Shown here: in pieces, positions 1-64,000 of the stretch
How the letters are laid out: every line of letters starts with the position of its first letter
Numbering within the stretch: the stretch's first letter is position 1
From: Brumimicrobium aurantiacum
Lineage (GTDB): Bacteria > Bacteroidota > Bacteroidia > Flavobacteriales_D > Crocinitomicaceae
DNA: 64,000 bases
Reading direction: 5' to 3'
Assembly: GCF_003402975.1 (NCBI RefSeq)
Contig: NZ_QURB01000001.1
Coordinates: 1 to 64,000 of the forward strand
The notes under the pieces: model-generated
What the model was told of the DNA's origin: nothing
Seen by the model: the letters and a program-made list of their open reading frames with translations, nothing else
Database searches by the model: none
Program-made: the position numbers and the translations under genes

Positions 1-43
<43 letters not shown>

Positions 44-110
44 AAAGACTTTGAATTTTGTTGTGGCTCTTAATTTCGTTTATTTACGCTGTTTCCTTAT
101 TTCTCAATCT

Positions 111-122
111 ATCAAAGAACTT
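111..122 (-). promoter_or_regulatory. boxA-like antitermination element in rRNA leader
   Basis: The minus strand reads AAGTTCTTTGAT about 70 bases ahead of the 16S start. The core GTTCTTTGA matches the boxA form commonly seen in rRNA leaders of this phylum, which recruits Nus factors to stop premature termination. The call rests on motif and position only. Confidence 0.5.
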
Positions 123-197
123 ATTTGTTGTTTCTCGTTAATTTAATAACTAAAAACCTTACCTTGTTCCCCCTAAACTCGTTTGTTTCGAGGAGGA

Positions 198-227
198 CAA
201 AATTAGTAATAATTTTTTAACCTGCAA
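198..227 (-). promoter_or_regulatory. rRNA promoter, proximal copy
   Basis: On the minus strand there is an A-tract, then AAGCTTG containing the -33 TTG (225-227), a 19-base spacer, and the -7 element TAATTTTG (198-205). This fits the Bacteroidota housekeeping consensus TTG-N19-TAnnTTTG. The initial transcribed region carries CAAACGAG, which is shared with the two other copies upstream. Confidence 0.7.
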
Positions 228-305
228 GCTTTTTTTTGAATTAAATTTTAAAAAAGATTTTTGAAGTCTTTTTAAACTTTCTTACCTCGCTCGTTTGCGG
301 GGATG

Positions 306-335
306 CAAAGATAGTCACTAAATTTAAAGTAACAA
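306..335 (-). promoter_or_regulatory. rRNA promoter, middle copy
   Basis: The minus strand has AAAAAGCTTG with the -33 TTG at 333-335, a 19-base spacer, then the -7 element TATCTTTG at 306-313. The following bases are CATCCCCGCAAACGAGCG, a GC-rich start region nearly identical to that of the distal copy. Confidence 0.8.
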
Positions 336-438
336 GCTTTTTTGAATTTTTTATTTAATCTTTTCTTAATCTCACTCCTTATCGCTAATTCGTAATCTTA
401 AATGCTTTTCAAGTTTTTCACCGCTCGTTTGCGGGGTG

Positions 439-468
439 CAAAGATACTGAGCTTCTATCAGTAAACAA
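439..468 (-). promoter_or_regulatory. rRNA promoter, distal copy
   Basis: The minus strand has AAAAAGCTTG with the -33 TTG at 466-468, a 19-base spacer, then the -7 element TATCTTTG at 439-446. The start region CACCCCGCAAACGAGCG follows. Together with the copies at 198 and 306 it forms a set of three tandem promoters driving the ribosomal RNA operon. Confidence 0.8.
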
Positions 469-671
469 GCTTTTTGGTAAACTTTATTTAATTTATTTTT
501 AATCTTAATCCTTAACCGCTTATTACTAACGGGTTATTGTTTAAAAAACAACCTACTAAGAACAAAACCACTAGAAGCCGACAACCAAAAAACACATCAT
601 AGAGAAGGTAACACTCAATTCAAAACACATCTCCACCGAAATCTTAATTCAAAAAAAAAAGTTTAACACAA

Positions 672-700
672 AAAAAAAGCCTTCCTAAAAGGAAAGCTTT
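672..700 (-). terminator. Terminator after the tRNA-Val pair
   Basis: On the minus strand AGCTTTCCT pairs with AGGAAGGCT around a short T-rich loop and is followed by a run of T. It lies just downstream of the two tRNA genes and separates their transcript from the rRNA promoters. Confidence 0.7.
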
Positions 701-705
701 TCTTG

Positions 706-780
706 TGGGCCCTACTGGATTCGAACCAGTGACCCCCTGCTTGTAAGGCAGGTGCTCTAAACCAACTGAGCTAAGGGCCC
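706..780 (-). tRNA. tRNA-Val (anticodon TAC), copy 2
   Basis: The minus strand folds as a full cloverleaf. The acceptor stem is GGGCCCT/AGGGCCC, the anticodon arm is CCTGC-CTTACAA-GCAGG giving anticodon TAC (valine), and the T-arm is CTGG-TTCGAAT-CCAG. CCA is not encoded. The sequence is identical to the copy at 845-919. Confidence 0.95.
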
Positions 781-844
781 GACTCTAGACATGAATTACG
801 TCTATAAAATTCGCAATAATTGAAATAATTAAAAACATAAATTG

Positions 845-919
845 TGGGCCCTACTGGATTCGAACCAGTGACCCCCTGCTTGTAAGGCAGGTGCTCTAAA
901 CCAACTGAGCTAAGGGCCC
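845..919 (-). tRNA. tRNA-Val (anticodon TAC), copy 1
   Basis: This is identical in sequence to the tRNA at 706-780, with acceptor stem GGGCCCT/AGGGCCC, anticodon TAC and no encoded CCA. It is the promoter-proximal member of the two-gene tRNA transcript. Confidence 0.95.
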
Positions 920-965
920 TCTTTTTATTTCAATTACAAGATTTCGTTTAATCCCATTGCGGGTG

Positions 966-992
966 CAAATATAAGCACAATTTTCCAATCAA
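966..992 (-). promoter_or_regulatory. Promoter of the tRNA-Val pair
   Basis: The minus strand has a TTG (990-992), a 16-base spacer and the -7 element TATATTTG (966-973). The start region CACCCGCAA closely resembles that of the rRNA promoters (CACCCCGCAA). The spacer is shorter than the usual 17-23, so the -33 assignment is less sure than the -7. Confidence 0.6.
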
Positions 993-1014
993 GCGCATAA
1001 TTATTAAAAAATAA

Positions 1015-2217
1015 TTAAATAATATCTTCCAGCAAGAAGAAACTACCAAAAACGACAATCATATCTAACTCACTTTCAATAGACTTAGCCTCTGTAAAAG
1101 CTTTCTTTGCATTTGAAAAATATTTTGCATTTAATTGCTTAACATTACTATTCTCTTTTAAATCTTGTATTCTTGTCGACCTATTATTACTGAATTCTGT
1201 AAAGAAGTACTTCCATTCAACTGGAAACAAACCTAATATCGCATCTAAATCTTTATCATTTGAAGTACCATATAAGACACGAACGTTACGATAAGAATAA
1301 TTGAGCTGAATATTACGTATCAACTTCTCGACTCCCATTGGATTATGAGCTGCATCCAATATAATCAATGGCGACTCACTATAAACTTGACTCCTACCGA
1401 ACAAACCAGTATTTTCATACAACTTTGAAATAGCATTACTATATAAGGTCTCTTTACCTGATATATCACCAAGTAAAATATCCAATGCTTTAAATGCTAA
1501 ATTTGAATTTTGCTGAAAAGCATCTACTTCTTGCAAATTCTCTAGAAAATATATCGGAGCCTCAATAGCCTCAGCTACTTCTTTAAATACTGGAGCAACC
1601 TCCTCATCACCTTCACCAATTACTACAGGAACACCTTTCTTTATTATACCAGCTTTTTCACCAGCAATCAACTTTCGAGTACCCCCCAAAATTGCAACAT
1701 GATCTAACCCTATATTTGTAATGATAGACAGTTCAGGAATAATTACATTGGTTGCATCCAAACGACCACCTAAACCTGTTTCAACTACCACTACATCACA
1801 ATCCATTTTATAAAAATGAGCAAGTGCCATAGCCCAAGTTATTTCAAAAAAAGATGGTGAAAACTCAAATGAATGAGATTGAACCATGTTTATATAATGA
1901 ACAACTTCATTTTCAGAAATCATTTTACCATTTACACGAATGCGTTCTCGAAAATCTTTAATATGAGGTGAAGTAAACAGTCCTACTTTTTTACCAGACT
2001 CTGTAAGAGCACTAGCAACTATCGAACATGTTGTCCCTTTTCCGTTTGTTCCAGCGACATGAACAAAACTCATCTCATCAATAGGTATAGAAAAAAACGA
2101 GATTAATGACTTTGTATTGTCTAAGGTTGGCTTGTATGCCTTCGCTCCGACCTTTTGAAAAACTGGAAATTGATTAAAAAGCCAATTGACTTTGTTGGAA
2201 TAATCAGAAATATTCAT
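1015..2217 (-). CDS. folC: Bifunctional folylpolyglutamate synthase/dihydrofolate synthase
   Basis: This enzyme adds glutamate to dihydropteroate and to folates in the cytoplasm, completing and retaining folate. The 400-residue product has the FolC P-loop (GTNGKGTT, residues 56-63), the FTSPH...RERI motif near residue 80-93, the ETGLGGRLDATN motif near 145, and DAAHNP in the ligase C-terminal domain. Length is normal for the family. It is the last gene of a tight minus-strand run (3 bases after the TonB-like gene), so it is probably co-transcribed with exbB/exbD. A second folate gene, folK, lies at 17.3 kb in an unrelated neighbourhood. Confidence 0.95.
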   Translation of the reverse strand: MNISDYSNKVNWLFNQFPVFQKVGAKAYKPTLDNTKSLISFFSIPIDEMSFVHVAGTNGKGTTCSIVASALTESGKKVGLFTSPHIKDFRERIRVNGKMISENEVVHYINMVQSHSFEFSPSFFEITWAMALAHFYKMDCDVVVVETGLGGRLDATNVIIPELSIITNIGLDHVAILGGTRKLIAGEKAGIIKKGVPVVIGEGDEEVAPVFKEVAEAIEAPIYFLENLQEVDAFQQNSNLAFKALDILLGDISGKETLYSNAISKLYENTGLFGRSQVYSESPLIILDAAHNPMGVEKLIRNIQLNYSYRNVRVLYGTSNDKDLDAILGLFPVEWKYFFTEFSNNRSTRIQDLKENSNVKQLNAKYFSNAKKAFTEAKSIESELDMIVVFGSFFLLEDII

Positions 2218-2220
2218 TGA

Positions 2221-2943
2221 TTAACCTGGTTGAACGGTAACAGTATAATAAGTGATTTCATTTTTAGCGCCTGGCTTCTCTTTATAACGAACCTCCTTTT
2301 TCGCAAGTCCAATTACTTCATCAATTAATCTTTGATTTGTTGCTGTGGTTTGACTTCTAATCACATCAGCTCTTAAAACTGATCCTTGAGAGTTTACCGT
2401 TAACTTCAATGAAATTTTACACACTTCATCATTAGGCGTCTTTGGTTTTGAACGAATATTGGAAATTCTTACACGATCACCCGCAGCACCTGTTCCAGCC
2501 TCACCAGCACCACTACCTGGCCCATCATCGGAACCAAAACCTCCACCAGAACCACTAGTTCCAGAACCACCAGAACCACTTCCTGAGAATGGATTTGCAG
2601 CTTCTGCCTCTTGAGAACTTGTATTATCAGATTGAGAATCTCCTGTTCCAGTTGGAGTTTGAATTACCGACTCATCTTGGGTTGGTTGTTCTTCAGGGTT
2701 TTCTACAGGGGTTGGCGTTGGTTCAACATTTTGACTTGGCGCACCACCTCCACCATTATTTACTTCAAAATTCTCGATTCCACTTTCTCCCATTAAGATT
2801 GGAATAGGTATCGTAACTTTTGGAGGATCTGGCTCGCTATACTTAATAAAAAAAAGCAAAAACAAAGTAATAAGAAGGAACGCAACAGCTGCGATGATTC
2901 CTTTACGGTTATCCGATTCTCTTACTACTGGTACTTGTGCCAT
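2221..2943 (-). CDS. TonB/TolA-like energy transducer protein
   Basis: The 240-residue protein has one transmembrane helix (about 15-34), a Pro/Glu/Gln-rich stretch (80-115), a Gly/Ser-rich linker (about 120-155) and a small C-terminal domain (about 160-240) like the TonB C-terminus. This is the layout of a TonB or TolA subunit that spans the periplasm and transmits force from an ExbB-ExbD motor. It sits directly downstream of exbD (15 bases), which supports the role. Whether it serves TonB-dependent receptors or a Tol-like envelope function cannot be decided from sequence. Confidence 0.75.
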   Translation of the reverse strand: MAQVPVVRESDNRKGIIAAVAFLLITLFLLFFIKYSEPDPPKVTIPIPILMGESGIENFEVNNGGGGAPSQNVEPTPTPVENPEEQPTQDESVIQTPTGTGDSQSDNTSSQEAEAANPFSGSGSGGSGTSGSGGGFGSDDGPGSGAGEAGTGAAGDRVRISNIRSKPKTPNDEVCKISLKLTVNSQGSVLRADVIRSQTTATNQRLIDEVIGLAKKEVRYKEKPGAKNEITYYTVTVQPG

Positions 2944-2958
2944 AAATTTGTCAATTAT

Positions 2959-3393
2959 TTAATCGTAAGCTAAAACAGGCTTCCAACCTTTTGTTTTAGA
3001 CAAAGCCAGAATTTGAAAAACAGCTTCATAACTCGCTTTTCTGGCTCCAGCTATTTTAACTTTCATTTCAGGTGTTTTCTCTACTTCTGTAATCAGAAAA
3101 TCACGAATTTCTTCATAACTTACTCCATCAGTTTTAACTCCGAATGGATTATCTGAATTACTTGCATCACTCAACATTATTTGATACAAATCATTATCTG
3201 TAATCACTACTGTTGTTGTTGTGTTGACCTTAGAAGTTTCTAAACTCTCACTGGGTTGTGGCAATTCTACAGGCGTATTCTTTTCTGCCATTGTACTCAT
3301 AATAATGAAGAATACAAGTAACAGGAACACCAAGTCCGTCATGGAGGCCATTCCTCCTTCGATCTTTATTTTATTTTGTGTACCAAATCCCAT
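2959..3393 (-). CDS. exbD: Biopolymer transporter ExbD/TolR family
   Basis: The protein has 144 residues. A single N-terminal helix with the conserved proton-carrying aspartate (MTDLVFLLLVFFII, Asp20) is followed by a periplasmic domain, the classic ExbD/TolR design. It partners with ExbB to convert the proton gradient into movement of the TonB-like subunit encoded next. Spacing to exbB is 10 bases. Only one exbD is present here, whereas many relatives carry two in a row. Confidence 0.9.
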   Translation of the reverse strand: MGFGTQNKIKIEGGMASMTDLVFLLLVFFIIMSTMAEKNTPVELPQPSESLETSKVNTTTTVVITDNDLYQIMLSDASNSDNPFGVKTDGVSYEEIRDFLITEVEKTPEMKVKIAGARKASYEAVFQILALSKTKGWKPVLAYD

Positions 3394-3403
3394 ATTTATT
3401 CAA

Positions 3404-4108
3404 TTACTTTGAAGGTGTGTGGAGTACATCCATAAACTCCATTGCATCATTTTCCATTCGATAAACAACTTTTGATATTTGAGATACCAAATAGTTATAG
3501 CCCATATAAGCAATAATACCAACAATCAAACCAGCAACTGTCGTTACCATTGCAGTCATAATACCTGGAGCAATTGTTCCTAAATCTAAAGAATCTAGGT
3601 TTTTCATTGCATTAAAAGTTTTTACCATACCAATTGTCGTTCCCAAAAAACCGATCATTGGAGCGGCACCAGCTGCAGTAGCAAGAAAACTTAATCGTTG
3701 TTCTAATCTGGATATTTCAAGTTTTCCCGTGTTATCGATTGTAGAAGCCACTACATCTACTGGCTTACCTAATCTAGAAATCCCTTTTTCTAACATTCTC
3801 GCTGAAGGAGAATCAGTACGTGCACAAAGATTTTTGGCCTCATCAATTTTTCCTTCAGATAAATATCTTTTTACCTCAGATAAAAAATTTGGACTTTTCT
3901 TTGAAGCTCTTTTTAAAGCAAGTAAACGTTCAACAAAAACATAAACAGCATAAATAGACATTACAGCTAATGACAATAAAATCACCAATCCCATAACATC
4001 ACTTCCAGCATCTGAAACAGCTTGCCAAATCGCAACTTCTTTAAATCCTTCCTCAACTCCAACATCCGTGGAATCTTGTACAACTTGTAGTAAAAATGAA
4101 CTTCTCAT
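3404..4108 (-). CDS. exbB: MotA/TolQ/ExbB proton channel family protein
   Basis: The protein has 234 residues, with an N-terminal transmembrane helix (about 37-58), a cytoplasmic segment with the typical ARMLEKGISRLG region, and two further helices including the conserved AAGAAPMIGFLGTTIGMV and MTAMVTTVAGLIVGI stretches. These are hallmarks of the ExbB/TolQ channel subunit that surrounds ExbD. It lies 30 bases after the antiporter gene and 10 before exbD, so it belongs to the same probable operon. Confidence 0.9.
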   Translation of the reverse strand: MRSSFLLQVVQDSTDVGVEEGFKEVAIWQAVSDAGSDVMGLVILLSLAVMSIYAVYVFVERLLALKRASKKSPNFLSEVKRYLSEGKIDEAKNLCARTDSPSARMLEKGISRLGKPVDVVASTIDNTGKLEISRLEQRLSFLATAAGAAPMIGFLGTTIGMVKTFNAMKNLDSLDLGTIAPGIMTAMVTTVAGLIVGIIAYMGYNYLVSQISKVVYRMENDAMEFMDVLHTPSK

Positions 4109-4138
4109 ACTTTCAATAACGAATTAAATTAAATTTTG

Positions 4139-5518
4139 TTACAATGCTCTTTCTAATAAATAAAATCCTGCACCAGCAATATAGCCAATTAATGCCAACC
4201 ATGAGATGTTTTTCAAATACCAGAAAAACGAAATCTTCTCCATTCCCATAGCAACAACTCCAGCGGCTGATCCAATAATCAACATTGAACCTCCTGTACC
4301 TGCAGAATAAGCGATGAATTGCCAAATATGATCATCCATCGGTGCATTAAACATTCCCATACTTGCAGCTACCAATGGAACATTATCAATTACAGCAGAT
4401 CCAGCTCCAAGTAGTAAAACGAAAATATCGTCATGCATACTTTCTTGAACCGACTGACCAAAGTTGAACACCATTCCTAATGATTCTAGGGCTGCTACAG
4501 TCATCAAAATACCTAAAAAGAATAAAATCGAAGGCATTTCAATTTTAGTTAACGCCCTAAAGGTAGGACTTTCGTGATGTTCTACAGGTTTATTTTGAAT
4601 ATAATCTTGATTTTTATCTTTTTTAACAACTCCCATGTATGCCATTTTAAATTGTCGAACACTGATAGTTTCAGCGAAAAGAGCAACAACTCCAAGGGAT
4701 AGCATCATTCCTACATAAGGTGGTAGATGGAAAATCGTTTTAAAAATAGGAACAAAAACAATCATCGCTAGTCCTAAATATAACATCAATGATGCCTTTG
4801 AATTTACCTCTCCCTCTTCTTCTGGTAATTCAAAATCACCTTTGAACGGCTTCATAAAACTTGCAATAAATGTGGGAACCAGCATACATATTAAAGAAGG
4901 AATCAATAAATACTCCATCAATTTAATCGCCGTAACCTTATCACCCATCCAAAGCATTGTAGTGGTTACATCACCGATTGGTGACCATGCACCTCCTGCA
5001 TTCGCACAAATAACAATTAGACCTGCAAACCAAATTCGATCTTCCGGATTATTTAACAATTTTCTAAGAATTGTGATTAATACAATCGTTGCTGTAAGGT
5101 TGTCGATAATTGCTGATAACACGAAAGCTAAAAACGCAACAATCCATAAGAGGGTACGTTTTTTATTTGTTCTAATGAATCCTTTAATTGCTGAAAAACC
5201 GTGAAAATGATCAATTATCTCAACAATTGTCATTGCCCCAATTAGAAATATTAAAATCTCTGATGTTTTTCCAAAGTGATGCAAAAGGGTTTCGTCCATT
5301 AAATGACTACGATCTTCATGAGTCATACCTGTAATATCTAACAACTCATGACCTGCAGTATCAAACCATAAGGAAAAGTCATCTAATCCAATTGACACTC
5401 CTGCCCAAGCAAGTGCCATCATCAACAGTGAAGGGACAAGCTTATCAACTTTCAAACTATGTTCGAGGGTGATTGCTAAATACCCTAGAATAAAAACAAA
5501 AACAATAAATAATTCCAT
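4139..5518 (-). CDS. nhaD: NhaD-type sodium:proton antiporter
   Basis: This 459-residue polytopic membrane protein of the NhaD/ArsB (ion transporter) superfamily has about 11-12 helices. It probably exports Na+ in exchange for H+. Characteristic conserved segments include IDNLTATIVLITILRK near residue 137 and the ANAGGAWSPIGDVTTTMLW stretch near 170, with a second half IDNVPLVAASMGMF near 380. It is the first gene of a minus-strand run leading into exbB-exbD-tonB-folC. Substrate choice (Na+ or Li+) is by family only. Confidence 0.9.
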   Translation of the reverse strand: MELFIVFVFILGYLAITLEHSLKVDKLVPSLLMMALAWAGVSIGLDDFSLWFDTAGHELLDITGMTHEDRSHLMDETLLHHFGKTSEILIFLIGAMTIVEIIDHFHGFSAIKGFIRTNKKRTLLWIVAFLAFVLSAIIDNLTATIVLITILRKLLNNPEDRIWFAGLIVICANAGGAWSPIGDVTTTMLWMGDKVTAIKLMEYLLIPSLICMLVPTFIASFMKPFKGDFELPEEEGEVNSKASLMLYLGLAMIVFVPIFKTIFHLPPYVGMMLSLGVVALFAETISVRQFKMAYMGVVKKDKNQDYIQNKPVEHHESPTFRALTKIEMPSILFFLGILMTVAALESLGMVFNFGQSVQESMHDDIFVLLLGAGSAVIDNVPLVAASMGMFNAPMDDHIWQFIAYSAGTGGSMLIIGSAAGVVAMGMEKISFFWYLKNISWLALIGYIAGAGFYLLERAL

Positions 5519-5636
5519 AATAAACAGTGTCGACTTTATTCAATATGATGTGTTAAACCAATATTAATATTTGTTAAATTTCAGCAGCAAAAATAAAAAA
5601 CAATTTCATTCGAGGTTCACTCCTATTTATATTTAT

Positions 5637-6707
5637 TTAAGGATATATAATCACCCCTGAAGATGAATCTGTTATAGAACCTGTTACACTTGATAAAACA
5701 TTAACTTCACCCACCCACTTTAACAAACCTAAAAAAGCAAATCCAATCGCTTCTTTAAAGTCTATCAGCGTTTTTTCTGGTACAACAATCTCACATTTGG
5801 ACAAAGACTGAATCCTTTCCACCAAGAAACTGTTATTTGCACCTCCACCCGTAATCAAAACACTTGAGACTTCTGTTTTATCTAAAGTTTTGCTAATTTG
5901 ATAAGCAATATGTTCATAGAAAGTTCGTACACTATTTTCAAGAGGAACATCAACATCCAATAATGGACACACATGTTCCTGAACCCATTCTTGCCCCAAT
6001 GATTTTGGACCATCACTTTTATAAAAATCAAGTGCATTCAATTGACGAAGTAAACTTTCATCTACTTTACCTAGTTTTCCAAACGCTCCTCCATCATCAT
6101 ATTCTTCACCCATCTTTCTCATCAAATCATTGATCACAATATTTACTGGACAAACATCAAATGACAAAATCTGCTGCTCCTTCTTAAAAGACAAGTTGCT
6201 AAACCCACCTAAATTCAGGAAGGAATCTGCAAATTTTTGAAACAAGAAATGATCTGCCATTGGAATTAAAGGAGCTCCATTACCTCCTAACGCAACATCC
6301 ATTGATCTAAAATCTAAAACAGTTGGAATTTTTGTATGAACTGCAAGTTCAGGACCGTTTCCTATTTGCAAAGTATAGCCTTTATCTGGTTGATGAAAAA
6401 CGGTTTGACCATGACTAGCGATAAAATCAAATGAAGAAGGTGAAATTTTAAACTCTTCAAGAAAACGCTTTACAACATCGGCATAAAACTTTCCCAAATC
6501 AGCACTAAGTTCCATTAATTCAGGAGCAGGAATAAGATGGGCTTTTTTCAACCTGTGAAGTAAACTAACTTCAAAATGATATAAACATGCGTGGTTAACT
6601 TCGAAAGTCCAATCATTAGCATTTACTTGAGAAAACGTTACATCGGCAACATCTACTCCATCGAGAGAAGTACCTGACATAAGTCCAATTGCTCGAAAAG
6701 TTTTCAT
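5637..6707 (-). CDS. anmK: Anhydro-N-acetylmuramic acid kinase
   Basis: The enzyme phosphorylates and opens 1,6-anhydro-MurNAc released during cell-wall turnover, feeding peptidoglycan recycling. The N-terminal phosphate-binding motif MSGTSLDGVD is at residues 10-19, SHGQTVFHQP is near 98, and ITGGGANNSFL is in the C-terminal ATPase lobe. Length (356) matches the shorter Bacteroidota AnmK. It is a single gene, divergent from the acyl-CoA dehydrogenase, with a 152-base shared upstream region in which I see no clean promoter consensus. Confidence 0.95.
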   Translation of the reverse strand: MKTFRAIGLMSGTSLDGVDVADVTFSQVNANDWTFEVNHACLYHFEVSLLHRLKKAHLIPAPELMELSADLGKFYADVVKRFLEEFKISPSSFDFIASHGQTVFHQPDKGYTLQIGNGPELAVHTKIPTVLDFRSMDVALGGNGAPLIPMADHFLFQKFADSFLNLGGFSNLSFKKEQQILSFDVCPVNIVINDLMRKMGEEYDDGGAFGKLGKVDESLLRQLNALDFYKSDGPKSLGQEWVQEHVCPLLDVDVPLENSVRTFYEHIAYQISKTLDKTEVSSVLITGGGANNSFLVERIQSLSKCEIVVPEKTLIDFKEAIGFAFLGLLKWVGEVNVLSSVTGSITDSSSGVIIYP

Positions 6708-6859
6708 TTCTATTGTACTTATTGTGTGAAATATGAATAATTACGCTAATTTTACGACCTCAATATTAAGTAAATAAATTTAGATTTCCTTGATATAGAT
6801 TCTGGAATACCATGAATTACTTCAGTCCAAAATCAAGGTATATGAACAAATAATAAAGT

Positions 6860-8002
6860 ATGAATTTCGAATTAACAGAAGAACAATTAGCAGTACGTGA
6901 TGCAGCAAGAGATTTTGCTCAAAACGTACTAAAAGAAGGAGTTATAGAACGAGATAATGAACAACGTTTTCCTAAGGAAGAAATCAAACAACTTGGTGAG
7001 TTAGGTTTCCTAGGAATGATGGTTGATCCAAAATATGGAGGTGGTGGAATGGATACTATTTCATATGCTTTGGCAATGGAGGAAATATCTAAAGTTGACG
7101 CTTCGGTATCTGTTTGTATGAGTGTAAACAATTCTTTAGTTTGTTGGGGACTTGAAACATATGGAACGGAAGAACAAAAACAAAAGTACTTAATTCCACT
7201 TGCATCAGGTGAAAAAATCGGTGCTTTTTGTTTATCTGAGCCAGAAGCAGGATCTGATGCTACTTCTCAAAGAACAACTGCAATTGACAAAGGAGACCAT
7301 TATTTATTAAACGGTACTAAAAACTGGATTACAAATGGTTCTTCAGCTTCGACTTATATAGTTATTGCTCAAACTGACGTTGAAAAAGGTCACAGAGGAA
7401 TCAACGCATTCATCGTAGAAAGAGGAATGGAAGGATTCGAAGTAGGAGCAAAAGAGGACAAATTAGGTATTAGAGGAAGTGACACACACACTTTACTATT
7501 TACTGACGTAAAAGTACCTAAAGAAAATAGAATTGGTGAAGATGGATTTGGTTTCAAATTTGCTATGAAAACACTTTCTGGAGGTAGAATTGGAATTGCA
7601 TCACAAGCCTTAGGTATTGCAGCAGGTGCAATGGATTTAGCAGTAGCTTATTCTAAAGAACGTAAAGCTTTTGGTAAAGAAATTAACCAACACCAAGCGA
7701 TAGCATTTAAAATTGCTGATATGGCAACAGCTGTTGAGACTGCAAGATTAATGGTACATAAAGCTGCATGGGAAAAGGATCAAGGGTTAAATTACGACCA
7801 ATCTGGAGCTATGGCAAAATTATACGCATCATCTGTGGCGATGGAACAAACAGTAGAAGCTGTTCAAATCCACGGTGGTTACGGATTCGTAAAAGAGTAC
7901 CATGTTGAAAGATTAATGCGTGACGCGAAGATTACTCAAATTTATGAAGGAACTTCTGAAATTCAAAAAATTGTAATTTCTAGAGGTGTTTTAAATTCAT
8001 AA
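6860..8002 (+). CDS. Acyl-CoA dehydrogenase (short/medium-chain type)
   Basis: This 380-residue flavoenzyme oxidises acyl-CoA to enoyl-CoA in fatty-acid or branched-chain amino-acid degradation. The FAD-binding signatures are AFCLSEPEAGSD near residue 120-131 and, at the C-terminus, QIHGGYGFVKEYHVERLMRD. The catalytic glutamate lies in QIYEGTSEIQ near residue 360. It resembles butyryl-CoA dehydrogenases. It is a single-gene unit closed by the hairpin at 8029-8058, so there is no operon context to fix the substrate. Confidence 0.92.
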   Translation: MNFELTEEQLAVRDAARDFAQNVLKEGVIERDNEQRFPKEEIKQLGELGFLGMMVDPKYGGGGMDTISYALAMEEISKVDASVSVCMSVNNSLVCWGLETYGTEEQKQKYLIPLASGEKIGAFCLSEPEAGSDATSQRTTAIDKGDHYLLNGTKNWITNGSSASTYIVIAQTDVEKGHRGINAFIVERGMEGFEVGAKEDKLGIRGSDTHTLLFTDVKVPKENRIGEDGFGFKFAMKTLSGGRIGIASQALGIAAGAMDLAVAYSKERKAFGKEINQHQAIAFKIADMATAVETARLMVHKAAWEKDQGLNYDQSGAMAKLYASSVAMEQTVEAVQIHGGYGFVKEYHVERLMRDAKITQIYEGTSEIQKIVISRGVLNS

Positions 8003-8028
8003 ATACAATCAACAAATATTAATACTTA

Positions 8029-8058
8029 AAAGCATCGATTTTTATCGGTGCTTTTTTT
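8029..8058 (+). terminator. Intrinsic terminator after the acyl-CoA dehydrogenase
   Basis: AGCATCGAT (8031-8039) pairs with ATCGGTGCT (8044-8052) across a four-T loop, followed by a run of seven T. This is a standard intrinsic terminator. Confidence 0.85.
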
Positions 8059-8169
8059 GTAGTATTCATCTTCAATAAATTCTATTAAATTTTTAATTAT
8101 TCCAATGATTCATTCAAAGAATTTTTCATATATTAATTTAAAGTAGGATTAAATAGAAACTAATTAAAA

Positions 8170-8721
8170 ATGAAAGTATATACGAAAACCGGAGACAAAG
8201 GTCAAACCTCTCTAATCGGTGGTCAACGTGTTTCAAAAAATGATATTCGCATTGACAGCTATGGAACCGTTGATGAATTAAATTCTTGGATAGGTTTAAT
8301 TCGAGACCATGATGAAATACCAAAAAAACAATTTGACCAATTAATTGAAATACAAGACAGACTATTCACCATTGGTTCTTTGCTAGCAACACAACCCGAA
8401 GGAACAAAAATGAAACTACCATTAGTGTTAGAAAGTGACATCCAATTTTTAGAGGAAGCCATCGACGAAATGAATGACCAACTTCCTCCAATGAGAAATT
8501 TTGTGTTGCCAGGTGGGAAACAAATTTTGTCACACTGCCATATTGCAAGATGTGTTTGTCGTAGAGCAGAAAGACTCACAACTGGATTGAAAGACGAAAG
8601 TGATCAATATCAAATCGCACTCAAATATTTGAATCGATTAAGTGATTATTTGTTTGTGCTTTCACGCAAGATAGCCACAGACCTCAACATTGAAGAAATT
8701 CAATGGAAACCAAGGGTTTAA
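8170..8721 (+). CDS. Cob(I)alamin adenosyltransferase, PduO type
   Basis: The enzyme transfers the adenosyl group of ATP to cob(I)alamin, making coenzyme B12. The 183-residue protein begins with the ATP-binding YTKTGDKGQTSLIGG motif (residues 4-18), has the DELNSWIGL motif near 37, and ends with the RCVCRRAERLTTGL helix and a NRLSDYLFVL segment, all standard for PduO/MMAB. No other B12 gene is nearby. The likely user is methylmalonyl-CoA mutase elsewhere in the genome. Confidence 0.93.
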   Translation: MKVYTKTGDKGQTSLIGGQRVSKNDIRIDSYGTVDELNSWIGLIRDHDEIPKKQFDQLIEIQDRLFTIGSLLATQPEGTKMKLPLVLESDIQFLEEAIDEMNDQLPPMRNFVLPGGKQILSHCHIARCVCRRAERLTTGLKDESDQYQIALKYLNRLSDYLFVLSRKIATDLNIEEIQWKPRV

Positions 8722-8762
8722 AAGGCATTAATGCTATTTTATACTGAAAATCAAAATTCAAT

Positions 8763-8792
8763 TTGGTTTTTAAAAAAATAAAATTACTTTTG
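8763..8792 (+). promoter_or_regulatory. Promoter of the DUF2795 gene
   Basis: A TTG (8763-8765), a 19-base spacer and the -7 element TACTTTTG (8785-8792) match the Bacteroidota consensus well. It lies about 48 bases ahead of the start codon at 8840. Confidence 0.65.
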
Positions 8793-8839
8793 CGCACTGA
8801 TTACACAATTATTGATAACAAGATTAAAACAAACATATT

Positions 8840-9061
8840 ATGTATTGGACATTAGAATTAGCTTCATATTTAGAGGATGCGCCATGGCCAGCCGCTAAAG
8901 ACGAATTAATCGATTTTGCGATTAGAACAGGAGCACCACTTGAAGTAGTGGAAAACTTACAAGACATTGAAGACGAAGGAGAAATTTATGAAAACATTGA
9001 AGATATCTGGCCAGACTATCCTTCAAAAGAAGATTTTTTCTTCAACGAAGATGAATACTAA
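8840..9061 (+). CDS. DUF2795 family small acidic protein
   Basis: This 73-residue acidic protein (rich in Glu and Asp, especially the C-terminal half) has the typical start MYWTLELASYLEDAPWPA and the segment LIDFAIRTGAP. It is one of the highly conserved small proteins of Bacteroidota and its function is unknown to me. It has its own promoter (8763-8792) and terminator (9074-9105), so it is transcribed alone. The fold is probably a small helical domain. Confidence 0.85.
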   Translation: MYWTLELASYLEDAPWPAAKDELIDFAIRTGAPLEVVENLQDIEDEGEIYENIEDIWPDYPSKEDFFFNEDEY

Positions 9062-9073
9062 ACGATTTATTCT

Positions 9074-9105
9074 AAAGCTCCAAAATCAACTTGGAGCTTT
9101 TTTTT
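9074..9105 (+). terminator. Intrinsic terminator after the DUF2795 gene
   Basis: AAGCTCCAA (9075-9083) pairs perfectly with TTGGAGCTT (9091-9099), followed by eight T. Confidence 0.9.
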
Positions 9106-9206
9106 GATTACAACTTACGTCAATATGACAGTTATTCTTTCGTGGAATAATTTATGATAACACTAATCTTATATGAATTTTAAGGCCTCGATTAAAAGTA
9201 ATCCGT

Positions 9207-9214
9207 TATTTTTG
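9207..9214 (+). promoter_or_regulatory. Putative -7 element of secA
   Basis: TATTTTTG fits TAnnTTTG and lies 26 bases before the secA start. No TTG is found at the expected -33 distance, so this is only a tentative promoter. Confidence 0.35.
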
Positions 9215-9239
9215 GAGGTCTAAATAACAGGACAAAAAA

Positions 9240-12200
9240 ATGATAGGAGGACTATTAAAAAAAATACTTGGCGACAAATCGGTAAAAGACCGTAAAACAT
9301 TTCAGCCAATCATAGATAAAGTAAATGAAGTCTATGCTACTTTACGTGATATTTCTGACGATGAGTTGCGAGATAGAACAAAGCAATTCAAGGCAAAAAT
9401 AGCTAAAGAAACAGCTGATATAGAAAAAGAGATACAAACGCTAGAGGACCAAGCACATCATCCAGACACTGCAGTTTTAGAAAAAGAGAATATTTTCGAG
9501 AAAATTGATGCGTTGACTGATGACTTAGATGAGAAAATTGAATCAATTTTAAAAGAAATAATGCCAGATGCTTTTGCTACAATTAAAGAAACGGCAAGAC
9601 GTTGGGCTGAAAACAAACAAATCGTTGTCACAGCTACTGACTATGATAGAGAAATGGCAAATTCACATGATGGACTTGTCATTGAAGGAGATAAAGCCAT
9701 TTGGAAAAACAAATGGACTGCTGCTGGAACTGATGTTGAATGGAACATGGTTCATTATGATGTACAAATCATGGGTGGAGCTGTTTTACATGGTGGAAAT
9801 ATTGCAGAGATGCAAACAGGTGAAGGTAAAACTTTAGTGGCAACACTACCGGTTTATTTGAATGCTATCGCAGGGAAAGGTGTTCACTTGGTAACAGTGA
9901 ATGATTATTTATCACGTCGTGATAGTGAATGGATGGGACCTCTTTATCAATTCCATGGCTTGTCTGTAGATTGTATTGATAAACATAAGCCAAATTCTGA
10001 ATCAAGAAGAAAAGCCTACAAAGCAGACATCACTTTTGGTACCAATAATGAGTTTGGTTTTGACTACCTACGTGACAACATGTCAAGTGATATTAAAAGT
10101 CTTGTTCAGAGAAAGCATCATTATGCAATTATTGACGAGGTCGATTCTGTTTTAATTGATGACGCAAGAACACCTTTAATTATTTCTGGTCCAACTCCAA
10201 AAGGTGATCAACAAGAATATGTAGCTTTAAAACCACTTATTGAAAAGGTAGTTAGCGCACAAAAAGCATATATCAACAAGGTTTTGGCTGAAGCAAAAAA
10301 AGACCTTGCTGTTATTAATCAACCTTTAGACGATAAAAAAGAGCAAAAAAGATTACTGGACGAAGGAGGTCAGAAACTTTTGCGTGCTTTCCGTGGTCTT
10401 CCTAAAAACAAAGCATTAATTAAGTTTTTATCAGAACCAGGTGTAAAAGCACATTTACAAAAGGTTGAAAACTTCTATATGGCAGAGCAAAATAAGCAAA
10501 TGCCAATCATTGATAAAGAGTTATTCTTTGTAATCAATGAAAAAAACAACACCATCGATCTTACCGATAAAGGTATTGATTTAATGTCAGGTAAAAATGA
10601 TCCTAATTTTTACATTATGCCTGATATCGGAACTGAGTTAGCCAAATTGGAGAACCAAGGATTAGCTGATGATGTTTTAGCAGAAAAGAAGAATGAATTA
10701 ATCCGTGATTATTCAGTTAAATCTGAAAGAATTCACAGTATCAACCAATTATTAAAAGCATATACTCTTTTTGAGAAAGAAGTAGAATATGTTATTGCTG
10801 ACGACAAAGTAAAAATTGTAGATGAATCTACAGGTCGTATTATGGAAGGTAGACGTTATTCTGATGGTCTACACCAAGCGATTGAAGCAAAAGAAAATGT
10901 AAAAGTTGAGGCCGCAACACAAACTTATGCTAGTGTTTCTTTACAGAACTATTTCAGAATGTATCATAAATTGTCAGGGATGACAGGTACAGCTGAGACA
11001 GAAGCTAAGGAGTTCTGGGACATATATGAATTAGATGTTGTTGTTATTCCCACGAATAAGCCTTTGGCACGTAAAGATCTTGAAGACATGGTTTACAAGA
11101 CAGGACGTGAAAAATACAATGCGGTAATACAAGAAGTTGAACGACTAGTAGCTGAGGACAGACCAGTATTGGTAGGTACAACGACAGTTGAGATATCTGA
11201 ATTATTGAGTCGAATGTTAAAAATGAAGGGCATTAAACATAATGTCTTGAATGCGAAACATCATCAAAAGGAATCTGAAATCGTTGCTGAAGCAGGAACT
11301 AAGGGAACTGTAACTATTGCAACGAACATGGCAGGTCGTGGTACTGACATTAAATTAAAAGAAGATGTCAAAGAAAACGGAGGTTTAGCTATCGTTGGTA
11401 CAGAACGTCACGATTCACGTCGTGTTGATAGACAGTTAAGAGGTCGTGCTGGTCGTCAAGGTGATCCAGGATCTTCTCAATTCTTCGTTTCTCTTGAAGA
11501 TGACTTAATGCGTAAATTTGGTTCAGAGCGAATTGCGAAATTGATGGACCGAATGGGATTAAAAGAAGGAGAAGTTATTCAACACAAAATGATCTCTAAG
11601 TCTATTGAAAGAGCTCAGAAAAAAGTTGAAGAAAACAACTTTGGTAACCGTAAACATCTATTGGAATATGATGATGTAATGAACGCGCAACGTAAAGCTG
11701 TTTACAGAAAACGTAAAAACGCGTTATATGGTGACCGTTTAGACCTTGACATAGCGAACATGTTCTACGATACGGTAGAAGTTATTGTTAGCAAATATAA
11801 CGGGAAAGATGATTTCAAAGAGTTTGAACTAGAATTGTTAAGAGTTATTGGAGTTCAATCACCTGTTTCTGCTGATCAATTCGCAAGTCAAAACAGACAA
11901 GATACAATTAACGCGATTTACAATGCTGCATTAGATAGATACGACGAAAAGAACAGCAAGATTGCTGAATTAGTATTTGAAAATGTAAAACCACATTACG
12001 AAAAAGAAGAAAACAGAGCACGTCATATGCGTGTGCCTATTACAGATGGAAAACGTGGTATTGAAGTGTCTTCAACAATTGAAGATTCATTTAATTCTAA
12101 AGGATATTCTATAATTCGTCAATTTGAAAAAGCAATTGTTTTAGGATTAATTGACAATGAATGGAAAGAGCATTTACGTGAAATGGACGATTTAAAACAA

Positions 12201-12599
12201 TCAGTTCAGCAAGCACAACACGAGCAAAAAGACCCATTATTGGTTTACAAACTTGAATCATTTAATTTGTTTAAGGACATGATAGACAGATTAAATCAAG
12301 ATACTGTAGAGTTCTTGGTAAAAGGAGCAATTCCAGTTCAAGCGAATACTTCATCTGTACAAAACCAAGCTTCTCAACAAAGCAACAATTATGCTCAAGC
12401 AAAAGTAAATGAAAAACAACCACAAGCTACTGAGCAAAAAAACTTTGAAGGAAGCCAAGGTTATGATGAAGCTATGGCCAACTCTCAACAACAGAGTATG
12501 CCAAAGCAACAACCTGTAGTCACTGAAAAGAAAACAGGTAGAAACGACCCTTGTCCATGCGGAAGCGGGAAAAAATACAAACAATGTCACGGTAAATAA
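9240..12599 (+). CDS. secA: Preprotein translocase subunit SecA
   Basis: This is the ATP-driven motor of Sec export at the inner membrane. The 1119 residues contain the Walker A motif in MQTGEGKTL (near residue 191), the DEVDSVLIDDARTPLI motif near 300, the NMAGRGTDI and RQLRGRAGRQGDPG helicase motifs near 700-740, and a C-terminal zinc-binding tail CPCGSGKKYKQCHG that contacts SecB or ribosomes. It is longer than the E. coli protein (about 900), as usual in this phylum, because of insertions such as the charged segment around 335-430. The crtD-like gene starts 7 bases after its stop. Confidence 0.97.
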   Translation: MIGGLLKKILGDKSVKDRKTFQPIIDKVNEVYATLRDISDDELRDRTKQFKAKIAKETADIEKEIQTLEDQAHHPDTAVLEKENIFEKIDALTDDLDEKIESILKEIMPDAFATIKETARRWAENKQIVVTATDYDREMANSHDGLVIEGDKAIWKNKWTAAGTDVEWNMVHYDVQIMGGAVLHGGNIAEMQTGEGKTLVATLPVYLNAIAGKGVHLVTVNDYLSRRDSEWMGPLYQFHGLSVDCIDKHKPNSESRRKAYKADITFGTNNEFGFDYLRDNMSSDIKSLVQRKHHYAIIDEVDSVLIDDARTPLIISGPTPKGDQQEYVALKPLIEKVVSAQKAYINKVLAEAKKDLAVINQPLDDKKEQKRLLDEGGQKLLRAFRGLPKNKALIKFLSEPGVKAHLQKVENFYMAEQNKQMPIIDKELFFVINEKNNTIDLTDKGIDLMSGKNDPNFYIMPDIGTELAKLENQGLADDVLAEKKNELIRDYSVKSERIHSINQLLKAYTLFEKEVEYVIADDKVKIVDESTGRIMEGRRYSDGLHQAIEAKENVKVEAATQTYASVSLQNYFRMYHKLSGMTGTAETEAKEFWDIYELDVVVIPTNKPLARKDLEDMVYKTGREKYNAVIQEVERLVAEDRPVLVGTTTVEISELLSRMLKMKGIKHNVLNAKHHQKESEIVAEAGTKGTVTIATNMAGRGTDIKLKEDVKENGGLAIVGTERHDSRRVDRQLRGRAGRQGDPGSSQFFVSLEDDLMRKFGSERIAKLMDRMGLKEGEVIQHKMISKSIERAQKKVEENNFGNRKHLLEYDDVMNAQRKAVYRKRKNALYGDRLDLDIANMFYDTVEVIVSKYNGKDDFKEFELELLRVIGVQSPVSADQFASQNRQDTINAIYNAALDRYDEKNSKIAELVFENVKPHYEKEENRARHMRVPITDGKRGIEVSSTIEDSFNSKGYSIIRQFEKAIVLGLIDNEWKEHLREMDDLKQSVQQAQHEQKDPLLVYKLESFNLFKDMIDRLNQDTVEFLVKGAIPVQANTSSVQNQASQQSNNYAQAKVNEKQPQATEQKNFEGSQGYDEAMANSQQQSMPKQQPVVTEKKTGRNDPCPCGSGKKYKQCHGK

Positions 12600-12605
12600 C
12601 TAATC

Positions 12606-14081
12606 ATGGCAAAGGTTGCAGTCATCGGAGCTGGTGTTGGAGGTTTAGCAAGTGCTATTCGATTTGCTAATGCTGGACATGATGTAACTGTTTACGAAGC
12701 AAATTCACATCCAGGGGGAAAGATCAACAATCTTTCCCTTGGTGAATTTCGTTGGGATATGGGGCCATCGGTTTTTACCGCACCGCACTACATAGAAGAC
12801 TTATATAAGCTTTGCGGAGAAAACTTCTCTACATTTAAATTTAAACGCCTTAAAAACACATTCAATTATTTCTACAATGATGGTACATGTTTTTCATTAC
12901 CATTAGAGCGTAAAGAAATGTTGAAAGTTTTTGAAGAAGAATTAGGTGAAGACAAAACAGTAATCGAACGCTATCTCGATAAATCAGCTAAAAATTATCG
13001 ACACATCACCCCTATCTTTATAGAAAACTCCCTTAATAGCCTTAGCAATTTACTTTCAAGAAAACTACTTAGTGCATTGTTTAGACTTCCTAAATACAAG
13101 TTGAACTCAACAATGCATGAAGAGAACTATTCAACGTTTAAAAACGAGAAAACAGTTCAATTATTTAACCGCTATGCAACATATAACGGTTCCAGTCCAT
13201 ACAAGTCTCCAGCAATGCTCAACATGATACAGCATTTAGAACTTAATGAAGGGGTATATCTGCCAGAAGATGGAATGGTACAAATAGCAAAATCACTTTA
13301 TGAATTAGCATTAAAACAAGGTGCAAAATTTAATTTCAATGAAAAGGTAAAAGAAATTAAACTCCTCAACCAAAAGGTTAACACTCTAATTACAGAAAAA
13401 GCTGAGGAAAATTACGATGTTGTTGTTTCCAATATGGATGTGGCCTACACTTACCATCGACTACTGAAGAGTTATAAAAACAAACCGTTTAAGACACTAA
13501 ATCAAGAAAAGTCGTCTTCAGCAATTGTATTTTATTGGGGAATAAATAAAGAGTTCCCAGACCTTGATGTACACAATATGTTTTTCGCTTCTGATTACAA
13601 AAGAGAGTTCAAAGATATATTTGAGAATAAAATCATGAATAATGATCCTTCTATATATTTACATATAACTTCAAAAGAAAAGAACGGAGATGCACCTTCA
13701 GGTAAAGAAAATTGGTTTGTAATGGTAAATGCTCCTATCAATGAAGGACAAGATTGGGAGAAAATAGTAGCAGTAACAAAAAACAACATTCTTACAAAGC
13801 TCTCAAAGCAACTTAGAGTATCAATAGCACCTTTAATAGAAGAAGAGTTTATTATGGATCCAATATTTATTGAAAACACTTATTTTGGCGCTAAAGGTTC
13901 CATTTATGGAAATGCATCGAACAACAAATATGCTGCATTTTTACGTCATCCCAATTTTAGTAAAGACATAAAGGGTTTATATTTTACAGGTGTTACTGTA
14001 CATCCAGGAGGTGGAATTCCATTGGCTTTAAACAGTGCAAAATTAGCATTTGAAAAATACGAAAAGGACCAACTTAATTAA
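12606..14081 (+). CDS. CrtD/CrtI-family carotenoid desaturase-like FAD oxidoreductase
   Basis: The 491-residue flavoprotein begins with a dinucleotide-binding motif ([16 protein letters not shown], residues 6-21) and the GGKINNL region, and has the C-terminal [20 protein letters not shown] motif typical of phytoene desaturase-type enzymes. The [14 protein letters not shown] segment and [15 protein letters not shown] resemble Bacteroidota CrtD (1-hydroxycarotenoid 3,4-desaturase) more than CrtI. No other carotenoid gene is nearby. It starts 7 bases after secA, so it may be co-transcribed, and its 3' end overlaps the convergent histidine kinase gene by 8 bases. The substrate is not proven. Confidence 0.75.
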
Positions 14082-15303
14082 GCTGAGAAGCGAATTCGTC
14101 TTTTGTTTCATCAAGAGGAAATACAATTTTAAACTTCACTCCATTTTCATTTTTAATTTCCAAACTTCCATCTAACTGATCGACAAGAGAATCAATCAAC
14201 TGTATACCAAGCGTTTCAGAATCCTCAATTGAGAAATCTTTGGGGAAACCAACTCCATCATCACCAATAGCCAATTCGATGTTCCCATCAATATGTTTTA
14301 AACTTAAAAAAAGATTCCCTTTTTCACGCCCTTTAAAAGCATATTTAACGGCGTTAGAAATGATCTCATTTACAAATAATCCACAAGGTATTGCTTGCTT
14401 GATATTAAATCGAATATCAGCTAAATCGTCTTCAATTTCAATATTAAGCTTAGTGTCTTGTTTATAGGTATAGATAACCTCATTGGTTAATTCCAACAAA
14501 TAATCTGAAAAATTAATGGATTCAAAATTCTTAAACTTATACAAACGCTCGTGAATACCAGACATACTTCTAATCCTATTAATACTTTCACTTAAAATCA
14601 CCTTTGTTTCCTGATCCTCAACATAATTATTTTGAAGTCTTAAAATACTTGAAATAATTTGCATATTATTTTTTACACGATGATGTATTTCTTGCAATAA
14701 GGTTTCTTTTTCTTTCAACGATGCTGCTAAAGAGGTATTCAGTTTTTCCACTACTTCAGCTTCCTTTATTTTTTCAACTAGAATAGCATCACGCAAAACA
14801 CCTTTGAATCTTAATATTCCAATCGCTAGCATTGAGAGCATGACAGTAAGAAATACATATCCTCCGTTTGCAAAAATGAAAGAAGTTTCAAAATCACTAT
14901 AAACAATAAAGAATATAATAGACGAAATTCCTATTAAAACATTAAGAAACATCTCAATAGGCCTAAGAACCAAGATAAAGAAAATAAACATCAAAGTCAT
15001 CGTATAACCTTGGAAATAGACTGAAACAGCATCAGGATCAATGTACATTAGCATATATGTTTTTGTAAAAACATAATAAGCAAAGAAAATTAACTGCAGT
15101 TTCATCACTGAATATCCTTTCTTTAATAAATAGATCATAATTAAAGAAAGTACAGTTCCAATAATTCGAAAGATTAGGAAATCAAAAAAATGATCGTTTC
15201 TATAATAATAGTCGAAAGGTATTATTGCAAGCCAAAGTGGTGCAGCAATGGTACAAAGATACAAAAGGTGGGTTCTTGCTTTTTTGTCGATAACTTGATT
15301 CAA
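14074..15303 (-). CDS. Membrane histidine kinase with HisKA_2-type dimerisation domain
   Basis: The 409-residue protein has about six N-terminal membrane helices (residues 12-175), a short coiled coil (about 178-205), and a HisKA_2-type phosphoacceptor box ([20 protein letters not shown], near 205-225, His in HHR). It ends in an ATPase domain with [12 protein letters not shown] (N box) and GDDGVGFP (G1 box). No response regulator is adjacent, so this is an orphan sensor. The membrane region is a 6-helix sensor of unknown signal. Its end overlaps the oxidoreductase at 12606-14081 by 8 bases, tail to tail. Confidence 0.85.
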
Positions 15304-15398
15304 AACGAAGCTATTATGATTAATTGGTGGTTAAGTTACTATTTTAGAAAAAATAAAACTAAAATAGGCTAAACTAAATACAATTGCGTCAAAAAGAT

Positions 15399-15434
15399 AC
15401 AAAAAAAAATGGGAACACATACGTGTTCCCATCC
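15399..15434 (-). terminator. Intrinsic terminator after the OmpA/TPR lipoprotein gene
   Basis: On the minus strand ATGGGAACAC (15423-15432) pairs with GTGTTCCCAT (15409-15418) across a four-base loop and runs into nine or more T. It is a strong intrinsic terminator for the gene ending at 15454. Confidence 0.9.
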
Positions 15435-15453
15435 TCTTTGAAAAATTATCTCT

Positions 15454-17163
15454 TTATTTTACTAACGCAATGAAACCAGGGTTTTCTTCATAGTTAATGA
15501 ATTCACGGTCTCTATCTGCTTTAGATTTCAATGTAGAATCTAATTTAATTGCCTCTTCAAGGTTTGTTAACACCTCTTGGATGTTATCTTGACGTGCAGC
15601 GATAATTGCTTTCAAATAATATCCTTTAGCAGTTTCTGCTTTTGCAGAAGCATCAATAGTTGTTTTTGCTCCGCTATCGTCTTTATTTAACAATTGAGCA
15701 AGTGCTTTATTGAATGTATCTTCGCTACCGAAGTTAGCAATAGCTTCGTCATATTTACCATCTTGAATGTTTAACACTCCTTGGTTATAAGAAACTTCGC
15801 TACCAGCACCTGATGCTTCACTTAATAAATCTTTCGCTTTCTGACGCTCATCGTTCGTTCCTGCGATTGCAGCTAAGTTATTTTTAGAGATTTCGTTTTC
15901 TTCGATGTTGTTTGCTTTCTCAAATTGAGTTTTAGCTTCAGCCAATTTACCTTGCATGTAGTATACTGATCCAACATTGTTAGAAGGACGGTAATCTTCA
16001 GGGTATAAACGCTCAGCTTCTTTGTATAAACGTAATTTTTCGTTTAAGTCATCTGTTAATGTTGCAGTAAATAAGATTTCTTCAACATTTAAAGTATCGA
16101 TGTTTGACTTAGACAAAGCAGTTAATTCTTCATCAGAATAACCAGTCAAGTCATAATCAACGATAATTTCAGAACGTCTTTGTGCTGGGAAGATATTGTT
16201 ATCTAAGTACAAGTAAGTACTTAAGTCACGAATAGCTTGCTCACGCGCTTCAGGAGTTTGTTGCATTTCTAAGATTCTTAAGATACGGTCTTTATCACCT
16301 TTATCCATATCAGATGCTTTTAAAGCACGTTTGAATCCTTTGAAATCCTCACCTTTACCAATTGTAGTATAGTTTGAATCATCTTGACCTGCTTCGTTTG
16401 CTACTTTTTTCTTAGCAGCTAACTCCATTGCAACTTCTTTTGCTGAATTTGAACGGTCTTGAGATAAAGTGTTGTTTTTGTCTTCCTCACCCTCAATAGA
16501 TGCGAATGCTTCAATTTTAATTCCGTTGATTTTAATTTTCGGATTAGATTGAGCAGCAGCCATAAATGCTTCAAGTTCTTTGATATCTTCATCTGATTTT
16601 TCAGAAGAACGAACAACTGGAGAACCTTTCAAGTAATTAATTTCAGCAATTTGCTCTTCTTTAGTTACTCTTTGGAATTCATCAGCTGCAAGAATTACAC
16701 GGAAATCTTTTTCCACTAATAATGGAGTGATAACAGTTGCATCAGCAACTTTCAAAGTGTCAATAAAACCTTTTTCCTTACCTTTTTTATAAACAGTTCC
16801 AGTTAAAGTTAAATCTGCAACTTCCAAATCAGGTGTATATGCAATAACATCTTCATATACTACCTTTCCACCTGGTTTATAAGGAACAACCGCACCATTT
16901 GCTGTTGCATTTTCACCTACAATAGTTACAGGTTTTAATGGGTGAGTTCCTAACATTGGTACAATTTCAGCATATGCTTTTTTGTTAATTCCTTTTTCTG
17001 GAACATTAACGTCAATTTTTACTCTTACGCTATCACCATGCAACTCAAGAGGAGACGGTTTTACAACGTATTCTACATCTTTAATAAGATCACAGCTTGT
17101 GGCCATCAAACCAGCTGCAGCAACAAATGCTATACTTTTGATTCCTTTGTTTTTCATTATCAT
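15454..17163 (-). CDS. Lipoprotein with OmpA-like and tetratricopeptide-repeat regions
   Basis: The 569-residue protein starts with a lipoprotein signal (lipobox LMATSC near residue 20-25; the ATG two codons in could also be the start). It is followed by a beta-rich region, an OmpA-like segment with IKIEAFASIEGEEDKN near 210-225, and a C-terminal run of TPR helices (about 385-560, for example LYPEDYRPSNNVGSVYYMQG). It is probably anchored in the outer membrane facing the periplasm. OmpA-type domains often hold peptidoglycan, and the AFASIEGE stretch resembles the AYASPDG-like variant of that fold. Its exact role is unknown. Codon use looks like that of a highly expressed gene (few rare codons). 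Confidence 0.75.
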   Translation of the reverse strand: MIMKNKGIKSIAFVAAAGLMATSCDLIKDVEYVVKPSPLELHGDSVRVKIDVNVPEKGINKKAYAEIVPMLGTHPLKPVTIVGENATANGAVVPYKPGGKVVYEDVIAYTPDLEVADLTLTGTVYKKGKEKGFIDTLKVADATVITPLLVEKDFRVILAADEFQRVTKEEQIAEINYLKGSPVVRSSEKSDEDIKELEAFMAAAQSNPKIKINGIKIEAFASIEGEEDKNNTLSQDRSNSAKEVAMELAAKKKVANEAGQDDSNYTTIGKGEDFKGFKRALKASDMDKGDKDRILRILEMQQTPEAREQAIRDLSTYLYLDNNIFPAQRRSEIIVDYDLTGYSDEELTALSKSNIDTLNVEEILFTATLTDDLNEKLRLYKEAERLYPEDYRPSNNVGSVYYMQGKLAEAKTQFEKANNIEENEISKNNLAAIAGTNDERQKAKDLLSEASGAGSEVSYNQGVLNIQDGKYDEAIANFGSEDTFNKALAQLLNKDDSGAKTTIDASAKAETAKGYYLKAIIAARQDNIQEVLTNLEEAIKLDSTLKSKADRDREFINYEENPGFIALVK

Positions 17164-17254
17164 ATTTTTTTTCTATCCGTGTTATTGAATGCAATAATAA
17201 TAATTATTTTGACCACTTAAAAGAAGTTTAGTCGAATAATTCAATTGTTAATAT

Positions 17255-17749
17255 TCAATCCTCATACAATATGACACTACTTTTATCGTTGCAAACACTT
17301 AACATTCGTTCAATTGATTGATTGTTAACGGGATCCATAAATTCTGGATTTAGATCCTTTATCGTAGTAATAACAAAGGCTCTAGAACTTATATGAGGAT
17401 GTGGAATAGTCAATTCTGAATGCGTTATTTGCTTGTCTCCATAATACAAAATATCGATGTCAATCACCCTCGATTCATAGGTGTTATTTTTACTTTTTTT
17501 AACTCTTCCTATCTGCTTCTCTATTGATTTTGTAATGGATAAAACCTCAAAAGGAGACAAACTTGTCTTGATAGAGATACAACTATTAAGAAAATAGGAA
17601 TCTGAGTTAAAACCCCACGCTTTAGAACGAAATAATCGAGAACTTTTGGATTCACAATCAAACGCTGTTTCTATGGCATAAACGGCATTTTCAATATTGG
17701 ATTTTTTATCTCCCAAATTACTTCCCAAGCCCAATATCACTTCAACCAT
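17255..17749 (-). CDS. folK: 2-amino-4-hydroxy-6-hydroxymethyldihydropteridine diphosphokinase
   Basis: This enzyme transfers pyrophosphate from ATP to the pterin in folate synthesis. The 164-residue protein has the N-terminal LGLGSNLGDKKSNI motif (residues 5-18), SKAWGFNSDSYFLNSC near 46, and the signature RVIDIDILYYGD (near 89-100) and LTIPHPH...RAFV. Length is normal. It is a single gene, divergent from sppA. Confidence 0.95.
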   Translation of the reverse strand: MVEVILGLGSNLGDKKSNIENAVYAIETAFDCESKSSRLFRSKAWGFNSDSYFLNSCISIKTSLSPFEVLSITKSIEKQIGRVKKSKNNTYESRVIDIDILYYGDKQITHSELTIPHPHISSRAFVITTIKDLNPEFMDPVNNQSIERMLSVCNDKSSVILYED

Positions 17750-17911
17750 TTTATTTCATCTTTAAAAATTCACCAATTAAACAGCAAGCTTTCCTTTCAA
17801 CCAAAAACGTAAAATATTTTACCTATATTTTGTATATTTATAATTAAAGCATTTGCTTTATAACTGTTTAGAACAGTAATTCAATATTTATACTACAAAT
17901 AAAAGTAAATT

Positions 17912-19687
17912 ATGACAAACAAAAAAGTTTCATTTTGGCGTATATTCTGGGCTAGCTTGGTCGCAGGTTTAACCATAATTATTCTAATTTTCGTATTATT
18001 CATGGGTGCGATTGGCTCACTGATGAACAGCAAGCCTGTTTACACTGTAAAAGACAAAACGATATTACACCTTGAGTTAAGTGGTCAAATAGATGAAATC
18101 ACTCGCCATGAGATGAATTTCGGAACAATTGGAATGGCCAATCAAACAGGTTTAGTTGACTTACTTTATGGTTTTGAAAAAGCTGCCAAAGACGATAGAA
18201 TCAAGGGTGTTTTTATAGAACTGAAAGGAGCCAACTGTGGATACAGTACTGCAACTGAAATCAGAAAAGCAATTGACCGCTTTGAAGAAGAATCTGGTAA
18301 ATTTGTGGTGGCTTATCACAGTGGCGAATTTGTAAGTTTGAAACAATATTACATTGCATCAGCAGCTTCTGAAAATTACGGATTCCACTCTTCAATGTTT
18401 GAGTTTTTAGGTTTAGGTACTGAACTAATGTTCTATAAAGGTATGTTCGATAAGCTTGATTTAGAAATGCAAGTGATTAGAGGATCGAATAACGATTTTA
18501 AAAGTGCTGTAGAACCTTATTTCCTAACTGAAATGAGTGACTCTAGTAGACTGCAATTACAAACTTACCTTAATAACATTTGGACTGCGGTTAAATCAGA
18601 CATTGGTGAAGCGAGAGGTATCCCAACAGAAGAATTGGATAGAATTGCAGACAGCAGCTTGATTAAAAGAGTTGAACAAGCGGTTAAATACAACTTATTA
18701 GATGGGGTAAAATACAGAGATGAAGTAATTCAATTATTAGCCGATAAAATAAAAATCGAAAACACTGATGACCTAAATTTTAAAGGATTCGAGAAATACG
18801 CAAAAAAGAAATTTGAAGCTCAACAAAATGTTGCACATACCAAAAAAGCAAACATCGCTGTAATCGTTGCTGAAGGAGCAGTAACAGTTGATGGAGACGG
18901 TTTAGCTAGTAACAACATTACAAAACTTTTAAGAGAGGCAAGAAAAGACAAAGACATTAAAACAATTGTTTTTAGAGTTAATTCCCCTGGAGGAAGTGCT
19001 TTAGCGAGTGACGAAATTTGGAGAGAAGTAAAATTAGCGAATGAAGAAAAGAAAGTTATTGTCTCTATGGGAGATCTTGCTGCATCTGGTGGATACTACA
19101 TTGCTGCACCAGCAAGTAAAATCTTTGCTCGTGAAACTACAATTACAGGTTCAATTGGTGTATTTGGAGTAATTCCTTACACAGGAAAAATGTTGGAAAA
19201 CAAGCTTGGTCTTACTTTCGACCGAGTTTCTACAAACAAGCATTCAGTGCTTAGTACCAACAAGAAACTAACCGAAAAAGAAATGAGTTTAATCCAAAAA
19301 GAGGTTGACCATACATACAGTAATTTCTTAAATATTGTTGCTGAAGGAAGAAACATGACTGTTGACCAAGTAAATGAAGTAGCAAGAGGAAGGGTTTGGA
19401 CAGGTCTTGACGCTCTCAAAGTTGGTTTGGTTGACACACTAGGTGGAATCAATGATGCCATTGCATATGCTGCAAAAGACGCTAAAATTGAACACCCAAT
19501 TATTCGTTATTATCCAAAAGTAGAGAAAGAAGCATGGATGGAATTTATCGAAGCTTTCGAAGAGAATGAAGAAGCTGTTAAAGGAAATATGGTACCTGAA
19601 GAACTAACTAACATGTACAACAGAGTTAAAAATGTTGAACAAATGACAGGCATTCAAGCGAGATTACCTTATGAAATAATTTGGTAA
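17912..19687 (+). CDS. sppA: Signal peptide peptidase SppA, long (67K) type
   Basis: This membrane-bound serine/lysine protease degrades cleaved signal peptides. The 591-residue protein has one N-terminal helix (about 12-34) and two tandem ClpP-like domains, as in the E. coli enzyme. The catalytic lysine is in FKSAVEPYF (near residue 195) and the catalytic serine in DLAASGGYYIAAPA (near 393). It ends in a strong terminator. Its upstream region contains AT-rich sequence without a clear consensus. Confidence 0.95.
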   Translation: MTNKKVSFWRIFWASLVAGLTIIILIFVLFMGAIGSLMNSKPVYTVKDKTILHLELSGQIDEITRHEMNFGTIGMANQTGLVDLLYGFEKAAKDDRIKGVFIELKGANCGYSTATEIRKAIDRFEEESGKFVVAYHSGEFVSLKQYYIASAASENYGFHSSMFEFLGLGTELMFYKGMFDKLDLEMQVIRGSNNDFKSAVEPYFLTEMSDSSRLQLQTYLNNIWTAVKSDIGEARGIPTEELDRIADSSLIKRVEQAVKYNLLDGVKYRDEVIQLLADKIKIENTDDLNFKGFEKYAKKKFEAQQNVAHTKKANIAVIVAEGAVTVDGDGLASNNITKLLREARKDKDIKTIVFRVNSPGGSALASDEIWREVKLANEEKKVIVSMGDLAASGGYYIAAPASKIFARETTITGSIGVFGVIPYTGKMLENKLGLTFDRVSTNKHSVLSTNKKLTEKEMSLIQKEVDHTYSNFLNIVAEGRNMTVDQVNEVARGRVWTGLDALKVGLVDTLGGINDAIAYAAKDAKIEHPIIRYYPKVEKEAWMEFIEAFEENEEAVKGNMVPEELTNMYNRVKNVEQMTGIQARLPYEIIW

Positions 19688-19711
19688 ATTGAAATTAAGT
19701 ATATTTGAATT

Positions 19712-19740
19712 GAGGAGGGACTTCCCTCCTCTTTTTTTTT
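19712..19740 (+). terminator. Intrinsic terminator after sppA
   Basis: GAGGAGGGA pairs with TCCCTCCTC with a very tight loop, followed by nine or more T. Confidence 0.9.
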
Positions 19741-19892
19741 GGTATTATCTTAATAATAATTCTCATTAAATAATGATCTGAAAATAGAGAACTTTGAACA
19801 ACTCTTTTACTGTAAGAAACAAAAGAGATAAAGTTTATTAGGAAGATTAAAACTAGAGATTTACATCCTAAGAAAATGAGATTTAATATTAA

Positions 19893-20459
19893 CTAATCCC
19901 ATTCAATTGTATTGATCATCTCAAAAAGATCTTTCTTAACGAAATCAAGTGTAGGTTTAATTGAATCATAATTTGGTCGTGTATTGAAATACACAACACC
20001 ATTAATAAACCTAGAGGTACTATCGGTCATATAAAATTGAAAAGGAGAGGCAACATTTCCTTTTAATTCAAAGAAAGTACCATACACATTTGCATCATCT
20101 CTATAAAAAGAAGTATCAAGAATTGCCGTAGCCATAACTTTATGTTCGCCTACTTTATCTATGGCATAATTTACATATTCAGCCAAAGTTGTATCCATTT
20201 CAATTCGGCTTAAATGCAAAGTCCCGTCCAATTTATCAAACTTAATATCTCTATTACATTTAGATCCAGCAACATTTTCTACATTAAAGTATGTTGGTTT
20301 ATTAAAAGAGTACCCACAACTATCTTTAAAATTCTCGTAAACTCGTTCAGGAAAATTTAATGCTAAATAAGTTTGTGGTTTTGGAACAAAGGTTTCTTCC
20401 CCTCCACAAGCTGTAAAAATCAATAATCCAAAAAATAAGAAATAAAAATGCTTTAACAT
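19893..20459 (-). CDS. gldD: Gliding motility lipoprotein GldD
   Basis: This 188-residue lipoprotein (lipobox LLIFTACG near residues 11-18) has the GldD pattern PKPQTYLALNFPERVYENF and DIKFDKLDGTLHLSRI. GldD is one of the lipoproteins required for gliding and for type IX protein secretion in Flavobacterium. It is the last gene of ssb-gldE-gldD (9 bases after gldE), an order conserved in Flavobacteriia. Its presence here is the clearest marker of the phylum. Confidence 0.93.
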   Translation of the reverse strand: MLKHFYFLFFGLLIFTACGGEETFVPKPQTYLALNFPERVYENFKDSCGYSFNKPTYFNVENVAGSKCNRDIKFDKLDGTLHLSRIEMDTTLAEYVNYAIDKVGEHKVMATAILDTSFYRDDANVYGTFFELKGNVASPFQFYMTDSTSRFINGVVYFNTRPNYDSIKPTLDFVKKDLFEMINTIEWD

Positions 20460-20468
20460 GGAACTGTG

Positions 20469-21803
20469 TTATAATATTATAATTTTAACTGTTTTCACCC
20501 TCTTTTTATCTGATGTTTCCACAACAAACTTAAAGTTCTCAAAAGTATATGCTTCGTTGTTCTTAAGGATCCTCCCAGACTGTTCAATTAAAAAACCTCC
20601 AATAGAATCACTTTCACCTTTAACCTCCTCAAAAGCTTTCCCATCGATACTTAAAACTTTATACATATCTACAAGGGAGGTTTTTCCTTCAAAAACATAG
20701 GTTGACTCATCAACTTTAGTGTAGATAATATCTTCATCGTCAAACTCATCAGTGATTTCACCAATAATTTCCTCTAAAACATCCTCTAATGTAACTACAC
20801 CTGAACTCCCTCCATATTCATCCACAACGACAGCCATGTGCATTTTCTTTTCTTGAAATTCTTTCAGTAAATCATCTATCTTTTTGTTTTCTGGTACAAA
20901 AAACGGTTGACGAATGATTTCGTTCCAGGCAAAATCTGCAGGTGCATTAAGGTGAGCCAGAAGATCTTTTACAAACAAAATTCCGGTTACGTTATCAAAG
21001 GTTTCTTTAAAAACAGGTATTCTTGAATATCCAGAATTCAAAATCACTTCCATCAACTCCTCATAAGAAAGCTCTTCGTTTAAAGCAACTGTATCTACCC
21101 TAGAACACATAATTTGACGAACATCTGTATTACCAAAATTGACAATTCCTTCCAGTATACGTTGTTCATCAGCTGTTGTATTTTCCTCTCTTGTTAACGC
21201 TATAGCATTCTCCAAATCATCAGTAGAAACATCAATTTGACGCTTACGCGCATATTTCAAAATAACATCAGTTCCATTTACCAAAAAGATGCGCAACCAT
21301 GAAAATGGAGGTATCTTTCCTATAACACTAAGTGGAGAAGACATTAACTTAACTAGGGTCAAACTGTTTCTGTTGGCATACACCTTTGGAATAACCTCAC
21401 CAATTAGTAAAAGGACAAAGGTGATTCCACCAATTTCGACAGCCGCTCGAAGATAATCAACTCCAGTGACATCAGGATTAACAGGGTAAATTTGGTTAAA
21501 AATAAAACTCGACAAAATTACGATTGCAACGTTTACAAAGTTGTTTGTAATCAATATCGTTGCCAACAAATCCTTTGGATTATTTAAAAGATTAAGCGTA
21601 GTATCTGAACTTGGAGCAGCTGATTCTCTAACTGATTCTTTGTCTTCTGGAGACAAAGAAAAGAAAGCTACTTCAGAACCAGACACTAATGCAGAAGCAA
21701 TTAAAAGCAGAAGGAGAACAGCTATTGAAATCCAAAAACTTATTCCAAAATCTGCAGAAGGAATTGAAAGGAAAAAAGAACTAAGGGGCTCTATGTCATC
21801 CAT
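20469..21803 (-). CDS. gldE: Gliding motility-associated protein GldE (CNNM/CorC type)
   Basis: The 444-residue protein has a DUF21 membrane domain with about four helices (residues 22-190), a pair of CBS domains (about 210-330, including MCSRVDTVALNEELSYEE and DLLKEFQEKKMHMAVVVDEYGG), and a C-terminal CorC/HlyC domain. CNNM-type proteins are linked to metal ion transport, and GldE is reported to support gliding in Flavobacterium through partial redundancy with GldD. Spacing is 12 bases after ssb and 9 before gldD. Confidence 0.92.
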   Translation of the reverse strand: MDDIEPLSSFFLSIPSADFGISFWISIAVLLLLLIASALVSGSEVAFFSLSPEDKESVRESAAPSSDTTLNLLNNPKDLLATILITNNFVNVAIVILSSFIFNQIYPVNPDVTGVDYLRAAVEIGGITFVLLLIGEVIPKVYANRNSLTLVKLMSSPLSVIGKIPPFSWLRIFLVNGTDVILKYARKRQIDVSTDDLENAIALTREENTTADEQRILEGIVNFGNTDVRQIMCSRVDTVALNEELSYEELMEVILNSGYSRIPVFKETFDNVTGILFVKDLLAHLNAPADFAWNEIIRQPFFVPENKKIDDLLKEFQEKKMHMAVVVDEYGGSSGVVTLEDVLEEIIGEITDEFDDEDIIYTKVDESTYVFEGKTSLVDMYKVLSIDGKAFEEVKGESDSIGGFLIEQSGRILKNNEAYTFENFKFVVETSDKKRVKTVKIIIL

Positions 21804-21815
21804 TAAATTTGCACT

Positions 21816-22277
21816 TTAAAATGGTAAATCATCATCGTCATCATCAGACAAAACACTGCTATCCATCGGTTTTGGTTTCGATGGTGTATTACCAGTATTA
21901 AAATCAGGCTGATTAGAAGGTGTATTGGCACTATTTTCATTCCTAGAAGACAACATCGTCATATTATCTGCTACTACTTCTGTTGAATAACGTGTAGCAC
22001 CTGACTCATCTTGCCAAGAACGAGTTTTTAGTTTTCCTTCAATGTAAATTTTTTGACCTTTAGTAACATACTTCTCAATAACATCTGCAAGGCCTCTCCA
22101 AACTACAATATTGTGCCAATCTGTAATTACTTTGCGTTCATTTGTTGTTCGATCTGTATAACTTTCAGATGTAGCAATTGGAAAACGAGCCAACTTTGTA
22201 CCGTTCTCTAATACTCTGATTTCAGGATCTTTTCCTAAATTACCAATCAATATTACTTTATTTACACTTCCTGCCAT
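21816..22277 (-). CDS. ssb: Single-stranded DNA-binding protein
   Basis: The product coats single-stranded DNA in replication and repair. It has an OB-fold beginning MAGSVNKVILIGNLGKDPE, with the WHNIVVWRGLADVIEKYV segment, a Ser/Asn/Pro-rich linker and the conserved acidic tip DDDDDLPF that recruits partner proteins. I chose the ATG at 22277 (153 aa) and not the upstream ATG at 22301, because the family starts at MAGS and because a -7 promoter element lies at 22282-22289, between the two candidates. It leads the ssb-gldE-gldD operon. Confidence 0.95.
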   Translation of the reverse strand: MAGSVNKVILIGNLGKDPEIRVLENGTKLARFPIATSESYTDRTTNERKVITDWHNIVVWRGLADVIEKYVTKGQKIYIEGKLKTRSWQDESGATRYSTEVVADNMTMLSSRNENSANTPSNQPDFNTGNTPSKPKPMDSSVLSDDDDDDLPF

Positions 22278-22281
22278 ATCA

Positions 22282-22313
22282 CAAAAGTAAAAATATTTCA
22301 CTTAAACATACAA
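22282..22313 (-). promoter_or_regulatory. Promoter of ssb-gldE-gldD (near-leaderless)
   Basis: On the minus strand there is a TTG (22311-22313), a 21-base spacer, and the -7 element TACTTTTG (22282-22289). Only four bases separate the -7 element from the ssb ATG at 22277, so the messenger would have almost no leader. Confidence 0.65.
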
Positions 22314-22463
22314 TCATTTATTTTTTAAAAATTTTAATAATCTATAAATGAGTATCATTTTCAACTTTTCATGTTTCGTCCTTAATCCATTTTAAATGAG
22401 TTGATCTAAGTAAATATTGAAAATCCAATCAAATTCTCATCGATAAAAACCTCCTTTTGGTAT

Positions 22464-23778
22464 CACTAATGTCCCATTAAAATCTGAAACCACCTTTTTA
22501 AATAAGTATATATCAAATAATTAAAGCTGTTTTAAAATTAAACGGATTTCAATTTGCATTTTGCACTCTTAAAGATATTAGCAAATGCATAAGGATAAAT
22601 ACGTTTTCGCTCAATTAGCATCCTTTCTTGATAGGAATAAGTTTAACTACATTGTTCGTAAATATAATGGAGATAAATACGTAAAACATTTCACTTGTTG
22701 GAATCAACTGCTTTCTATGATGTTTGGGCAACTGTCAAATCGTGAAAGTCTGAGAGATTTGATTGTCGCACTTGATGCTCATCACTCTAAATCTTATCAT
22801 TTAGGCTTAGGCAAGAATGTTTCAAAATCATCTCTAGCTAGAGCCAATCAAGACAGAGACTATCGCATCTTTGAAGAGTATGCCTACTATTTAGTAAACG
22901 AAGCTAGGAAGAAACGAGTTTCTAAAATATTCAAGATTGAAGGTAATGTATATGCTTTTGATTCAACGACTATTGACTTATGTCTTTCTGTATTTTGGTG
23001 GGCGAAATTTCGTAAGAATAAAGGTGGAATTAAGGTGCATACATTATATGATATAGAAACACAAATTCCCGCATTTTTTCATATTACGGAAGCTTCTGTG
23101 CACGACTCTACCGTTATGAAAGAGATTCCTTATGAAACAGGTTCTTATTACATATTCGACCGCGCATACAATCACTTTAAAATGTTGTATAAAGTTCACC
23201 AAATAGAAGCTTTCTTCGTTGTAAGAGCAAAGAAGAATATTCAGTATCAGATAATCAAATGGAAACGAAGATTGCCCAAAAACGTACTTTCAGATGTGAC
23301 AATTGAACTGACTGGATTTTATCCTAAACAATACTATCCAGCAGTTCTTAGATTGATTAGATATTGGGATGAAGAACAAGAGCGTGAACTTATGTTTCTA
23401 ACCAATGCAAAACACATCACTGCACTTAAAGTAGCTGAACTTTATAAGAACAGGTGGCAAGTTGAGCTTTTCTTTAAGTGGTTAAAACAACATCTAAAAA
23501 TCAAGAAATTTTGGGGAACTACTGAAAACGCAGTTCGGATTCAGATCTATGCTGCCATTAGCACTTATTGCCTAGTTGCAATCGTCCAAAAAGAAATGCA
23601 AGTTGACAGAAGTACTTATGAGGTTTTGCAGATATTAAGTATATTACTAACAGATAAAACTCAACTTAGAGAACTCTTTGAAAAAACTAAATTTCAAAAT
23701 TACAAAGTACAATTTAAGCTCAATGAGCCAAATTTATTCAACTTCGATTGATGTCCAGATTTTAATGGGACACTAGTG
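22464..23778 (+). mobile_element. IS4-family insertion sequence
   Basis: This is a complete one-gene element. The terminal inverted repeats are CACTAATGTCCCATTAAAA... at 22464-22486 and its reverse complement at 23756-23778, matching at 22 of 23 positions. The transposase fills most of the space. No direct target repeat is visible at the ends; if the true ends are TGTCCC...GGGACA (22470-23772), the flanks still do not match. The element sits between mutY and ssb and abuts a truncated LytTR gene. Confidence 0.85.
22585..23751 (+). CDS. IS4-family transposase
   Basis: The 388-residue DDE transposase has an N-terminal helical domain (DUF4372-like). Catalytic aspartates lie in VYAFDSTTIDL (near residue 128) and YYIFDRAYNHF (near 193). 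The YREK signature is intact in YKNRWQVELFFKWLK (near 290-305), which holds the third acidic residue. The reading frame is uninterrupted, so the element may still be able to move. It ends in TGA just inside the right inverted repeat. Confidence 0.93.
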   Translation: MHKDKYVFAQLASFLDRNKFNYIVRKYNGDKYVKHFTCWNQLLSMMFGQLSNRESLRDLIVALDAHHSKSYHLGLGKNVSKSSLARANQDRDYRIFEEYAYYLVNEARKKRVSKIFKIEGNVYAFDSTTIDLCLSVFWWAKFRKNKGGIKVHTLYDIETQIPAFFHITEASVHDSTVMKEIPYETGSYYIFDRAYNHFKMLYKVHQIEAFFVVRAKKNIQYQIIKWKRRLPKNVLSDVTIELTGFYPKQYYPAVLRLIRYWDEEQERELMFLTNAKHITALKVAELYKNRWQVELFFKWLKQHLKIKKFWGTTENAVRIQIYAAISTYCLVAIVQKEMQVDRSTYEVLQILSILLTDKTQLRELFEKTKFQNYKVQFKLNEPNLFNFD

Positions 23779-23787
23779 TTAAAATAA

Positions 23788-23973
23788 ATACAAGAAGAAC
23801 TCCCAGAAACACAATTCCTAAGGGTTCATCGCTCATTTATAGTTTCTTTAAGAAACATCGAAACCATTGAAAGAGGTCAAATTTTAATTAACGACCAACG
23901 CATCACCGTTTCTGAACAATACAAAGAAAAATTAAACGCGTTCATTAGCAACAACTCACTCAATTCAAATTAA
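23788..23973 (+). pseudogene. C-terminal remnant of a LytTR-domain response regulator
   Basis: Immediately right of the insertion sequence an open frame reads IQEELPETQFLRVHRSFIVS, then LRNIETIERGQ, and ends TVSEQYKEKLNAFISNNSLN. The FLRVHRSFIVSL segment and the following ITVSEQYKEK are diagnostic of the LytTR DNA-binding domain. The receiver domain and the first part of the LytTR domain are missing, and no match is found left of the element. The stop codon TAA overlaps the mutY stop on the other strand. Probably the 5' part was deleted when the element inserted or later rearranged. Confidence 0.75.
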
Positions 23974-25007
23974 TCAGAAAACACCTCGCTGTAATTTTCG
24001 AGAAACCGTTCGATGAGTCTAGGCAAAGGATATTGATCCAACCCAACAAGATTGGACTCAATCAAACCTTCTTTTTCAACGGGCTTATTTACTTTCCAAA
24101 AAGTCGCATAAATATGTTGGTGTGTTAAAATATGTTTTTCCGCAAAAATTTTTGTTCCTAAATCCAAATCATACTCACTTTTTACAATTGCACTAACTTC
24201 CGATTTTAGTTTTTTCTCTTTCAATTCAATCATCGGAAATTGATACATATTCATCCAAATTCCCTTACCCTCTCTTTTTTCCAATTGAACATTCGCAGAA
24301 GGAAAAATTAGAAAATGAAAATACCTCTTCGTTACTTTAATCTTCTTCGATTTAACAGGCAAAGTTTTCGGATCCCCTTCTTTTAAAGATAGACAAGTTC
24401 CATTTAGGGGACAATTTTCACAATCAGGGTTCTTAGGCTTGCAAACCATTGCGCCTAACTCCATAATCGCCTGATTAGATTCAGCAGGATTTTCGACACT
24501 CAATACTTCATCAGCATAAGCCTTAAAAACCTTCATTCCCTGACCTGTGTCAATTGGTGTATCATCATTAAAGTATCTAGATAAAACACGGAAAGCATTT
24601 CCATCAACTACAGCATGGGGCAACTGAAAAGCAAATGAAGCTATTGCAGAGGCTGTATAATCACCCACACCCTTAAGACTTTTAATATCTTCAAATCGAC
24701 TTGGAAAAATGCCATCAAACTCATCTACAACTTGTTGCGCGGCAAAACATAGGTTTCTTGCACGACTGTAATATCCTAACCCTTGCCACAAACGAAGTAC
24801 TTCTTGTTCATCTGCAGCCGCTAAGTCACTAACTTCAGGATAGTGTTCGACGAATTTATTATAGTAAGCTAACCCCTGGTCCACCCTTGTTTGTTGCATA
24901 ATAATTTCTGACAACCATATTTTATACGGATCCTCAGTCAACCTCCATGGAAGAATTCTATGGTTTCGTCGATACCATTGGCTTATTAATGGGTAAAAAT
25001 CAGACAT
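23970..25007 (-). CDS. mutY: A/G-specific adenine glycosylase
   Basis: The enzyme removes adenine opposite 8-oxoguanine. The 345-residue protein has the HhH-GPD domain (LKGVGDYTASAIASFAF near residues 110-126, followed by the VVDGNAFRVLSRYF stretch with the catalytic aspartate) and an iron-sulfur cluster loop with Cys spacing C-x6-C-x2-C-x5-C (CKPKNPDCENCPLNGTC). A C-terminal NUDIX-like domain recognises the oxidised base. In relatives mutY lies next to ssb-gldE-gldD; here the insertion sequence and LytTR remnant separate them. Confidence 0.95.
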   Translation of the reverse strand: MSDFYPLISQWYRRNHRILPWRLTEDPYKIWLSEIIMQQTRVDQGLAYYNKFVEHYPEVSDLAAADEQEVLRLWQGLGYYSRARNLCFAAQQVVDEFDGIFPSRFEDIKSLKGVGDYTASAIASFAFQLPHAVVDGNAFRVLSRYFNDDTPIDTGQGMKVFKAYADEVLSVENPAESNQAIMELGAMVCKPKNPDCENCPLNGTCLSLKEGDPKTLPVKSKKIKVTKRYFHFLIFPSANVQLEKREGKGIWMNMYQFPMIELKEKKLKSEVSAIVKSEYDLDLGTKIFAEKHILTHQHIYATFWKVNKPVEKEGLIESNLVGLDQYPLPRLIERFLENYSEVFSD

Positions 25008-25040
25008 TTAAATAAATTTTTGAAATTATTATTTAAATCA

Positions 25041-25072
25041 CAAAGATAAAAGGAATAAGCTAAGTATCTTTG
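25041..25072. promoter_or_regulatory. Divergent -7 elements of mutY and the HU gene
   Basis: The perfect inverted repeat CACAAAGATA ... TATCTTTGTG (25039-25048 and 25065-25074) places a TAnnTTTG -7 element on each strand: TATCTTTG on minus (25041-25048) for mutY and TATCTTTG on plus (25065-25072) for the HU gene. No TTG is found at the usual -33 distance on either strand. Confidence 0.55.
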
Positions 25073-25115
25073 TGGCTGAAAATCATTAAGTTGTTAAAAG
25101 TTAAAAATTTAAATT

Positions 25116-25406
25116 ATGACAAAAGCTGATATAGTAGCTGAGATTGCTGAGGAAATTGGACTAGAAAAAAACGAAGTTCAAAAAACTGTTGAAACCTTCA
25201 TGAATACAGTTAAGAAATCTCTTACAAAGGGTGAAAACGTTTACTTAAGAGGCTTTGGTAGCTTCATTGTTAAGGAAAGAGCGGAAAAAACTGGACGTAA
25301 CATTTCAAAAAACACTACAATCATTATTCCTGCGCACAATATTCCATCATTTAAACCTGCAAAGACTTTCGTTGAAGACGTTAAGTCAAATGTTAAGGTA
25401 AAATAG
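25116..25406 (+). CDS. HU/IHF-family DNA-binding protein
   Basis: The 96-residue nucleoid protein binds and bends DNA as a dimer. It has the N-terminal helix MTKADIVAEIAEEIGLEKNE, the GENVYLRGFGSFIVKERAEKTGRN signature and the beta-arm with NIPSFKPAKTF. Length and start are typical. It is followed by a perfect terminator hairpin overlapping the promoter of the next unit. Confidence 0.95.
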   Translation: MTKADIVAEIAEEIGLEKNEVQKTVETFMNTVKKSLTKGENVYLRGFGSFIVKERAEKTGRNISKNTTIIIPAHNIPSFKPAKTFVEDVKSNVKVK

Positions 25407-25425
25407 TTGAAATATTGTTCACTTA

Positions 25426-25456
25426 TTGGGACTTATAAAAGTTATTTATATCTTTG
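25426..25456 (+). promoter_or_regulatory. Promoter of the small ribosomal-type gene and rng
   Basis: A TTG (25426-25428), a 20-base spacer and the -7 element TATCTTTG (25449-25456) match the consensus. The terminator hairpin of the HU gene begins at the very next base, 25457. Confidence 0.7.
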
Positions 25457-25492
25457 CACTCCTGTTTTATTAAAGACAGGAGTGTTTTTTTT
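25457..25492 (+). terminator. Intrinsic terminator after the HU gene, overlapping the next promoter
   Basis: CACTCCTGT (25457-25465) pairs with ACAGGAGTG (25476-25484), extended by T-G and two T-A pairs around a four-base loop, and followed by eight T. It directly abuts the -7 element of the downstream promoter. Confidence 0.9.
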
Positions 25493-25542
25493 CGCAAAAA
25501 GACACTTAACACACTGAATATTAATACTTAAAACATATAGTT

Positions 25543-25635
25543 ATGCCAAGTGGTAAAAAGAAAAAGAGACACAAGATGTCAACGCACAAAAGAAAGAAGC
25601 GTTTAAGAAAAAACCGTCACAAGAAGAAAAAATAG
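25543..25635 (+). CDS. Tiny, extremely basic protein, probable ribosomal protein (bL38-like)
   Basis: A 30-residue frame starts ATGCCAAGTGG and encodes MPSGKKKKRHKMSTHKRKKR followed by a further basic tail. Over half of the residues are Lys, Arg or His, which is typical of small ribosomal proteins that thread into rRNA. Near-identical short proteins occur widely in Bacteroidota. I believe this corresponds to the additional large-subunit protein described in the Flavobacterium johnsoniae ribosome structure (bL38), but that match is from memory. It has its own strong promoter and lies 45 or 87 bases ahead of rng, depending on the rng start, so the two are likely co-transcribed. Confidence 0.75.
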   Translation: MPSGKKKKRHKMSTHKRKKRLRKNRHKKKK

Positions 25636-25722
25636 ATTTTTCTTTTTTTTAGACAATTCACCAAATAACTTGGCATTTTCATGCTAAGTTATTTGTATTA
25701 TACAAACTTAAAAACGGCTTCC

Positions 25723-27270
25723 GTGAATTACGAATTAGTAGTTGACTCCCGAAAAGGGAGTGTTTGGCTTGCACTACTAAAAGATGGAAAGCTTATTGAA
25801 TTACACGAAGAGGGCGAACAATCCGACTTTGCTGTGGGCGATGTATACCACGGTAAGGTTAGAAAGGTAGTACCCAGTCTTAACGCGTGTTTTGTTGATG
25901 TCGGATATGAAAAAGATGCATTTTTGCATTATTTAGATCTAGGACCTCAGTATTTATCACTCAATAAGTTTACCCAACATACGCTGCAAGGTAAACAAAA
26001 CGTAGCCGACCTATTGTACTTCAAACCAGAAGAAGACATTTCTAAAGATGGAAAAATCACAGATGTGGTTTCTTCCTCACAACACATCATGGTTCAAGTA
26101 GCAAAAGAACCAATATCGAGTAAAGGACCTCGATTAAGTGCTGAAGTTACACTAGCAGGTCGGTATTTAGTACTTGTTCCGTTTTCAAACAAGGTCTCAA
26201 TTTCTCAAAAATTGAAAGACCCTGAAGAGCGTGAACGTCTGCGTGATCTTATGAAAAATATCAAACCAAAGAATTTTGGTGTGATTATTCGTACGGTTGC
26301 GAAAAACAAAAAAATCGAGCAAATTGATCAAGACCTAAAAAACCTTCTTGAGAAATGGAATAAACTACATGGAAATTTAGTTAATTCTAAGCCTCCAAGA
26401 AGAATTTTAGGAGAAATCAATAAAGCTTCATCATTATTAAGGGATTTATTAAACTCAGATTTCACAAATATTCATGTGAATGACGATGATTTATACGATA
26501 AGATGAAAACTTACGTAGCTTCAATTGCTCCTGACAAGGAAAGCATATTAAAGCGCTACAATGGTAAGCTAGATATTTTTGAAAAATTTGGAATAAACAA
26601 ACAAATTAAAACCCTCTTCGGTAAAAAGGTACCACTACCTAGTGGTGGTTACTTGATAATCGAACACACAGAAGCCATGCACGTGGTGGATGTAAACAGC
26701 GGTAACAGAAAAGATGCAAAAGGTCAAGAAAGCAATGCCTTGGCTACAAATCTTGAAGCTGCTGAAGAACTTGCTAGAGTACTCCAATTGAGAGATATGG
26801 GAGGTATTGTAGCGGTGGACTTTATTGACATGCATGAAAAGGAAAACAACCGTGCTCTCTTCGACAAAATGAAAGAGTTCATGAAGCCTGACCGTGCAAA
26901 ACATAACATTCTCCCTCCATCACGTTTTGGAGTAATTGAAATTACGCGACAACGTGTTCGACCAGAAACAGACATTGAAACATCAGAAAAATGTCCGGTT
27001 TGTGAAGGTACAGGAGAAATTACAGCAAGTATTTTATTTGCTGATGAAGTGGAAAACAATTTATCTTATTTATTAGAGGATAGAAAAGTAAAGGAAGTAT
27101 CTTTAGAAGTACACCCTTACATAGAATCTCATTTCAAAAGAGGATTAATTTCTAAACAAATGAAATGGTTCTTGAAATATAAAAAATGGGTTCGTGTTAC
27201 AGGAGTAACTAACTTCCATTTACTGCAATATGCCTTTAAAGATAAAGAAGGGAAAATAATAAAACTTTAG
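25723..27270 (+). CDS. rng: Ribonuclease E/G family protein (RNase G)
   Basis: The endoribonuclease processes rRNA and degrades mRNA. It has an S1-like domain (GDVYHGKVRKVVPSLNACFV), catalytic metal-site aspartates in HVVDVNSGNRK and GIVAVDFIDMHE, and a zinc-link-like CPVCEGTGEI near residue 435. I prefer the GTG at 25723 (515 aa) because the family begins with NxEL at that point; an ATG at 25681 would add 14 residues. Its neighbours (HU, basic ribosomal-type protein, recX) suit RNA and DNA maintenance. Confidence 0.92.
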   Translation: MNYELVVDSRKGSVWLALLKDGKLIELHEEGEQSDFAVGDVYHGKVRKVVPSLNACFVDVGYEKDAFLHYLDLGPQYLSLNKFTQHTLQGKQNVADLLYFKPEEDISKDGKITDVVSSSQHIMVQVAKEPISSKGPRLSAEVTLAGRYLVLVPFSNKVSISQKLKDPEERERLRDLMKNIKPKNFGVIIRTVAKNKKIEQIDQDLKNLLEKWNKLHGNLVNSKPPRRILGEINKASSLLRDLLNSDFTNIHVNDDDLYDKMKTYVASIAPDKESILKRYNGKLDIFEKFGINKQIKTLFGKKVPLPSGGYLIIEHTEAMHVVDVNSGNRKDAKGQESNALATNLEAAEELARVLQLRDMGGIVAVDFIDMHEKENNRALFDKMKEFMKPDRAKHNILPPSRFGVIEITRQRVRPETDIETSEKCPVCEGTGEITASILFADEVENNLSYLLEDRKVKEVSLEVHPYIESHFKRGLISKQMKWFLKYKKWVRVTGVTNFHLLQYAFKDKEGKIIKL

Positions 27271-27272
27271 GC

Positions 27273-27755
27273 ATGAAAGAAGAGGAAAAACTTTCCTTTT
27301 TAGAAGCCAAACAAAAAATTGAAGCTTGGTGTGCTTATCGAGATCGCTGTCATCATGAAGTTTATCAAAAACTAAGGGATTACGGGATAGACGATGAGGA
27401 CACCAACGCTTTACTTTCACACCTTATAGAATATCGTTTTTTAGATGAACAACGCTTTGCTGAAAGTTTTGTATCAGGAAAACATAGAATAAAAAAATGG
27501 GGTCGTAATAAAATCATCGCCCATCTTAAGCAAAAGAGAATTCCATCTCGAATCATCCAAACAGCACTTAAGGAAATTGATCCTGAAGAATATAACAAAA
27601 TCCTTTATCAGTTAGCATTATCTAAATGGAAGTCCAAAAAAGGGAAAAACTTCGAAATCAAAATCAAAGTTCAACGGTATTTAGTGAGTAAAGGTTATGA
27701 ATTTGAATTAATTTATAATGCATTGGAAGACGTTGAAAACAACTTAAAAGAATAA
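27273..27755 (+). CDS. recX: Regulatory protein RecX
   Basis: The 160-residue all-helical protein has repeated three-helix motifs and the RecX pattern RFLDEQRFAESFVSGKHRIKKWG. RecX binds RecA filaments and limits their activity. It starts 3 bases after the rng stop and is probably co-transcribed with it. recA itself is not nearby. Confidence 0.88.
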   Translation: MKEEEKLSFLEAKQKIEAWCAYRDRCHHEVYQKLRDYGIDDEDTNALLSHLIEYRFLDEQRFAESFVSGKHRIKKWGRNKIIAHLKQKRIPSRIIQTALKEIDPEEYNKILYQLALSKWKSKKGKNFEIKIKVQRYLVSKGYEFELIYNALEDVENNLKE

Positions 27756-27835
27756 TTCTTAAGATAATTAACACCTGAATAAGGTAGCTCAAAAAATTTT
27801 AATATTATATTAGCGAAATATAAGATTTTTAAGTC

Positions 27836-28549
27836 GTGTCTGATAGTATTATTATTATTCCAACATACAATGAAATTGAAAACATCGAACGAATGATTCG
27901 CAAGGTGTTTAGCTACAAAAAAGAATTTCATTTACTTATCGTTGATGATAACTCTCCAGACGGAACAGCTCAAAAAGTCATTGATCTTCAAAAAGAATAT
28001 CCCACACAACTTCATCTTCTTCAAAGACCCGAAAAAAACGGATTAGGTACAGCTTACAAGGCTGGTTTTGATTGGTGCCTAGACAAAGATTACGAATACC
28101 TTTTCGAAATGGATGCCGATTTTTCGCATAATCCAGATGATTTGATTCGATTGTATGAAGCATGTTCAAAAAAGGATATACACATGGCTATAGGATCTCG
28201 TTATTGCAAAGGAGGTAAGGTGAAAAATTGGCCAATTATGCGTGTATTGATGTCTTACTTCGCTTCCATTTATGTTCGAATGATTCTTTGGATAGGAATT
28301 AAGGATACAACGGCTGGATTTAAATGTTATTCCAAAGAAGCACTACAGAAAGTAAACTATCATAACATTCCTTTTAAAGGATATGCTTTTCAGATTTGCA
28401 TGAAATATGGCGTTTTACAACACAAATTAGCTTATAAAGAAGTACCAATTACTTTTATTGATAGACAAGAAGGGACATCAAAAATGAGTTCTGGCATATT
28501 CAAAGAAGCACTTTTTGGTGTTTGGAAAATGAAAAAAATGAAATTATAA
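27836..28549 (+). CDS. Polyprenol monophosphomannose synthase (GT2)
   Basis: This glycosyltransferase resembles dolichol-phosphate mannose synthase. Its 237 residues begin (GTG start) with IIIIPTYNEIENIERMI, then have VDDNSPDGTA (residues about 38-47) and FEMDADFSHNP with the DxD metal site. There is no membrane tail, so it is a short, peripheral type. It would make polyprenyl-phosphate mannose as a donor for periplasmic O-glycosylation, which is common in this phylum. It stands four bases before pyrC. Confidence 0.88.
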   Translation: MSDSIIIIPTYNEIENIERMIRKVFSYKKEFHLLIVDDNSPDGTAQKVIDLQKEYPTQLHLLQRPEKNGLGTAYKAGFDWCLDKDYEYLFEMDADFSHNPDDLIRLYEACSKKDIHMAIGSRYCKGGKVKNWPIMRVLMSYFASIYVRMILWIGIKDTTAGFKCYSKEALQKVNYHNIPFKGYAFQICMKYGVLQHKLAYKEVPITFIDRQEGTSKMSSGIFKEALFGVWKMKKMKL

Positions 28550-28553
28550 TTCT

Positions 28554-29891
28554 ATGAAATATCTTTTAAAACAAGCTACGATTATTAACGAAGGAACATC
28601 AACTGTAAGCGATGTTTTAATTCAAAATGATAGAATAGAAAAAATTGCATCTACTATTGAAGATGGAACCGCTAAAGAAATTAACTGTGAAGGAAAATAT
28701 CTTGTTCCAGGAAGTATTGATGATCAAGTTCATTTTAGAGAGCCAGGATTAACCCATAAAGGGAATATCCATTCAGAAAGTAGAGCTGCTGTCGCAGGAG
28801 GAATTACTTCATTCATGGAAATGCCAAACACTGTTCCTAATGCATTAACTCAAGAATTGCTTGCTGATAAATATGAAATAGCGGCCAATTCAAGTATTGC
28901 CAATTACAGTTTTTTCATGGGCGCTTCCAATGACAACATTGAAGAAGTACTTAAAACCAATCCTAAGGATGTTTGTGGAGTAAAAGTATTTATGGGATCG
29001 AGCACAGGAAACATGCTTGTAGATGAGCCTACAACTTTAAACAAAATATTTGGTGAAGTACCTATGCTCATTGCCACACACTGTGAAGACGAAGGAACGG
29101 TTCGTAGGAATATGGAGACGTATAAAGCCAAATTTGGAGAAGATGTTCCCATAAAATACCATCCAGAAATAAGAAGTGAGGAAGCTTGTTATCTATCTTC
29201 ATCAATGGCGGTTGAGTTAGCTAAAAAACACAATGCTAGACTACACGTTTTACATATTTCTACAGCGAAAGAACTTTCACTATTTGAAAACAAAACTCCT
29301 TTGGCTGAAAAAAGAATTACAGCAGAAGCGTGTGTTCATCATTTATGGTTTTCAGAAGAAGATTACGCTGAAAAGCAAACATTAATCAAATGGAATCCGG
29401 CGGTAAAAAAGAAAACTGATCGTGAAGCGATTTGGCAAGCTGTTTTAGACAATAGAATTGATGTATTGGCAACAGATCATGCTCCTCATACCATTGAAGA
29501 GAAAAACAATACATATTTCAAAGCACCATCTGGAGGTCCATTGGTTCAACATGCTCTTCTTGCTCTTCTTGAGAAATCTAAACAAGGAGTAATCAGTAAA
29601 GAAAGAGTAATTGAAAAAACCGCTCATGCTCCAGCAACTTTATTTGGTGTAGAAAATAGAGGATTTATTCGTGAAGGATATTTTGCCGATTTAGTAATCA
29701 TCGATCCTAACAAAACCACAACAGTCTCAAAAGATAACATTCTTTACAACTGTGGTTGGTCGCCATTCGAAGGAACAACTTTTAATCATCAGATAGAAAA
29801 AACTTTTGTCAATGGAAATATGGTTTATGACAACCATAAAGTGATTGATCAAAGTAATGGACGTAGGCTTTCATTCAATAGGTTTGATTAA
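28554..29891 (+). CDS. pyrC: Dihydroorotase
   Basis: The enzyme closes the ring of carbamoyl aspartate in pyrimidine synthesis. The 445-residue amidohydrolase has VLATDHAPHT (near residue 305), GGITSFMEMPNT (near 82) and a carboxylated-lysine region GVKVFMGSSTG. The usual metal motif DxHxH is here DDQVHFREPG, with Gln in place of the first His; I have seen the same form in relatives. Its stop overlaps the start of the next gene by one base. Confidence 0.92.
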   Translation: MKYLLKQATIINEGTSTVSDVLIQNDRIEKIASTIEDGTAKEINCEGKYLVPGSIDDQVHFREPGLTHKGNIHSESRAAVAGGITSFMEMPNTVPNALTQELLADKYEIAANSSIANYSFFMGASNDNIEEVLKTNPKDVCGVKVFMGSSTGNMLVDEPTTLNKIFGEVPMLIATHCEDEGTVRRNMETYKAKFGEDVPIKYHPEIRSEEACYLSSSMAVELAKKHNARLHVLHISTAKELSLFENKTPLAEKRITAEACVHHLWFSEEDYAEKQTLIKWNPAVKKKTDREAIWQAVLDNRIDVLATDHAPHTIEEKNNTYFKAPSGGPLVQHALLALLEKSKQGVISKERVIEKTAHAPATLFGVENRGFIREGYFADLVIIDPNKTTTVSKDNILYNCGWSPFEGTTFNHQIEKTFVNGNMVYDNHKVIDQSNGRRLSFNRFD

Positions 29892-30238
29892 TGAGTAAAT
29901 TCATTTTATATATTGGTTTGTTAATCTCAACCTTACTTGGTGCTTGCTCATATGAGTTAAAAACTGATGAAAAACCTGTAGACTTGATTCCAAGAGATTC
30001 TTTTACAAGAATACTCAACGAAGTTATGATAGTTGAATCATACGTAAAACACCAACAAAACAACGTTGAAGGATATGCTGAAACCCTACCTGAAGCGGTG
30101 GACTCCATTTTCAAGAAATACAAGATTGACAGTATACGATATCGAAATTCATTCAATTATTATTCAACGCAACAAGAACAACTTATTGAAATGTATACCG
30201 AAATTAAAGACAGTTTAAATCACAATAAAGATGATTAA
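29891..30238 (+). CDS. DUF4296 family lipoprotein
   Basis: This small lipoprotein (115 residues) has a signal ending LLGACSYELK, so Cys19 or nearby is lipidated. The segment LNEVMIVESYVKHQ is typical of DUF4296. It is a conserved neighbour of dihydroorotase and the mannosyltransferase in Bacteroidota. The role is unknown. Confidence 0.8.
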   Translation: MSKFILYIGLLISTLLGACSYELKTDEKPVDLIPRDSFTRILNEVMIVESYVKHQQNNVEGYAETLPEAVDSIFKKYKIDSIRYRNSFNYYSTQQEQLIEMYTEIKDSLNHNKDD

Positions 30239-30350
30239 TTGGTCTTGATAAATCTTTGAATCAAAGAGATCTTCAAAGTAATTCAGTTGTTAAATTGGCA
30301 TTTTTTAGGATTAAAATCGAATGATTTTAGTTAAATTACTCCAAAAAAAT

Positions 30351-30740
30351 ATGAAGTACCACACAAGAAAATGGATCAAACCAGAAGACTTAAATCCTAA
30401 TGGAACTTTATTTGGAGGAAGACTTCTAGAGTGGATTGATGAAGAGGCTGCGCTCTATGCCATCATTCAATTGGAAAACCAAAAAACAGTAACTAAATTC
30501 ATTAGTGAAATTGACTTTCAAAGCTCTGCAAAGCAAGGAGACATTATTGAGATAGGAATGGAAGTCACAAAATTCGGAACTGCGTCACTTACCCTAAAAT
30601 GTGAGGTTAGAAATAAAATGACCCGTAAAACGATTATCACAGTAGATAAGATCATCATGGTGAGTCTCGACGAAAATGGAAATGCAAAACCACACGGAAA
30701 AACGGAAGTGGAATATGTAAAAGACCGTTTAAAATCTTAA
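30351..30740 (+). CDS. Acyl-CoA thioesterase, hotdog fold
   Basis: The 129-residue protein (start at 30351 preferred, since the family starts MxYHTRKW; an ATG 30 bases upstream also exists) has the hotdog signature LNPNGTLFGGRLLEWIDEEA, with the catalytic Asp/Glu pair. It is probably a YciA-like hydrolase of acyl-CoA. It stands alone with about 80 bases on either side of its neighbours. Confidence 0.88.
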   Translation: MKYHTRKWIKPEDLNPNGTLFGGRLLEWIDEEAALYAIIQLENQKTVTKFISEIDFQSSAKQGDIIEIGMEVTKFGTASLTLKCEVRNKMTRKTIITVDKIIMVSLDENGNAKPHGKTEVEYVKDRLKS

Positions 30741-30742
30741 AC

Positions 30743-30796
30743 AAAAAAGGAGGTCACTTTATCGTTGATAAACAATTCAACTTTAGAGACCTCCTT
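30743..30796 (-). terminator. Terminator of the glutamate-synthase-like gene
   Basis: AAGGAGGTC (30747-30755) and GACCTCCTT (30788-30796) form a 9-base inverted repeat with a 32-base loop that holds a second small hairpin. On the minus strand it is followed by six T, so it serves the minus gene ending at 30819. Confidence 0.6.
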
Positions 30797-30818
30797 CAAT
30801 ATATTTGATTTCAGACGA

Positions 30819-32375
30819 CTATGCTTCTGAAACTTCTAATTCTTCTTTTTTCAATAAAGAACCTACAGCTGTTAGTGGATAAATTTCGCTATACTTCTTA
30901 ATCATATCCATTTCAACACGTCTGTTGATGTGTTTACGCTTTAATCCTTGAGGTGTGGTTACTCCACTTGCTGCCATCAATTCAATAAAGCTATAAACTG
31001 TTTGAGAGTGATAGTTTGCTACACGTTGGGCTTTATCCTCAACATCCAATCCTTTCATCAAGCTTTTATCTTGGGTAGCAACTCCAACAGGACAAACATT
31101 TTTATGACAAAGCAGTGCCTGAATACATCCAGTAGCCAACATCATAGCTCTTGCACAATAAACAGTATCAGCTCCGATTGCAATTAATCTTGCAATATCA
31201 AAACTACTAAAGACTTTACCAGAAGCCATAATACTGATTTCTTTTTTCAAATCGTATCCTCTCAATGTGTTAACAGCGTAGGCCAACCCATCACGAAGAG
31301 GAATACCAATAGCATTTGAGAATTCAACAGGTGCAGCACCCGTTCCTCCTTCTCCTCCATCAATCGTTATAAAATCTGGGCGAATTCCTGTTTCAATCAT
31401 TGCCTCACAAATATCAGTGAATTCAGATTGCTTCCCAATACACATTTTGAAACCAATAGGCTTTCCATTTGATAAATCTCGCATTTCCTTGATGAAATAC
31501 ATTAATTCTTTTGCATTTGTAAAAGCAGAATGCGTGTTTGGTGAGTGCACTGTCGTATGTGGCTCAATGTGACGAATTGCAGCAATTTCTTCAGTATTTT
31601 TAGATGCTGGTAACAAACCTCCATGACCAGGTTTCGCTCCTTGAGAGATTTTCAACTCGATCATTTTAACGTTTGGATTATTGGCATTCTCCTTAAAGGT
31701 TTTAGGATTGAAGTTTCCTTTTTTATCTCGACAGCCAAAATATCCTGTTCCAATTTGCCAAATCAGGTCTCCTCCATTTTCCATATGATAAGGAGAAATT
31801 CCACCTTCTCCAGTATTTTGAGCAAATCCACCTAATTTTGCTCCTTTATTCATAGCTAAAACAGCGTTTTTACTCAAAGATCCGAAACTCATTGCAGAAA
31901 TATTCATCAAACTTGCTGCGTATGGCTGCAAACAATCAGAACCTCCTATCATAATTCTAGGATCATGATCTATCTCCTTACGGTTTTTTGCATAAATTGA
32001 ATGATCCATCCATTCATAACCTATGTCATAAACGTTCAATTGTGTTCCAAACGGTGCAGTATCATTTACTTTCTTTGCTCTTTGGTAAATTAAAGAACGA
32101 TCTAAACGATTAATTGGTCTACCATCAGTATCGTTTTCCACAAAATATTGCATTATTTCAGGACGAATTGATTCTAAGATAAATCTCAAATTTCCTATTA
32201 CAGGAAAGTTTCTTCGGATACTGTGTTTTTTCTGAAAAATATCAAAATAACCAATTATGATTAACGGACCAAACAGCAGCATAAGCCAGAGTACATTATT
32301 CCAAAATGGATAAATGGCAGCAACAATTCCTACTATTAAAAACGATAACAAAATAAATATACTTCTTGGCTTCAT
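30819..32375 (-). CDS. FMN-binding glutamate synthase family protein
   Basis: This 518-residue protein has two N-terminal membrane helices (about 6-45) and a TIM-barrel domain like the central FMN domain of glutamate synthase (SAMSFGSLSKNAVLAMNKGA near 163, GGEGGTGAAPVEF near 325, ASGKVFSSFDIARLIAIGAD near 372). It lacks the amidotransferase and iron-sulfur regions of full GltB, so it may be a GltS-like amine oxidoreductase of uncertain substrate. Confidence 0.88.
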   Translation of the reverse strand: MKPRSIFILLSFLIVGIVAAIYPFWNNVLWLMLLFGPLIIIGYFDIFQKKHSIRRNFPVIGNLRFILESIRPEIMQYFVENDTDGRPINRLDRSLIYQRAKKVNDTAPFGTQLNVYDIGYEWMDHSIYAKNRKEIDHDPRIMIGGSDCLQPYAASLMNISAMSFGSLSKNAVLAMNKGAKLGGFAQNTGEGGISPYHMENGGDLIWQIGTGYFGCRDKKGNFNPKTFKENANNPNVKMIELKISQGAKPGHGGLLPASKNTEEIAAIRHIEPHTTVHSPNTHSAFTNAKELMYFIKEMRDLSNGKPIGFKMCIGKQSEFTDICEAMIETGIRPDFITIDGGEGGTGAAPVEFSNAIGIPLRDGLAYAVNTLRGYDLKKEISIMASGKVFSSFDIARLIAIGADTVYCARAMMLATGCIQALLCHKNVCPVGVATQDKSLMKGLDVEDKAQRVANYHSQTVYSFIELMAASGVTTPQGLKRKHINRRVEMDMIKKYSEIYPLTAVGSLLKKEELEVSEA

Positions 32376-32530
32376 AACATCTATATTAATGAGTTTAACA
32401 TTTAAATAAATACTTTAGTTTCAAAAAAATTTAATCGCCAAAGTTAGTTGAATTTCTTATATCCTAGAGTTATTTCACAAAAGAAATCAATGGCGTTTTT
32501 CACTTTATAAAATCATAGAATATTCATGAT

Positions 32531-32977
32531 TTAAATCATGTTCGAATTGAAATATTTAGGCTGATCTGACACTTCCTCTAACAACCATTTTGGACGTGAA
32601 AAAGTATCATTTTCATTTTGTAATTCAATTTCGGCCAATACAAGACCTGGTTGTGGTGAATCGAATTCATCAACCTCCCAAGTGTAATTGCCTTGTTCAA
32701 CAAAATACCGTGTTTTTACAATTTTCTGATCACAAAATTCTTCTAACATTTCTAAGGCATCTTCCTTTGGAATAGGATATTCAAATTCTGAGCGTGAAAC
32801 ACCTTTTGTAATTCCTTTGATGGTAATAAAAGCTTCCTCTCCCTTGATACGTACTCGTACAGTTTTTTCAGGAACCTTTGAAATATACCCTTGTATGATT
32901 TCCACACCTTTTTGAGGTTTTAAGGCAGACCAAATCTCTTCATCAACCAAAAACTTTCTTTCGATTTCTTTTCCCAA
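32531..32977 (-). CDS. CYTH domain-containing protein
   Basis: The 148-residue protein begins MGKEIERKFLV, the ExExK metal/triphosphate motif of the CYTH superfamily, with later basic strands RVRIKGEEAFITIKG and the ELEYPIPKEDALEML-like region. Such small bacterial members are usually triphosphatases acting on inorganic triphosphate or nucleotides. It starts one base after the end of gap and is probably co-transcribed with it. Confidence 0.88.
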   Translation of the reverse strand: MGKEIERKFLVDEEIWSALKPQKGVEIIQGYISKVPEKTVRVRIKGEEAFITIKGITKGVSRSEFEYPIPKEDALEMLEEFCDQKIVKTRYFVEQGNYTWEVDEFDSPQPGLVLAEIELQNENDTFSRPKWLLEEVSDQPKYFNSNMI

Positions 32978-32978
32978 T

Positions 32979-33971
32979 TTAAATTGCTTTTATCAAGTCT
33001 ATTAATCTATTCGAATAACCCGCTTCGTTGTCATACCATCCAACAAGTTTTACTAGATTTCCGACAACAGAAGTCAATTGACTATCGAAAACACAACTGT
33101 GAGAATTCCCTATAATATCTGAGGAAACTAATGGTTCATCAATGTAGGATAGAATTCCTTTCATCTCTTGTTCGCTTGCTCTTTTAAATTCAGCATTTAT
33201 CTCGTCTAAAGTTGGAACATTTCCAGCTATTGTTAGCGTTAAATCAGTCAAAGACCCATCTGGGACTGGAACACGAATTCCACAACCTCCAATGTGCCCA
33301 TCTAATTCTGGAAAAATTTTGGTAAGTGCTTTGGCTGCTCCCGTTGTGGTAGGAACAATTGATTCTGCAGCAGCTCTTGCTCTTCTCAAATCCTTGTGTG
33401 GAGCATCATGTAAGCGTTGATCTGAAGTATAACTATGAACTGTTGTGATATAAGCACTATCAATTTGACATAGTTTTGAAATCAATTTAACCATTGGTGC
33501 AGCAGAGTTCGTAGTACATGAAGCGTTACTGATTAATTTATCATCGGCAGTCAAAACCTCATCGTTTACCCCCAAAACTACAGACTTAATATTTTCTCCT
33601 TGGCCTGGTGCACTAATAATTACTTTTTTGGCCCCACCTTTAAAATGCTTGGAAGCATCCTCTTCAGTTCTAAATAATCCTGTTGATTCAAGAACGATAT
33701 CAATATCAAAATCACTCCATGGAATCTCTGCTGGATCAGAATATTGAGTGAAAATAATTTTATTCCCATTGTCAAAAACGATTGCATCATCAACAACTTT
33801 AAAGGACTCATCAATTTGACGGTGCACAGAATCGTACTTTAAGAGATGAGCCAAAGTTTTTATATCTGCCAAATCATTAACTACAGCAACAGAGACATCC
33901 GATTGCTTTAAACTCATACGTGTAAAATACCTTCCTATCCTACCAAAACCATTAACACCTATCTTTTTCAT
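32979..33971 (-). CDS. gap: Type I glyceraldehyde-3-phosphate dehydrogenase
   Basis: The enzyme is a glycolytic dehydrogenase. The 330-residue protein has the cofactor-binding start KIGVNGFGRIGR (residues 3-14) and the catalytic cysteine in SNASCTTN (near 150), with HSYTSDQRLHDAPHKDLRRARAA cofactor and phosphate regions following. It appears functional. The strain may carry another copy, since this one differs from the usual LAYLLKYDSVHG form. Confidence 0.95.
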   Translation of the reverse strand: MKKIGVNGFGRIGRYFTRMSLKQSDVSVAVVNDLADIKTLAHLLKYDSVHRQIDESFKVVDDAIVFDNGNKIIFTQYSDPAEIPWSDFDIDIVLESTGLFRTEEDASKHFKGGAKKVIISAPGQGENIKSVVLGVNDEVLTADDKLISNASCTTNSAAPMVKLISKLCQIDSAYITTVHSYTSDQRLHDAPHKDLRRARAAAESIVPTTTGAAKALTKIFPELDGHIGGCGIRVPVPDGSLTDLTLTIAGNVPTLDEINAEFKRASEQEMKGILSYIDEPLVSSDIIGNSHSCVFDSQLTSVVGNLVKLVGWYDNEAGYSNRLIDLIKAI

Positions 33972-33993
33972 GATAATAAAATTTAGTCTAAAA

Positions 33994-34022
33994 CAAATCT
34001 AACGATAAAAGCAGCTTTTCAA
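33994..34022 (-). promoter_or_regulatory. Promoter of gap
   Basis: On the minus strand there is a TTG (34020-34022), an 18-base spacer and the -7 element TAGATTTG (33994-34001), 22 bases before the gap start. Confidence 0.65.
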
Positions 34023-34166
34023 AAGAAAAAAGAATTTCTTAACAGTTCTAAAACATGCCACTGAAAGTTTACATAAAAATTACTTTAACTTTAGACTTTG
34101 TGAAAGTTATCTTGAAAGCAAAAAAAGAAATATCTATCTCTGCATTAAATTCATTAAATTCGTAGA

Positions 34167-35468
34167 ATGAAACAATTGGTTTTACTTATTTCACTCATTC
34201 TTATTCCCTTTGTAATGAAAGCACAAGGGAGTTGGACGTGGACTCAATTGGCTGATCTGCCCATTCCAACTTCAAATAATGCACTTGTTGAAGCATCAAC
34301 ACCGAATGGAAAATTTGCTTATAGTTTTGGTGGAATTACCGATTCCTTAACACATCAAGATATACATCAACGTGTATTCAAATACAATGTGAGTCAGGAC
34401 ATTTGGAGTGAAATGGATCCTATTCCAGATACACTGGGAAAAATCGGAAGTGCTGCAAGCTTCGTAAATGGTAAAATCTATTTGATAGGCGGATATCATG
34501 TGGAAGCCAATGGAGATGAAACCAGTTCAGAAAAAGTCCATATTTACAACCCTTTGAATGATGAATTTGAACCGAATGGAACAAATTTACCAATTCCCAT
34601 AGACGATCATGTTCAAGCCGTTTGGAAAGACAGCCTTATATATGTTGTTACAGGATGGAGCAATACTTCAAACTCTCCAGCAGTTCAAATTTATAACCCA
34701 TATACGAATACTTGGACACTCGGTGAGTCAACTCCAAACACTTCAGAATTTAAAAGCTTTGGTGCTTCAGGTTATATATTAGGTGACACTATTTTTTATT
34801 TCGGAGGTGTAAAAGACGCTCCCAATTTTGAAACGACCAACTTCTTAAGGAAAGGCGTTATTGACCCCAATAATCCAACACAAATTGACTGGTCAATTAT
34901 CAATATTAACAGCGGTCTTCCTATATATAGAAGCGCTTGTTCAGGTCATAACTATTCTGTTTTTTGGATTGGGGGAACGCAAGAAGCCTACAATTATAAT
35001 GCTATAGAATACTACACGAATGACACTGTTTACTCGAATTCACGAATATTTGAGATTAATTTTCAAACCCAACAACAATCCAATTTATTTAATGAACAAA
35101 ATAGAGTTATGGATCTTAGGGGTATTGCGAAAATTGGTGGAGGTAATTGGATCATTGCTGGCGGAATTGACAGTTTGAAAGCGTCTAATGAAACTTATTT
35201 ACTACACAATCCCGATCTCTCTAATATTGATCAAGCGATAACACCACCATATTTTGAAGTGTATTCTGAAGATAGTAACTTCAAGGTAATTACAGAAAAC
35301 GTTGGTGAAGTTACAGTTTATGACATCCAAGGAAGAACACTTTTTAGTTCGAAAAAACAACTAGCGGATTTAATTATAGAAAAATCAACTTTGCAAGGTG
35401 GTATGCTATTGTTTACTTTCGATGACAAAATAAATTTGCCGATTCTAATCAAAAAAATCAATCAATAA
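34167..35468 (+). CDS. Secreted kelch-repeat protein
   Basis: The 433-residue protein has a cleavable signal peptide (hydrophobic residues 4-17, ending MKAQG) and several kelch-type blades (GKIYLIGGYHVEANGDE, LIYVVTGWSN, GDTIFYFGGVKD, GNWIIAGGIDS), forming a beta-propeller. The tail, VTVYDIQGRTLFSSKKQ...LIIEKSTLQGG, resembles the Por-type C-terminal sorting domain that directs export by the type IX secretion system. It is followed closely (15 bases) by recG. Confidence 0.8.
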   Translation: MKQLVLLISLILIPFVMKAQGSWTWTQLADLPIPTSNNALVEASTPNGKFAYSFGGITDSLTHQDIHQRVFKYNVSQDIWSEMDPIPDTLGKIGSAASFVNGKIYLIGGYHVEANGDETSSEKVHIYNPLNDEFEPNGTNLPIPIDDHVQAVWKDSLIYVVTGWSNTSNSPAVQIYNPYTNTWTLGESTPNTSEFKSFGASGYILGDTIFYFGGVKDAPNFETTNFLRKGVIDPNNPTQIDWSIININSGLPIYRSACSGHNYSVFWIGGTQEAYNYNAIEYYTNDTVYSNSRIFEINFQTQQQSNLFNEQNRVMDLRGIAKIGGGNWIIAGGIDSLKASNETYLLHNPDLSNIDQAITPPYFEVYSEDSNFKVITENVGEVTVYDIQGRTLFSSKKQLADLIIEKSTLQGGMLLFTFDDKINLPILIKKINQ

Positions 35469-35483
35469 GCAGCGTTTCAACAG

Positions 35484-37583
35484 ATGGATTACTTAGTCAA
35501 TACTCCTATCGAATATTTAAAAGGTGTAGGTACCGAAAGAGGTAGTTTGCTCCGTTCTGAAGCTAAAATCGATAAGTTATGGGATTTATTAAACTATTTT
35601 CCTTTTCGTTATGTGAATAGATCAAACTATGTAAACATTAGAGAGCTCCCAAATTACGAAGGACAATCCGTTCAATTGAAAGGAACAATAATGGGAGTTC
35701 GTGAAATGGGAACAGGACGAGGCAAAAGATTACAAGCTAGTTTCCGTGACCAGTCTGGAGTCATAGATTTAGTATGGTTTAAAGGTGCCAAGTGGATTAA
35801 AAACAAGCTAACTCCTGGCGTACTTTTCAGAGTTTATGGTAAGCCAACTCGTTTTGGTAGTAAATGGAATATTGCCCATCCTGAAATCACCCCTTTTGAA
35901 CAAGTTGCCCAAGAAAAAGGATTACAAGCAGTTTACAACAGTACTGAAAAACTAACTAAAAAGGGACTACATTCGAAGGGAATTGAACGTTTAACTTATC
36001 AACTTGCCTCAACAACAAAAGGACAAATCAATGAGATTTTACCCAAAGAGATTCTAGAACAATATAATTTAATTTCAAGAGAGGAAGCTTATTATCACAT
36101 TCATGTTCCACGCAAGGCTGAGGATGTTCAAAAAGCGCAGTTCAGAATAAAATTTGAGGAATTATTCTTCTTACAGTTGGAATTATTGCTCCGTAAAAAT
36201 GCCAACACCGAAAAAACGAAAGGATTTAAGTTTGAACAAACAGGTCCTTATTTTGATGAGTTTTATCAAAATCACATACCATTTGAACTTACCAATGCTC
36301 AGAAGCGAGTAGTAAAGGAAATCAGAAAAGATTTAAGAAAAGGAATTCACATGAATAGACTTTTGCAAGGTGATGTTGGAAGTGGAAAAACACTTGTTGC
36401 CTTATTGAGCATGTTATTTGGTATTGGAAATGGTTTTCAATCGGCACTAATGGCTCCAACAGAAATATTGGCTCAACAACACTATAAAACCATTGCAGAA
36501 CTATTAGAACCATTAGCAATTAATGTTGCATTACTTACAGGCTCAACTAAGAAATCTGAGCGAAAAGTACTCTTTGAAGCCCTAGAAAAAGGTGAAATAC
36601 ATATTTTAATTGGTACACACGCTTTGTTAGAACCCACTGTAAACTTTCATAATTTAGGATTGGTTGTCATCGATGAACAACATCGTTTTGGAGTTGCTCA
36701 AAGGGCTAGATTATGGAAGAAGAATACAAAGCCTCCCCATATTTTGGTCATGACAGCGACACCTATTCCAAGAACATTAGCAATGACTTTTTATGGTGAT
36801 TTGGATGTTTCTGTGATTGATGAACTTCCTCCTGGTAGAAAACCAATAACTACCATGCATTTTTTCGAGAAGAGTCGTTTAAAGGTATTTGAATTGATCA
36901 AAAAAGAAATTGCATTAGGAAGACAAATTTATATTGTCTATCCACTAATTCAGGAGTCAGAGACTTTGGATTACAATAACCTAATGGAAGGATACGAGTC
37001 TATATCGCGGTCATTTCCTCGACCGGATTACCAAATTAGTATTGTTCATGGCCAAATGAAACCTGAAGACAAAGCATTTGAAATGGATCAGTTTGCGAAA
37101 GGAAACACGAACATCATGGTGGCAACGACTGTAATTGAAGTAGGAGTAAATGTTCCAAATGCATCTGTAATGATTATTGAAAGTACAGAAAGATTTGGAT
37201 TGTCGCAACTTCATCAATTAAGGGGAAGAGTTGGTCGTGGTGCCGAAAAGTCATACTGTATATTGATGACAGGGGAAAAACTATCTCAAGAAGGAAAGAA
37301 GAGAGTTCAGACAATGGTATCAACTAATGATGGCTTCAAAATAGCAGAAGTAGATTTAGAAATACGAGGCCCTGGAGATATTATGGGAACCCAACAAAGT
37401 GGAATTTTAAATTTAAACTTGGCTAATTTAGCCACGGATGGTCAGGTATTGAGTTTGGCACGTGATGCCGCAAAAACAATTTTGAACGAAGACCCAAAAA
37501 TAAAACTAGAAAAGCATCGTCTTTTGCGTCAAGAAGTAAAAAGACAATTAAAATCAAAACCAAATTGGAGTAAAATTTCTTAA
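35484..37583 (+). CDS. recG: ATP-dependent DNA helicase RecG
   Basis: This helicase regresses stalled forks and processes Holliday junctions. The 699-residue protein has the N-terminal wedge OB-domain, Walker A LLQGDVGSGKTLVAL (near residue 290), the DEQH box VVIDEQHRFGVAQR, and TATPIPRTLAMTFYGDLD, plus helicase C-terminal motifs QLRGRVGRGAEKSYC. All expected motifs are intact. It is flanked closely by the kelch gene and a small TonB-like secreted gene. Confidence 0.95.
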   Translation: MDYLVNTPIEYLKGVGTERGSLLRSEAKIDKLWDLLNYFPFRYVNRSNYVNIRELPNYEGQSVQLKGTIMGVREMGTGRGKRLQASFRDQSGVIDLVWFKGAKWIKNKLTPGVLFRVYGKPTRFGSKWNIAHPEITPFEQVAQEKGLQAVYNSTEKLTKKGLHSKGIERLTYQLASTTKGQINEILPKEILEQYNLISREEAYYHIHVPRKAEDVQKAQFRIKFEELFFLQLELLLRKNANTEKTKGFKFEQTGPYFDEFYQNHIPFELTNAQKRVVKEIRKDLRKGIHMNRLLQGDVGSGKTLVALLSMLFGIGNGFQSALMAPTEILAQQHYKTIAELLEPLAINVALLTGSTKKSERKVLFEALEKGEIHILIGTHALLEPTVNFHNLGLVVIDEQHRFGVAQRARLWKKNTKPPHILVMTATPIPRTLAMTFYGDLDVSVIDELPPGRKPITTMHFFEKSRLKVFELIKKEIALGRQIYIVYPLIQESETLDYNNLMEGYESISRSFPRPDYQISIVHGQMKPEDKAFEMDQFAKGNTNIMVATTVIEVGVNVPNASVMIIESTERFGLSQLHQLRGRVGRGAEKSYCILMTGEKLSQEGKKRVQTMVSTNDGFKIAEVDLEIRGPGDIMGTQQSGILNLNLANLATDGQVLSLARDAAKTILNEDPKIKLEKHRLLRQEVKRQLKSKPNWSKIS

Positions 37584-37592
37584 TTTAGAATT

Positions 37593-37931
37593 ATGAAGAA
37601 GATAAACATTATTACACTTTTCTTATTGCTCTTTACAGCACCTGCTTTTGCTCAAATAAGCGGTGATGTTGTAAATGACAACAGAAAACTCACGAAGGAA
37701 CTCTCATACAAAATAACAGGACATGTAGAAGGACTGATCACCATAGACATTTCAGTAGACGCCCTCGGAAATATAACTTCCAAAAAGGTTGATGAGAATA
37801 ATACAACCGTTAGAAGTACACCTGCAAAACTCAAAGCAGTAAACCACGTCTCAAAATTTAAGTTTGAACCCGGAACATGGTTTCCTAAATATCATCAAGC
37901 TACAATTGTTATTCATATGGTAAAAGAATAA
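37593..37931 (+). CDS. Small secreted protein with TonB C-terminal-like fold
   Basis: The 112-residue protein has a signal peptide (MKKINIITLFLLLFTAPAFA, cut near residue 20) and a short domain with LITIDISVDALGNITSKKVD and KFKFEPGTWFPKYHQATIVI. These resemble the TonB C-terminal domain (beta strand, helix, beta strand). No transmembrane anchor is present, so it is probably a periplasmic or secreted relative. The function is unknown. Confidence 0.55.
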   Translation: MKKINIITLFLLLFTAPAFAQISGDVVNDNRKLTKELSYKITGHVEGLITIDISVDALGNITSKKVDENNTTVRSTPAKLKAVNHVSKFKFEPGTWFPKYHQATIVIHMVKE

Positions 37932-37937
37932 AAAGAA

Positions 37938-37975
37938 AAAGGGACTCACAATTGTAAGTCCCTTTCCATTTTATT
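37938..37975. terminator. Bidirectional terminator between convergent genes
   Basis: AAAGGGACT (37938-37946) pairs with AGTCCCTTT (37957-37965), with an A/T-rich side on both strands, between the small secreted gene and fadD. Confidence 0.75.
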
Positions 37976-37985
37976 TTCCTTTTGA

Positions 37986-39752
37986 TTACGAAATATTATA
38001 AATCTTATTCACTTTATCTTTGTGAATTTCCAATATTTTCTTTCGTTTAAACTTCAATGTTGGAGTGATTTCACCATTCTCCACTGAGAATTCTTCCTCT
38101 AACAGTTCTACTTTCTTAATCTTCTCAAAGTTTCCAAACAACTTATTGTACTCTTCTATTTCTTGGTGAATTCGATCAATAATTGCAGGATGTTCTACCA
38201 ATTCTTTATTGGTTTTTCCAACGGAAATACCTTTTCTATCCGCCCATTCCCTCAAGAAGTCATAAGATGGAATTACTAAAGCTGCAGGGTGTTTTTGCCC
38301 TTCTCCAATAACCATAATTTGCTGGATGAATCGAGATTCTTTGAATTTATTCTCCATCATTTGAGGAATAATATATTTTCCTCCTGAAGTTTTAAAAATC
38401 TCTTTTTTACGGTCGGTAATTTTCAAGAATTTTCCATCAATCATTTCTCCTATATCACCAGTATGGAACCAACCATCATCAGTTAATACTTCTGCTGTTT
38501 TTTCAGGCTGATTATAATATCCCATCATTACATTAGGTCCACGGACAATAATTTCACCATCCTCTGCAAACTTCACTTCAACATTATCAAGGACCGGTCC
38601 AACTGTACCAAATTCAATTCCTTTTTTCAAACAATTCACTGATATTACTGGAGATGTTTCTGTTAAACCATAACCTTCTAAAATCGGTATTTCAGCTGCT
38701 AAGAATATTCTTGACAAACGAGGTTGTAATGCCGCTGCTCCTGACGCAATGGCTAAAACCTCTCCTCCAAGTGCTTCTTTCCATTTAGAGAAGATCAGCT
38801 TACGGGCAATCTTCAATTTAAATTTATACCAAGCTGATTTCCCTTCTTGTTCAAACTCTTCTCCTATAGAAACTGCCCAGAAGAAAAGTGCTTTTTTAAT
38901 TCCAGATAGTTCATCTCCTTTGGAAATAATTTTCTCATAAACCTTTTCAATTAAACGAGGAACAGCCGTAAATACATGCGGACGAACTTCTTTAATGTTC
39001 TCTCCTATCGTATCTAAACTTTCTGCAAAATGAATTGAAAATCCTGCTCGCATGTAGAGGTAGTGAAGCATTCTTTCGTATACGTGACATACAGGTAAGA
39101 AGCTCAACGATCTACTATTAGAATCACCAGGAATAGAAGGATAACTTCCATATACATTCGAAAGAATGTTATTGTGAGACAACATTACACCTTTAGGATT
39201 TCCAGTTGTTCCAGAAGTATAAATCATCGTAGCTAAATCACCATTTTTAATCACCGACTTTCTTTTTTCAACCTCTGCGATATCCACCTTTTCAGCTTCA
39301 TCACTTATTTCTGTCCAGTGATTTGCACCTTTAACCTCATCAAAGCAGTAAATTCTTTTCAAATTTGGAAGCTCATCTTTTATGCTAGTAATTTTTGAAT
39401 ATAATTCCTCATCACCAGTAACACACATTTTGATGTCAGCATCTCCAAAAATATATTTATAATCTTTGGTTGAAATATTTGGATAAATAGGTACACCTAT
39501 CGCACCTACTTGTTGGATTCCAATATCCATAATATTCCACTCCACACGATTTGATGATACCAAAGCAATTTTTTCACCAGCTTCAACACCAAGGGCAATC
39601 AATCCTCTTGAAATTAAATTGGCTTTGTCTAAAAATTCTTGCGTACTAACCGCATCCCACTTTCCATTCCTTTTGGTCGAGAACATTGTGTCTTGGGGGA
39701 AATGTTGAAGCTGGTAATAAGGTATATCAAATAGTCTTTGTTGTTTTTCCAT
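37986..39752 (-). CDS. fadD: Long-chain fatty acid-CoA ligase
   Basis: This 588-residue enzyme of the AMP-binding family activates fatty acids to acyl-CoA. The P-loop-like MIYTSGTTGNPKGVMLSH (near residues 177-194), the YGLTETSP motif near 362 and the DGWFHTGDIGEMIDGKFLKI motif near 425 are present. It is a single-gene unit, upstream of a 314-base gap. Confidence 0.93.
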   Translation of the reverse strand: MEKQQRLFDIPYYQLQHFPQDTMFSTKRNGKWDAVSTQEFLDKANLISRGLIALGVEAGEKIALVSSNRVEWNIMDIGIQQVGAIGVPIYPNISTKDYKYIFGDADIKMCVTGDEELYSKITSIKDELPNLKRIYCFDEVKGANHWTEISDEAEKVDIAEVEKRKSVIKNGDLATMIYTSGTTGNPKGVMLSHNNILSNVYGSYPSIPGDSNSRSLSFLPVCHVYERMLHYLYMRAGFSIHFAESLDTIGENIKEVRPHVFTAVPRLIEKVYEKIISKGDELSGIKKALFFWAVSIGEEFEQEGKSAWYKFKLKIARKLIFSKWKEALGGEVLAIASGAAALQPRLSRIFLAAEIPILEGYGLTETSPVISVNCLKKGIEFGTVGPVLDNVEVKFAEDGEIIVRGPNVMMGYYNQPEKTAEVLTDDGWFHTGDIGEMIDGKFLKITDRKKEIFKTSGGKYIIPQMMENKFKESRFIQQIMVIGEGQKHPAALVIPSYDFLREWADRKGISVGKTNKELVEHPAIIDRIHQEIEEYNKLFGNFEKIKKVELLEEEFSVENGEITPTLKFKRKKILEIHKDKVNKIYNIS

Positions 39753-40066
39753 AATTTATGATTTTATAAATAGAAATAAAAGATGAAGTTGGTGACTTTC
39801 CTTTGATATTGTTCGTTTTCGCTAAAGGCTAGTTATTATTATCGAACAAAATATCTCCAACAATCTGTCTAATTCTTGTTTAAATCTACTAAAAATTAAG
39901 ATAATTTATACGTTTATGGAAATTAAATTCATGGCTGAAGTCCAACTTTATATTTAAACAGAAAGAAATACAAGGGTTTAACAAAAATTACTTAATTTAG
40001 AAAATAATTGAATAGGGGTGTAACTTTTACCCTTGTTAAATTGTTTTACTGTTAAATGCACACTTT
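39753..40066. other. Non-coding gap between fadD and the ECF sigma gene
   Basis: This is a 314-base AT-rich stretch with no frame of interest. It contains an inverted repeat, ACAAGGGT (39970-39977) and ACCCTTGT (40029-40036), some 30 bases ahead of the sigma factor start. The second arm sits in TAACTTTTACCCTTG. It could be an operator or a self-recognition site of the sigma factor, but the evidence is weak. No TAnnTTTG element is seen here, which fits transcription by the sigma factor itself. Confidence 0.4.
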
Positions 40067-40549
40067 TTGAATCGTAAAGAATATAATATCGCTGTTGAAA
40101 AGCATGCTTCGAATTTATTCGGATATGTTTTTAGCTTCCTTAGAAATAGTGAGGATTCGCAGGATATTGTTCAAGATGTTTTTGAAAAATTGTGGAAAAA
40201 CAAGAAGAAAGTGGAATTTGAGAAATGTAAAGCCTGGATGTTTAGAACAGGTCACAATACATTAATCAACTTCACAAAGAGGAAACAACGTACTGTTTAT
40301 AATACAGACAAGATTCCAGAGGAAACAAAAACCGACAATAGTTTTGAAAATCAAGAAATTATTGATTTGGCACTTTCTCTTCTTCCACCACTTCAAAGAA
40401 GCATTATTCTTTTAAGAGATTTGGAAGGTTATAGTTATGACGAGATTGGAGAAATTTTAGAGATTTCAGATAGCCAAGTTAAAGTCTACCTCTATAGAGC
40501 GCGAAAAAAAATTAAAAAACAGTTAGGCGATTTAACATTAATTCAATGA
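40067..40549 (+). CDS. ECF-type RNA polymerase sigma factor
   Basis: The 160-residue sigma factor (TTG start) has region 2 (LFGYVFSFLRNSEDSQDIVQ ... KAWMFRTGHNTLINFTKRK) and region 4 (LPPLQRSIILLRDLEGYSYD, then helix-turn-helix EILEISDSQVKVYLYRARKK). It would direct polymerase to a small regulon. Its last codons overlap the next gene, an anti-sigma factor, by 4 bases (ATGA), indicating translational coupling. Confidence 0.93.
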   Translation: MNRKEYNIAVEKHASNLFGYVFSFLRNSEDSQDIVQDVFEKLWKNKKKVEFEKCKAWMFRTGHNTLINFTKRKQRTVYNTDKIPEETKTDNSFENQEIIDLALSLLPPLQRSIILLRDLEGYSYDEIGEILEISDSQVKVYLYRARKKIKKQLGDLTLIQ

Positions 40550-42306
40550 GTAATCCAAATTTTGAAAATATAGACCGTTGGTTTTTTGAGTATACAGAGG
40601 GCAACCTTACTGCATCTCAAGAAAATCAACTTATGAGTTTTCTGGAGCTTCATCCGGAGTTGATGTCTGAATTAAACATTTGGGAATCATCTAAGGTTAA
40701 AGCACCTGTGAATACTTCTGTAAATACAGCTCCTCTTATAAAAAAGGCCCCTGTATTGTTACGACCAATCCCACTCGCATTTGTTTCGTTTTTAGCATTA
40801 ATTTCTATCTGGCTAGGTTATTCAGTAATTCCAGTTTCACCATTATATGTACAGACTAATATTGATGCAAAAATAATTGAAACAGATGAAGAGACGGAGT
40901 TTTTATTTGCGCAACGAAATCAATCACAAGATCAGGATGATGAAAATGACAGTCAGCACCACACCACATCGGAAAACATCAATAACAATTTCAAAAAGAC
41001 AAATTTAAGTTCATCTATTGTTGAATCCACGACATTTAATTCGGCTATAAATAAAAGTTCTTCTAAAAGTGAGCTAAAGAAGAATTTAACTGATAAAAAG
41101 CAATCAGACAAACCTAATTTCGATGAGTTTTACAAGACAATATCTAAAGATTTAATCATTGATGAATTCGCGTACAACGAGGAATTAAATGCTGAAGTTC
41201 GTACCAATGATTTAGAAAAAATCACCAATTACTTAACCAAAAGGATAGACAAAGGACAAGGTTCAACTTCAATTGAAAAAATAGCACAGAATACAACAAG
41301 AAAAAGTGGTCAAAATAGTTCTTTAGCAAAACAATCGAGTTTAAAAAAGTCTATCAACAAGACTTTACGTAAGATCAAAAGAATGGCAGATTACCCATTG
41401 GCCTTACAAAACACAAAAACACCTTATTTCCATGCACCGATGATGACTGGTTATAAAGCTAATTTTGCAATGGTTGGAAATGCTCCTGGAAATAGAATTC
41501 AAGCAACTTCACGCTCACAATGGACAGATAGCGAAAACAGTCAATTGCTAAACACTTTATCTTGGGACGGATATATCTACGCCATTCGAGGAGGCCTAGG
41601 TGTTGAAGTAAATTACAACAATTACAAAAACAATGAATTGAATAATTATTCAGCAGCAATTACCTACTCTCCTAAGTTTTCAATTAATAAGAAAGTGTCA
41701 TTTGAACCTGCGATTAATTTCAAAATGGGAGTTATCAATTTAAATCAAGAGTCTGAAATTATTGGTAATTCGATTGAGGTAAATAGAAATAATGTTGTGC
41801 CTTTATTTGATGAACAAGAAGTAGCGAATGGATCTCAATTATGGTATAGAGACCTTGGACTTGGTTTTATGATCAACACCAAAAGTTTTTATGCAGGATT
41901 TAATGCAGATAACATAGGACGTCATAACAACAATTATTTTTCGAGTGATATCCATAAAGAATATAAGTCTGACATCTACTATACAGCAATAATAGGAACG
42001 GAATATGCTGCACGAACTAAAGAATTAAAATTAAGCGGATATGGATTGTACCAAAAGTACGGCAATTTAGAAGAATTTTGGCTAGGTACAAACATACGTT
42101 ACGAATGGTTACACTTGGGTGTTGCCGCAAATGATGAATTAGATTGGGCTGGAACGCTAGGTACAACATTCAATAGATTAAACATTAACTACAATGTTGA
42201 TTATACACAGAGTAGACTTCTTAACAAACAAATATTATCACACCAATTATCGGTTCGTGTACTGCTAAAGCCTAGTAGATATGCAGCCAAATTTTTAAAA
42301 CTTTAA
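40546..42306 (+). CDS. Anti-sigma factor fused to a PorP/SprF-like outer-membrane barrel
   Basis: The product has 586 residues. Residues 1-60 (DRWFFEYTEGNLTASQENQL) resemble the short anti-sigma domain found beside Bacteroidota ECF sigmas. A single helix is at about 75-96. A Ser/Asn/Lys-rich linker of nearly 190 residues follows. From about 288 to the end there is a beta-strand-rich region with the layout of the PorP/SprF barrel (GGLGVEVNYNNYKNNELNNY, DLGLGFMINTKSFYAGFNAD) that matches the next gene. Thus the chain could run from cytoplasm through the periplasm to the outer membrane, like the dual membrane-spanning (Dma) anti-sigma factors reported in Bacteroides. Homology is by inspection only. 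Confidence 0.75.
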   Translation: MSNPNFENIDRWFFEYTEGNLTASQENQLMSFLELHPELMSELNIWESSKVKAPVNTSVNTAPLIKKAPVLLRPIPLAFVSFLALISIWLGYSVIPVSPLYVQTNIDAKIIETDEETEFLFAQRNQSQDQDDENDSQHHTTSENINNNFKKTNLSSSIVESTTFNSAINKSSSKSELKKNLTDKKQSDKPNFDEFYKTISKDLIIDEFAYNEELNAEVRTNDLEKITNYLTKRIDKGQGSTSIEKIAQNTTRKSGQNSSLAKQSSLKKSINKTLRKIKRMADYPLALQNTKTPYFHAPMMTGYKANFAMVGNAPGNRIQATSRSQWTDSENSQLLNTLSWDGYIYAIRGGLGVEVNYNNYKNNELNNYSAAITYSPKFSINKKVSFEPAINFKMGVINLNQESEIIGNSIEVNRNNVVPLFDEQEVANGSQLWYRDLGLGFMINTKSFYAGFNADNIGRHNNNYFSSDIHKEYKSDIYYTAIIGTEYAARTKELKLSGYGLYQKYGNLEEFWLGTNIRYEWLHLGVAANDELDWAGTLGTTFNRLNINYNVDYTQSRLLNKQILSHQLSVRVLLKPSRYAAKFLKL

Positions 42307-42320
42307 GATCCACAGAAATT

Positions 42321-43277
42321 ATGAAAAAATTACTCATCATATTTATGTTTTTCTTCATTGGAGAAAGCTATGCACAAGACCCACAATTTTCGCAATTTTA
42401 TGCGAATCCAATCTATTTAAACCCTGCATTTGCGGGTAGTCATGGTTGTCCACGATTTGCTGTAAACTACAGAAATCAATGGCCAGCCCTTTCGGGATCT
42501 TATGTTACATATTCAGCTTCTTATGATCAATACATCAAAGGAATGAATGGCGGAATTGGTGTTATAATGACGCATGACCAGCAAGGAAAAGGAACAATTA
42601 ACCACACCACTTTAAGTTTGATTTACAACTATCACTTAAAGGTAAACCGTAAATTCACAATGATGTTTGCCGGGAAAGCAACTTGGAATCAAAAATCATT
42701 GGATTGGGATCGTTTAACTTTTGGTGATATGATTGACCCACGTAGAGGTTTTATATATGCTACTGGAGATGTGCCAAGAGGTGGTTCGAGAGGATTTTTT
42801 GATGTGTCAGCAGGAATGGTTGGATTTACTGAGCAGTTTTTCTTTGGAGTATCTGCACATCACTTAAACATGCCTGATGAATCAATGATAATTGGTCAAA
42901 GTAGAATGCCTATCCGTTTTACTGGACATGCAGGAGCTAAAATCCCTCTTGGTTCAAGTTCAAAATACAACAACAATGTATCTATTATGCCTAATATGAT
43001 TTTCCAATATCAACAAGGATTTATGGAAACATTATTGGGAACATATGTACAATATGGTGCATTAACAGCTGGTGCATGGTTCCGTTCTAGAGATGCATTT
43101 ATTTTATCAGCTGGAGTAAATACAGGAAAATTTAAGGTAGGATACAGTTATGATGTTACGGTATCTGCATTGAACAACGGTGTGTCTGGAGGTTCACATG
43201 AAATATCATTAGGATTAGACTTATCTTGTAAGGTTAAAAAACCAAGCTTTAGAACAATTTCTTGTCCTTCTTTTTAG
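42321..43277 (+). CDS. PorP/SprF family type IX secretion system membrane protein
   Basis: The protein has 318 residues with a signal peptide (MKKLLIIFMFFFIGESYAQ) and the classic family start DPQFSQFYANPIYLNPAFAG. The rest is an outer-membrane barrel of about 14 strands. Such proteins work with type IX secretion, usually tethering or presenting secreted proteins; SprF is needed for SprB adhesin display in gliding. It is the third gene of a tight run (14 bases after the anti-sigma fusion) and is closed by the hairpin at 43324. It is probably a target or sensor partner of the neighbouring sigma system. Confidence 0.9.
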   Translation: MKKLLIIFMFFFIGESYAQDPQFSQFYANPIYLNPAFAGSHGCPRFAVNYRNQWPALSGSYVTYSASYDQYIKGMNGGIGVIMTHDQQGKGTINHTTLSLIYNYHLKVNRKFTMMFAGKATWNQKSLDWDRLTFGDMIDPRRGFIYATGDVPRGGSRGFFDVSAGMVGFTEQFFFGVSAHHLNMPDESMIIGQSRMPIRFTGHAGAKIPLGSSSKYNNNVSIMPNMIFQYQQGFMETLLGTYVQYGALTAGAWFRSRDAFILSAGVNTGKFKVGYSYDVTVSALNNGVSGGSHEISLGLDLSCKVKKPSFRTISCPSF

Positions 43278-43323
43278 AGTAGTAGTTTATTTTAAGGTTT
43301 AACACTACTTTATTTGTTTAAAT

Positions 43324-43365
43324 GTAAAGGGGTTTCATCGATATGAAACCCCTTTACTATTTTAT
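43324..43365 (+). terminator. Intrinsic terminator after the porP-like gene
   Basis: A perfect 15-base stem, GTAAAGGGGTTTCAT (43324-43338) with ATGAAACCCCTTTAC (43343-43357), a CGAT loop and a T-rich tail. Confidence 0.9.
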
Positions 43366-43382
43366 TCTATAGAAATTCTATG

Positions 43383-43390
43383 TATATTTG
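43383..43390 (+). promoter_or_regulatory. Putative -7 element of the orphan kinase-like gene
   Basis: TATATTTG matches TAnnTTTG and lies 36 bases before the start codon at 43427. No TTG is at the expected -33 spacing. Confidence 0.4.
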
Positions 43391-43426
43391 AGATTCACCA
43401 CAATTTATAATCAAAGTAATTTTTAA

Positions 43427-44494
43427 ATGGATATCTCCAAAAAGAAGCCACCTTTCCCCATCAATCAAGGACTGCGAAAGTACTTACGAAAGTATGGACG
43501 TGAAGATAGTTTGTCGTTAACATATGAAGATATGTTACGTTGGAACGACAGTAGTCCTGTTTATGATGCAAATGGGGAGAACACCTATTGGGAAAGTGTG
43601 ATTTATGACATGGGAACCCAAGAGGAAATACTCAATGGTTTAAAAGAGATTTATGCTGAACTAAAAACTGATGGTGACACCGAAATTATTAGTCACTTAA
43701 CTGTAGGCGCGATTGATTATTGTTTATTCGGAAATTCAAATCCTTTCAGAATTAAGATTGTAAACCGACTCAATGACCATCACGATTATTTCTATGTCAA
43801 AAAAGCTGATGCCTCAAGAGTTTATGGTTTGGAATTAGAACACATTCTTTCTCCAAACAGAATGGATTATATGGTAGATGGAAATACCTTGGTTGAAGCT
43901 CATATCGCGGGAATACCGGGAGATCAATTTATGGGTAGCTATATGGACTCTCCAAACTTTTACCCAACCGGAATGGCCAAAGAATTTGTAAAATTCAACG
44001 AACGTTGTTTTGTAATGTTACTTGGTGATATGCGTTCTTACAATTATGTAGTTGCTGTAACACCCGATTTTGATAAAGAACAATACCGTGTCCGACCAAT
44101 TGACTTTGATCAGACGGCATACGAAGGAAGAAAAAATCATTACAAGCCACAATACTATAAAGAGAATAATAAAATTATTGATTTCTGTATAGAACTCCTT
44201 ACTCCTGAAACAGTAGAACAATATAAATATGAGGAGCGAACCTTAATGAAACGACGTTACAAACTTGCATTGGCACGCTTAAATCGATTATTAGACTCGA
44301 TGCTATATCAAGAATTGTCGACGCCAGAAAAAATTGCTTCTCTGGCACAAGATTTAAATGCGTATCACGATACCAAACGTTTTTCAAAATACAAACACAT
44401 GGGGAGAATACTGAAATCTCATTTGTCATTAATGCTCGGTAAACCTAAACCTAAAAAATTTCCAGGGAAAGCAAACTATAAAGGGAAATCATAA
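43427..44494 (+). CDS. Uncharacterised protein with kinase-fold-like motifs
   Basis: The product has 355 residues; I do not recognise the family. Two segments resemble the active site of protein-kinase-like or aminoglycoside-kinase-like folds: LLGDMRSYNYVV (near 198-209, like a GD-x4-N catalytic loop) and RPIDFDQTAYEG (223-234, like a metal-binding DFD). A possible lysine and glutamate pair (K125/K126 in YFYVKKAD; E136/E138 in GLELEHI) lies at a plausible distance upstream. No signal peptide is seen, so it is cytoplasmic. The C-terminus is rich in Lys. No partner gene is adjacent. Confidence 0.45.
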   Translation: MDISKKKPPFPINQGLRKYLRKYGREDSLSLTYEDMLRWNDSSPVYDANGENTYWESVIYDMGTQEEILNGLKEIYAELKTDGDTEIISHLTVGAIDYCLFGNSNPFRIKIVNRLNDHHDYFYVKKADASRVYGLELEHILSPNRMDYMVDGNTLVEAHIAGIPGDQFMGSYMDSPNFYPTGMAKEFVKFNERCFVMLLGDMRSYNYVVAVTPDFDKEQYRVRPIDFDQTAYEGRKNHYKPQYYKENNKIIDFCIELLTPETVEQYKYEERTLMKRRYKLALARLNRLLDSMLYQELSTPEKIASLAQDLNAYHDTKRFSKYKHMGRILKSHLSLMLGKPKPKKFPGKANYKGKS

Positions 44495-44610
44495 TAAAAT
44501 CCTTTTCAAGACTCAGTCTTTCACAATGTTTGCGATTAACTTTTTTTAATATCAATGATTTGATTTATCTAGCTTTAAGGCTTAATTTATCAAAAAAAAC
44601 AACAGATATT

Positions 44611-45243
44611 ATGAGCAATTGGAAAACATACGCATTATCATTAGCAACACTTGGATTACTTACTTCAAGTTGTGGAAATGATGTTGTAAAGGTAGACGAA
44701 AACGGAGGTAATAAAACAGACACAACTTCAATGATAACTGACAATGACAGTAAGTCAAGTAGTTCAAATGAAGAAAAATACAGAATGATTGAAACGTCAT
44801 TAAATTCAAAAAGTGAGAGTCAAGCAACAGGTAAAATAACATTCAGAGAAGACGGTGATCAAGTTGTAATGAAAGCGAATTTTTCTGGAATGAACCCTGG
44901 AAAACACGCAATACATCTACACCAAACAGCGAATTGTTCATCAGCAGATGGAAAATCCGCAGGAGGACATTGGAATCCAACTGATGAACAACATGGTAAA
45001 TGGGGTGACAAAGAAGGATATCACAAAGGAGATATAGGAAACTTTGACGTAGATGAAGATGGAACAGCCACAGTAAATTTCGAAACTGATGAATGGTGTA
45101 TAGGTTGTGATGATACAACCAAAAACATTGTTGGTAGAGCGGTAATTGTACACCAAGGTGGTGATGATTTTGAAACGCAGCCTACTGGAGACGCAGGAAC
45201 GAGAGTTGGTTGCGCTGAAATATCAGGATATACTGAGAAATAA
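44611..45243 (+). CDS. Copper/zinc superoxide dismutase family lipoprotein
   Basis: The 210-residue protein (start at 44611, supported by the signal) is a lipoprotein (lipobox LLTSSCG) with a Ser/Asn-rich spacer and a SOD_Cu domain. Copper ligands are in KHAIHLHQTANC and in GRAVIVHQGGDDFE. Zinc ligands lie in GGHWNPTDEQHGKWGDKEGY and the following HKGDIGNFDVDEDG. The disulfide-type cysteines and the C-terminal TRVGCAEI arginine region are present. It detoxifies superoxide at the cell surface or periplasm. An extra CIGC segment is unusual. It is convergent with a copper-like receptor cluster. Confidence 0.9.
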   Translation: MSNWKTYALSLATLGLLTSSCGNDVVKVDENGGNKTDTTSMITDNDSKSSSSNEEKYRMIETSLNSKSESQATGKITFREDGDQVVMKANFSGMNPGKHAIHLHQTANCSSADGKSAGGHWNPTDEQHGKWGDKEGYHKGDIGNFDVDEDGTATVNFETDEWCIGCDDTTKNIVGRAVIVHQGGDDFETQPTGDAGTRVGCAEISGYTEK

Positions 45244-45254
45244 AATTAGACGAT

Positions 45255-45300
45255 AAAAAAGCTCCCTAGAATAATCTTGATTGATTTAGGGAGCTTTTTT
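45255..45300. terminator. Bidirectional terminator between SOD and receptor genes
   Basis: A 14-base perfect inverted repeat, AAAAAAGCTCCCTA (45255-45268) with TAGGGAGCTTTTTT (45287-45300), has A and T flanks so that it can end transcription on both strands. Confidence 0.9.
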
Positions 45301-45323
45301 TATTTCTTATCAACTATAAGTAA

Positions 45324-47327
45324 TTAAAAAACAAAAGTTGTTTTAAACACGAAATTAATTCCCTGACGCTGAATTTTCAGAACATCAAGATGCTCATAAT
45401 ATGGAGTATCAAAAATATTTTGAATATCAAACTGAGCATGAATAGCTTTGTCTTTTTTCAATTTGAAATGCTTGTGAACAGAAAAGTTCATAATATTAAA
45501 TGCCGGAGTAGTTCCTTCACCATAGCGCTCTGTACTTACATTATTTTGAGCCATTGCACCAATATGCTCTACTTTTACAGACCACATTTTGTAATTATAC
45601 TGAATAGAATTGATCGACTTAAAAGGTGGAATGTACGGTAAATATCCTCCTTGATCATCTGTTCCAAAAGAATAACTATTCACTGAATTCACAGTGATAT
45701 TATCTACTGGTTTCCAATTTAAAGTTAATTCTCCTCCAGTCAACAAAGCATTATCGATGTTAGTATATTGTTTTACACCATCTGCACCAATCGTCATGTT
45801 AGAATATGAAGGTAGTACCATTCCGATGATATAATTCGAAAAATAATTGGCAAACCCTTTCAAAGTAACAGCTACTTTTGAGTACTTCAATTCTATACCT
45901 ATATTCGTATTGATAGAAGTTTCATTCATAATATCTGGATTTCCAATATAATCATGATTATCAACTCTATTGAACAGGTAGAATCCATAAGTTTCTTGGA
46001 GCGAAGGCGGTCTTTGTGCATAATTCACCCCTCCAAAAACAGCTACTTTTCTTGTAAAGGAATAATCTGCTTGAGCAAAAACATTCCCTGAGTACCTCAC
46101 TTGTGCTGCATCACCATTGTAAAAACTCGTCAATGTTTGTTCTCCGATTTCAGTGGTGATATCTGAAGCGTTTACTTCTGCCCTAGCACCGTAAGTCAAT
46201 TTCAACTTTGAGTTCACAAACCATGTGTCAGAAACATTAATTCCTGCAGTTCTTCTCACACCATCTGGTATAGTTAGCATAAACATTTCAGAACCAAAGT
46301 CAGGATACATTGTCATTTCAGCATGTAAATCATTTTGATATGCATTTAATTTAACATTCAAAATATGCTTTGGACTCAACAAAAATTTCGCCTTACTGAA
46401 TCCACCAAAAGTTCTTGAAGTACCTGGCATATCCATGTGCATAGGAACTAATTCTTCTGGACGTTTTGTGTCATCCATAGTATGGTTAACATAGTTAAAA
46501 AACAATTTAGTCTCTAAACTTCTAAACTTATTCAGTTTATTCTCATATTTATGGGTAAAGGCTGAAATATAAGCTTTCGCAAATCCAACATCCATTGTTA
46601 GAGCAGGATAACCGATATCATAACCTTCATCCTGAATATAGTCGAGATAAATCTTATTGTTTTTATTTAAAGCCACAGCAAGATTTGCTCCAGCATTCCA
46701 TTTTTCAAACTGAGAGAAGCGAATTTCTTTTCTATTGGCAGCGTAATAGTTATCTGCTTTACGGTATATTCCATTCACCAATAACGCCCACTTTTTGGCA
46801 CTGTATTGCACTGTACCTAAAGTTTGAATGTTATTGGCGTTGGTTTGATATCCAGCACCCACTTTTCCACTTATCTTTTTTGAGGCTCCTATTTTGGCTT
46901 TCATTAATGAAAAGTCAATTTCTCCTCCGATTGAACTTCCAGATTGATCTCCGTTTGGAGTGGTGTTCAATTTAATTTTCTCAAGATTTGTTGGCTCTAC
47001 ATACGAACTTATTGGATCCATCCTGTCAGTACACGCCCCAAACATTTGCATTCCATCTATGGTAACATTTATTTGACCTGCATTTAGTCCTCTTATGGTA
47101 GGTTCCAAAGCATAATTCCCCCTTTTTATCATTGTGATTCCAGGAGTTGTTGACAATAAATGATCTATTGAATTTTGAAGATTTGATGATGAATCTATAT
47201 CTCCAACTTTAAATTCACCTTGTATTTGAACTTCTTTAAAGTTTTGAGTTGAACGTAAAGTATCATCTTGAGAAAAACCATAACTACTCAAGGCACATAA
47301 AGCACCAATAAATACTATTTTTTTCAT
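45324..47327 (-). CDS. TonB-dependent receptor, probably for copper
   Basis: This outer-membrane receptor has about 667 residues from the chosen start MKKIVFIGAL (47327; the longer frame adds only a short, non-signal extension). It has a signal peptide, a plug domain (ITMIKRGNYALEPTIRGLNA, VTIDGMQMFGACTDRMDPIS, VEPTNLEKIKL) and a large barrel ending in an aromatic residue (FVF). The MQMFGACTDRMDP stretch resembles the Met/Cys-containing plug of copper receptors such as OprC. Its operon partners (a Met-rich lipoprotein and a Cys-motif protein) support copper, but iron chelates are not excluded. Confidence 0.8.
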   Translation of the reverse strand: MKKIVFIGALCALSSYGFSQDDTLRSTQNFKEVQIQGEFKVGDIDSSSNLQNSIDHLLSTTPGITMIKRGNYALEPTIRGLNAGQINVTIDGMQMFGACTDRMDPISSYVEPTNLEKIKLNTTPNGDQSGSSIGGEIDFSLMKAKIGASKKISGKVGAGYQTNANNIQTLGTVQYSAKKWALLVNGIYRKADNYYAANRKEIRFSQFEKWNAGANLAVALNKNNKIYLDYIQDEGYDIGYPALTMDVGFAKAYISAFTHKYENKLNKFRSLETKLFFNYVNHTMDDTKRPEELVPMHMDMPGTSRTFGGFSKAKFLLSPKHILNVKLNAYQNDLHAEMTMYPDFGSEMFMLTIPDGVRRTAGINVSDTWFVNSKLKLTYGARAEVNASDITTEIGEQTLTSFYNGDAAQVRYSGNVFAQADYSFTRKVAVFGGVNYAQRPPSLQETYGFYLFNRVDNHDYIGNPDIMNETSINTNIGIELKYSKVAVTLKGFANYFSNYIIGMVLPSYSNMTIGADGVKQYTNIDNALLTGGELTLNWKPVDNITVNSVNSYSFGTDDQGGYLPYIPPFKSINSIQYNYKMWSVKVEHIGAMAQNNVSTERYGEGTTPAFNIMNFSVHKHFKLKKDKAIHAQFDIQNIFDTPYYEHLDVLKIQRQGINFVFKTTFVF

Positions 47328-47401
47328 GTGTTTTTCTTTAAAACAGACTTTACTCACTGCAATGCACTAAGTAAAGTCTGTAGTATTTTAGAATAGTTGG
47401 T

Positions 47402-48211
47402 TTAGAACAAGATGTCGATGTTCGCAGAAACGATAGTATCATTTGATTCAACCAAGTCAAGGTTTAATCTCCAGTCACCCGTCATTGTAAAGTTTACTTC
47501 TCCTTGGTAATAACCATTACCTTGATTTGATGGAGAAATATTATTTGGTGAACCATGTCCCATTGAAGTCATTTGTGGACCCATTTCCATTGTAAAGTTA
47601 TCCATTGGAACATAAGACATCATAGATTCATTCTTGTGTACCATGAACGAAACATCGTTCATTCCAACAGCCCAATCATTAGGTTTAACTAAAGAAACAA
47701 TATAGCTTTCACCATCTGTTCCTGTGTAAGAACCTACATATTTTGTATTAGCAGGACTATCATTTACTTCTATGTCAAAAGTTACACTTTCTCCATTTGC
47801 CATTACATCCAGTGTCCAACTATTCATTCCTGATGGCATTGTAAAAATGACCATTCCTTCATAGTATTTAGAAGTTGAGTTATAATTAGGTTGTTCCAAA
47901 GGACTACTGTGTTGCATCATTCCCATGTCCATCATTGGCATCAATTCAACAGTTGCATTTGAAACGGCATCACCATTTAAATCTTTTACTTTAACATAGA
48001 TTGGCGTATAACCAACTTCAATCATTTCAGAATCAGCATACAATTCGATTATCAAATCATTTGCAGCGTTTTCACTATCAATTAATTTATATTGTTCGGC
48101 TGGAGTAGAACCTCCATTTGAAGAATCTTCTGATGTATTTTTTTCTTCATCTTTTTTACAGGATACAAATAGGAACGAACTCATTAACGAGAATAAAAAT
48201 ATTTTTTTCAT
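47402..48211 (-). CDS. Met-rich lipoprotein
   Basis: This 269-residue lipoprotein (lipobox LFVSCKKDEE) has two Ig/YtkA-like beta domains. It contains a Met-rich segment MPMMDMGMMQHSSP (near residue 88) and Met/His patches MGPQMTSMGHGSPN, which are classic soft-metal (copper) ligands. It lies 74 bases ahead of the receptor gene in the same direction. It is a likely periplasmic metal carrier; the exact role is inferred. Confidence 0.65.
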   Translation of the reverse strand: MKKIFLFSLMSSFLFVSCKKDEEKNTSEDSSNGGSTPAEQYKLIDSENAANDLIIELYADSEMIEVGYTPIYVKVKDLNGDAVSNATVELMPMMDMGMMQHSSPLEQPNYNSTSKYYEGMVIFTMPSGMNSWTLDVMANGESVTFDIEVNDSPANTKYVGSYTGTDGESYIVSLVKPNDWAVGMNDVSFMVHKNESMMSYVPMDNFTMEMGPQMTSMGHGSPNNISPSNQGNGYYQGEVNFTMTGDWRLNLDLVESNDTIVSANIDILF

Positions 48212-48343
48212 TTTAAACTTTTAAAATAATGTAAAGTATAACCAAACGCACTATAAATTTAATTTGCGTCGATTACGATTTTTAATAATATTAATTGACC
48301 ATTTAGAGCAGTACAAAACTACTTTAAACAGAATGGTTAAACA

Positions 48344-48718
48344 TTAAATAAAAAGTTGTGGGGGATGAAAAATGTTAGACTGAACACCTTCGGTAAGCTT
48401 ATTTTTGTAATAGAAAGAATTATCAAGTTCAACAGCAAAACCTTTTTCATGTTTTACTTCGAATTTTAGTTCTTTCACAAAAAGAATGATTTCAGGAGTA
48501 GTTTGAATTTCTTTATTCTGTTTTTTCTCCTCGTTTTCGGCCAATTGATCTGCAAGGTGACATTTACCATTACATTTCATTTTTGGTTTATCTTTATTTT
48601 CACAATAAAGCTCCGTAAAACGTTCAATATCCATAACATACTCAACAAAAATACCGAGTTGATTAAATGAATAACTCAATATAATTGTCAAAAGCGATAT
48701 GGATATCAATCTTTGCAT
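48344..48718 (-). CDS. Small protein with Cys motif, likely copper-locus partner
   Basis: The product has 124 residues from the chosen start MQRLISISLL (48718; an upstream ATG at 48739 precedes the -7 element at 48726-48733 and so is less likely). A hydrophobic N-terminal helix (about 3-25) is followed by ERFTELYCENKDKPKMKCNG and KCHLADQL, giving three closely spaced Cys and a His for metal binding. Such small Cys proteins are often next to receptors in this phylum. It is 132 bases ahead of the Met-rich lipoprotein. Confidence 0.65.
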   Translation of the reverse strand: MQRLISISLLTIILSYSFNQLGIFVEYVMDIERFTELYCENKDKPKMKCNGKCHLADQLAENEEKKQNKEIQTTPEIILFVKELKFEVKHEKGFAVELDNSFYYKNKLTEGVQSNIFHPPQLFI

Positions 48719-48725
48719 TGAAACG

Positions 48726-48733
48726 CAAAGATA
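48726..48733 (-). promoter_or_regulatory. -7 element of the probable copper operon
   Basis: On the minus strand TATCTTTG matches the consensus and lies only 7 bases before the preferred start at 48718, implying a very short leader. No TTG is at the usual -33 spacing. Confidence 0.5.
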
Positions 48734-48769
48734 AGACAAAAGTCAGAATTCACTTAAAAAATCAACGTA

Positions 48770-49771
48770 TTAACTTAAAACAGTTAATACAGTTCTTCCT
48801 TTCATCTTACCTTGTAACATTAACTCAAGTTTACGATCAATCTCATTAAATTTAATTTCATTACAGCGTTCCTCTAGTTCGTATGGTTTTCATTCATCTG
48901 ATAGCTTTCTCCAAACCTCTTTCCTGTATTTCATTGGATAGTTTTGAGAATCAATTCCTATTAAATTAATACCTCTTAAGATAAAAGGGAACACGGTTAA
49001 CTCTAATTTTGGTGAAGCAACGTTTCCACAACTTGTTACCACTCCCAAAGAATTTGTTGATTTAATGATATTTTCTAAAATAACTCCTCCTACCGTATCA
49101 ATTGCTCCAGCAAACAATGGTTTCAATAATGGCTTTTTAGCAAAGTCTTCTACCTCCTTTCTTGACATAATCTCTTTTGCACCCAAAGCATAAAGGTAAT
49201 CTTGTTCAGTTTCCTTTCCACTTATTGCAATTACAGAATAACCTAAACAACTTAAAAGTGCGACACTTAATGCGCCAACACCACCTGTCGCACCAGAAAC
49301 AACAATTTTACCGGCGTCAGGCTGTATGAACTCACTCAATCTCAACACTGACATACCAGCAGTTAATCCTGCTGTACCTATAATCATGGCTTCTTTCATA
49401 GACATTTTAGTAGGAAGTTTTACAACCAAATCACCAGGAACATAAACATATTCAGCGAAGCCACCATCCGTATTCATTCCTAAGTCATAACTTGTAACGA
49501 TGACTTCTTCTCCAACATTAAATTCATCATTATTAGATTCCTCGATTACACCTACAGCATCGATTCCTGGGGTATGAGGAAAATTTCTTGTCACCCCTTT
49601 ATTTCCTGAAGCGGATAATGCATCTTTATAGTTTAAAGAACTGAAATGTATTTTAATAAGCACCTCATTATTTTCTAAGGCTCTAAATTTCAATTCTTTT
49701 ACTTCTCCTACAAATTGATCGTTTATGTTTTCAACGCGATATGCTCTAAAAGTCTTGTTGTTACCTTTCAT
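48770..49771 (-). pseudogene. AcuI/YhdH-type NADPH-dependent reductase broken by an in-frame TGA
   Basis: The zinc-free MDR-family reductase (quinone/acrylyl-CoA type) begins MKGNNKTFRAYRVEN (49771), with SSLNYKDALSASGN, HTPGIDAVG and the NADPH motif VVSGATGGVGALSVALL (near residue 160). The frame stops at TGA (48890-48892) after WRKLSDE. Read through, it continues in frame as KPYELEERCNEIKFNEIDRK and so on for 39 residues to TAA at 48770. That tail, ending GKMKGRTVLTVL, is the normal YhdH end. The stop sits where the family usually has Trp in LSxxWK, so a single TGG to TGA change fits. The full length would be about 333, the normal size. Confidence 0.8.
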
Positions 49772-49907
49772 GTGAATTTGTTTTAAATGTTTACTTTCAT
49801 ACAAACACATAAATAAAAACACTGCTAATCAATACCTTACAAAAAGTTCTAAAATGAACATTTTGTGCTGTTTTTAGTATTTACACCGTTTAAACTGAAG
49901 AAAAAAA

Positions 49908-50234
49908 ATGAAAAAAAGTTACTGTCCGATCGATACATTTATCAATGTGGTGAAAGGAAAAAGGAAAGCAACAATTATTTTGCATCTTTTTCAAGGTGAT
50001 AAAAGGTATAGTGAATTAGCAAAATTATTAACAGATATCAGTGAACGTATGCTTTCGAAACAACTGAAAGAATTAGAAGCTGATGGATTAATTACAAGAA
50101 CAGTATTCCCTGAGGTACCTCCTAGAGTAGAATATAGTTTATCAGATCTTGGGACAGAAATACATCCAGTTTTAAAATCGATGTTTAAAGGAGGTATTTT
50201 ATTTGAAAAGTCAATCGACGAAGTTGATGGTTAA
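49908..50234 (+). CDS. HxlR-family transcriptional regulator
   Basis: This 108-residue winged-helix regulator starts MKKSYCPIDTFINVVKGK, with ILHLFQGDKRYSELAKLLTDISERMLSKQLKELE as helix-turn-helix and RVEYSLSDLGTEI as the wing. Many relatives have a conserved redox- or electrophile-sensing Cys near the N-terminus (Cys5 here). It is divergent from the broken reductase, with 136 bases between the start codons, and is probably its regulator. Confidence 0.9.
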   Translation: MKKSYCPIDTFINVVKGKRKATIILHLFQGDKRYSELAKLLTDISERMLSKQLKELEADGLITRTVFPEVPPRVEYSLSDLGTEIHPVLKSMFKGGILFEKSIDEVDG

Positions 50235-50270
50235 CCTTTTGTACTCAAAGGTCACCATCAATTCATTTGT

Positions 50271-50765
50271 TTAAATAAAACTACTGTCGAACCTTTCAAA
50301 GTGACACGTATAACCATTTGGATGCTTTTGCAAGTAATCTTGGTGCTCTGGTTCAGCAGCCCAAAATGGTGAAAATGGCTCTAAAGTGGTCGCTACTTCA
50401 CCTTCCCATTTATTTGAATCATTCACAATCTTGATTACCTTTTTGGCTATTTCTAGTTCTTCCTCGTTTTGATAAAAAATAGCTGAGCGATAACTAGATC
50501 CAATATCATTTCCTTGTCTGTCAACAGTTGTAGGATTATGTATTCTAAAGAAGTAATCCAATATTTCTTCAAATGAAGTTTGTGTTGCATCATAAGAAAT
50601 TTCAATACCTTCAGCGTGTCCAGGATGATTTCTATAAGTAGGATTCTGATTCTCCCCTCCTATATAACCAACTTCTGTGTCAACAATACCTGGACGAACA
50701 CGAAATAATTCTTCCATTCCCCAAAAACAACCTCCTGCTATATATGCTTTCTTTATATTCTCCAT
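50271..50765 (-). CDS. msrA: Peptide-methionine (S)-S-oxide reductase
   Basis: MsrA repairs oxidised methionine. The 164-residue protein has the catalytic motif AGGCFWGMEE (Cys13), TEVGYIGGENQNPTYRN and the HAEGIEISYD region. It is an MsrA without a fused MsrB. It stands alone, between the HxlR regulator and an EamA transporter. Confidence 0.95.
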   Translation of the reverse strand: MENIKKAYIAGGCFWGMEELFRVRPGIVDTEVGYIGGENQNPTYRNHPGHAEGIEISYDATQTSFEEILDYFFRIHNPTTVDRQGNDIGSSYRSAIFYQNEEELEIAKKVIKIVNDSNKWEGEVATTLEPFSPFWAAEPEHQDYLQKHPNGYTCHFERFDSSFI

Positions 50766-50902
50766 TTGATCACAATCTTTTTACGATTTTACAAAAAATT
50801 CTTGAAAATACTTAACACAAAGCAGCTTAGAATTGTTTAAAAATTGAAACAGTCCCCATTGCTGAGATTCAAAGAAACACTATAAAAATAAATAAGACAA
50901 TA

Positions 50903-51820
50903 TCATTTTTGCAAACGTTCCTTTCTCAACATCCGACTCCTCACCATAGTGTTCCCTAATACCCCGACAATAATCAAGAGCATTCCTGCAATGGCATAAA
51001 GAGAAATGACTTCATCAAATAAGAAAAGTCCCAAGACAAAAGCATAGATGGAACCTAGATATTTGAAAGGAGTTACTGTTGCGGTATTGGCCAAGTGTAA
51101 AGATTTAGCCGCAAAGATTTGTGCAATATGCGTAAATACACCAATCACCAAAATGATTCCCCATTCTTTTCCTTGTGGAACAACATAATCAAAAGCGGTG
51201 AGAATAGCCATTACTGGAATTGCGATGATCGGAAAATAAAACACTACAGTTATCGGAGCATCAGTTGTACGGCATTTTGCAATTGCATTATACGCCATTC
51301 CAGCAAAAGCTGCAGAAAATACACCAACCACAATCCACCAAGGATCAATTTGAGAAATCTGAGCTTCTTCACTTAAAGATTTAGAAAAACTAATGCATAC
51401 AATTCCTAAAAATGCCAAGAGAAAAAAGAGTCCTTGTATTGGTTTTACTTTCTCTTTCAATATAAATATAGCCAACAAAACGGTAAAAATAGGACTTAAA
51501 TACTGTATTGTAGCTGCAATTGCAATGGGTAAATTATTTAAGGTGTAAAAATACAAGGTTAGCGCAATGGTTCCTGAAATTCCTCTAATCACCAGCCACT
51601 TCTTGTTATTACCCAAAAGCGGAAGACCTTTTTGTTTAATTACCGCTAAACAAATCGAAAATGTTATGATGGATCTAAATAGGATTATCTCAGGGATTGG
51701 GTATTTTTGTAAACCGGATATGATTTCTTGATCTGGACCTTGTCCAAGAATTTTCACGAGGACATTTACTATAATGTAACAAAGTCCAGACAAAATCATA
51801 TAAAGTATTCCCTTATTCAT
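50903..51820 (-). CDS. EamA/DMT family transporter
   Basis: The 305-residue membrane protein has about ten helices in two repeated EamA domains, starting MNKGILYMILSGLCYIIVNV. It probably exports small metabolites or amino acids. The substrate is unknown. It is divergent from the MutS-like gene with 33 bases between. Confidence 0.88.
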   Translation of the reverse strand: MNKGILYMILSGLCYIIVNVLVKILGQGPDQEIISGLQKYPIPEIILFRSIITFSICLAVIKQKGLPLLGNNKKWLVIRGISGTIALTLYFYTLNNLPIAIAATIQYLSPIFTVLLAIFILKEKVKPIQGLFFLLAFLGIVCISFSKSLSEEAQISQIDPWWIVVGVFSAAFAGMAYNAIAKCRTTDAPITVVFYFPIIAIPVMAILTAFDYVVPQGKEWGIILVIGVFTHIAQIFAAKSLHLANTATVTPFKYLGSIYAFVLGLFLFDEVISLYAIAGMLLIIVGVLGNTMVRSRMLRKERLQK

Positions 51821-51853
51821 GGGCGCAAAGATATAATTAGAGTTAACAGAGAA

Positions 51854-53644
51854 ATGGCAAAAGAGAATTATTCAACCGAATTTTATAACCAACAAATAGC
51901 AAAGCTAAGTGTAGAAGAGAAAAAATATACCCAACGTGCTAGAATATGGGTTGTAGTTAGGCTACTTTCGTTTTTATCGATTGGTATCTTGGCTTATTTC
52001 ACATATCCTTATGGTGGATATTCGGCATTAGGAATTATCGCTACAGTTGTTTTGTTTTTAGTTTTTGTTAGAAAAAGTGCTGAAAACAAAGAGCAATTAA
52101 ATTACATCAAAGCATTAATTGAGATTAACGAAAATGAAATTAAAGGAAGTCAACATGATTTTTCGAGCTTCGATAATGGTCAAGAATATATCGATCCACA
52201 GCACCCGTTTAGTTATGACATGGATGTTTTTGGAGACAGTAGTTTTTTTCAATTGTTCAATAGAACTGTAACAAAGAAAGGTGAAAAAGCACTGGTTAAT
52301 CGTCTTTTAAATGGTGTTGAAAATCCTTCAAAAAGTGCTGAAGCTGTTGACGAATTAACTAATAAAAAAGAATGGTATCAAGGGTATTTAGCGCACGGAA
52401 GAACTTTAGAAAAAGAAGCAACGGAGGTGAGTATAGAAGAGTTGGTCAAAGAAAAACATCCTTCAAAGTCATGGATGAAAGCTTTGATATTCATTTATCC
52501 AGTTGTCGCTTTACTTTTGAGTATTGCCTATTTGAATGATTTTATTTCTGGTTTGTATTTTTCAATAGGATTCATTCTTTTATTTATTCCTGTTCGTCAG
52601 TCTTTAAAAACAACAAACGCCTTACATCAATCACTTTCGAAAGTTGGACAAAGAATTGAAGCCATGCGCAATCAGTTAACCATCATGGAAAAAGAGGATT
52701 TTACTTCTGAATTAATGACTGAATACAAGAAGAAGTTATTTCATACTGACAAAAATGCAAAACAAGGCTTAACAGAACTTTCGAAGCTTGTGAAGAATGC
52801 CGAATACAGAAATAACATTTTGGTGGCTATTCTATTAAACTTTTATTTGGCTTGGGATTTTAGATTGTTGATCAAAATGGAGCAATGGAATAACAATTAT
52901 TCATCACAAGTACAAGAATGGGAAAAGATTGTCTATGAAATGGAAGCATTAATCAGTGGAGCAAATTACAGATATAATTTCAAGAAGTTCACTACTACGC
53001 CAAAATTACATTCTGACTTAAAAGGAGCAATCACTTTAACTCAGCTCGGTCATCCAATAATTCCAACAAGGAAACTGGTTCGCAACGATTTCAATCTATC
53101 CTCTGCAGAACAGTTTGCAATTGTTACAGGACCTAACATGGCAGGAAAAAGTACTTTTTTAAGAAGTATAGGAATAAATTTAATGATTGCAAGAGCTGGT
53201 TTTCATGTCATGGCAGAAAAATTTGAGTTTCCAGATATGAAATTGTATTCAAGTATGCGTACAAGTGATGATTTGAAAGATGAAACCTCATATTTCCATG
53301 CAGAATTATTGCGTTTAAGATTTATTGTTGACGCCATTGAAAGAGGGGAAAAAGTGTTTATCATTCTTGATGAAATTTTAAAAGGAACAAATTCTAAAGA
53401 CAAAGAAGAAGGTTCTGCACGTTTCCTTCAAAAACTTAATCAATTAGAAGCGAGAGGAATTATTGCAACTCATGATTTATCATTAACTCAGTTGGCAAAT
53501 GTGTATACAAGTGTGATCAACAAGTATTTTGATACGGAAATTAATGGTGATGATATTTCCTTTGATTATTGTATTCGTAACGGAGTGGCAAAAAACATGA
53601 ATGCAAGCTTCTTACTCCGTAAAATGGGACTTATAGACAATTAA
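51854..53644 (+). CDS. Membrane-associated MutS-like ATPase
   Basis: The product has 596 residues (start at 51854; the longer frame reads through the start region of the opposite gene). The C-terminal half is a MutS ATPase with TGPNMAGKSTFLRSIG (Walker A, near residue 432), then FIILDEILKGTNSKDKEEG (Walker B) and IIATHDLSLTQL. The N-terminal half has no mismatch-recognition domain; instead it has two pairs of membrane helices (about 27-67 and 205-250). This combination is found in a Bacteroidota group annotated as MutS-related. The function in mismatch repair is doubtful. Confidence 0.8.
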   Translation: MAKENYSTEFYNQQIAKLSVEEKKYTQRARIWVVVRLLSFLSIGILAYFTYPYGGYSALGIIATVVLFLVFVRKSAENKEQLNYIKALIEINENEIKGSQHDFSSFDNGQEYIDPQHPFSYDMDVFGDSSFFQLFNRTVTKKGEKALVNRLLNGVENPSKSAEAVDELTNKKEWYQGYLAHGRTLEKEATEVSIEELVKEKHPSKSWMKALIFIYPVVALLLSIAYLNDFISGLYFSIGFILLFIPVRQSLKTTNALHQSLSKVGQRIEAMRNQLTIMEKEDFTSELMTEYKKKLFHTDKNAKQGLTELSKLVKNAEYRNNILVAILLNFYLAWDFRLLIKMEQWNNNYSSQVQEWEKIVYEMEALISGANYRYNFKKFTTTPKLHSDLKGAITLTQLGHPIIPTRKLVRNDFNLSSAEQFAIVTGPNMAGKSTFLRSIGINLMIARAGFHVMAEKFEFPDMKLYSSMRTSDDLKDETSYFHAELLRLRFIVDAIERGEKVFIILDEILKGTNSKDKEEGSARFLQKLNQLEARGIIATHDLSLTQLANVYTSVINKYFDTEINGDDISFDYCIRNGVAKNMNASFLLRKMGLIDN

Positions 53645-53666
53645 AATTTCAAAAACATTGAATTTA

Positions 53667-53696
53667 TGCCAATTTGTCTACAAATTAGAATTGGCA
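53667..53696. repeat. Inverted repeat upstream of trxA
   Basis: TGCCAATT (53667-53674) and AATTGGCA (53689-53696) are perfect inverted repeats with an inner pair, AATTTGT/ACAAATT. A hairpin is possible, but it is not followed by T. It could be a regulatory site for trxA or a weak end for the upstream gene. Confidence 0.35.
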
Positions 53697-53782
53697 AAAA
53701 GTTTGATAAATTCGAGTTGAACATTTATATTTATAAACTGTTTAAAAAATAGAATAGAAAATAACCATATAAAAAAGAGAAA

Positions 53783-54100
53783 ATGGCAGTAGAAATAACA
53801 GATGCAAATTTTGACGAAGTAGTAATGAAATCAGACAAACCAGTTTTAATTGATTTCTGGGCAGAATGGTGTGGACCATGTAGATTAATCGGGCCAATTA
53901 TCGACGAAATGCACGGTGAATATGACGGTAAAGCAATCGTTGGTAAGGTTGATGTAGATGCAAATCCTGGAGTATCGGCTAAGTTTGGTGTACGTAATAT
54001 CCCAACAGTATTATTCATTAAAGATGGTGAAGTTGCTGACAAATCAATCGGAGCTGTTCCTAAAGAACAATTAACGGGAAAATTAGATGCTATTTTGTAA
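53783..54100 (+). CDS. trxA: Thioredoxin
   Basis: The 105-residue thioredoxin has the active site WAEWCGPCRL (near residues 27-36) and RNIPTVLFIKDGE with the cis-proline. It keeps cytoplasmic proteins reduced and supplies electrons to MsrA and ribonucleotide reductase. It stands alone and ends in a strong terminator. Confidence 0.97.
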   Translation: MAVEITDANFDEVVMKSDKPVLIDFWAEWCGPCRLIGPIIDEMHGEYDGKAIVGKVDVDANPGVSAKFGVRNIPTVLFIKDGEVADKSIGAVPKEQLTGKLDAIL

Positions 54101-54120
54101 GCATTAATCTAGATATTATA

Positions 54121-54160
54121 AAAAAATCCTCGTTGTCAATAACGAGGATTTTTTTTGTCT
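54121..54160. terminator. Bidirectional terminator between trxA and a lipoprotein gene
   Basis: A 14-base perfect stem, AAAAAATCCTCGTT (54121-54134) with AACGAGGATTTTTT (54141-54154), has a six-base loop and a T tail. It serves the plus and the minus gene. Confidence 0.9.
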
Positions 54161-54182
54161 TAAACTTTTTTGGAAAACCTTT

Positions 54183-54530
54183 TTATTCAACTGTCTGGGA
54201 GAACAAAACAATTTCATTATCGCTATTGATGGTAATGTCATAAGCAGTACATGTTGACAATTCGAAAGTGTCAGAAATTTGTTCATTTTCAATGGTCCCA
54301 TTTAAAATTGTTGTTCCAACAGAATACACCTTTTCAGAAGAAATAGTTCCTTTTTCCAATTCTGTTATAGAAACAACATCCCCATTCGAAGCTGTAATTT
54401 GAAGATTTGCTGTTGACGTTCCGTTATTTGCAATTCTCGCCAAAGGATCATCATCATTACATTTTGAACAGCTTGTGAGCCCTAAAGCAGCTAATCCTAA
54501 AACACCAAGTAGCAATTTATTTTTTTTCAT
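54183..54530 (-). CDS. Small lipoprotein of unknown function
   Basis: The product has 115 residues from MKKNKLLLG (54530; an upstream ATG adds five residues). The signal ends LGLTSCSKCNDDD, so Cys is lipidated. The mature part is a small beta-rich domain (about 25-115) with STANLQITASNGDVVS. It is a single-gene unit. I do not recognise the family. Confidence 0.6.
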   Translation of the reverse strand: MKKNKLLLGVLGLAALGLTSCSKCNDDDPLARIANNGTSTANLQITASNGDVVSITELEKGTISSEKVYSVGTTILNGTIENEQISDTFELSTCTAYDITINSDNEIVLFSQTVE

Positions 54531-54749
54531 CTGATTATAATTCATGTTTACACTCTAAATATACTACAATTGATAATAATGCCAATCAATTTTCACGGAT
54601 GAAAACTATTATAAAAATTGAATCATTTAAAAAGTGACAGTTAAGTTTAGTTCTAAAAATAGGATTCAAATATTACTCCTTAAACTAAATATAGTTTCCT
54701 TCAACCCTTCTTTTATATTTAGCATTTTTTAAGTAATTTCGAGCACAAT

Positions 54750-55250
54750 ATGAAACTAAAGCTTTTCTTCCTTTCATTTATATTTTTGTTAGCGTTTCAA
54801 TCACAGGCACATGAATTTTATTTTTCATTTGCAGAAATGCAATACAATGATAGCGCTAAAAAATTTGAAATATCATTAGAAGTGACTGGACATGATTTCG
54901 AGGCTTATCTTAAAGACAAAGAAATCAATATTCCGAAATTAGAAGATTGTAAAGACAATCCTATTTACCTCAACATCATTCAAAATGAAATTAAAGAAGG
55001 ATTTAAAATTCTAGTTGAAGACCGTGAAATCACTTTAAACATTGTTGGGATGGATATTAATGACAATGATCAAGTTGTTTTCTTCCTTACTTCTTCAAAG
55101 ATTGAAAAACCTGAAAATATAGATATTCAATATAATTTATTGATGGACTTTTTTCCTTTACAACAAAATAAGCTTACCTTATTCACACCTGAAGGAAAGA
55201 AATTTGTCACTTTTATCAATACTCGTTTTAATAGAACCGTTGCACTATGA
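54750..55250 (+). CDS. DUF6702 family secreted protein
   Basis: The 166-residue protein has a signal peptide (MKLKLFFLSFIFLLAFQSQA, cut before HEFYFS). The mature domain, HEFYFSFAEMQYN ... MDFFPLQQNKLTLF, is typical of DUF6702. Its stop overlaps the start of the M1 peptidase gene by 4 bases (ATGA), so they are coupled. The function is unknown; the pair is conserved in Bacteroidota. Confidence 0.8.
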   Translation: MKLKLFFLSFIFLLAFQSQAHEFYFSFAEMQYNDSAKKFEISLEVTGHDFEAYLKDKEINIPKLEDCKDNPIYLNIIQNEIKEGFKILVEDREITLNIVGMDINDNDQVVFFLTSSKIEKPENIDIQYNLLMDFFPLQQNKLTLFTPEGKKFVTFINTRFNRTVAL

Positions 55251-57553
55251 GAAATATAATTACAGTTGTTTTAGCATTCAGTACACTTTTTGTTTTTGGT
55301 CAGGGACATGTTAATCCTGAAAACATTAACAAAAATAAGTTTAGACAACTTAAACAAGAATTACCAACTCCTAATGTATACAGAACTGCAGCTGGAGCGC
55401 CAGGACATGAATATTATCAACAACGTGCAAATTACAAAATTGAAATTGAGCTTAACGATGAAAAACAAAGCATAGAAGGTAAAGAAAGAATTACCTATGA
55501 AAACAATTCTCCAGACCAATTAGAATATTTATGGTTGCAATTGGATCAGAATGTTCGTGCAATGGATTCTGATTCTAAACTGATTCGTGTTGAGCGCATG
55601 GAGGATTTCAATACCTTATCAAAGGTTCATAAAAAAATGTTTGAGTTTGATGGTGGATATAAAATTGAATCCATTAAAGCTACGAATGGCGAGGACATGG
55701 AATACGCAATCAACAAGACAATGTTGCGTATTGATTTGGAAGAACCACTTCAACCTGGAAAAACAATCAGTTTTGATCTAAAATGGTGGTATAACATCAA
55801 CGACAGAATGAAAATTGGTGGTCGTGCTGGCTACGAATACTTTCCGGAAGATGATAACTACCTTTATACAATTGCGAAATTCTTCCCAAGAATGTGTGTT
55901 TACAACGATGTGGAAGGCTGGCAAAACAAACAATTTTTAGGACGAGGAGAATTTTCTTTACCCTTTGGAGACTATGATGTTAAAATCAAAGTTCCAAGCG
56001 ACCATGTGGTAACTGCTACTGGTGTTTTACAAAATGAGTCACAAGTTTTATCTAGTAAACAAAGAGAGCGTTTAGCAAAAGCTAAAGAAGACTTTTCAAA
56101 GCCTACACTCATTATCACTCAGGATGAAGCTACCGAAAATGAAAAAAGTAGAGCTAAATCAAAAAAAACATGGCATTTCGAAGCTGAAAACGTAAGAGAT
56201 TTTGCTTTTGCTTCCTCTAGAAAATTCATTTGGGATGTTATGCCGGTTAAAATTGAAGACAAAACAGTTTTGGCGATGTCACTTTACCCAAAAGAAGGAA
56301 ACCCATTATGGGAGCAATATTCAACTGAAGTTGTAGCACATACCTTAGAAGTCTACTCTGACCATACAATTCCTTATCCTTACCCCGTTGCTATTTCAGT
56401 TCACGCAGCATCTATTGGAATGGAATATCCAATGATTTGTTTCAATTTTGGACGACCAGAAAAAGACGGAACCTATTCTCCAAGGGTAAAATATGGAATG
56501 ATGTCAGTGATTATTCACGAAGTTGGACATAACTTTTTCCCAATGATCATTAATTCAGACGAACGTCAATGGACATGGATGGATGAAGGATTAAATACAT
56601 TTTTACAATATGTAGCTGAACAAAAGTGGGAACGCAATTACCCGTCACGAAGAGGACCAGCTTACATGATTAGCGATTATATGGGTGGAGACAAAGAATT
56701 TATTTCTCCGATTATGACCAATTCAGAATCTATATGGCAGTTTGGAGACAACGCTTATGGTAAACCAGCAACAGCTTTAAACATTCTTCGAGAAACCATA
56801 ATGGGAAGAGAACTTTTTGATTACGCATTCAAAGTTTATGCAACTCGTTGGGCCTTTAAACATCCAACACCAGCCGATTTCTTTAGAACAATGGAAGACG
56901 CTTCTGGAGTTGATTTAGATTGGTTTTGGAGAGGTTGGTTCTACTCTACCGATCATGTAGATATCTCAATGACTGATGTAAAATGGTTTCAATTGAATAC
57001 AGGAGATCCATCAATTGAAAAACAATGGATGAAAGAACAAAAAGAAAGCAAGTCGCAATTTATTGGTGACATCAGAAATAATGCAGACACGAATAAAACA
57101 CGTCTAGAAAGAAAACCAGAGTTGTCAGATTATTATAATGAAAAAGATGAATACGCCATTGAACCAGCAGACAGGCAAGATTTTGATGCCTTACAGAAAA
57201 ATTTAAGTCAAAAGGACATCGATTTATTAAATAGCGGATTACACTTTTATGAATTGAACTTTGAAAACAAAGGAGGTTTAGTTATGCCTTTAATTATTCA
57301 AGCGAAGTTTGTTGACGGAACAGACAAAGTAATTCGCATTCCTGCTGAAATTTGGAGAAGACACAACTACAAAACTTCAAAAGTATTGTATTTTGAAAAA
57401 GAGGTTGTAGGATTTACTTTAGATCCATTTTTAGAAACAGCAGACACCGATTTGAGTAACAACAGTTGGCCAAGAAAGGTGGAACCGACGCGTTTTAGGT
57501 TATTCCAAGAGCAAAAGATGAAGGAAAACCCTATGCAAAGAAGTAAACGCTAG
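55247..57553 (+). CDS. M1-family zinc metallopeptidase, periplasmic
   Basis: The product has 768 residues with an N-terminal signal peptide. The zinc site HEVGHNFFP (near residue 425) is followed by MDEGLNTFLQY with the second Glu ligand, and GMEYPMICFNFGRP resembles the GAMEN exopeptidase loop in altered form. It is an extracellular or periplasmic peptidase with an N-terminal beta domain (KIEIELNDEKQSIEGKERITYE). The C-terminal half is unlike the classic M1 form. It is translationally coupled to the DUF6702 gene. Confidence 0.88.
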   Translation: MRNIITVVLAFSTLFVFGQGHVNPENINKNKFRQLKQELPTPNVYRTAAGAPGHEYYQQRANYKIEIELNDEKQSIEGKERITYENNSPDQLEYLWLQLDQNVRAMDSDSKLIRVERMEDFNTLSKVHKKMFEFDGGYKIESIKATNGEDMEYAINKTMLRIDLEEPLQPGKTISFDLKWWYNINDRMKIGGRAGYEYFPEDDNYLYTIAKFFPRMCVYNDVEGWQNKQFLGRGEFSLPFGDYDVKIKVPSDHVVTATGVLQNESQVLSSKQRERLAKAKEDFSKPTLIITQDEATENEKSRAKSKKTWHFEAENVRDFAFASSRKFIWDVMPVKIEDKTVLAMSLYPKEGNPLWEQYSTEVVAHTLEVYSDHTIPYPYPVAISVHAASIGMEYPMICFNFGRPEKDGTYSPRVKYGMMSVIIHEVGHNFFPMIINSDERQWTWMDEGLNTFLQYVAEQKWERNYPSRRGPAYMISDYMGGDKEFISPIMTNSESIWQFGDNAYGKPATALNILRETIMGRELFDYAFKVYATRWAFKHPTPADFFRTMEDASGVDLDWFWRGWFYSTDHVDISMTDVKWFQLNTGDPSIEKQWMKEQKESKSQFIGDIRNNADTNKTRLERKPELSDYYNEKDEYAIEPADRQDFDALQKNLSQKDIDLLNSGLHFYELNFENKGGLVMPLIIQAKFVDGTDKVIRIPAEIWRRHNYKTSKVLYFEKEVVGFTLDPFLETADTDLSNNSWPRKVEPTRFRLFQEQKMKENPMQRSKR

Positions 57554-57787
57554 GTTTCGGTACATCTTCGTAATATTTCGGCATTAGATGAGATGTTCTT
57601 TTAATACACCTCCACACTGTTTCTGTACTAAAAGTGAAGTGTTATCAATACATTCATTTGTTATCGCTTAACCAAACAGTTTTTAAACTTCCTAATGTTT
57701 AAAGAAATCTTAAGCAAAGGACAAACTGGTTGCACCTTGATAAACGCATTAATTACAGTAGGTTGAAACCCATAGCAATCCCCCCCT

Positions 57788-58003
57788 TTAAACAACAACC
57801 ACTTTTACGGCACCTTCAATTTCTAACTCCTCACCTTTTCTAATTTTGGCTCTTTTACGAGTTTCTACTTCTCCAGCTCTTACAACTCCTCCATCTTCGA
57901 CAATCATCTTTGCATGACCACCTGTTTGGGCAATGGTAAGTGCTTTTAAGAGTTGAATTAATTCTATGTATTCTCCTTCAAGGTTAAATTCTATTGTTTC
58001 CAT
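57788..58003 (-). CDS. S4-type RNA-binding domain protein
   Basis: This 71-residue basic protein has the S4 fold (IELIQLLKALTIAQTGGHAK with VEDGGVVRAGEVETRKRAK and KIRKGEELEIEG). It is a YaaA/YbcJ-like RNA-binding protein. It is followed by 234 bases with no gene up to the end of the M1 gene. Confidence 0.85.
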   Translation of the reverse strand: METIEFNLEGEYIELIQLLKALTIAQTGGHAKMIVEDGGVVRAGEVETRKRAKIRKGEELEIEGAVKVVVV

Positions 58004-58017
58004 AATATGGGTTTAAA

Positions 58018-58050
58018 AAATGCCGTTCCAATGGTGTTGAAACGGCATTT
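58018..58050 (-). terminator. Terminator of the POT operon
   Basis: AAATGCCGTT (58018-58027) and AACGGCATTT (58041-58050) pair with a 13-base loop. On the minus strand the stem is followed by a run of T. Confidence 0.75.
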
Positions 58051-58085
58051 AATGTTTAATAAGTTAGTCTATATTTTTGGTAAGA

Positions 58086-60170
58086 TTACTTCACTCCGTG
58101 CATTAATTTCTTTAACACTGGATTAAGTAATGCAATCAATACACCAGCAATAACTGGAATTGCAGTAAAGATCAAGAAGAATGTAGATAAACTGTGTTCT
58201 GCTTGAATTTCTTCAACCATTCCCCCTAATGAGGCTGCTGTTTTATTTCCAATTGCAATGGCTAAATACCACATACCGAACATCAAGGCAATCATTCTTG
58301 CAGGAACCAATTTACTCACATAAGACAATCCTACTGGAGATAAACAAAGCTCTCCAATTGTGTGGAATAAATATGCTAATACAAGCCAAACCATACTCAC
58401 TTTAACCATTCCTGCTTCAGCTCCTGCTGGAATAAAGCTTGAACCATAAGCCAAAATTGCAAAACCAACCCCAACAAGGATTAATCCTAATGAATATTTC
58501 ATTGCTGCAGAAGGATTGTATTTACTTTCCCACCATTTAGAGAAGAAGGAAGCAAAAGCAATAATAAAGAAGGAGTTCAAGATACTGAACCATGAAACAG
58601 TTATTTCAACTTCATTATCCTTGATTTCTGTAACTTCTCCTGAAACAATTTGTGAATGTAAGCCTTCCTCTTCGTAATCTAAAGCAAGTGTATTCTCCTT
58701 TTGTTCATCCAGATATTGATATTTACCAAGCTCCAAGTGTGCCGCAACAGGATCACCAACCTTTAAATCATCACTTGATGAAATTTTCAATGTTTGGGTT
58801 GTTATTACCTCACCTTCCTGTAACGGACGAGCTTCTGTGATTGGAACAAATTCCTTTATCATTTCTCCATCAACTTCGTTTTCTATTTCTACAGCTTGAT
58901 AAGCCACTTCATACGATTTAGTTGAGAAATCTCTTACTAACATCCAAACTACAACACCCCAAACTAAAGCAAAACAAAGTGCTAAAGTGATATTACTTCC
59001 TGGTATTTTCTTAAAAGACCTTTTGTTTAATAGGTACAATACCCAAGTAATAATCATCAATGGAATTACTGTCAACAAGGTATTGATAATGTTAAAAATC
59101 AAGGCAGAATTACCTGTAAGCACACGATCTGTATAATCTCTGGCGAAAATCACCATTGAAGTTGCCGCTTGCTCGAAAGGAATAAAAAACAATACGGTAA
59201 AGAATGCAAAGATAATTACCGCAATCATTCTATCACGCACTACTTTTTCATAACGAATAATACGCGTGATAATCAAATACAAGAAAAGAATTACACCTGC
59301 GATAATAATCACAAGGTCTCCTGAAAGCGTGTCTTTTGAAAGTAAGAATTCTTCTGGTAAAAGATTAACTCCTCCAATTTTTGAAACAGGATCATTAATC
59401 AAGTATAACAATCCAATGATCGCCGTAACAACGATTAAAACTTTATCAACAACAGTAAATTTATTCTCTTTGTAATCTTTAACTTCAGTAGCTTTTTCTT
59501 CTTTTGTTTGACGAATAGGTTTTCCTCCAATTTTACCAAACAATGGCTTAGCCAATAAGAATTGAATTGTACCAAACAACATAAATACTCCCGCAAGTCC
59601 GAATCCCCATGACCAACCTACACGTTCTGCAAGGTAACCACAAAGCATCATTCCAAAGAATGCACCTGCATTAACTCCCATATAGAAAATGGTATAAGCA
59701 CCATCTTTCTTTTCGGGAAGGTAAGTGTACATTTCAGAGATGATGGAGGTAATGTTTGGCTTAAAGAAACCTGTACCTAAAACCAACAAAGCAAGTCCCA
59801 TGTATAATGAAAACTCTGTTTCGAAAGCCATGGAAGCGTGTCCTAAAGTCATGATCACACAACCAATTAAAACAGCAACACGGTAACCTGTGAATTTATC
59901 AGCAATTACACCTCCCAAAATTGGTGTTAGGTAAAGTAAACCGGCATAAGTACCGAATAAAGCACCAGCATTTTCTGCTGACCATTCCCAACCTGGGTTA
60001 CTTCCAATTACTGCCATAGTTAGGAAGTTAATTAACAAGACCCTCATTCCATAGAAAGAGAATCGCTCCCACATTTCTGTAAAGAAAAGGACGAATAACC
60101 CTGCTGGGTGACCTAAAACCTTACTTTTAAAGAACTCATCATGTTGAGATCTATCAACTGCTTCTGCCAT
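58086..60170 (-). CDS. POT family peptide transporter with periplasmic insertion (A)
   Basis: This 694-residue proton-coupled oligopeptide transporter (usual size about 500) has the TM1 motif FTEMWERFSFYGMR, FYMGVNAGAFFG in TM5 and the TM10 signature LVLAYLFHTIGELCLSP. Between TM7 (FIPFEQAATS) and TM8 (SILNSFFIIAFA) it has two extra helices and then about 108 residues (415-523) of polar sequence without helices, predicted to lie in the periplasm. It imports di- and tripeptides. It lies 18 bases after transporter B in the same direction. Confidence 0.9.
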   Translation of the reverse strand: MAEAVDRSQHDEFFKSKVLGHPAGLFVLFFTEMWERFSFYGMRVLLINFLTMAVIGSNPGWEWSAENAGALFGTYAGLLYLTPILGGVIADKFTGYRVAVLIGCVIMTLGHASMAFETEFSLYMGLALLVLGTGFFKPNITSIISEMYTYLPEKKDGAYTIFYMGVNAGAFFGMMLCGYLAERVGWSWGFGLAGVFMLFGTIQFLLAKPLFGKIGGKPIRQTKEEKATEVKDYKENKFTVVDKVLIVVTAIIGLLYLINDPVSKIGGVNLLPEEFLLSKDTLSGDLVIIIAGVILFLYLIITRIIRYEKVVRDRMIAVIIFAFFTVLFFIPFEQAATSMVIFARDYTDRVLTGNSALIFNIINTLLTVIPLMIITWVLYLLNKRSFKKIPGSNITLALCFALVWGVVVWMLVRDFSTKSYEVAYQAVEIENEVDGEMIKEFVPITEARPLQEGEVITTQTLKISSSDDLKVGDPVAAHLELGKYQYLDEQKENTLALDYEEEGLHSQIVSGEVTEIKDNEVEITVSWFSILNSFFIIAFASFFSKWWESKYNPSAAMKYSLGLILVGVGFAILAYGSSFIPAGAEAGMVKVSMVWLVLAYLFHTIGELCLSPVGLSYVSKLVPARMIALMFGMWYLAIAIGNKTAASLGGMVEEIQAEHSLSTFFLIFTAIPVIAGVLIALLNPVLKKLMHGVK

Positions 60171-60188
60171 AATTATTTATTCAAGTTA

Positions 60189-62000
60189 TTAATTAATATC
60201 TTCATCAGCTATGTCATAGCCTTCTTGTTCTAATTTTTCAATCTCTTTATCCTCTGCTCCATGCGTAAGTTTTTTCAGTCGTTTGATTAAAATAATCAAT
60301 AAAAGTCCAAAACTAACAGTAAAAATTGTCAACCACATGAAAGTATTAAACTCTTGTTCGTTTTGCTCTTCTTCCAAAACAAAAGAAACATTGTAGTTTT
60401 TTCCATCACCTTTATTTGCTAGGTCTTTTGCATATTCACCATCTTTTTCAAATACAAGGCGTGCATGATATGGATTTTCTTGTGTTACTTTATTTTCTTC
60501 TAAAGTGTTCTTTAATTCATCTACTCTTTCTCCTTTGAGATCAAAAACTGAATTAAGGTCCTTTTGTGTTTCATATTCAGTAAAAGCCAATTGATTTCCT
60601 TCAAGGTATACATTACTCTTGATTTCAAAAGTCTTGTCTTCGTTAATACGGTAATCAACCACTTCTACGACCTTATTCTTATCATTTTTCACTTCCATTG
60701 TATCCTTTTCCATGAAAGTGATTAGCTCACCTTTTTCAGCAACTACAACACCTTCATATGGAGACAACTGAGAAGATTCACCGATACTTCCTGCCAATTT
60801 ATTACCAAATCCAGTCGCTGCAAAGTAAACTCCCATCATTATAGAAGCATATTTTAGCGGAGCCAATTTCGTTATAAATGAAAGTGAAACAGGAGATGTA
60901 GACAACTCTCCAATTGTGTGGAATAAATAAGCTAGGAAAATCCAGAACATTGCTGCTTTTCCAAAAGTTTCAGAACTTGCTTCTTGAGAAGCGAACATCA
61001 TAAAGATATATCCCAATCCCATGATGATCGTACCAACAGCCATTTTAAATAGAGATGATGACTCACGTCCTTTTTTCTTCCACCATACCCAGAAAGCACC
61101 AATTGCAGTACCGAATATAATAATATACGCAGCGTTTAATGATTGGAATACAGCAGCTGGAATTTCTTTCATCCAACTCAATCCAGTAGTTCGGTCAATT
61201 TTCGTATCAGTATAAAGGTTCATTAACCCTCCAGCTTGTTCAAAAGCACCCCAGAATACGATAACAATTAAGAAAGAAATCAATAAAACAATTACTCTGT
61301 CTTTTTCTATCTTCGTTAATGGACGTTTTGCCGCTTCTTTTTCAGCTTCACTCACTTTGTCTCCTCCGCTGAATTCACCAACACCTACTAGGTATTTTTG
61401 ACCCCACATATAAACTGCTTGACCTAATAACATTCCTATTCCAGCAAGTCCAAATCCATAGTGCCATCCATAGTAATAAGCAACTAAACCAACTGTAATA
61501 CTTGCTAAGAAAGCACCGATATTAATACCGATATAGAAAATAGTAAATCCACTATCTCTTCTGATGTCTCCTTCTTCATAAAGTCCACCAACCATAGTAG
61601 AAATATTAGGTTTTAATCCACCAACTCCTAAAATGATAAGAGTTAACCCTGTAAAGAAAGCCCAATCTTGAGGAATTGCCATTACACCATGACCTAAACA
61701 TAATAAAAGACCACCATATAATACAGTTTTCTTCTGACCGAGGAATTTATCTGCAATCCATCCACCAGGAATAGAAGCGACATAAACCAACATTGTATAC
61801 CATCCATATAACCAAATAGCATCTTTACTACTCCATCCCAAACCTGGATCTACAGCTGAAGCGGATGCCGCAATATATAAAGTAAGAATTCCTCTCATTC
61901 CATAATAAGAGAAACGTTCCCACATTTCTGTAAAAAACAAAATGAACAACCCCATTGGATGTCCCATAAACTCCTTTTTGACACTTGAATCTAAACTCAT
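60189..62000 (-). CDS. POT family peptide transporter with periplasmic insertion (B)
   Basis: This 603-residue transporter of the same family has the TM1 motif FTEMWERFSYYGMRG, FYIGINIGAFLAS and LAYLFHTIGELSTSPVSLS. Here a polar insert of about 138 residues (410-548, from SQLSPYEG to NEQEFNT) lies between TM11 and TM12 and should face the periplasm. The last helix is LTIFTVSFGLLLIILIK. Sequence and insertion differ from transporter A, so the two are diverged paralogs. It leads the two-gene operon. Confidence 0.92.
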   Translation of the reverse strand: MSLDSSVKKEFMGHPMGLFILFFTEMWERFSYYGMRGILTLYIAASASAVDPGLGWSSKDAIWLYGWYTMLVYVASIPGGWIADKFLGQKKTVLYGGLLLCLGHGVMAIPQDWAFFTGLTLIILGVGGLKPNISTMVGGLYEEGDIRRDSGFTIFYIGINIGAFLASITVGLVAYYYGWHYGFGLAGIGMLLGQAVYMWGQKYLVGVGEFSGGDKVSEAEKEAAKRPLTKIEKDRVIVLLISFLIVIVFWGAFEQAGGLMNLYTDTKIDRTTGLSWMKEIPAAVFQSLNAAYIIIFGTAIGAFWVWWKKKGRESSSLFKMAVGTIIMGLGYIFMMFASQEASSETFGKAAMFWIFLAYLFHTIGELSTSPVSLSFITKLAPLKYASIMMGVYFAATGFGNKLAGSIGESSQLSPYEGVVVAEKGELITFMEKDTMEVKNDKNKVVEVVDYRINEDKTFEIKSNVYLEGNQLAFTEYETQKDLNSVFDLKGERVDELKNTLEENKVTQENPYHARLVFEKDGEYAKDLANKGDGKNYNVSFVLEEEQNEQEFNTFMWLTIFTVSFGLLLIILIKRLKKLTHGAEDKEIEKLEQEGYDIADEDIN

Positions 62001-62275
62001 ACTTGTTTTTTCGTTAGTATTTGGATCGTGAAAATAATTAAATTTTTTGAGCCTTAACTAAAATACGTTAAAATTAGTTCGATGTGTCAAACAGTCAATT
62101 TTCGAGATCCTTATATAGACAACACTTTACTTAACAAAAAGACAGATATGAAACAGTTGTTAAATTGGTGTTAACTCATGGTTAAAAACCTATTTCACCG
62201 TCTATACCTTTCGCTTATTGTCAATCGACAAAATTCTTTAATTTTACAAGTTGTATAATCCAAATAAATCAAAAT

Positions 62276-64000
62276 ATGTTTAAGTTAATACTTCCTTTAA
62301 TTGCACTTTCAATTCTATTCTCGTGTCAAGAAAATACAGGACAAGATCAAGTTCAAGTTCAATCAAATTCTGACCAAGAAAATAATGAAACTCAAAAAAT
62401 CACCAATCACAGCTACAGTAAATTAGACGAAGTAAAAACAACTCATTTAAATTTGGAATTAACACTAAATATGAATGATCGTGTGATTGATGGTGTTGCC
62501 CGACATGAAGTGAAAAACAACGGTTTTGAAAAAGCATATTTTGACGTTAAAAACCTGAATATTTCAAAAGTTACAACAGGTAAAAAAGGAGAAGAAAAAG
62601 AAGTTCAGTTTGAAATTGGAGAAAGTGATACTTTGCTTGGAGCACCTTTGTCTATTAACATCAATAAAACAGATGAATTGATTAACATTTACTACTCGAC
62701 AAATCCAGATGCAGAAGCACTTGGTTGGTTAGATCCTGAACTTACAGGAAGTGGTAAATTCCCATTTCTTTACACACAAGGTCAAGCCATATTAACACGT
62801 TCTTGGATTCCTGTTCAAGATACTCCAGAAAACAGAATTACTTATTCGGCAAAGGTTAAAGCACCAAAAGGAATTTTACCATTAATGAGTGCGACAAATC
62901 CAACAGAATTGAACGACTCGGGAGTTTATACTTATGAAATGCAACAAGCGATTCCATGTTATTTACTGGCACTAACTGCAGGAGAACTTGAATATCGTCA
63001 ATTAAGTCACAACAGCGGAGTTTACGCAGAACCTCACTTGATTGATGCATCAGCAAAAGAGTTTAAAGACATTCCGAAAATGATTGATGCAGCCGAAGGA
63101 TTATATGGTAAGTATGCATGGGACGTTTATGATGTTTTAGTATTGCCTTACTCTTTCCCATTTGGTGGAATGGAAAACCCTAGATTAACTTTCTTAACGC
63201 CTACATTGATTGCCGGTGATGGAAGTTTGGTGAGTACAGTTGCGCATGAATTGGCTCACTCTTGGTCAGGGAACCTAGTTACCAATTCAACATGGGATGA
63301 TTTCTGGTTGAATGAAGGATTCACGGTATATTTTGAAAACAGAATCATGGAGAAAGTATATGGTGAGGAAGTGGCGAAAATGTTAGCCATTATCGAATAC
63401 CAAGAGTTACAGAACACTGTTCAACAAATGGAAGAGGAAGGAAGAGCTGAAGACACACACTTAAAGCTTGACCTAGACGAAAGAAATCCTGATGATGGAA
63501 TGACGGACATAGCCTATGTAAAAGGAGCGTTTTTCTTAAAAACATTGGAAAGAGAAGTTGGAAGAGAAAAATTTGACCAATTCATCAATGATTATTTTAA
63601 CGCTTATAAATTTGAGACATTAACAACAGAGGATTTCTTAAAATATTTAGAGACTAATTTACTAGAGCCAAACAATGTCGAATTCAATACTGAAGAATGG
63701 ATTTATGGTGCAGGAATTCCAGATAATGTTGTTCAAATTGAATCCGATAGATTAGCAAAAGTCCAAGCGCTTTCTAAAGTAATTAAAAACGGAGAATCTT
63801 TACCAAAAGATTTAAAAAGAGAGGACAAAACAACACAAGAATGGATGGCATTTATTCGTGGATTCGAAGGAGAGTTAAGTGTAGAAAAAATGGAGGCCAT
63901 TGATGCACAATTAAACTTCAAAAACAGCGGTAATTCTGAAATCATGACAGAATGGTTTGTACTTGGAATTAAAAACGATTACAAAGCACTTCGTCCAGAA
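62276..64000 (+). CDS. M1-family aminopeptidase lipoprotein, LTA4H-like (3' end beyond window)
   Basis: This incomplete frame runs off the right edge. The lipobox is LSILFSCQEN. The zinc site HELAHSWSGNLVTN is followed by WLNEGFTVYFE, and the GAMEN loop reads FGGMENPRLTFL. These are features of the leukotriene A4 hydrolase/aminopeptidase B branch of M1. About 575 residues are visible. It would release amino acids or small peptides at the cell surface. It is divergent from the POT genes across a 275-base region. Confidence 0.93.
   Translation, partial: MFKLILPLIALSILFSCQENTGQDQVQVQSNSDQENNETQKITNHSYSKLDEVKTTHLNLELTLNMNDRVIDGVARHEVKNNGFEKAYFDVKNLNISKVTTGKKGEEKEVQFEIGESDTLLGAPLSININKTDELINIYYSTNPDAEALGWLDPELTGSGKFPFLYTQGQAILTRSWIPVQDTPENRITYSAKVKAPKGILPLMSATNPTELNDSGVYTYEMQQAIPCYLLALTAGELEYRQLSHNSGVYAEPHLIDASAKEFKDIPKMIDAAEGLYGKYAWDVYDVLVLPYSFPFGGMENPRLTFLTPTLIAGDGSLVSTVAHELAHSWSGNLVTNSTWDDFWLNEGFTVYFENRIMEKVYGEEVAKMLAIIEYQELQNTVQQMEEEGRAEDTHLKLDLDERNPDDGMTDIAYVKGAFFLKTLEREVGREKFDQFINDYFNAYKFETLTTEDFLKYLETNLLEPNNVEFNTEEWIYGAGIPDNVVQIESDRLAKVQALSKVIKNGESLPKDLKREDKTTQEWMAFIRGFEGELSVEKMEAIDAQLNFKNSGNSEIMTEWFVLGIKNDYKALRPE

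Follow-up and report, generated by a model that had tools for sequence, protein, structure and literature searches.

The window, a 64,000-nucleotide stretch at the start of contig NZ_QURB01000001.1 of Brumimicrobium aurantiacum, carries on its minus strand a yhdH-like reductase gene whose reading frame (48770-49771) comprises 334 codons for 333 residues and is broken by a sole internal stop, a TGA at codon 294 (48890-48892). The frame starts with ATG at 49771 and ends with TAA at 48770-48772; codons 1-293 (48893-49771) would encode the shortened product, and the 39 in-frame codons behind the stop (48773-48889; 48770-48889 with the TAA) align with the C-terminus of the relatives. The initial annotation had described an interruption by a single TGA with the frame open on both sides and a normal family C-terminus in the last 39 residues, and both statements are borne out. 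On the plus strand the reductase is faced by an intact, divergently oriented gene for an HxlR-type regulator of 108 residues (49908-50234; PF01638, 93.9 bits), from which it is separated by an intergenic region of 136 bp (49772-49907). Next follows msrA for methionine sulfoxide reductase on the minus strand (50271-50765; TIGR00401, 164.6 bits).

The tail is regarded as a genuine part of the gene because of its homology to the family C-terminus; secondarily, a 39-codon tail stays open in only 1.6% of 20,000 mononucleotide shuffles. A restart at the ATG overlapping the TGA, read by eye, was rejected, as it yields ten codons in another frame and not the tail. No close second copy of the reductase was found in the same genome, where the next matches are partial and 26-30% identical. 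In a spot check for wider decay, the TTG-start ORF at 32531-32977 beside a GAPDH-like gene was considered as a frameshifted piece and turned out to be a CYTH-domain gene of its own.

By its profile matches the gene is assigned to the YhdH/YhfP (acrylyl-CoA reductase-like) subfamily of the medium-chain reductases. Translated through the stop, it scores 418.9 bits with TIGR02823 over profile positions 2-324 of 324, and codons 1-293 on their own reach 382.4 bits, so both exceed the cut-off of 297.25; without read-through the profile is covered only to position 285 of 324, leaving the C-terminal part incomplete. Both Pfam matches, ADH_N (34-120) and ADH_zinc_N (164-289), lie before the stop. The cut-off of 440 of the AcuI equivalog model (NF051456) was missed with 310.1 bits, and acrylyl-CoA as substrate is therefore only a family-level guess. 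Acrylate resistance has been linked to E. coli yhdH and Ruegeria acuI in PMC3338564.

The stop column was compared across 33 relatives' loci, consisting of 20 matches from the order search, 11 further ones, one from the phylum and class searches and the best 1 of 858 plasmid records, with the two distant partial matches of the own genome (26-30%) left out. No stop occurs within the aligned part of any of the 33, and the residue at this column is Trp in 24, Leu in six, Tyr in two and Phe in one. All ten of the closest relatives (62-73% identical), the record titles of which include Mesonia, Draconibacterium, Tangfeifania, Winogradskyella, Algibacter, Aquimarina, Sunxiuqinia, Flavobacterium and Pareuzebyella, carry Trp. 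Judged from this alignment, Trp is the residue expected at codon 294 for this branch, and an aromatic residue or Leu in the wider family. The TGA had been proposed to replace the Trp of an LSxxWK motif; the Trp holds, while the motif proved only partly right, since 18 of the 24 Trp-bearing relatives have Ala and six have Ser at its second position, one (L089) has Phe at the first, and Trp is followed by Lys, Asn, Arg or Ser. A stop absent from all 33 relatives, with homology on both sides of it, is the pattern of a nonsense pseudogene; conservation of the stop in relatives, by which programmed read-through would be recognized, was found in none.

With the stop, the protein loses its final tenth. 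In an AlphaFold model built from 12 sequences (mean pLDDT 86.9, pTM 0.87) the lost part holds a helix (308-319) and two strands (304-306 and 327-330), with block-mean pLDDT of 76-92 after residue 300. Truncation also deprives the protein of P296, L299, G321 and R326, which are invariant in the 12-row alignment, and of six nearly invariant positions. Because conserved and confidently folded parts are missing, the 293-residue product would be inactive, and loss of the C-terminal part most likely leaves the enzyme without function.

TGA seems to serve as an ordinary stop in this genome, with no sign of recoding in the features searched. Among 48 window ORFs taken as genes, hand-picked out of 56, TGA is the end codon in five, TAA in 38 and TAG in five. 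The release factor gene prfB is present without an internal stop (496 bits), and the only tRNA-Trp among the 34 tRNA places found, with 150 of 311 candidates scored in one search, has the anticodon CCA. The window itself contains two adjoining tRNA-Val genes on the minus strand (705-780 and 844-919) that share the anticodon TAC and have identical scores. No selA match was found in the genome, the control search giving a match in 4 of 14 genomes and one above the cut-off in a single genome; likewise no tRNA-Sec above the 47-bit cut-off was found with 150 of 164 candidates scored, a search in which 5 of 14 controls passed the cut-off. Nine weaker tRNA-Sec matches below 47 bits were discarded, all lying where ARAGORN calls ordinary tRNAs. 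A change of the genetic code, with TGA read as Trp (code 4) or as selenocysteine, was rejected on the combination of CCA as the only tRNA-Trp anticodon, intact prfB, lack of a selA match and lack of a tRNA-Sec over the cut-off. Downstream RNA structure beyond chance was not found either: a 71-base segment starting immediately ahead of the TGA has a folding energy of -2.8 kcal/mol (z +1.00), which 174 of 200 shuffles equal or better.

The age of the stop was approached by comparing the tail with the body of the gene, a test of low power with 39 sites in the tail and near-saturated synonymous sites. In a protein tree of 14 sequences, poorly supported with several nodes below 60, the tail/body ratio of tip lengths is 1.92 for the window and 0.7-4.63 for the other 13 tips. 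In separate codon trees of 11 tips no tail branch is longer than that of the window (2.37), whose body branch measures 1.95. Against the other ten close members the window gene averages 71% identity before the stop and 51% after it, where the lowest means of the other members are 69% for the body (L089) and 51% for the tail (L017). The ratio from the protein tree thus appears unremarkable, and the codon trees together with the identities would speak slightly against a young stop. On the other hand, only one of the eight tail residues invariant in the other ten members is broken, by a conservative change from I to L, and the second codon positions of the tail differ least (0.10-0.26) and the third most or equal most (0.50-0.62). 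The tail does not look like sequence long freed from selection, and most of its divergence probably predates the stop. Since the tail keeps most of the conserved family residues, the stop is probably young, weak as the age test is. In the body, 8 of the 146 positions invariant among the other ten are broken, compared with 0-3 for eight of these ten and 11-12 for two, so the gene as a whole may be under relaxed constraint.

The neighbourhood was followed through the relatives as well. The same divergent pair with near-equal spacing occurs in six of the loci of nine close relatives (L010, L011 and L013-L016), and the window regulator shares 89-93 identical residues with the six regulators encoded there (105-108 residues). 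No HxlR gene adjoining the reductase was found among ORFs of at least 90 residues in L012, L017 and L018, though the upstream DNA of L012 is similar. Between the two genes, the alignment of the window with six relatives of other lineages shows AAATGTTC and GTAAG without variation. The intergenic region probably holds the operator and the promoters, and the invariant AAATGTTC/GTAAG is a possible candidate for the HxlR operator.

Within its family the reductase gene stands as an island. At E<=1e-50 a match is missing in 239 of 240 genomes of the family, only the genome of the window itself giving one, and among well-completed family genomes (completeness of at least 90%, contamination of at most 5%) 150 of 151 have no match. 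The order search over 399 genomes returned 20 other matches with 45-49% identity, none from the family of the window, and the phylum and class searches (395 genomes each, E<=1e-120) both returned the same single other genome, at 62%. Accordingly, the nearest relatives presumably belong to other families. With a 6.2-kb DNA query around the gene, 10 genomes of the genus gave 33 hits, and none of those outside the genome of the window covers the reductase or hxlR. The lineage-specific stretch of yhdH, hxlR and msrA (48750-50930) is absent at this site in all four sister species checked, which represent 4 of the nine sister genomes, and the flanking genes of both sides are present there. Two of the four have 121 and 283 bases between the matched flanks, and the other two carry different sequence of 4.3 and 4.7 kb there (L095, 660-4979; L096, 263-4940), so the site may be prone to insertions. 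DNA resembling msrA at near full length occurs elsewhere in three sister genomes. The reductase-regulator pair was probably gained horizontally, which is the simplest reading of this distribution; the alternative is its loss in many sisters.

Taken together, the locus is most likely explained by a nonsense mutation of recent date in a YhdH/YhfP gene that is dispensable and was probably gained horizontally along with its HxlR regulator. The reductase would have been acquired from another lineage together with the divergent regulator, and a single nonsense substitution in a codon that presumably specified Trp in the ancestor would then have inactivated it, with translation ending at the TGA, the 293-residue product being inactive and the stop being real and fixed in the strain. 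Of the three readings offered in the initial annotation, namely a recent mutation, a sequencing error and a read-through site, the data favour the recent mutation by the checks of the code, the tRNAs and the release factor and by the lack of RNA structure, and the same checks leave programmed read-through without support. Besides the results of the age test that lean the other way, further points count against the preferred reading: the truncated protein still passes the TIGR02823 cut-off and may keep residual activity, and a conserved tail is expected also of a gene that is used via read-through.

The main rival is an error of sequencing or assembly, with an uninterrupted gene in the cell. 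It would fit one isolated change in an otherwise intact setting, in which the regulator is conserved, as are stretches of the intergenic region and most of the tail; however, the error would have to be a substitution and not a homopolymer indel, and it would have to sit in an assembly of good statistics (3.4 Mb in 22 contigs, 99.81% complete, 0.04% contaminated), which makes it unlikely. If the stop is real, the near-cognate tRNA-Trp might read TGA at some per cent and supply a little full-length enzyme, possibly tolerated or useful. PMC7918605 describes TGA in E. coli as a leaky stop decoded as Trp at very low frequency, gives 6% read-through for one construct in B. subtilis, and argues that many bacterial in-frame stops sit in genes under purifying selection. 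Such leakiness elsewhere, a site that is Trp in 24 of 33 relatives and a largely conserved tail would suit functional read-through, yet the stop occurs in none of the 33 relatives, while that study retained only stops present in at least two genomes, and the downstream structure is lacking and the code and release factor are ordinary. Low-level read-through may occur, without specific support, and a functional role of it is decidedly improbable.

A more elaborate form of the same idea takes the TGA as a natural dimmer, with the newly gained reductase kept low by leaky TGA-to-Trp decoding under the intact HxlR regulator and thus attenuated rather than lost; we consider this very doubtful. That the truncated protein of 293 residues is itself an active or altered enzyme could be argued from the two Pfam domains preserved before the stop, but the loss of the four invariant and six nearly invariant positions and of the helix and two strands of the model, together with the lack of a stop at this place in all 33 relatives, renders it extremely improbable. 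The preferred reading of a recent nonsense mutation has its main consequence in annotation, where the gene should be marked as a probable pseudogene, and it is of little importance beyond that. Should the TGA be old and the tail still conserved, the locus would be a compact case in which to test leaky UGA decoding in a Bacteroidota lineage.

Among known systems, the regulator resembles the HxlR type through its PF01638 domain and scores 82.6 and 71.2 bits with RrpB and RrpA, the nearest NCBIfam models, under their curated cut-offs of 175 and 185; a limited literature search found no paper joining HxlR with YhdH. With the bacterial genes with in-frame stops treated in PMC7918605 the window gene shares a single in-frame stop with homologous residues on both sides, but those stops were required to be present in at least two genomes, whereas this one is seen in a single genome. 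To the YhdH/YhfP subfamily, in which the three solved structures closest in sequence are 1xa0, 1tt7 and 1o89, it is matched over its full length if read through, and it differs in stopping at codon 294, which removes the last 39 residues.
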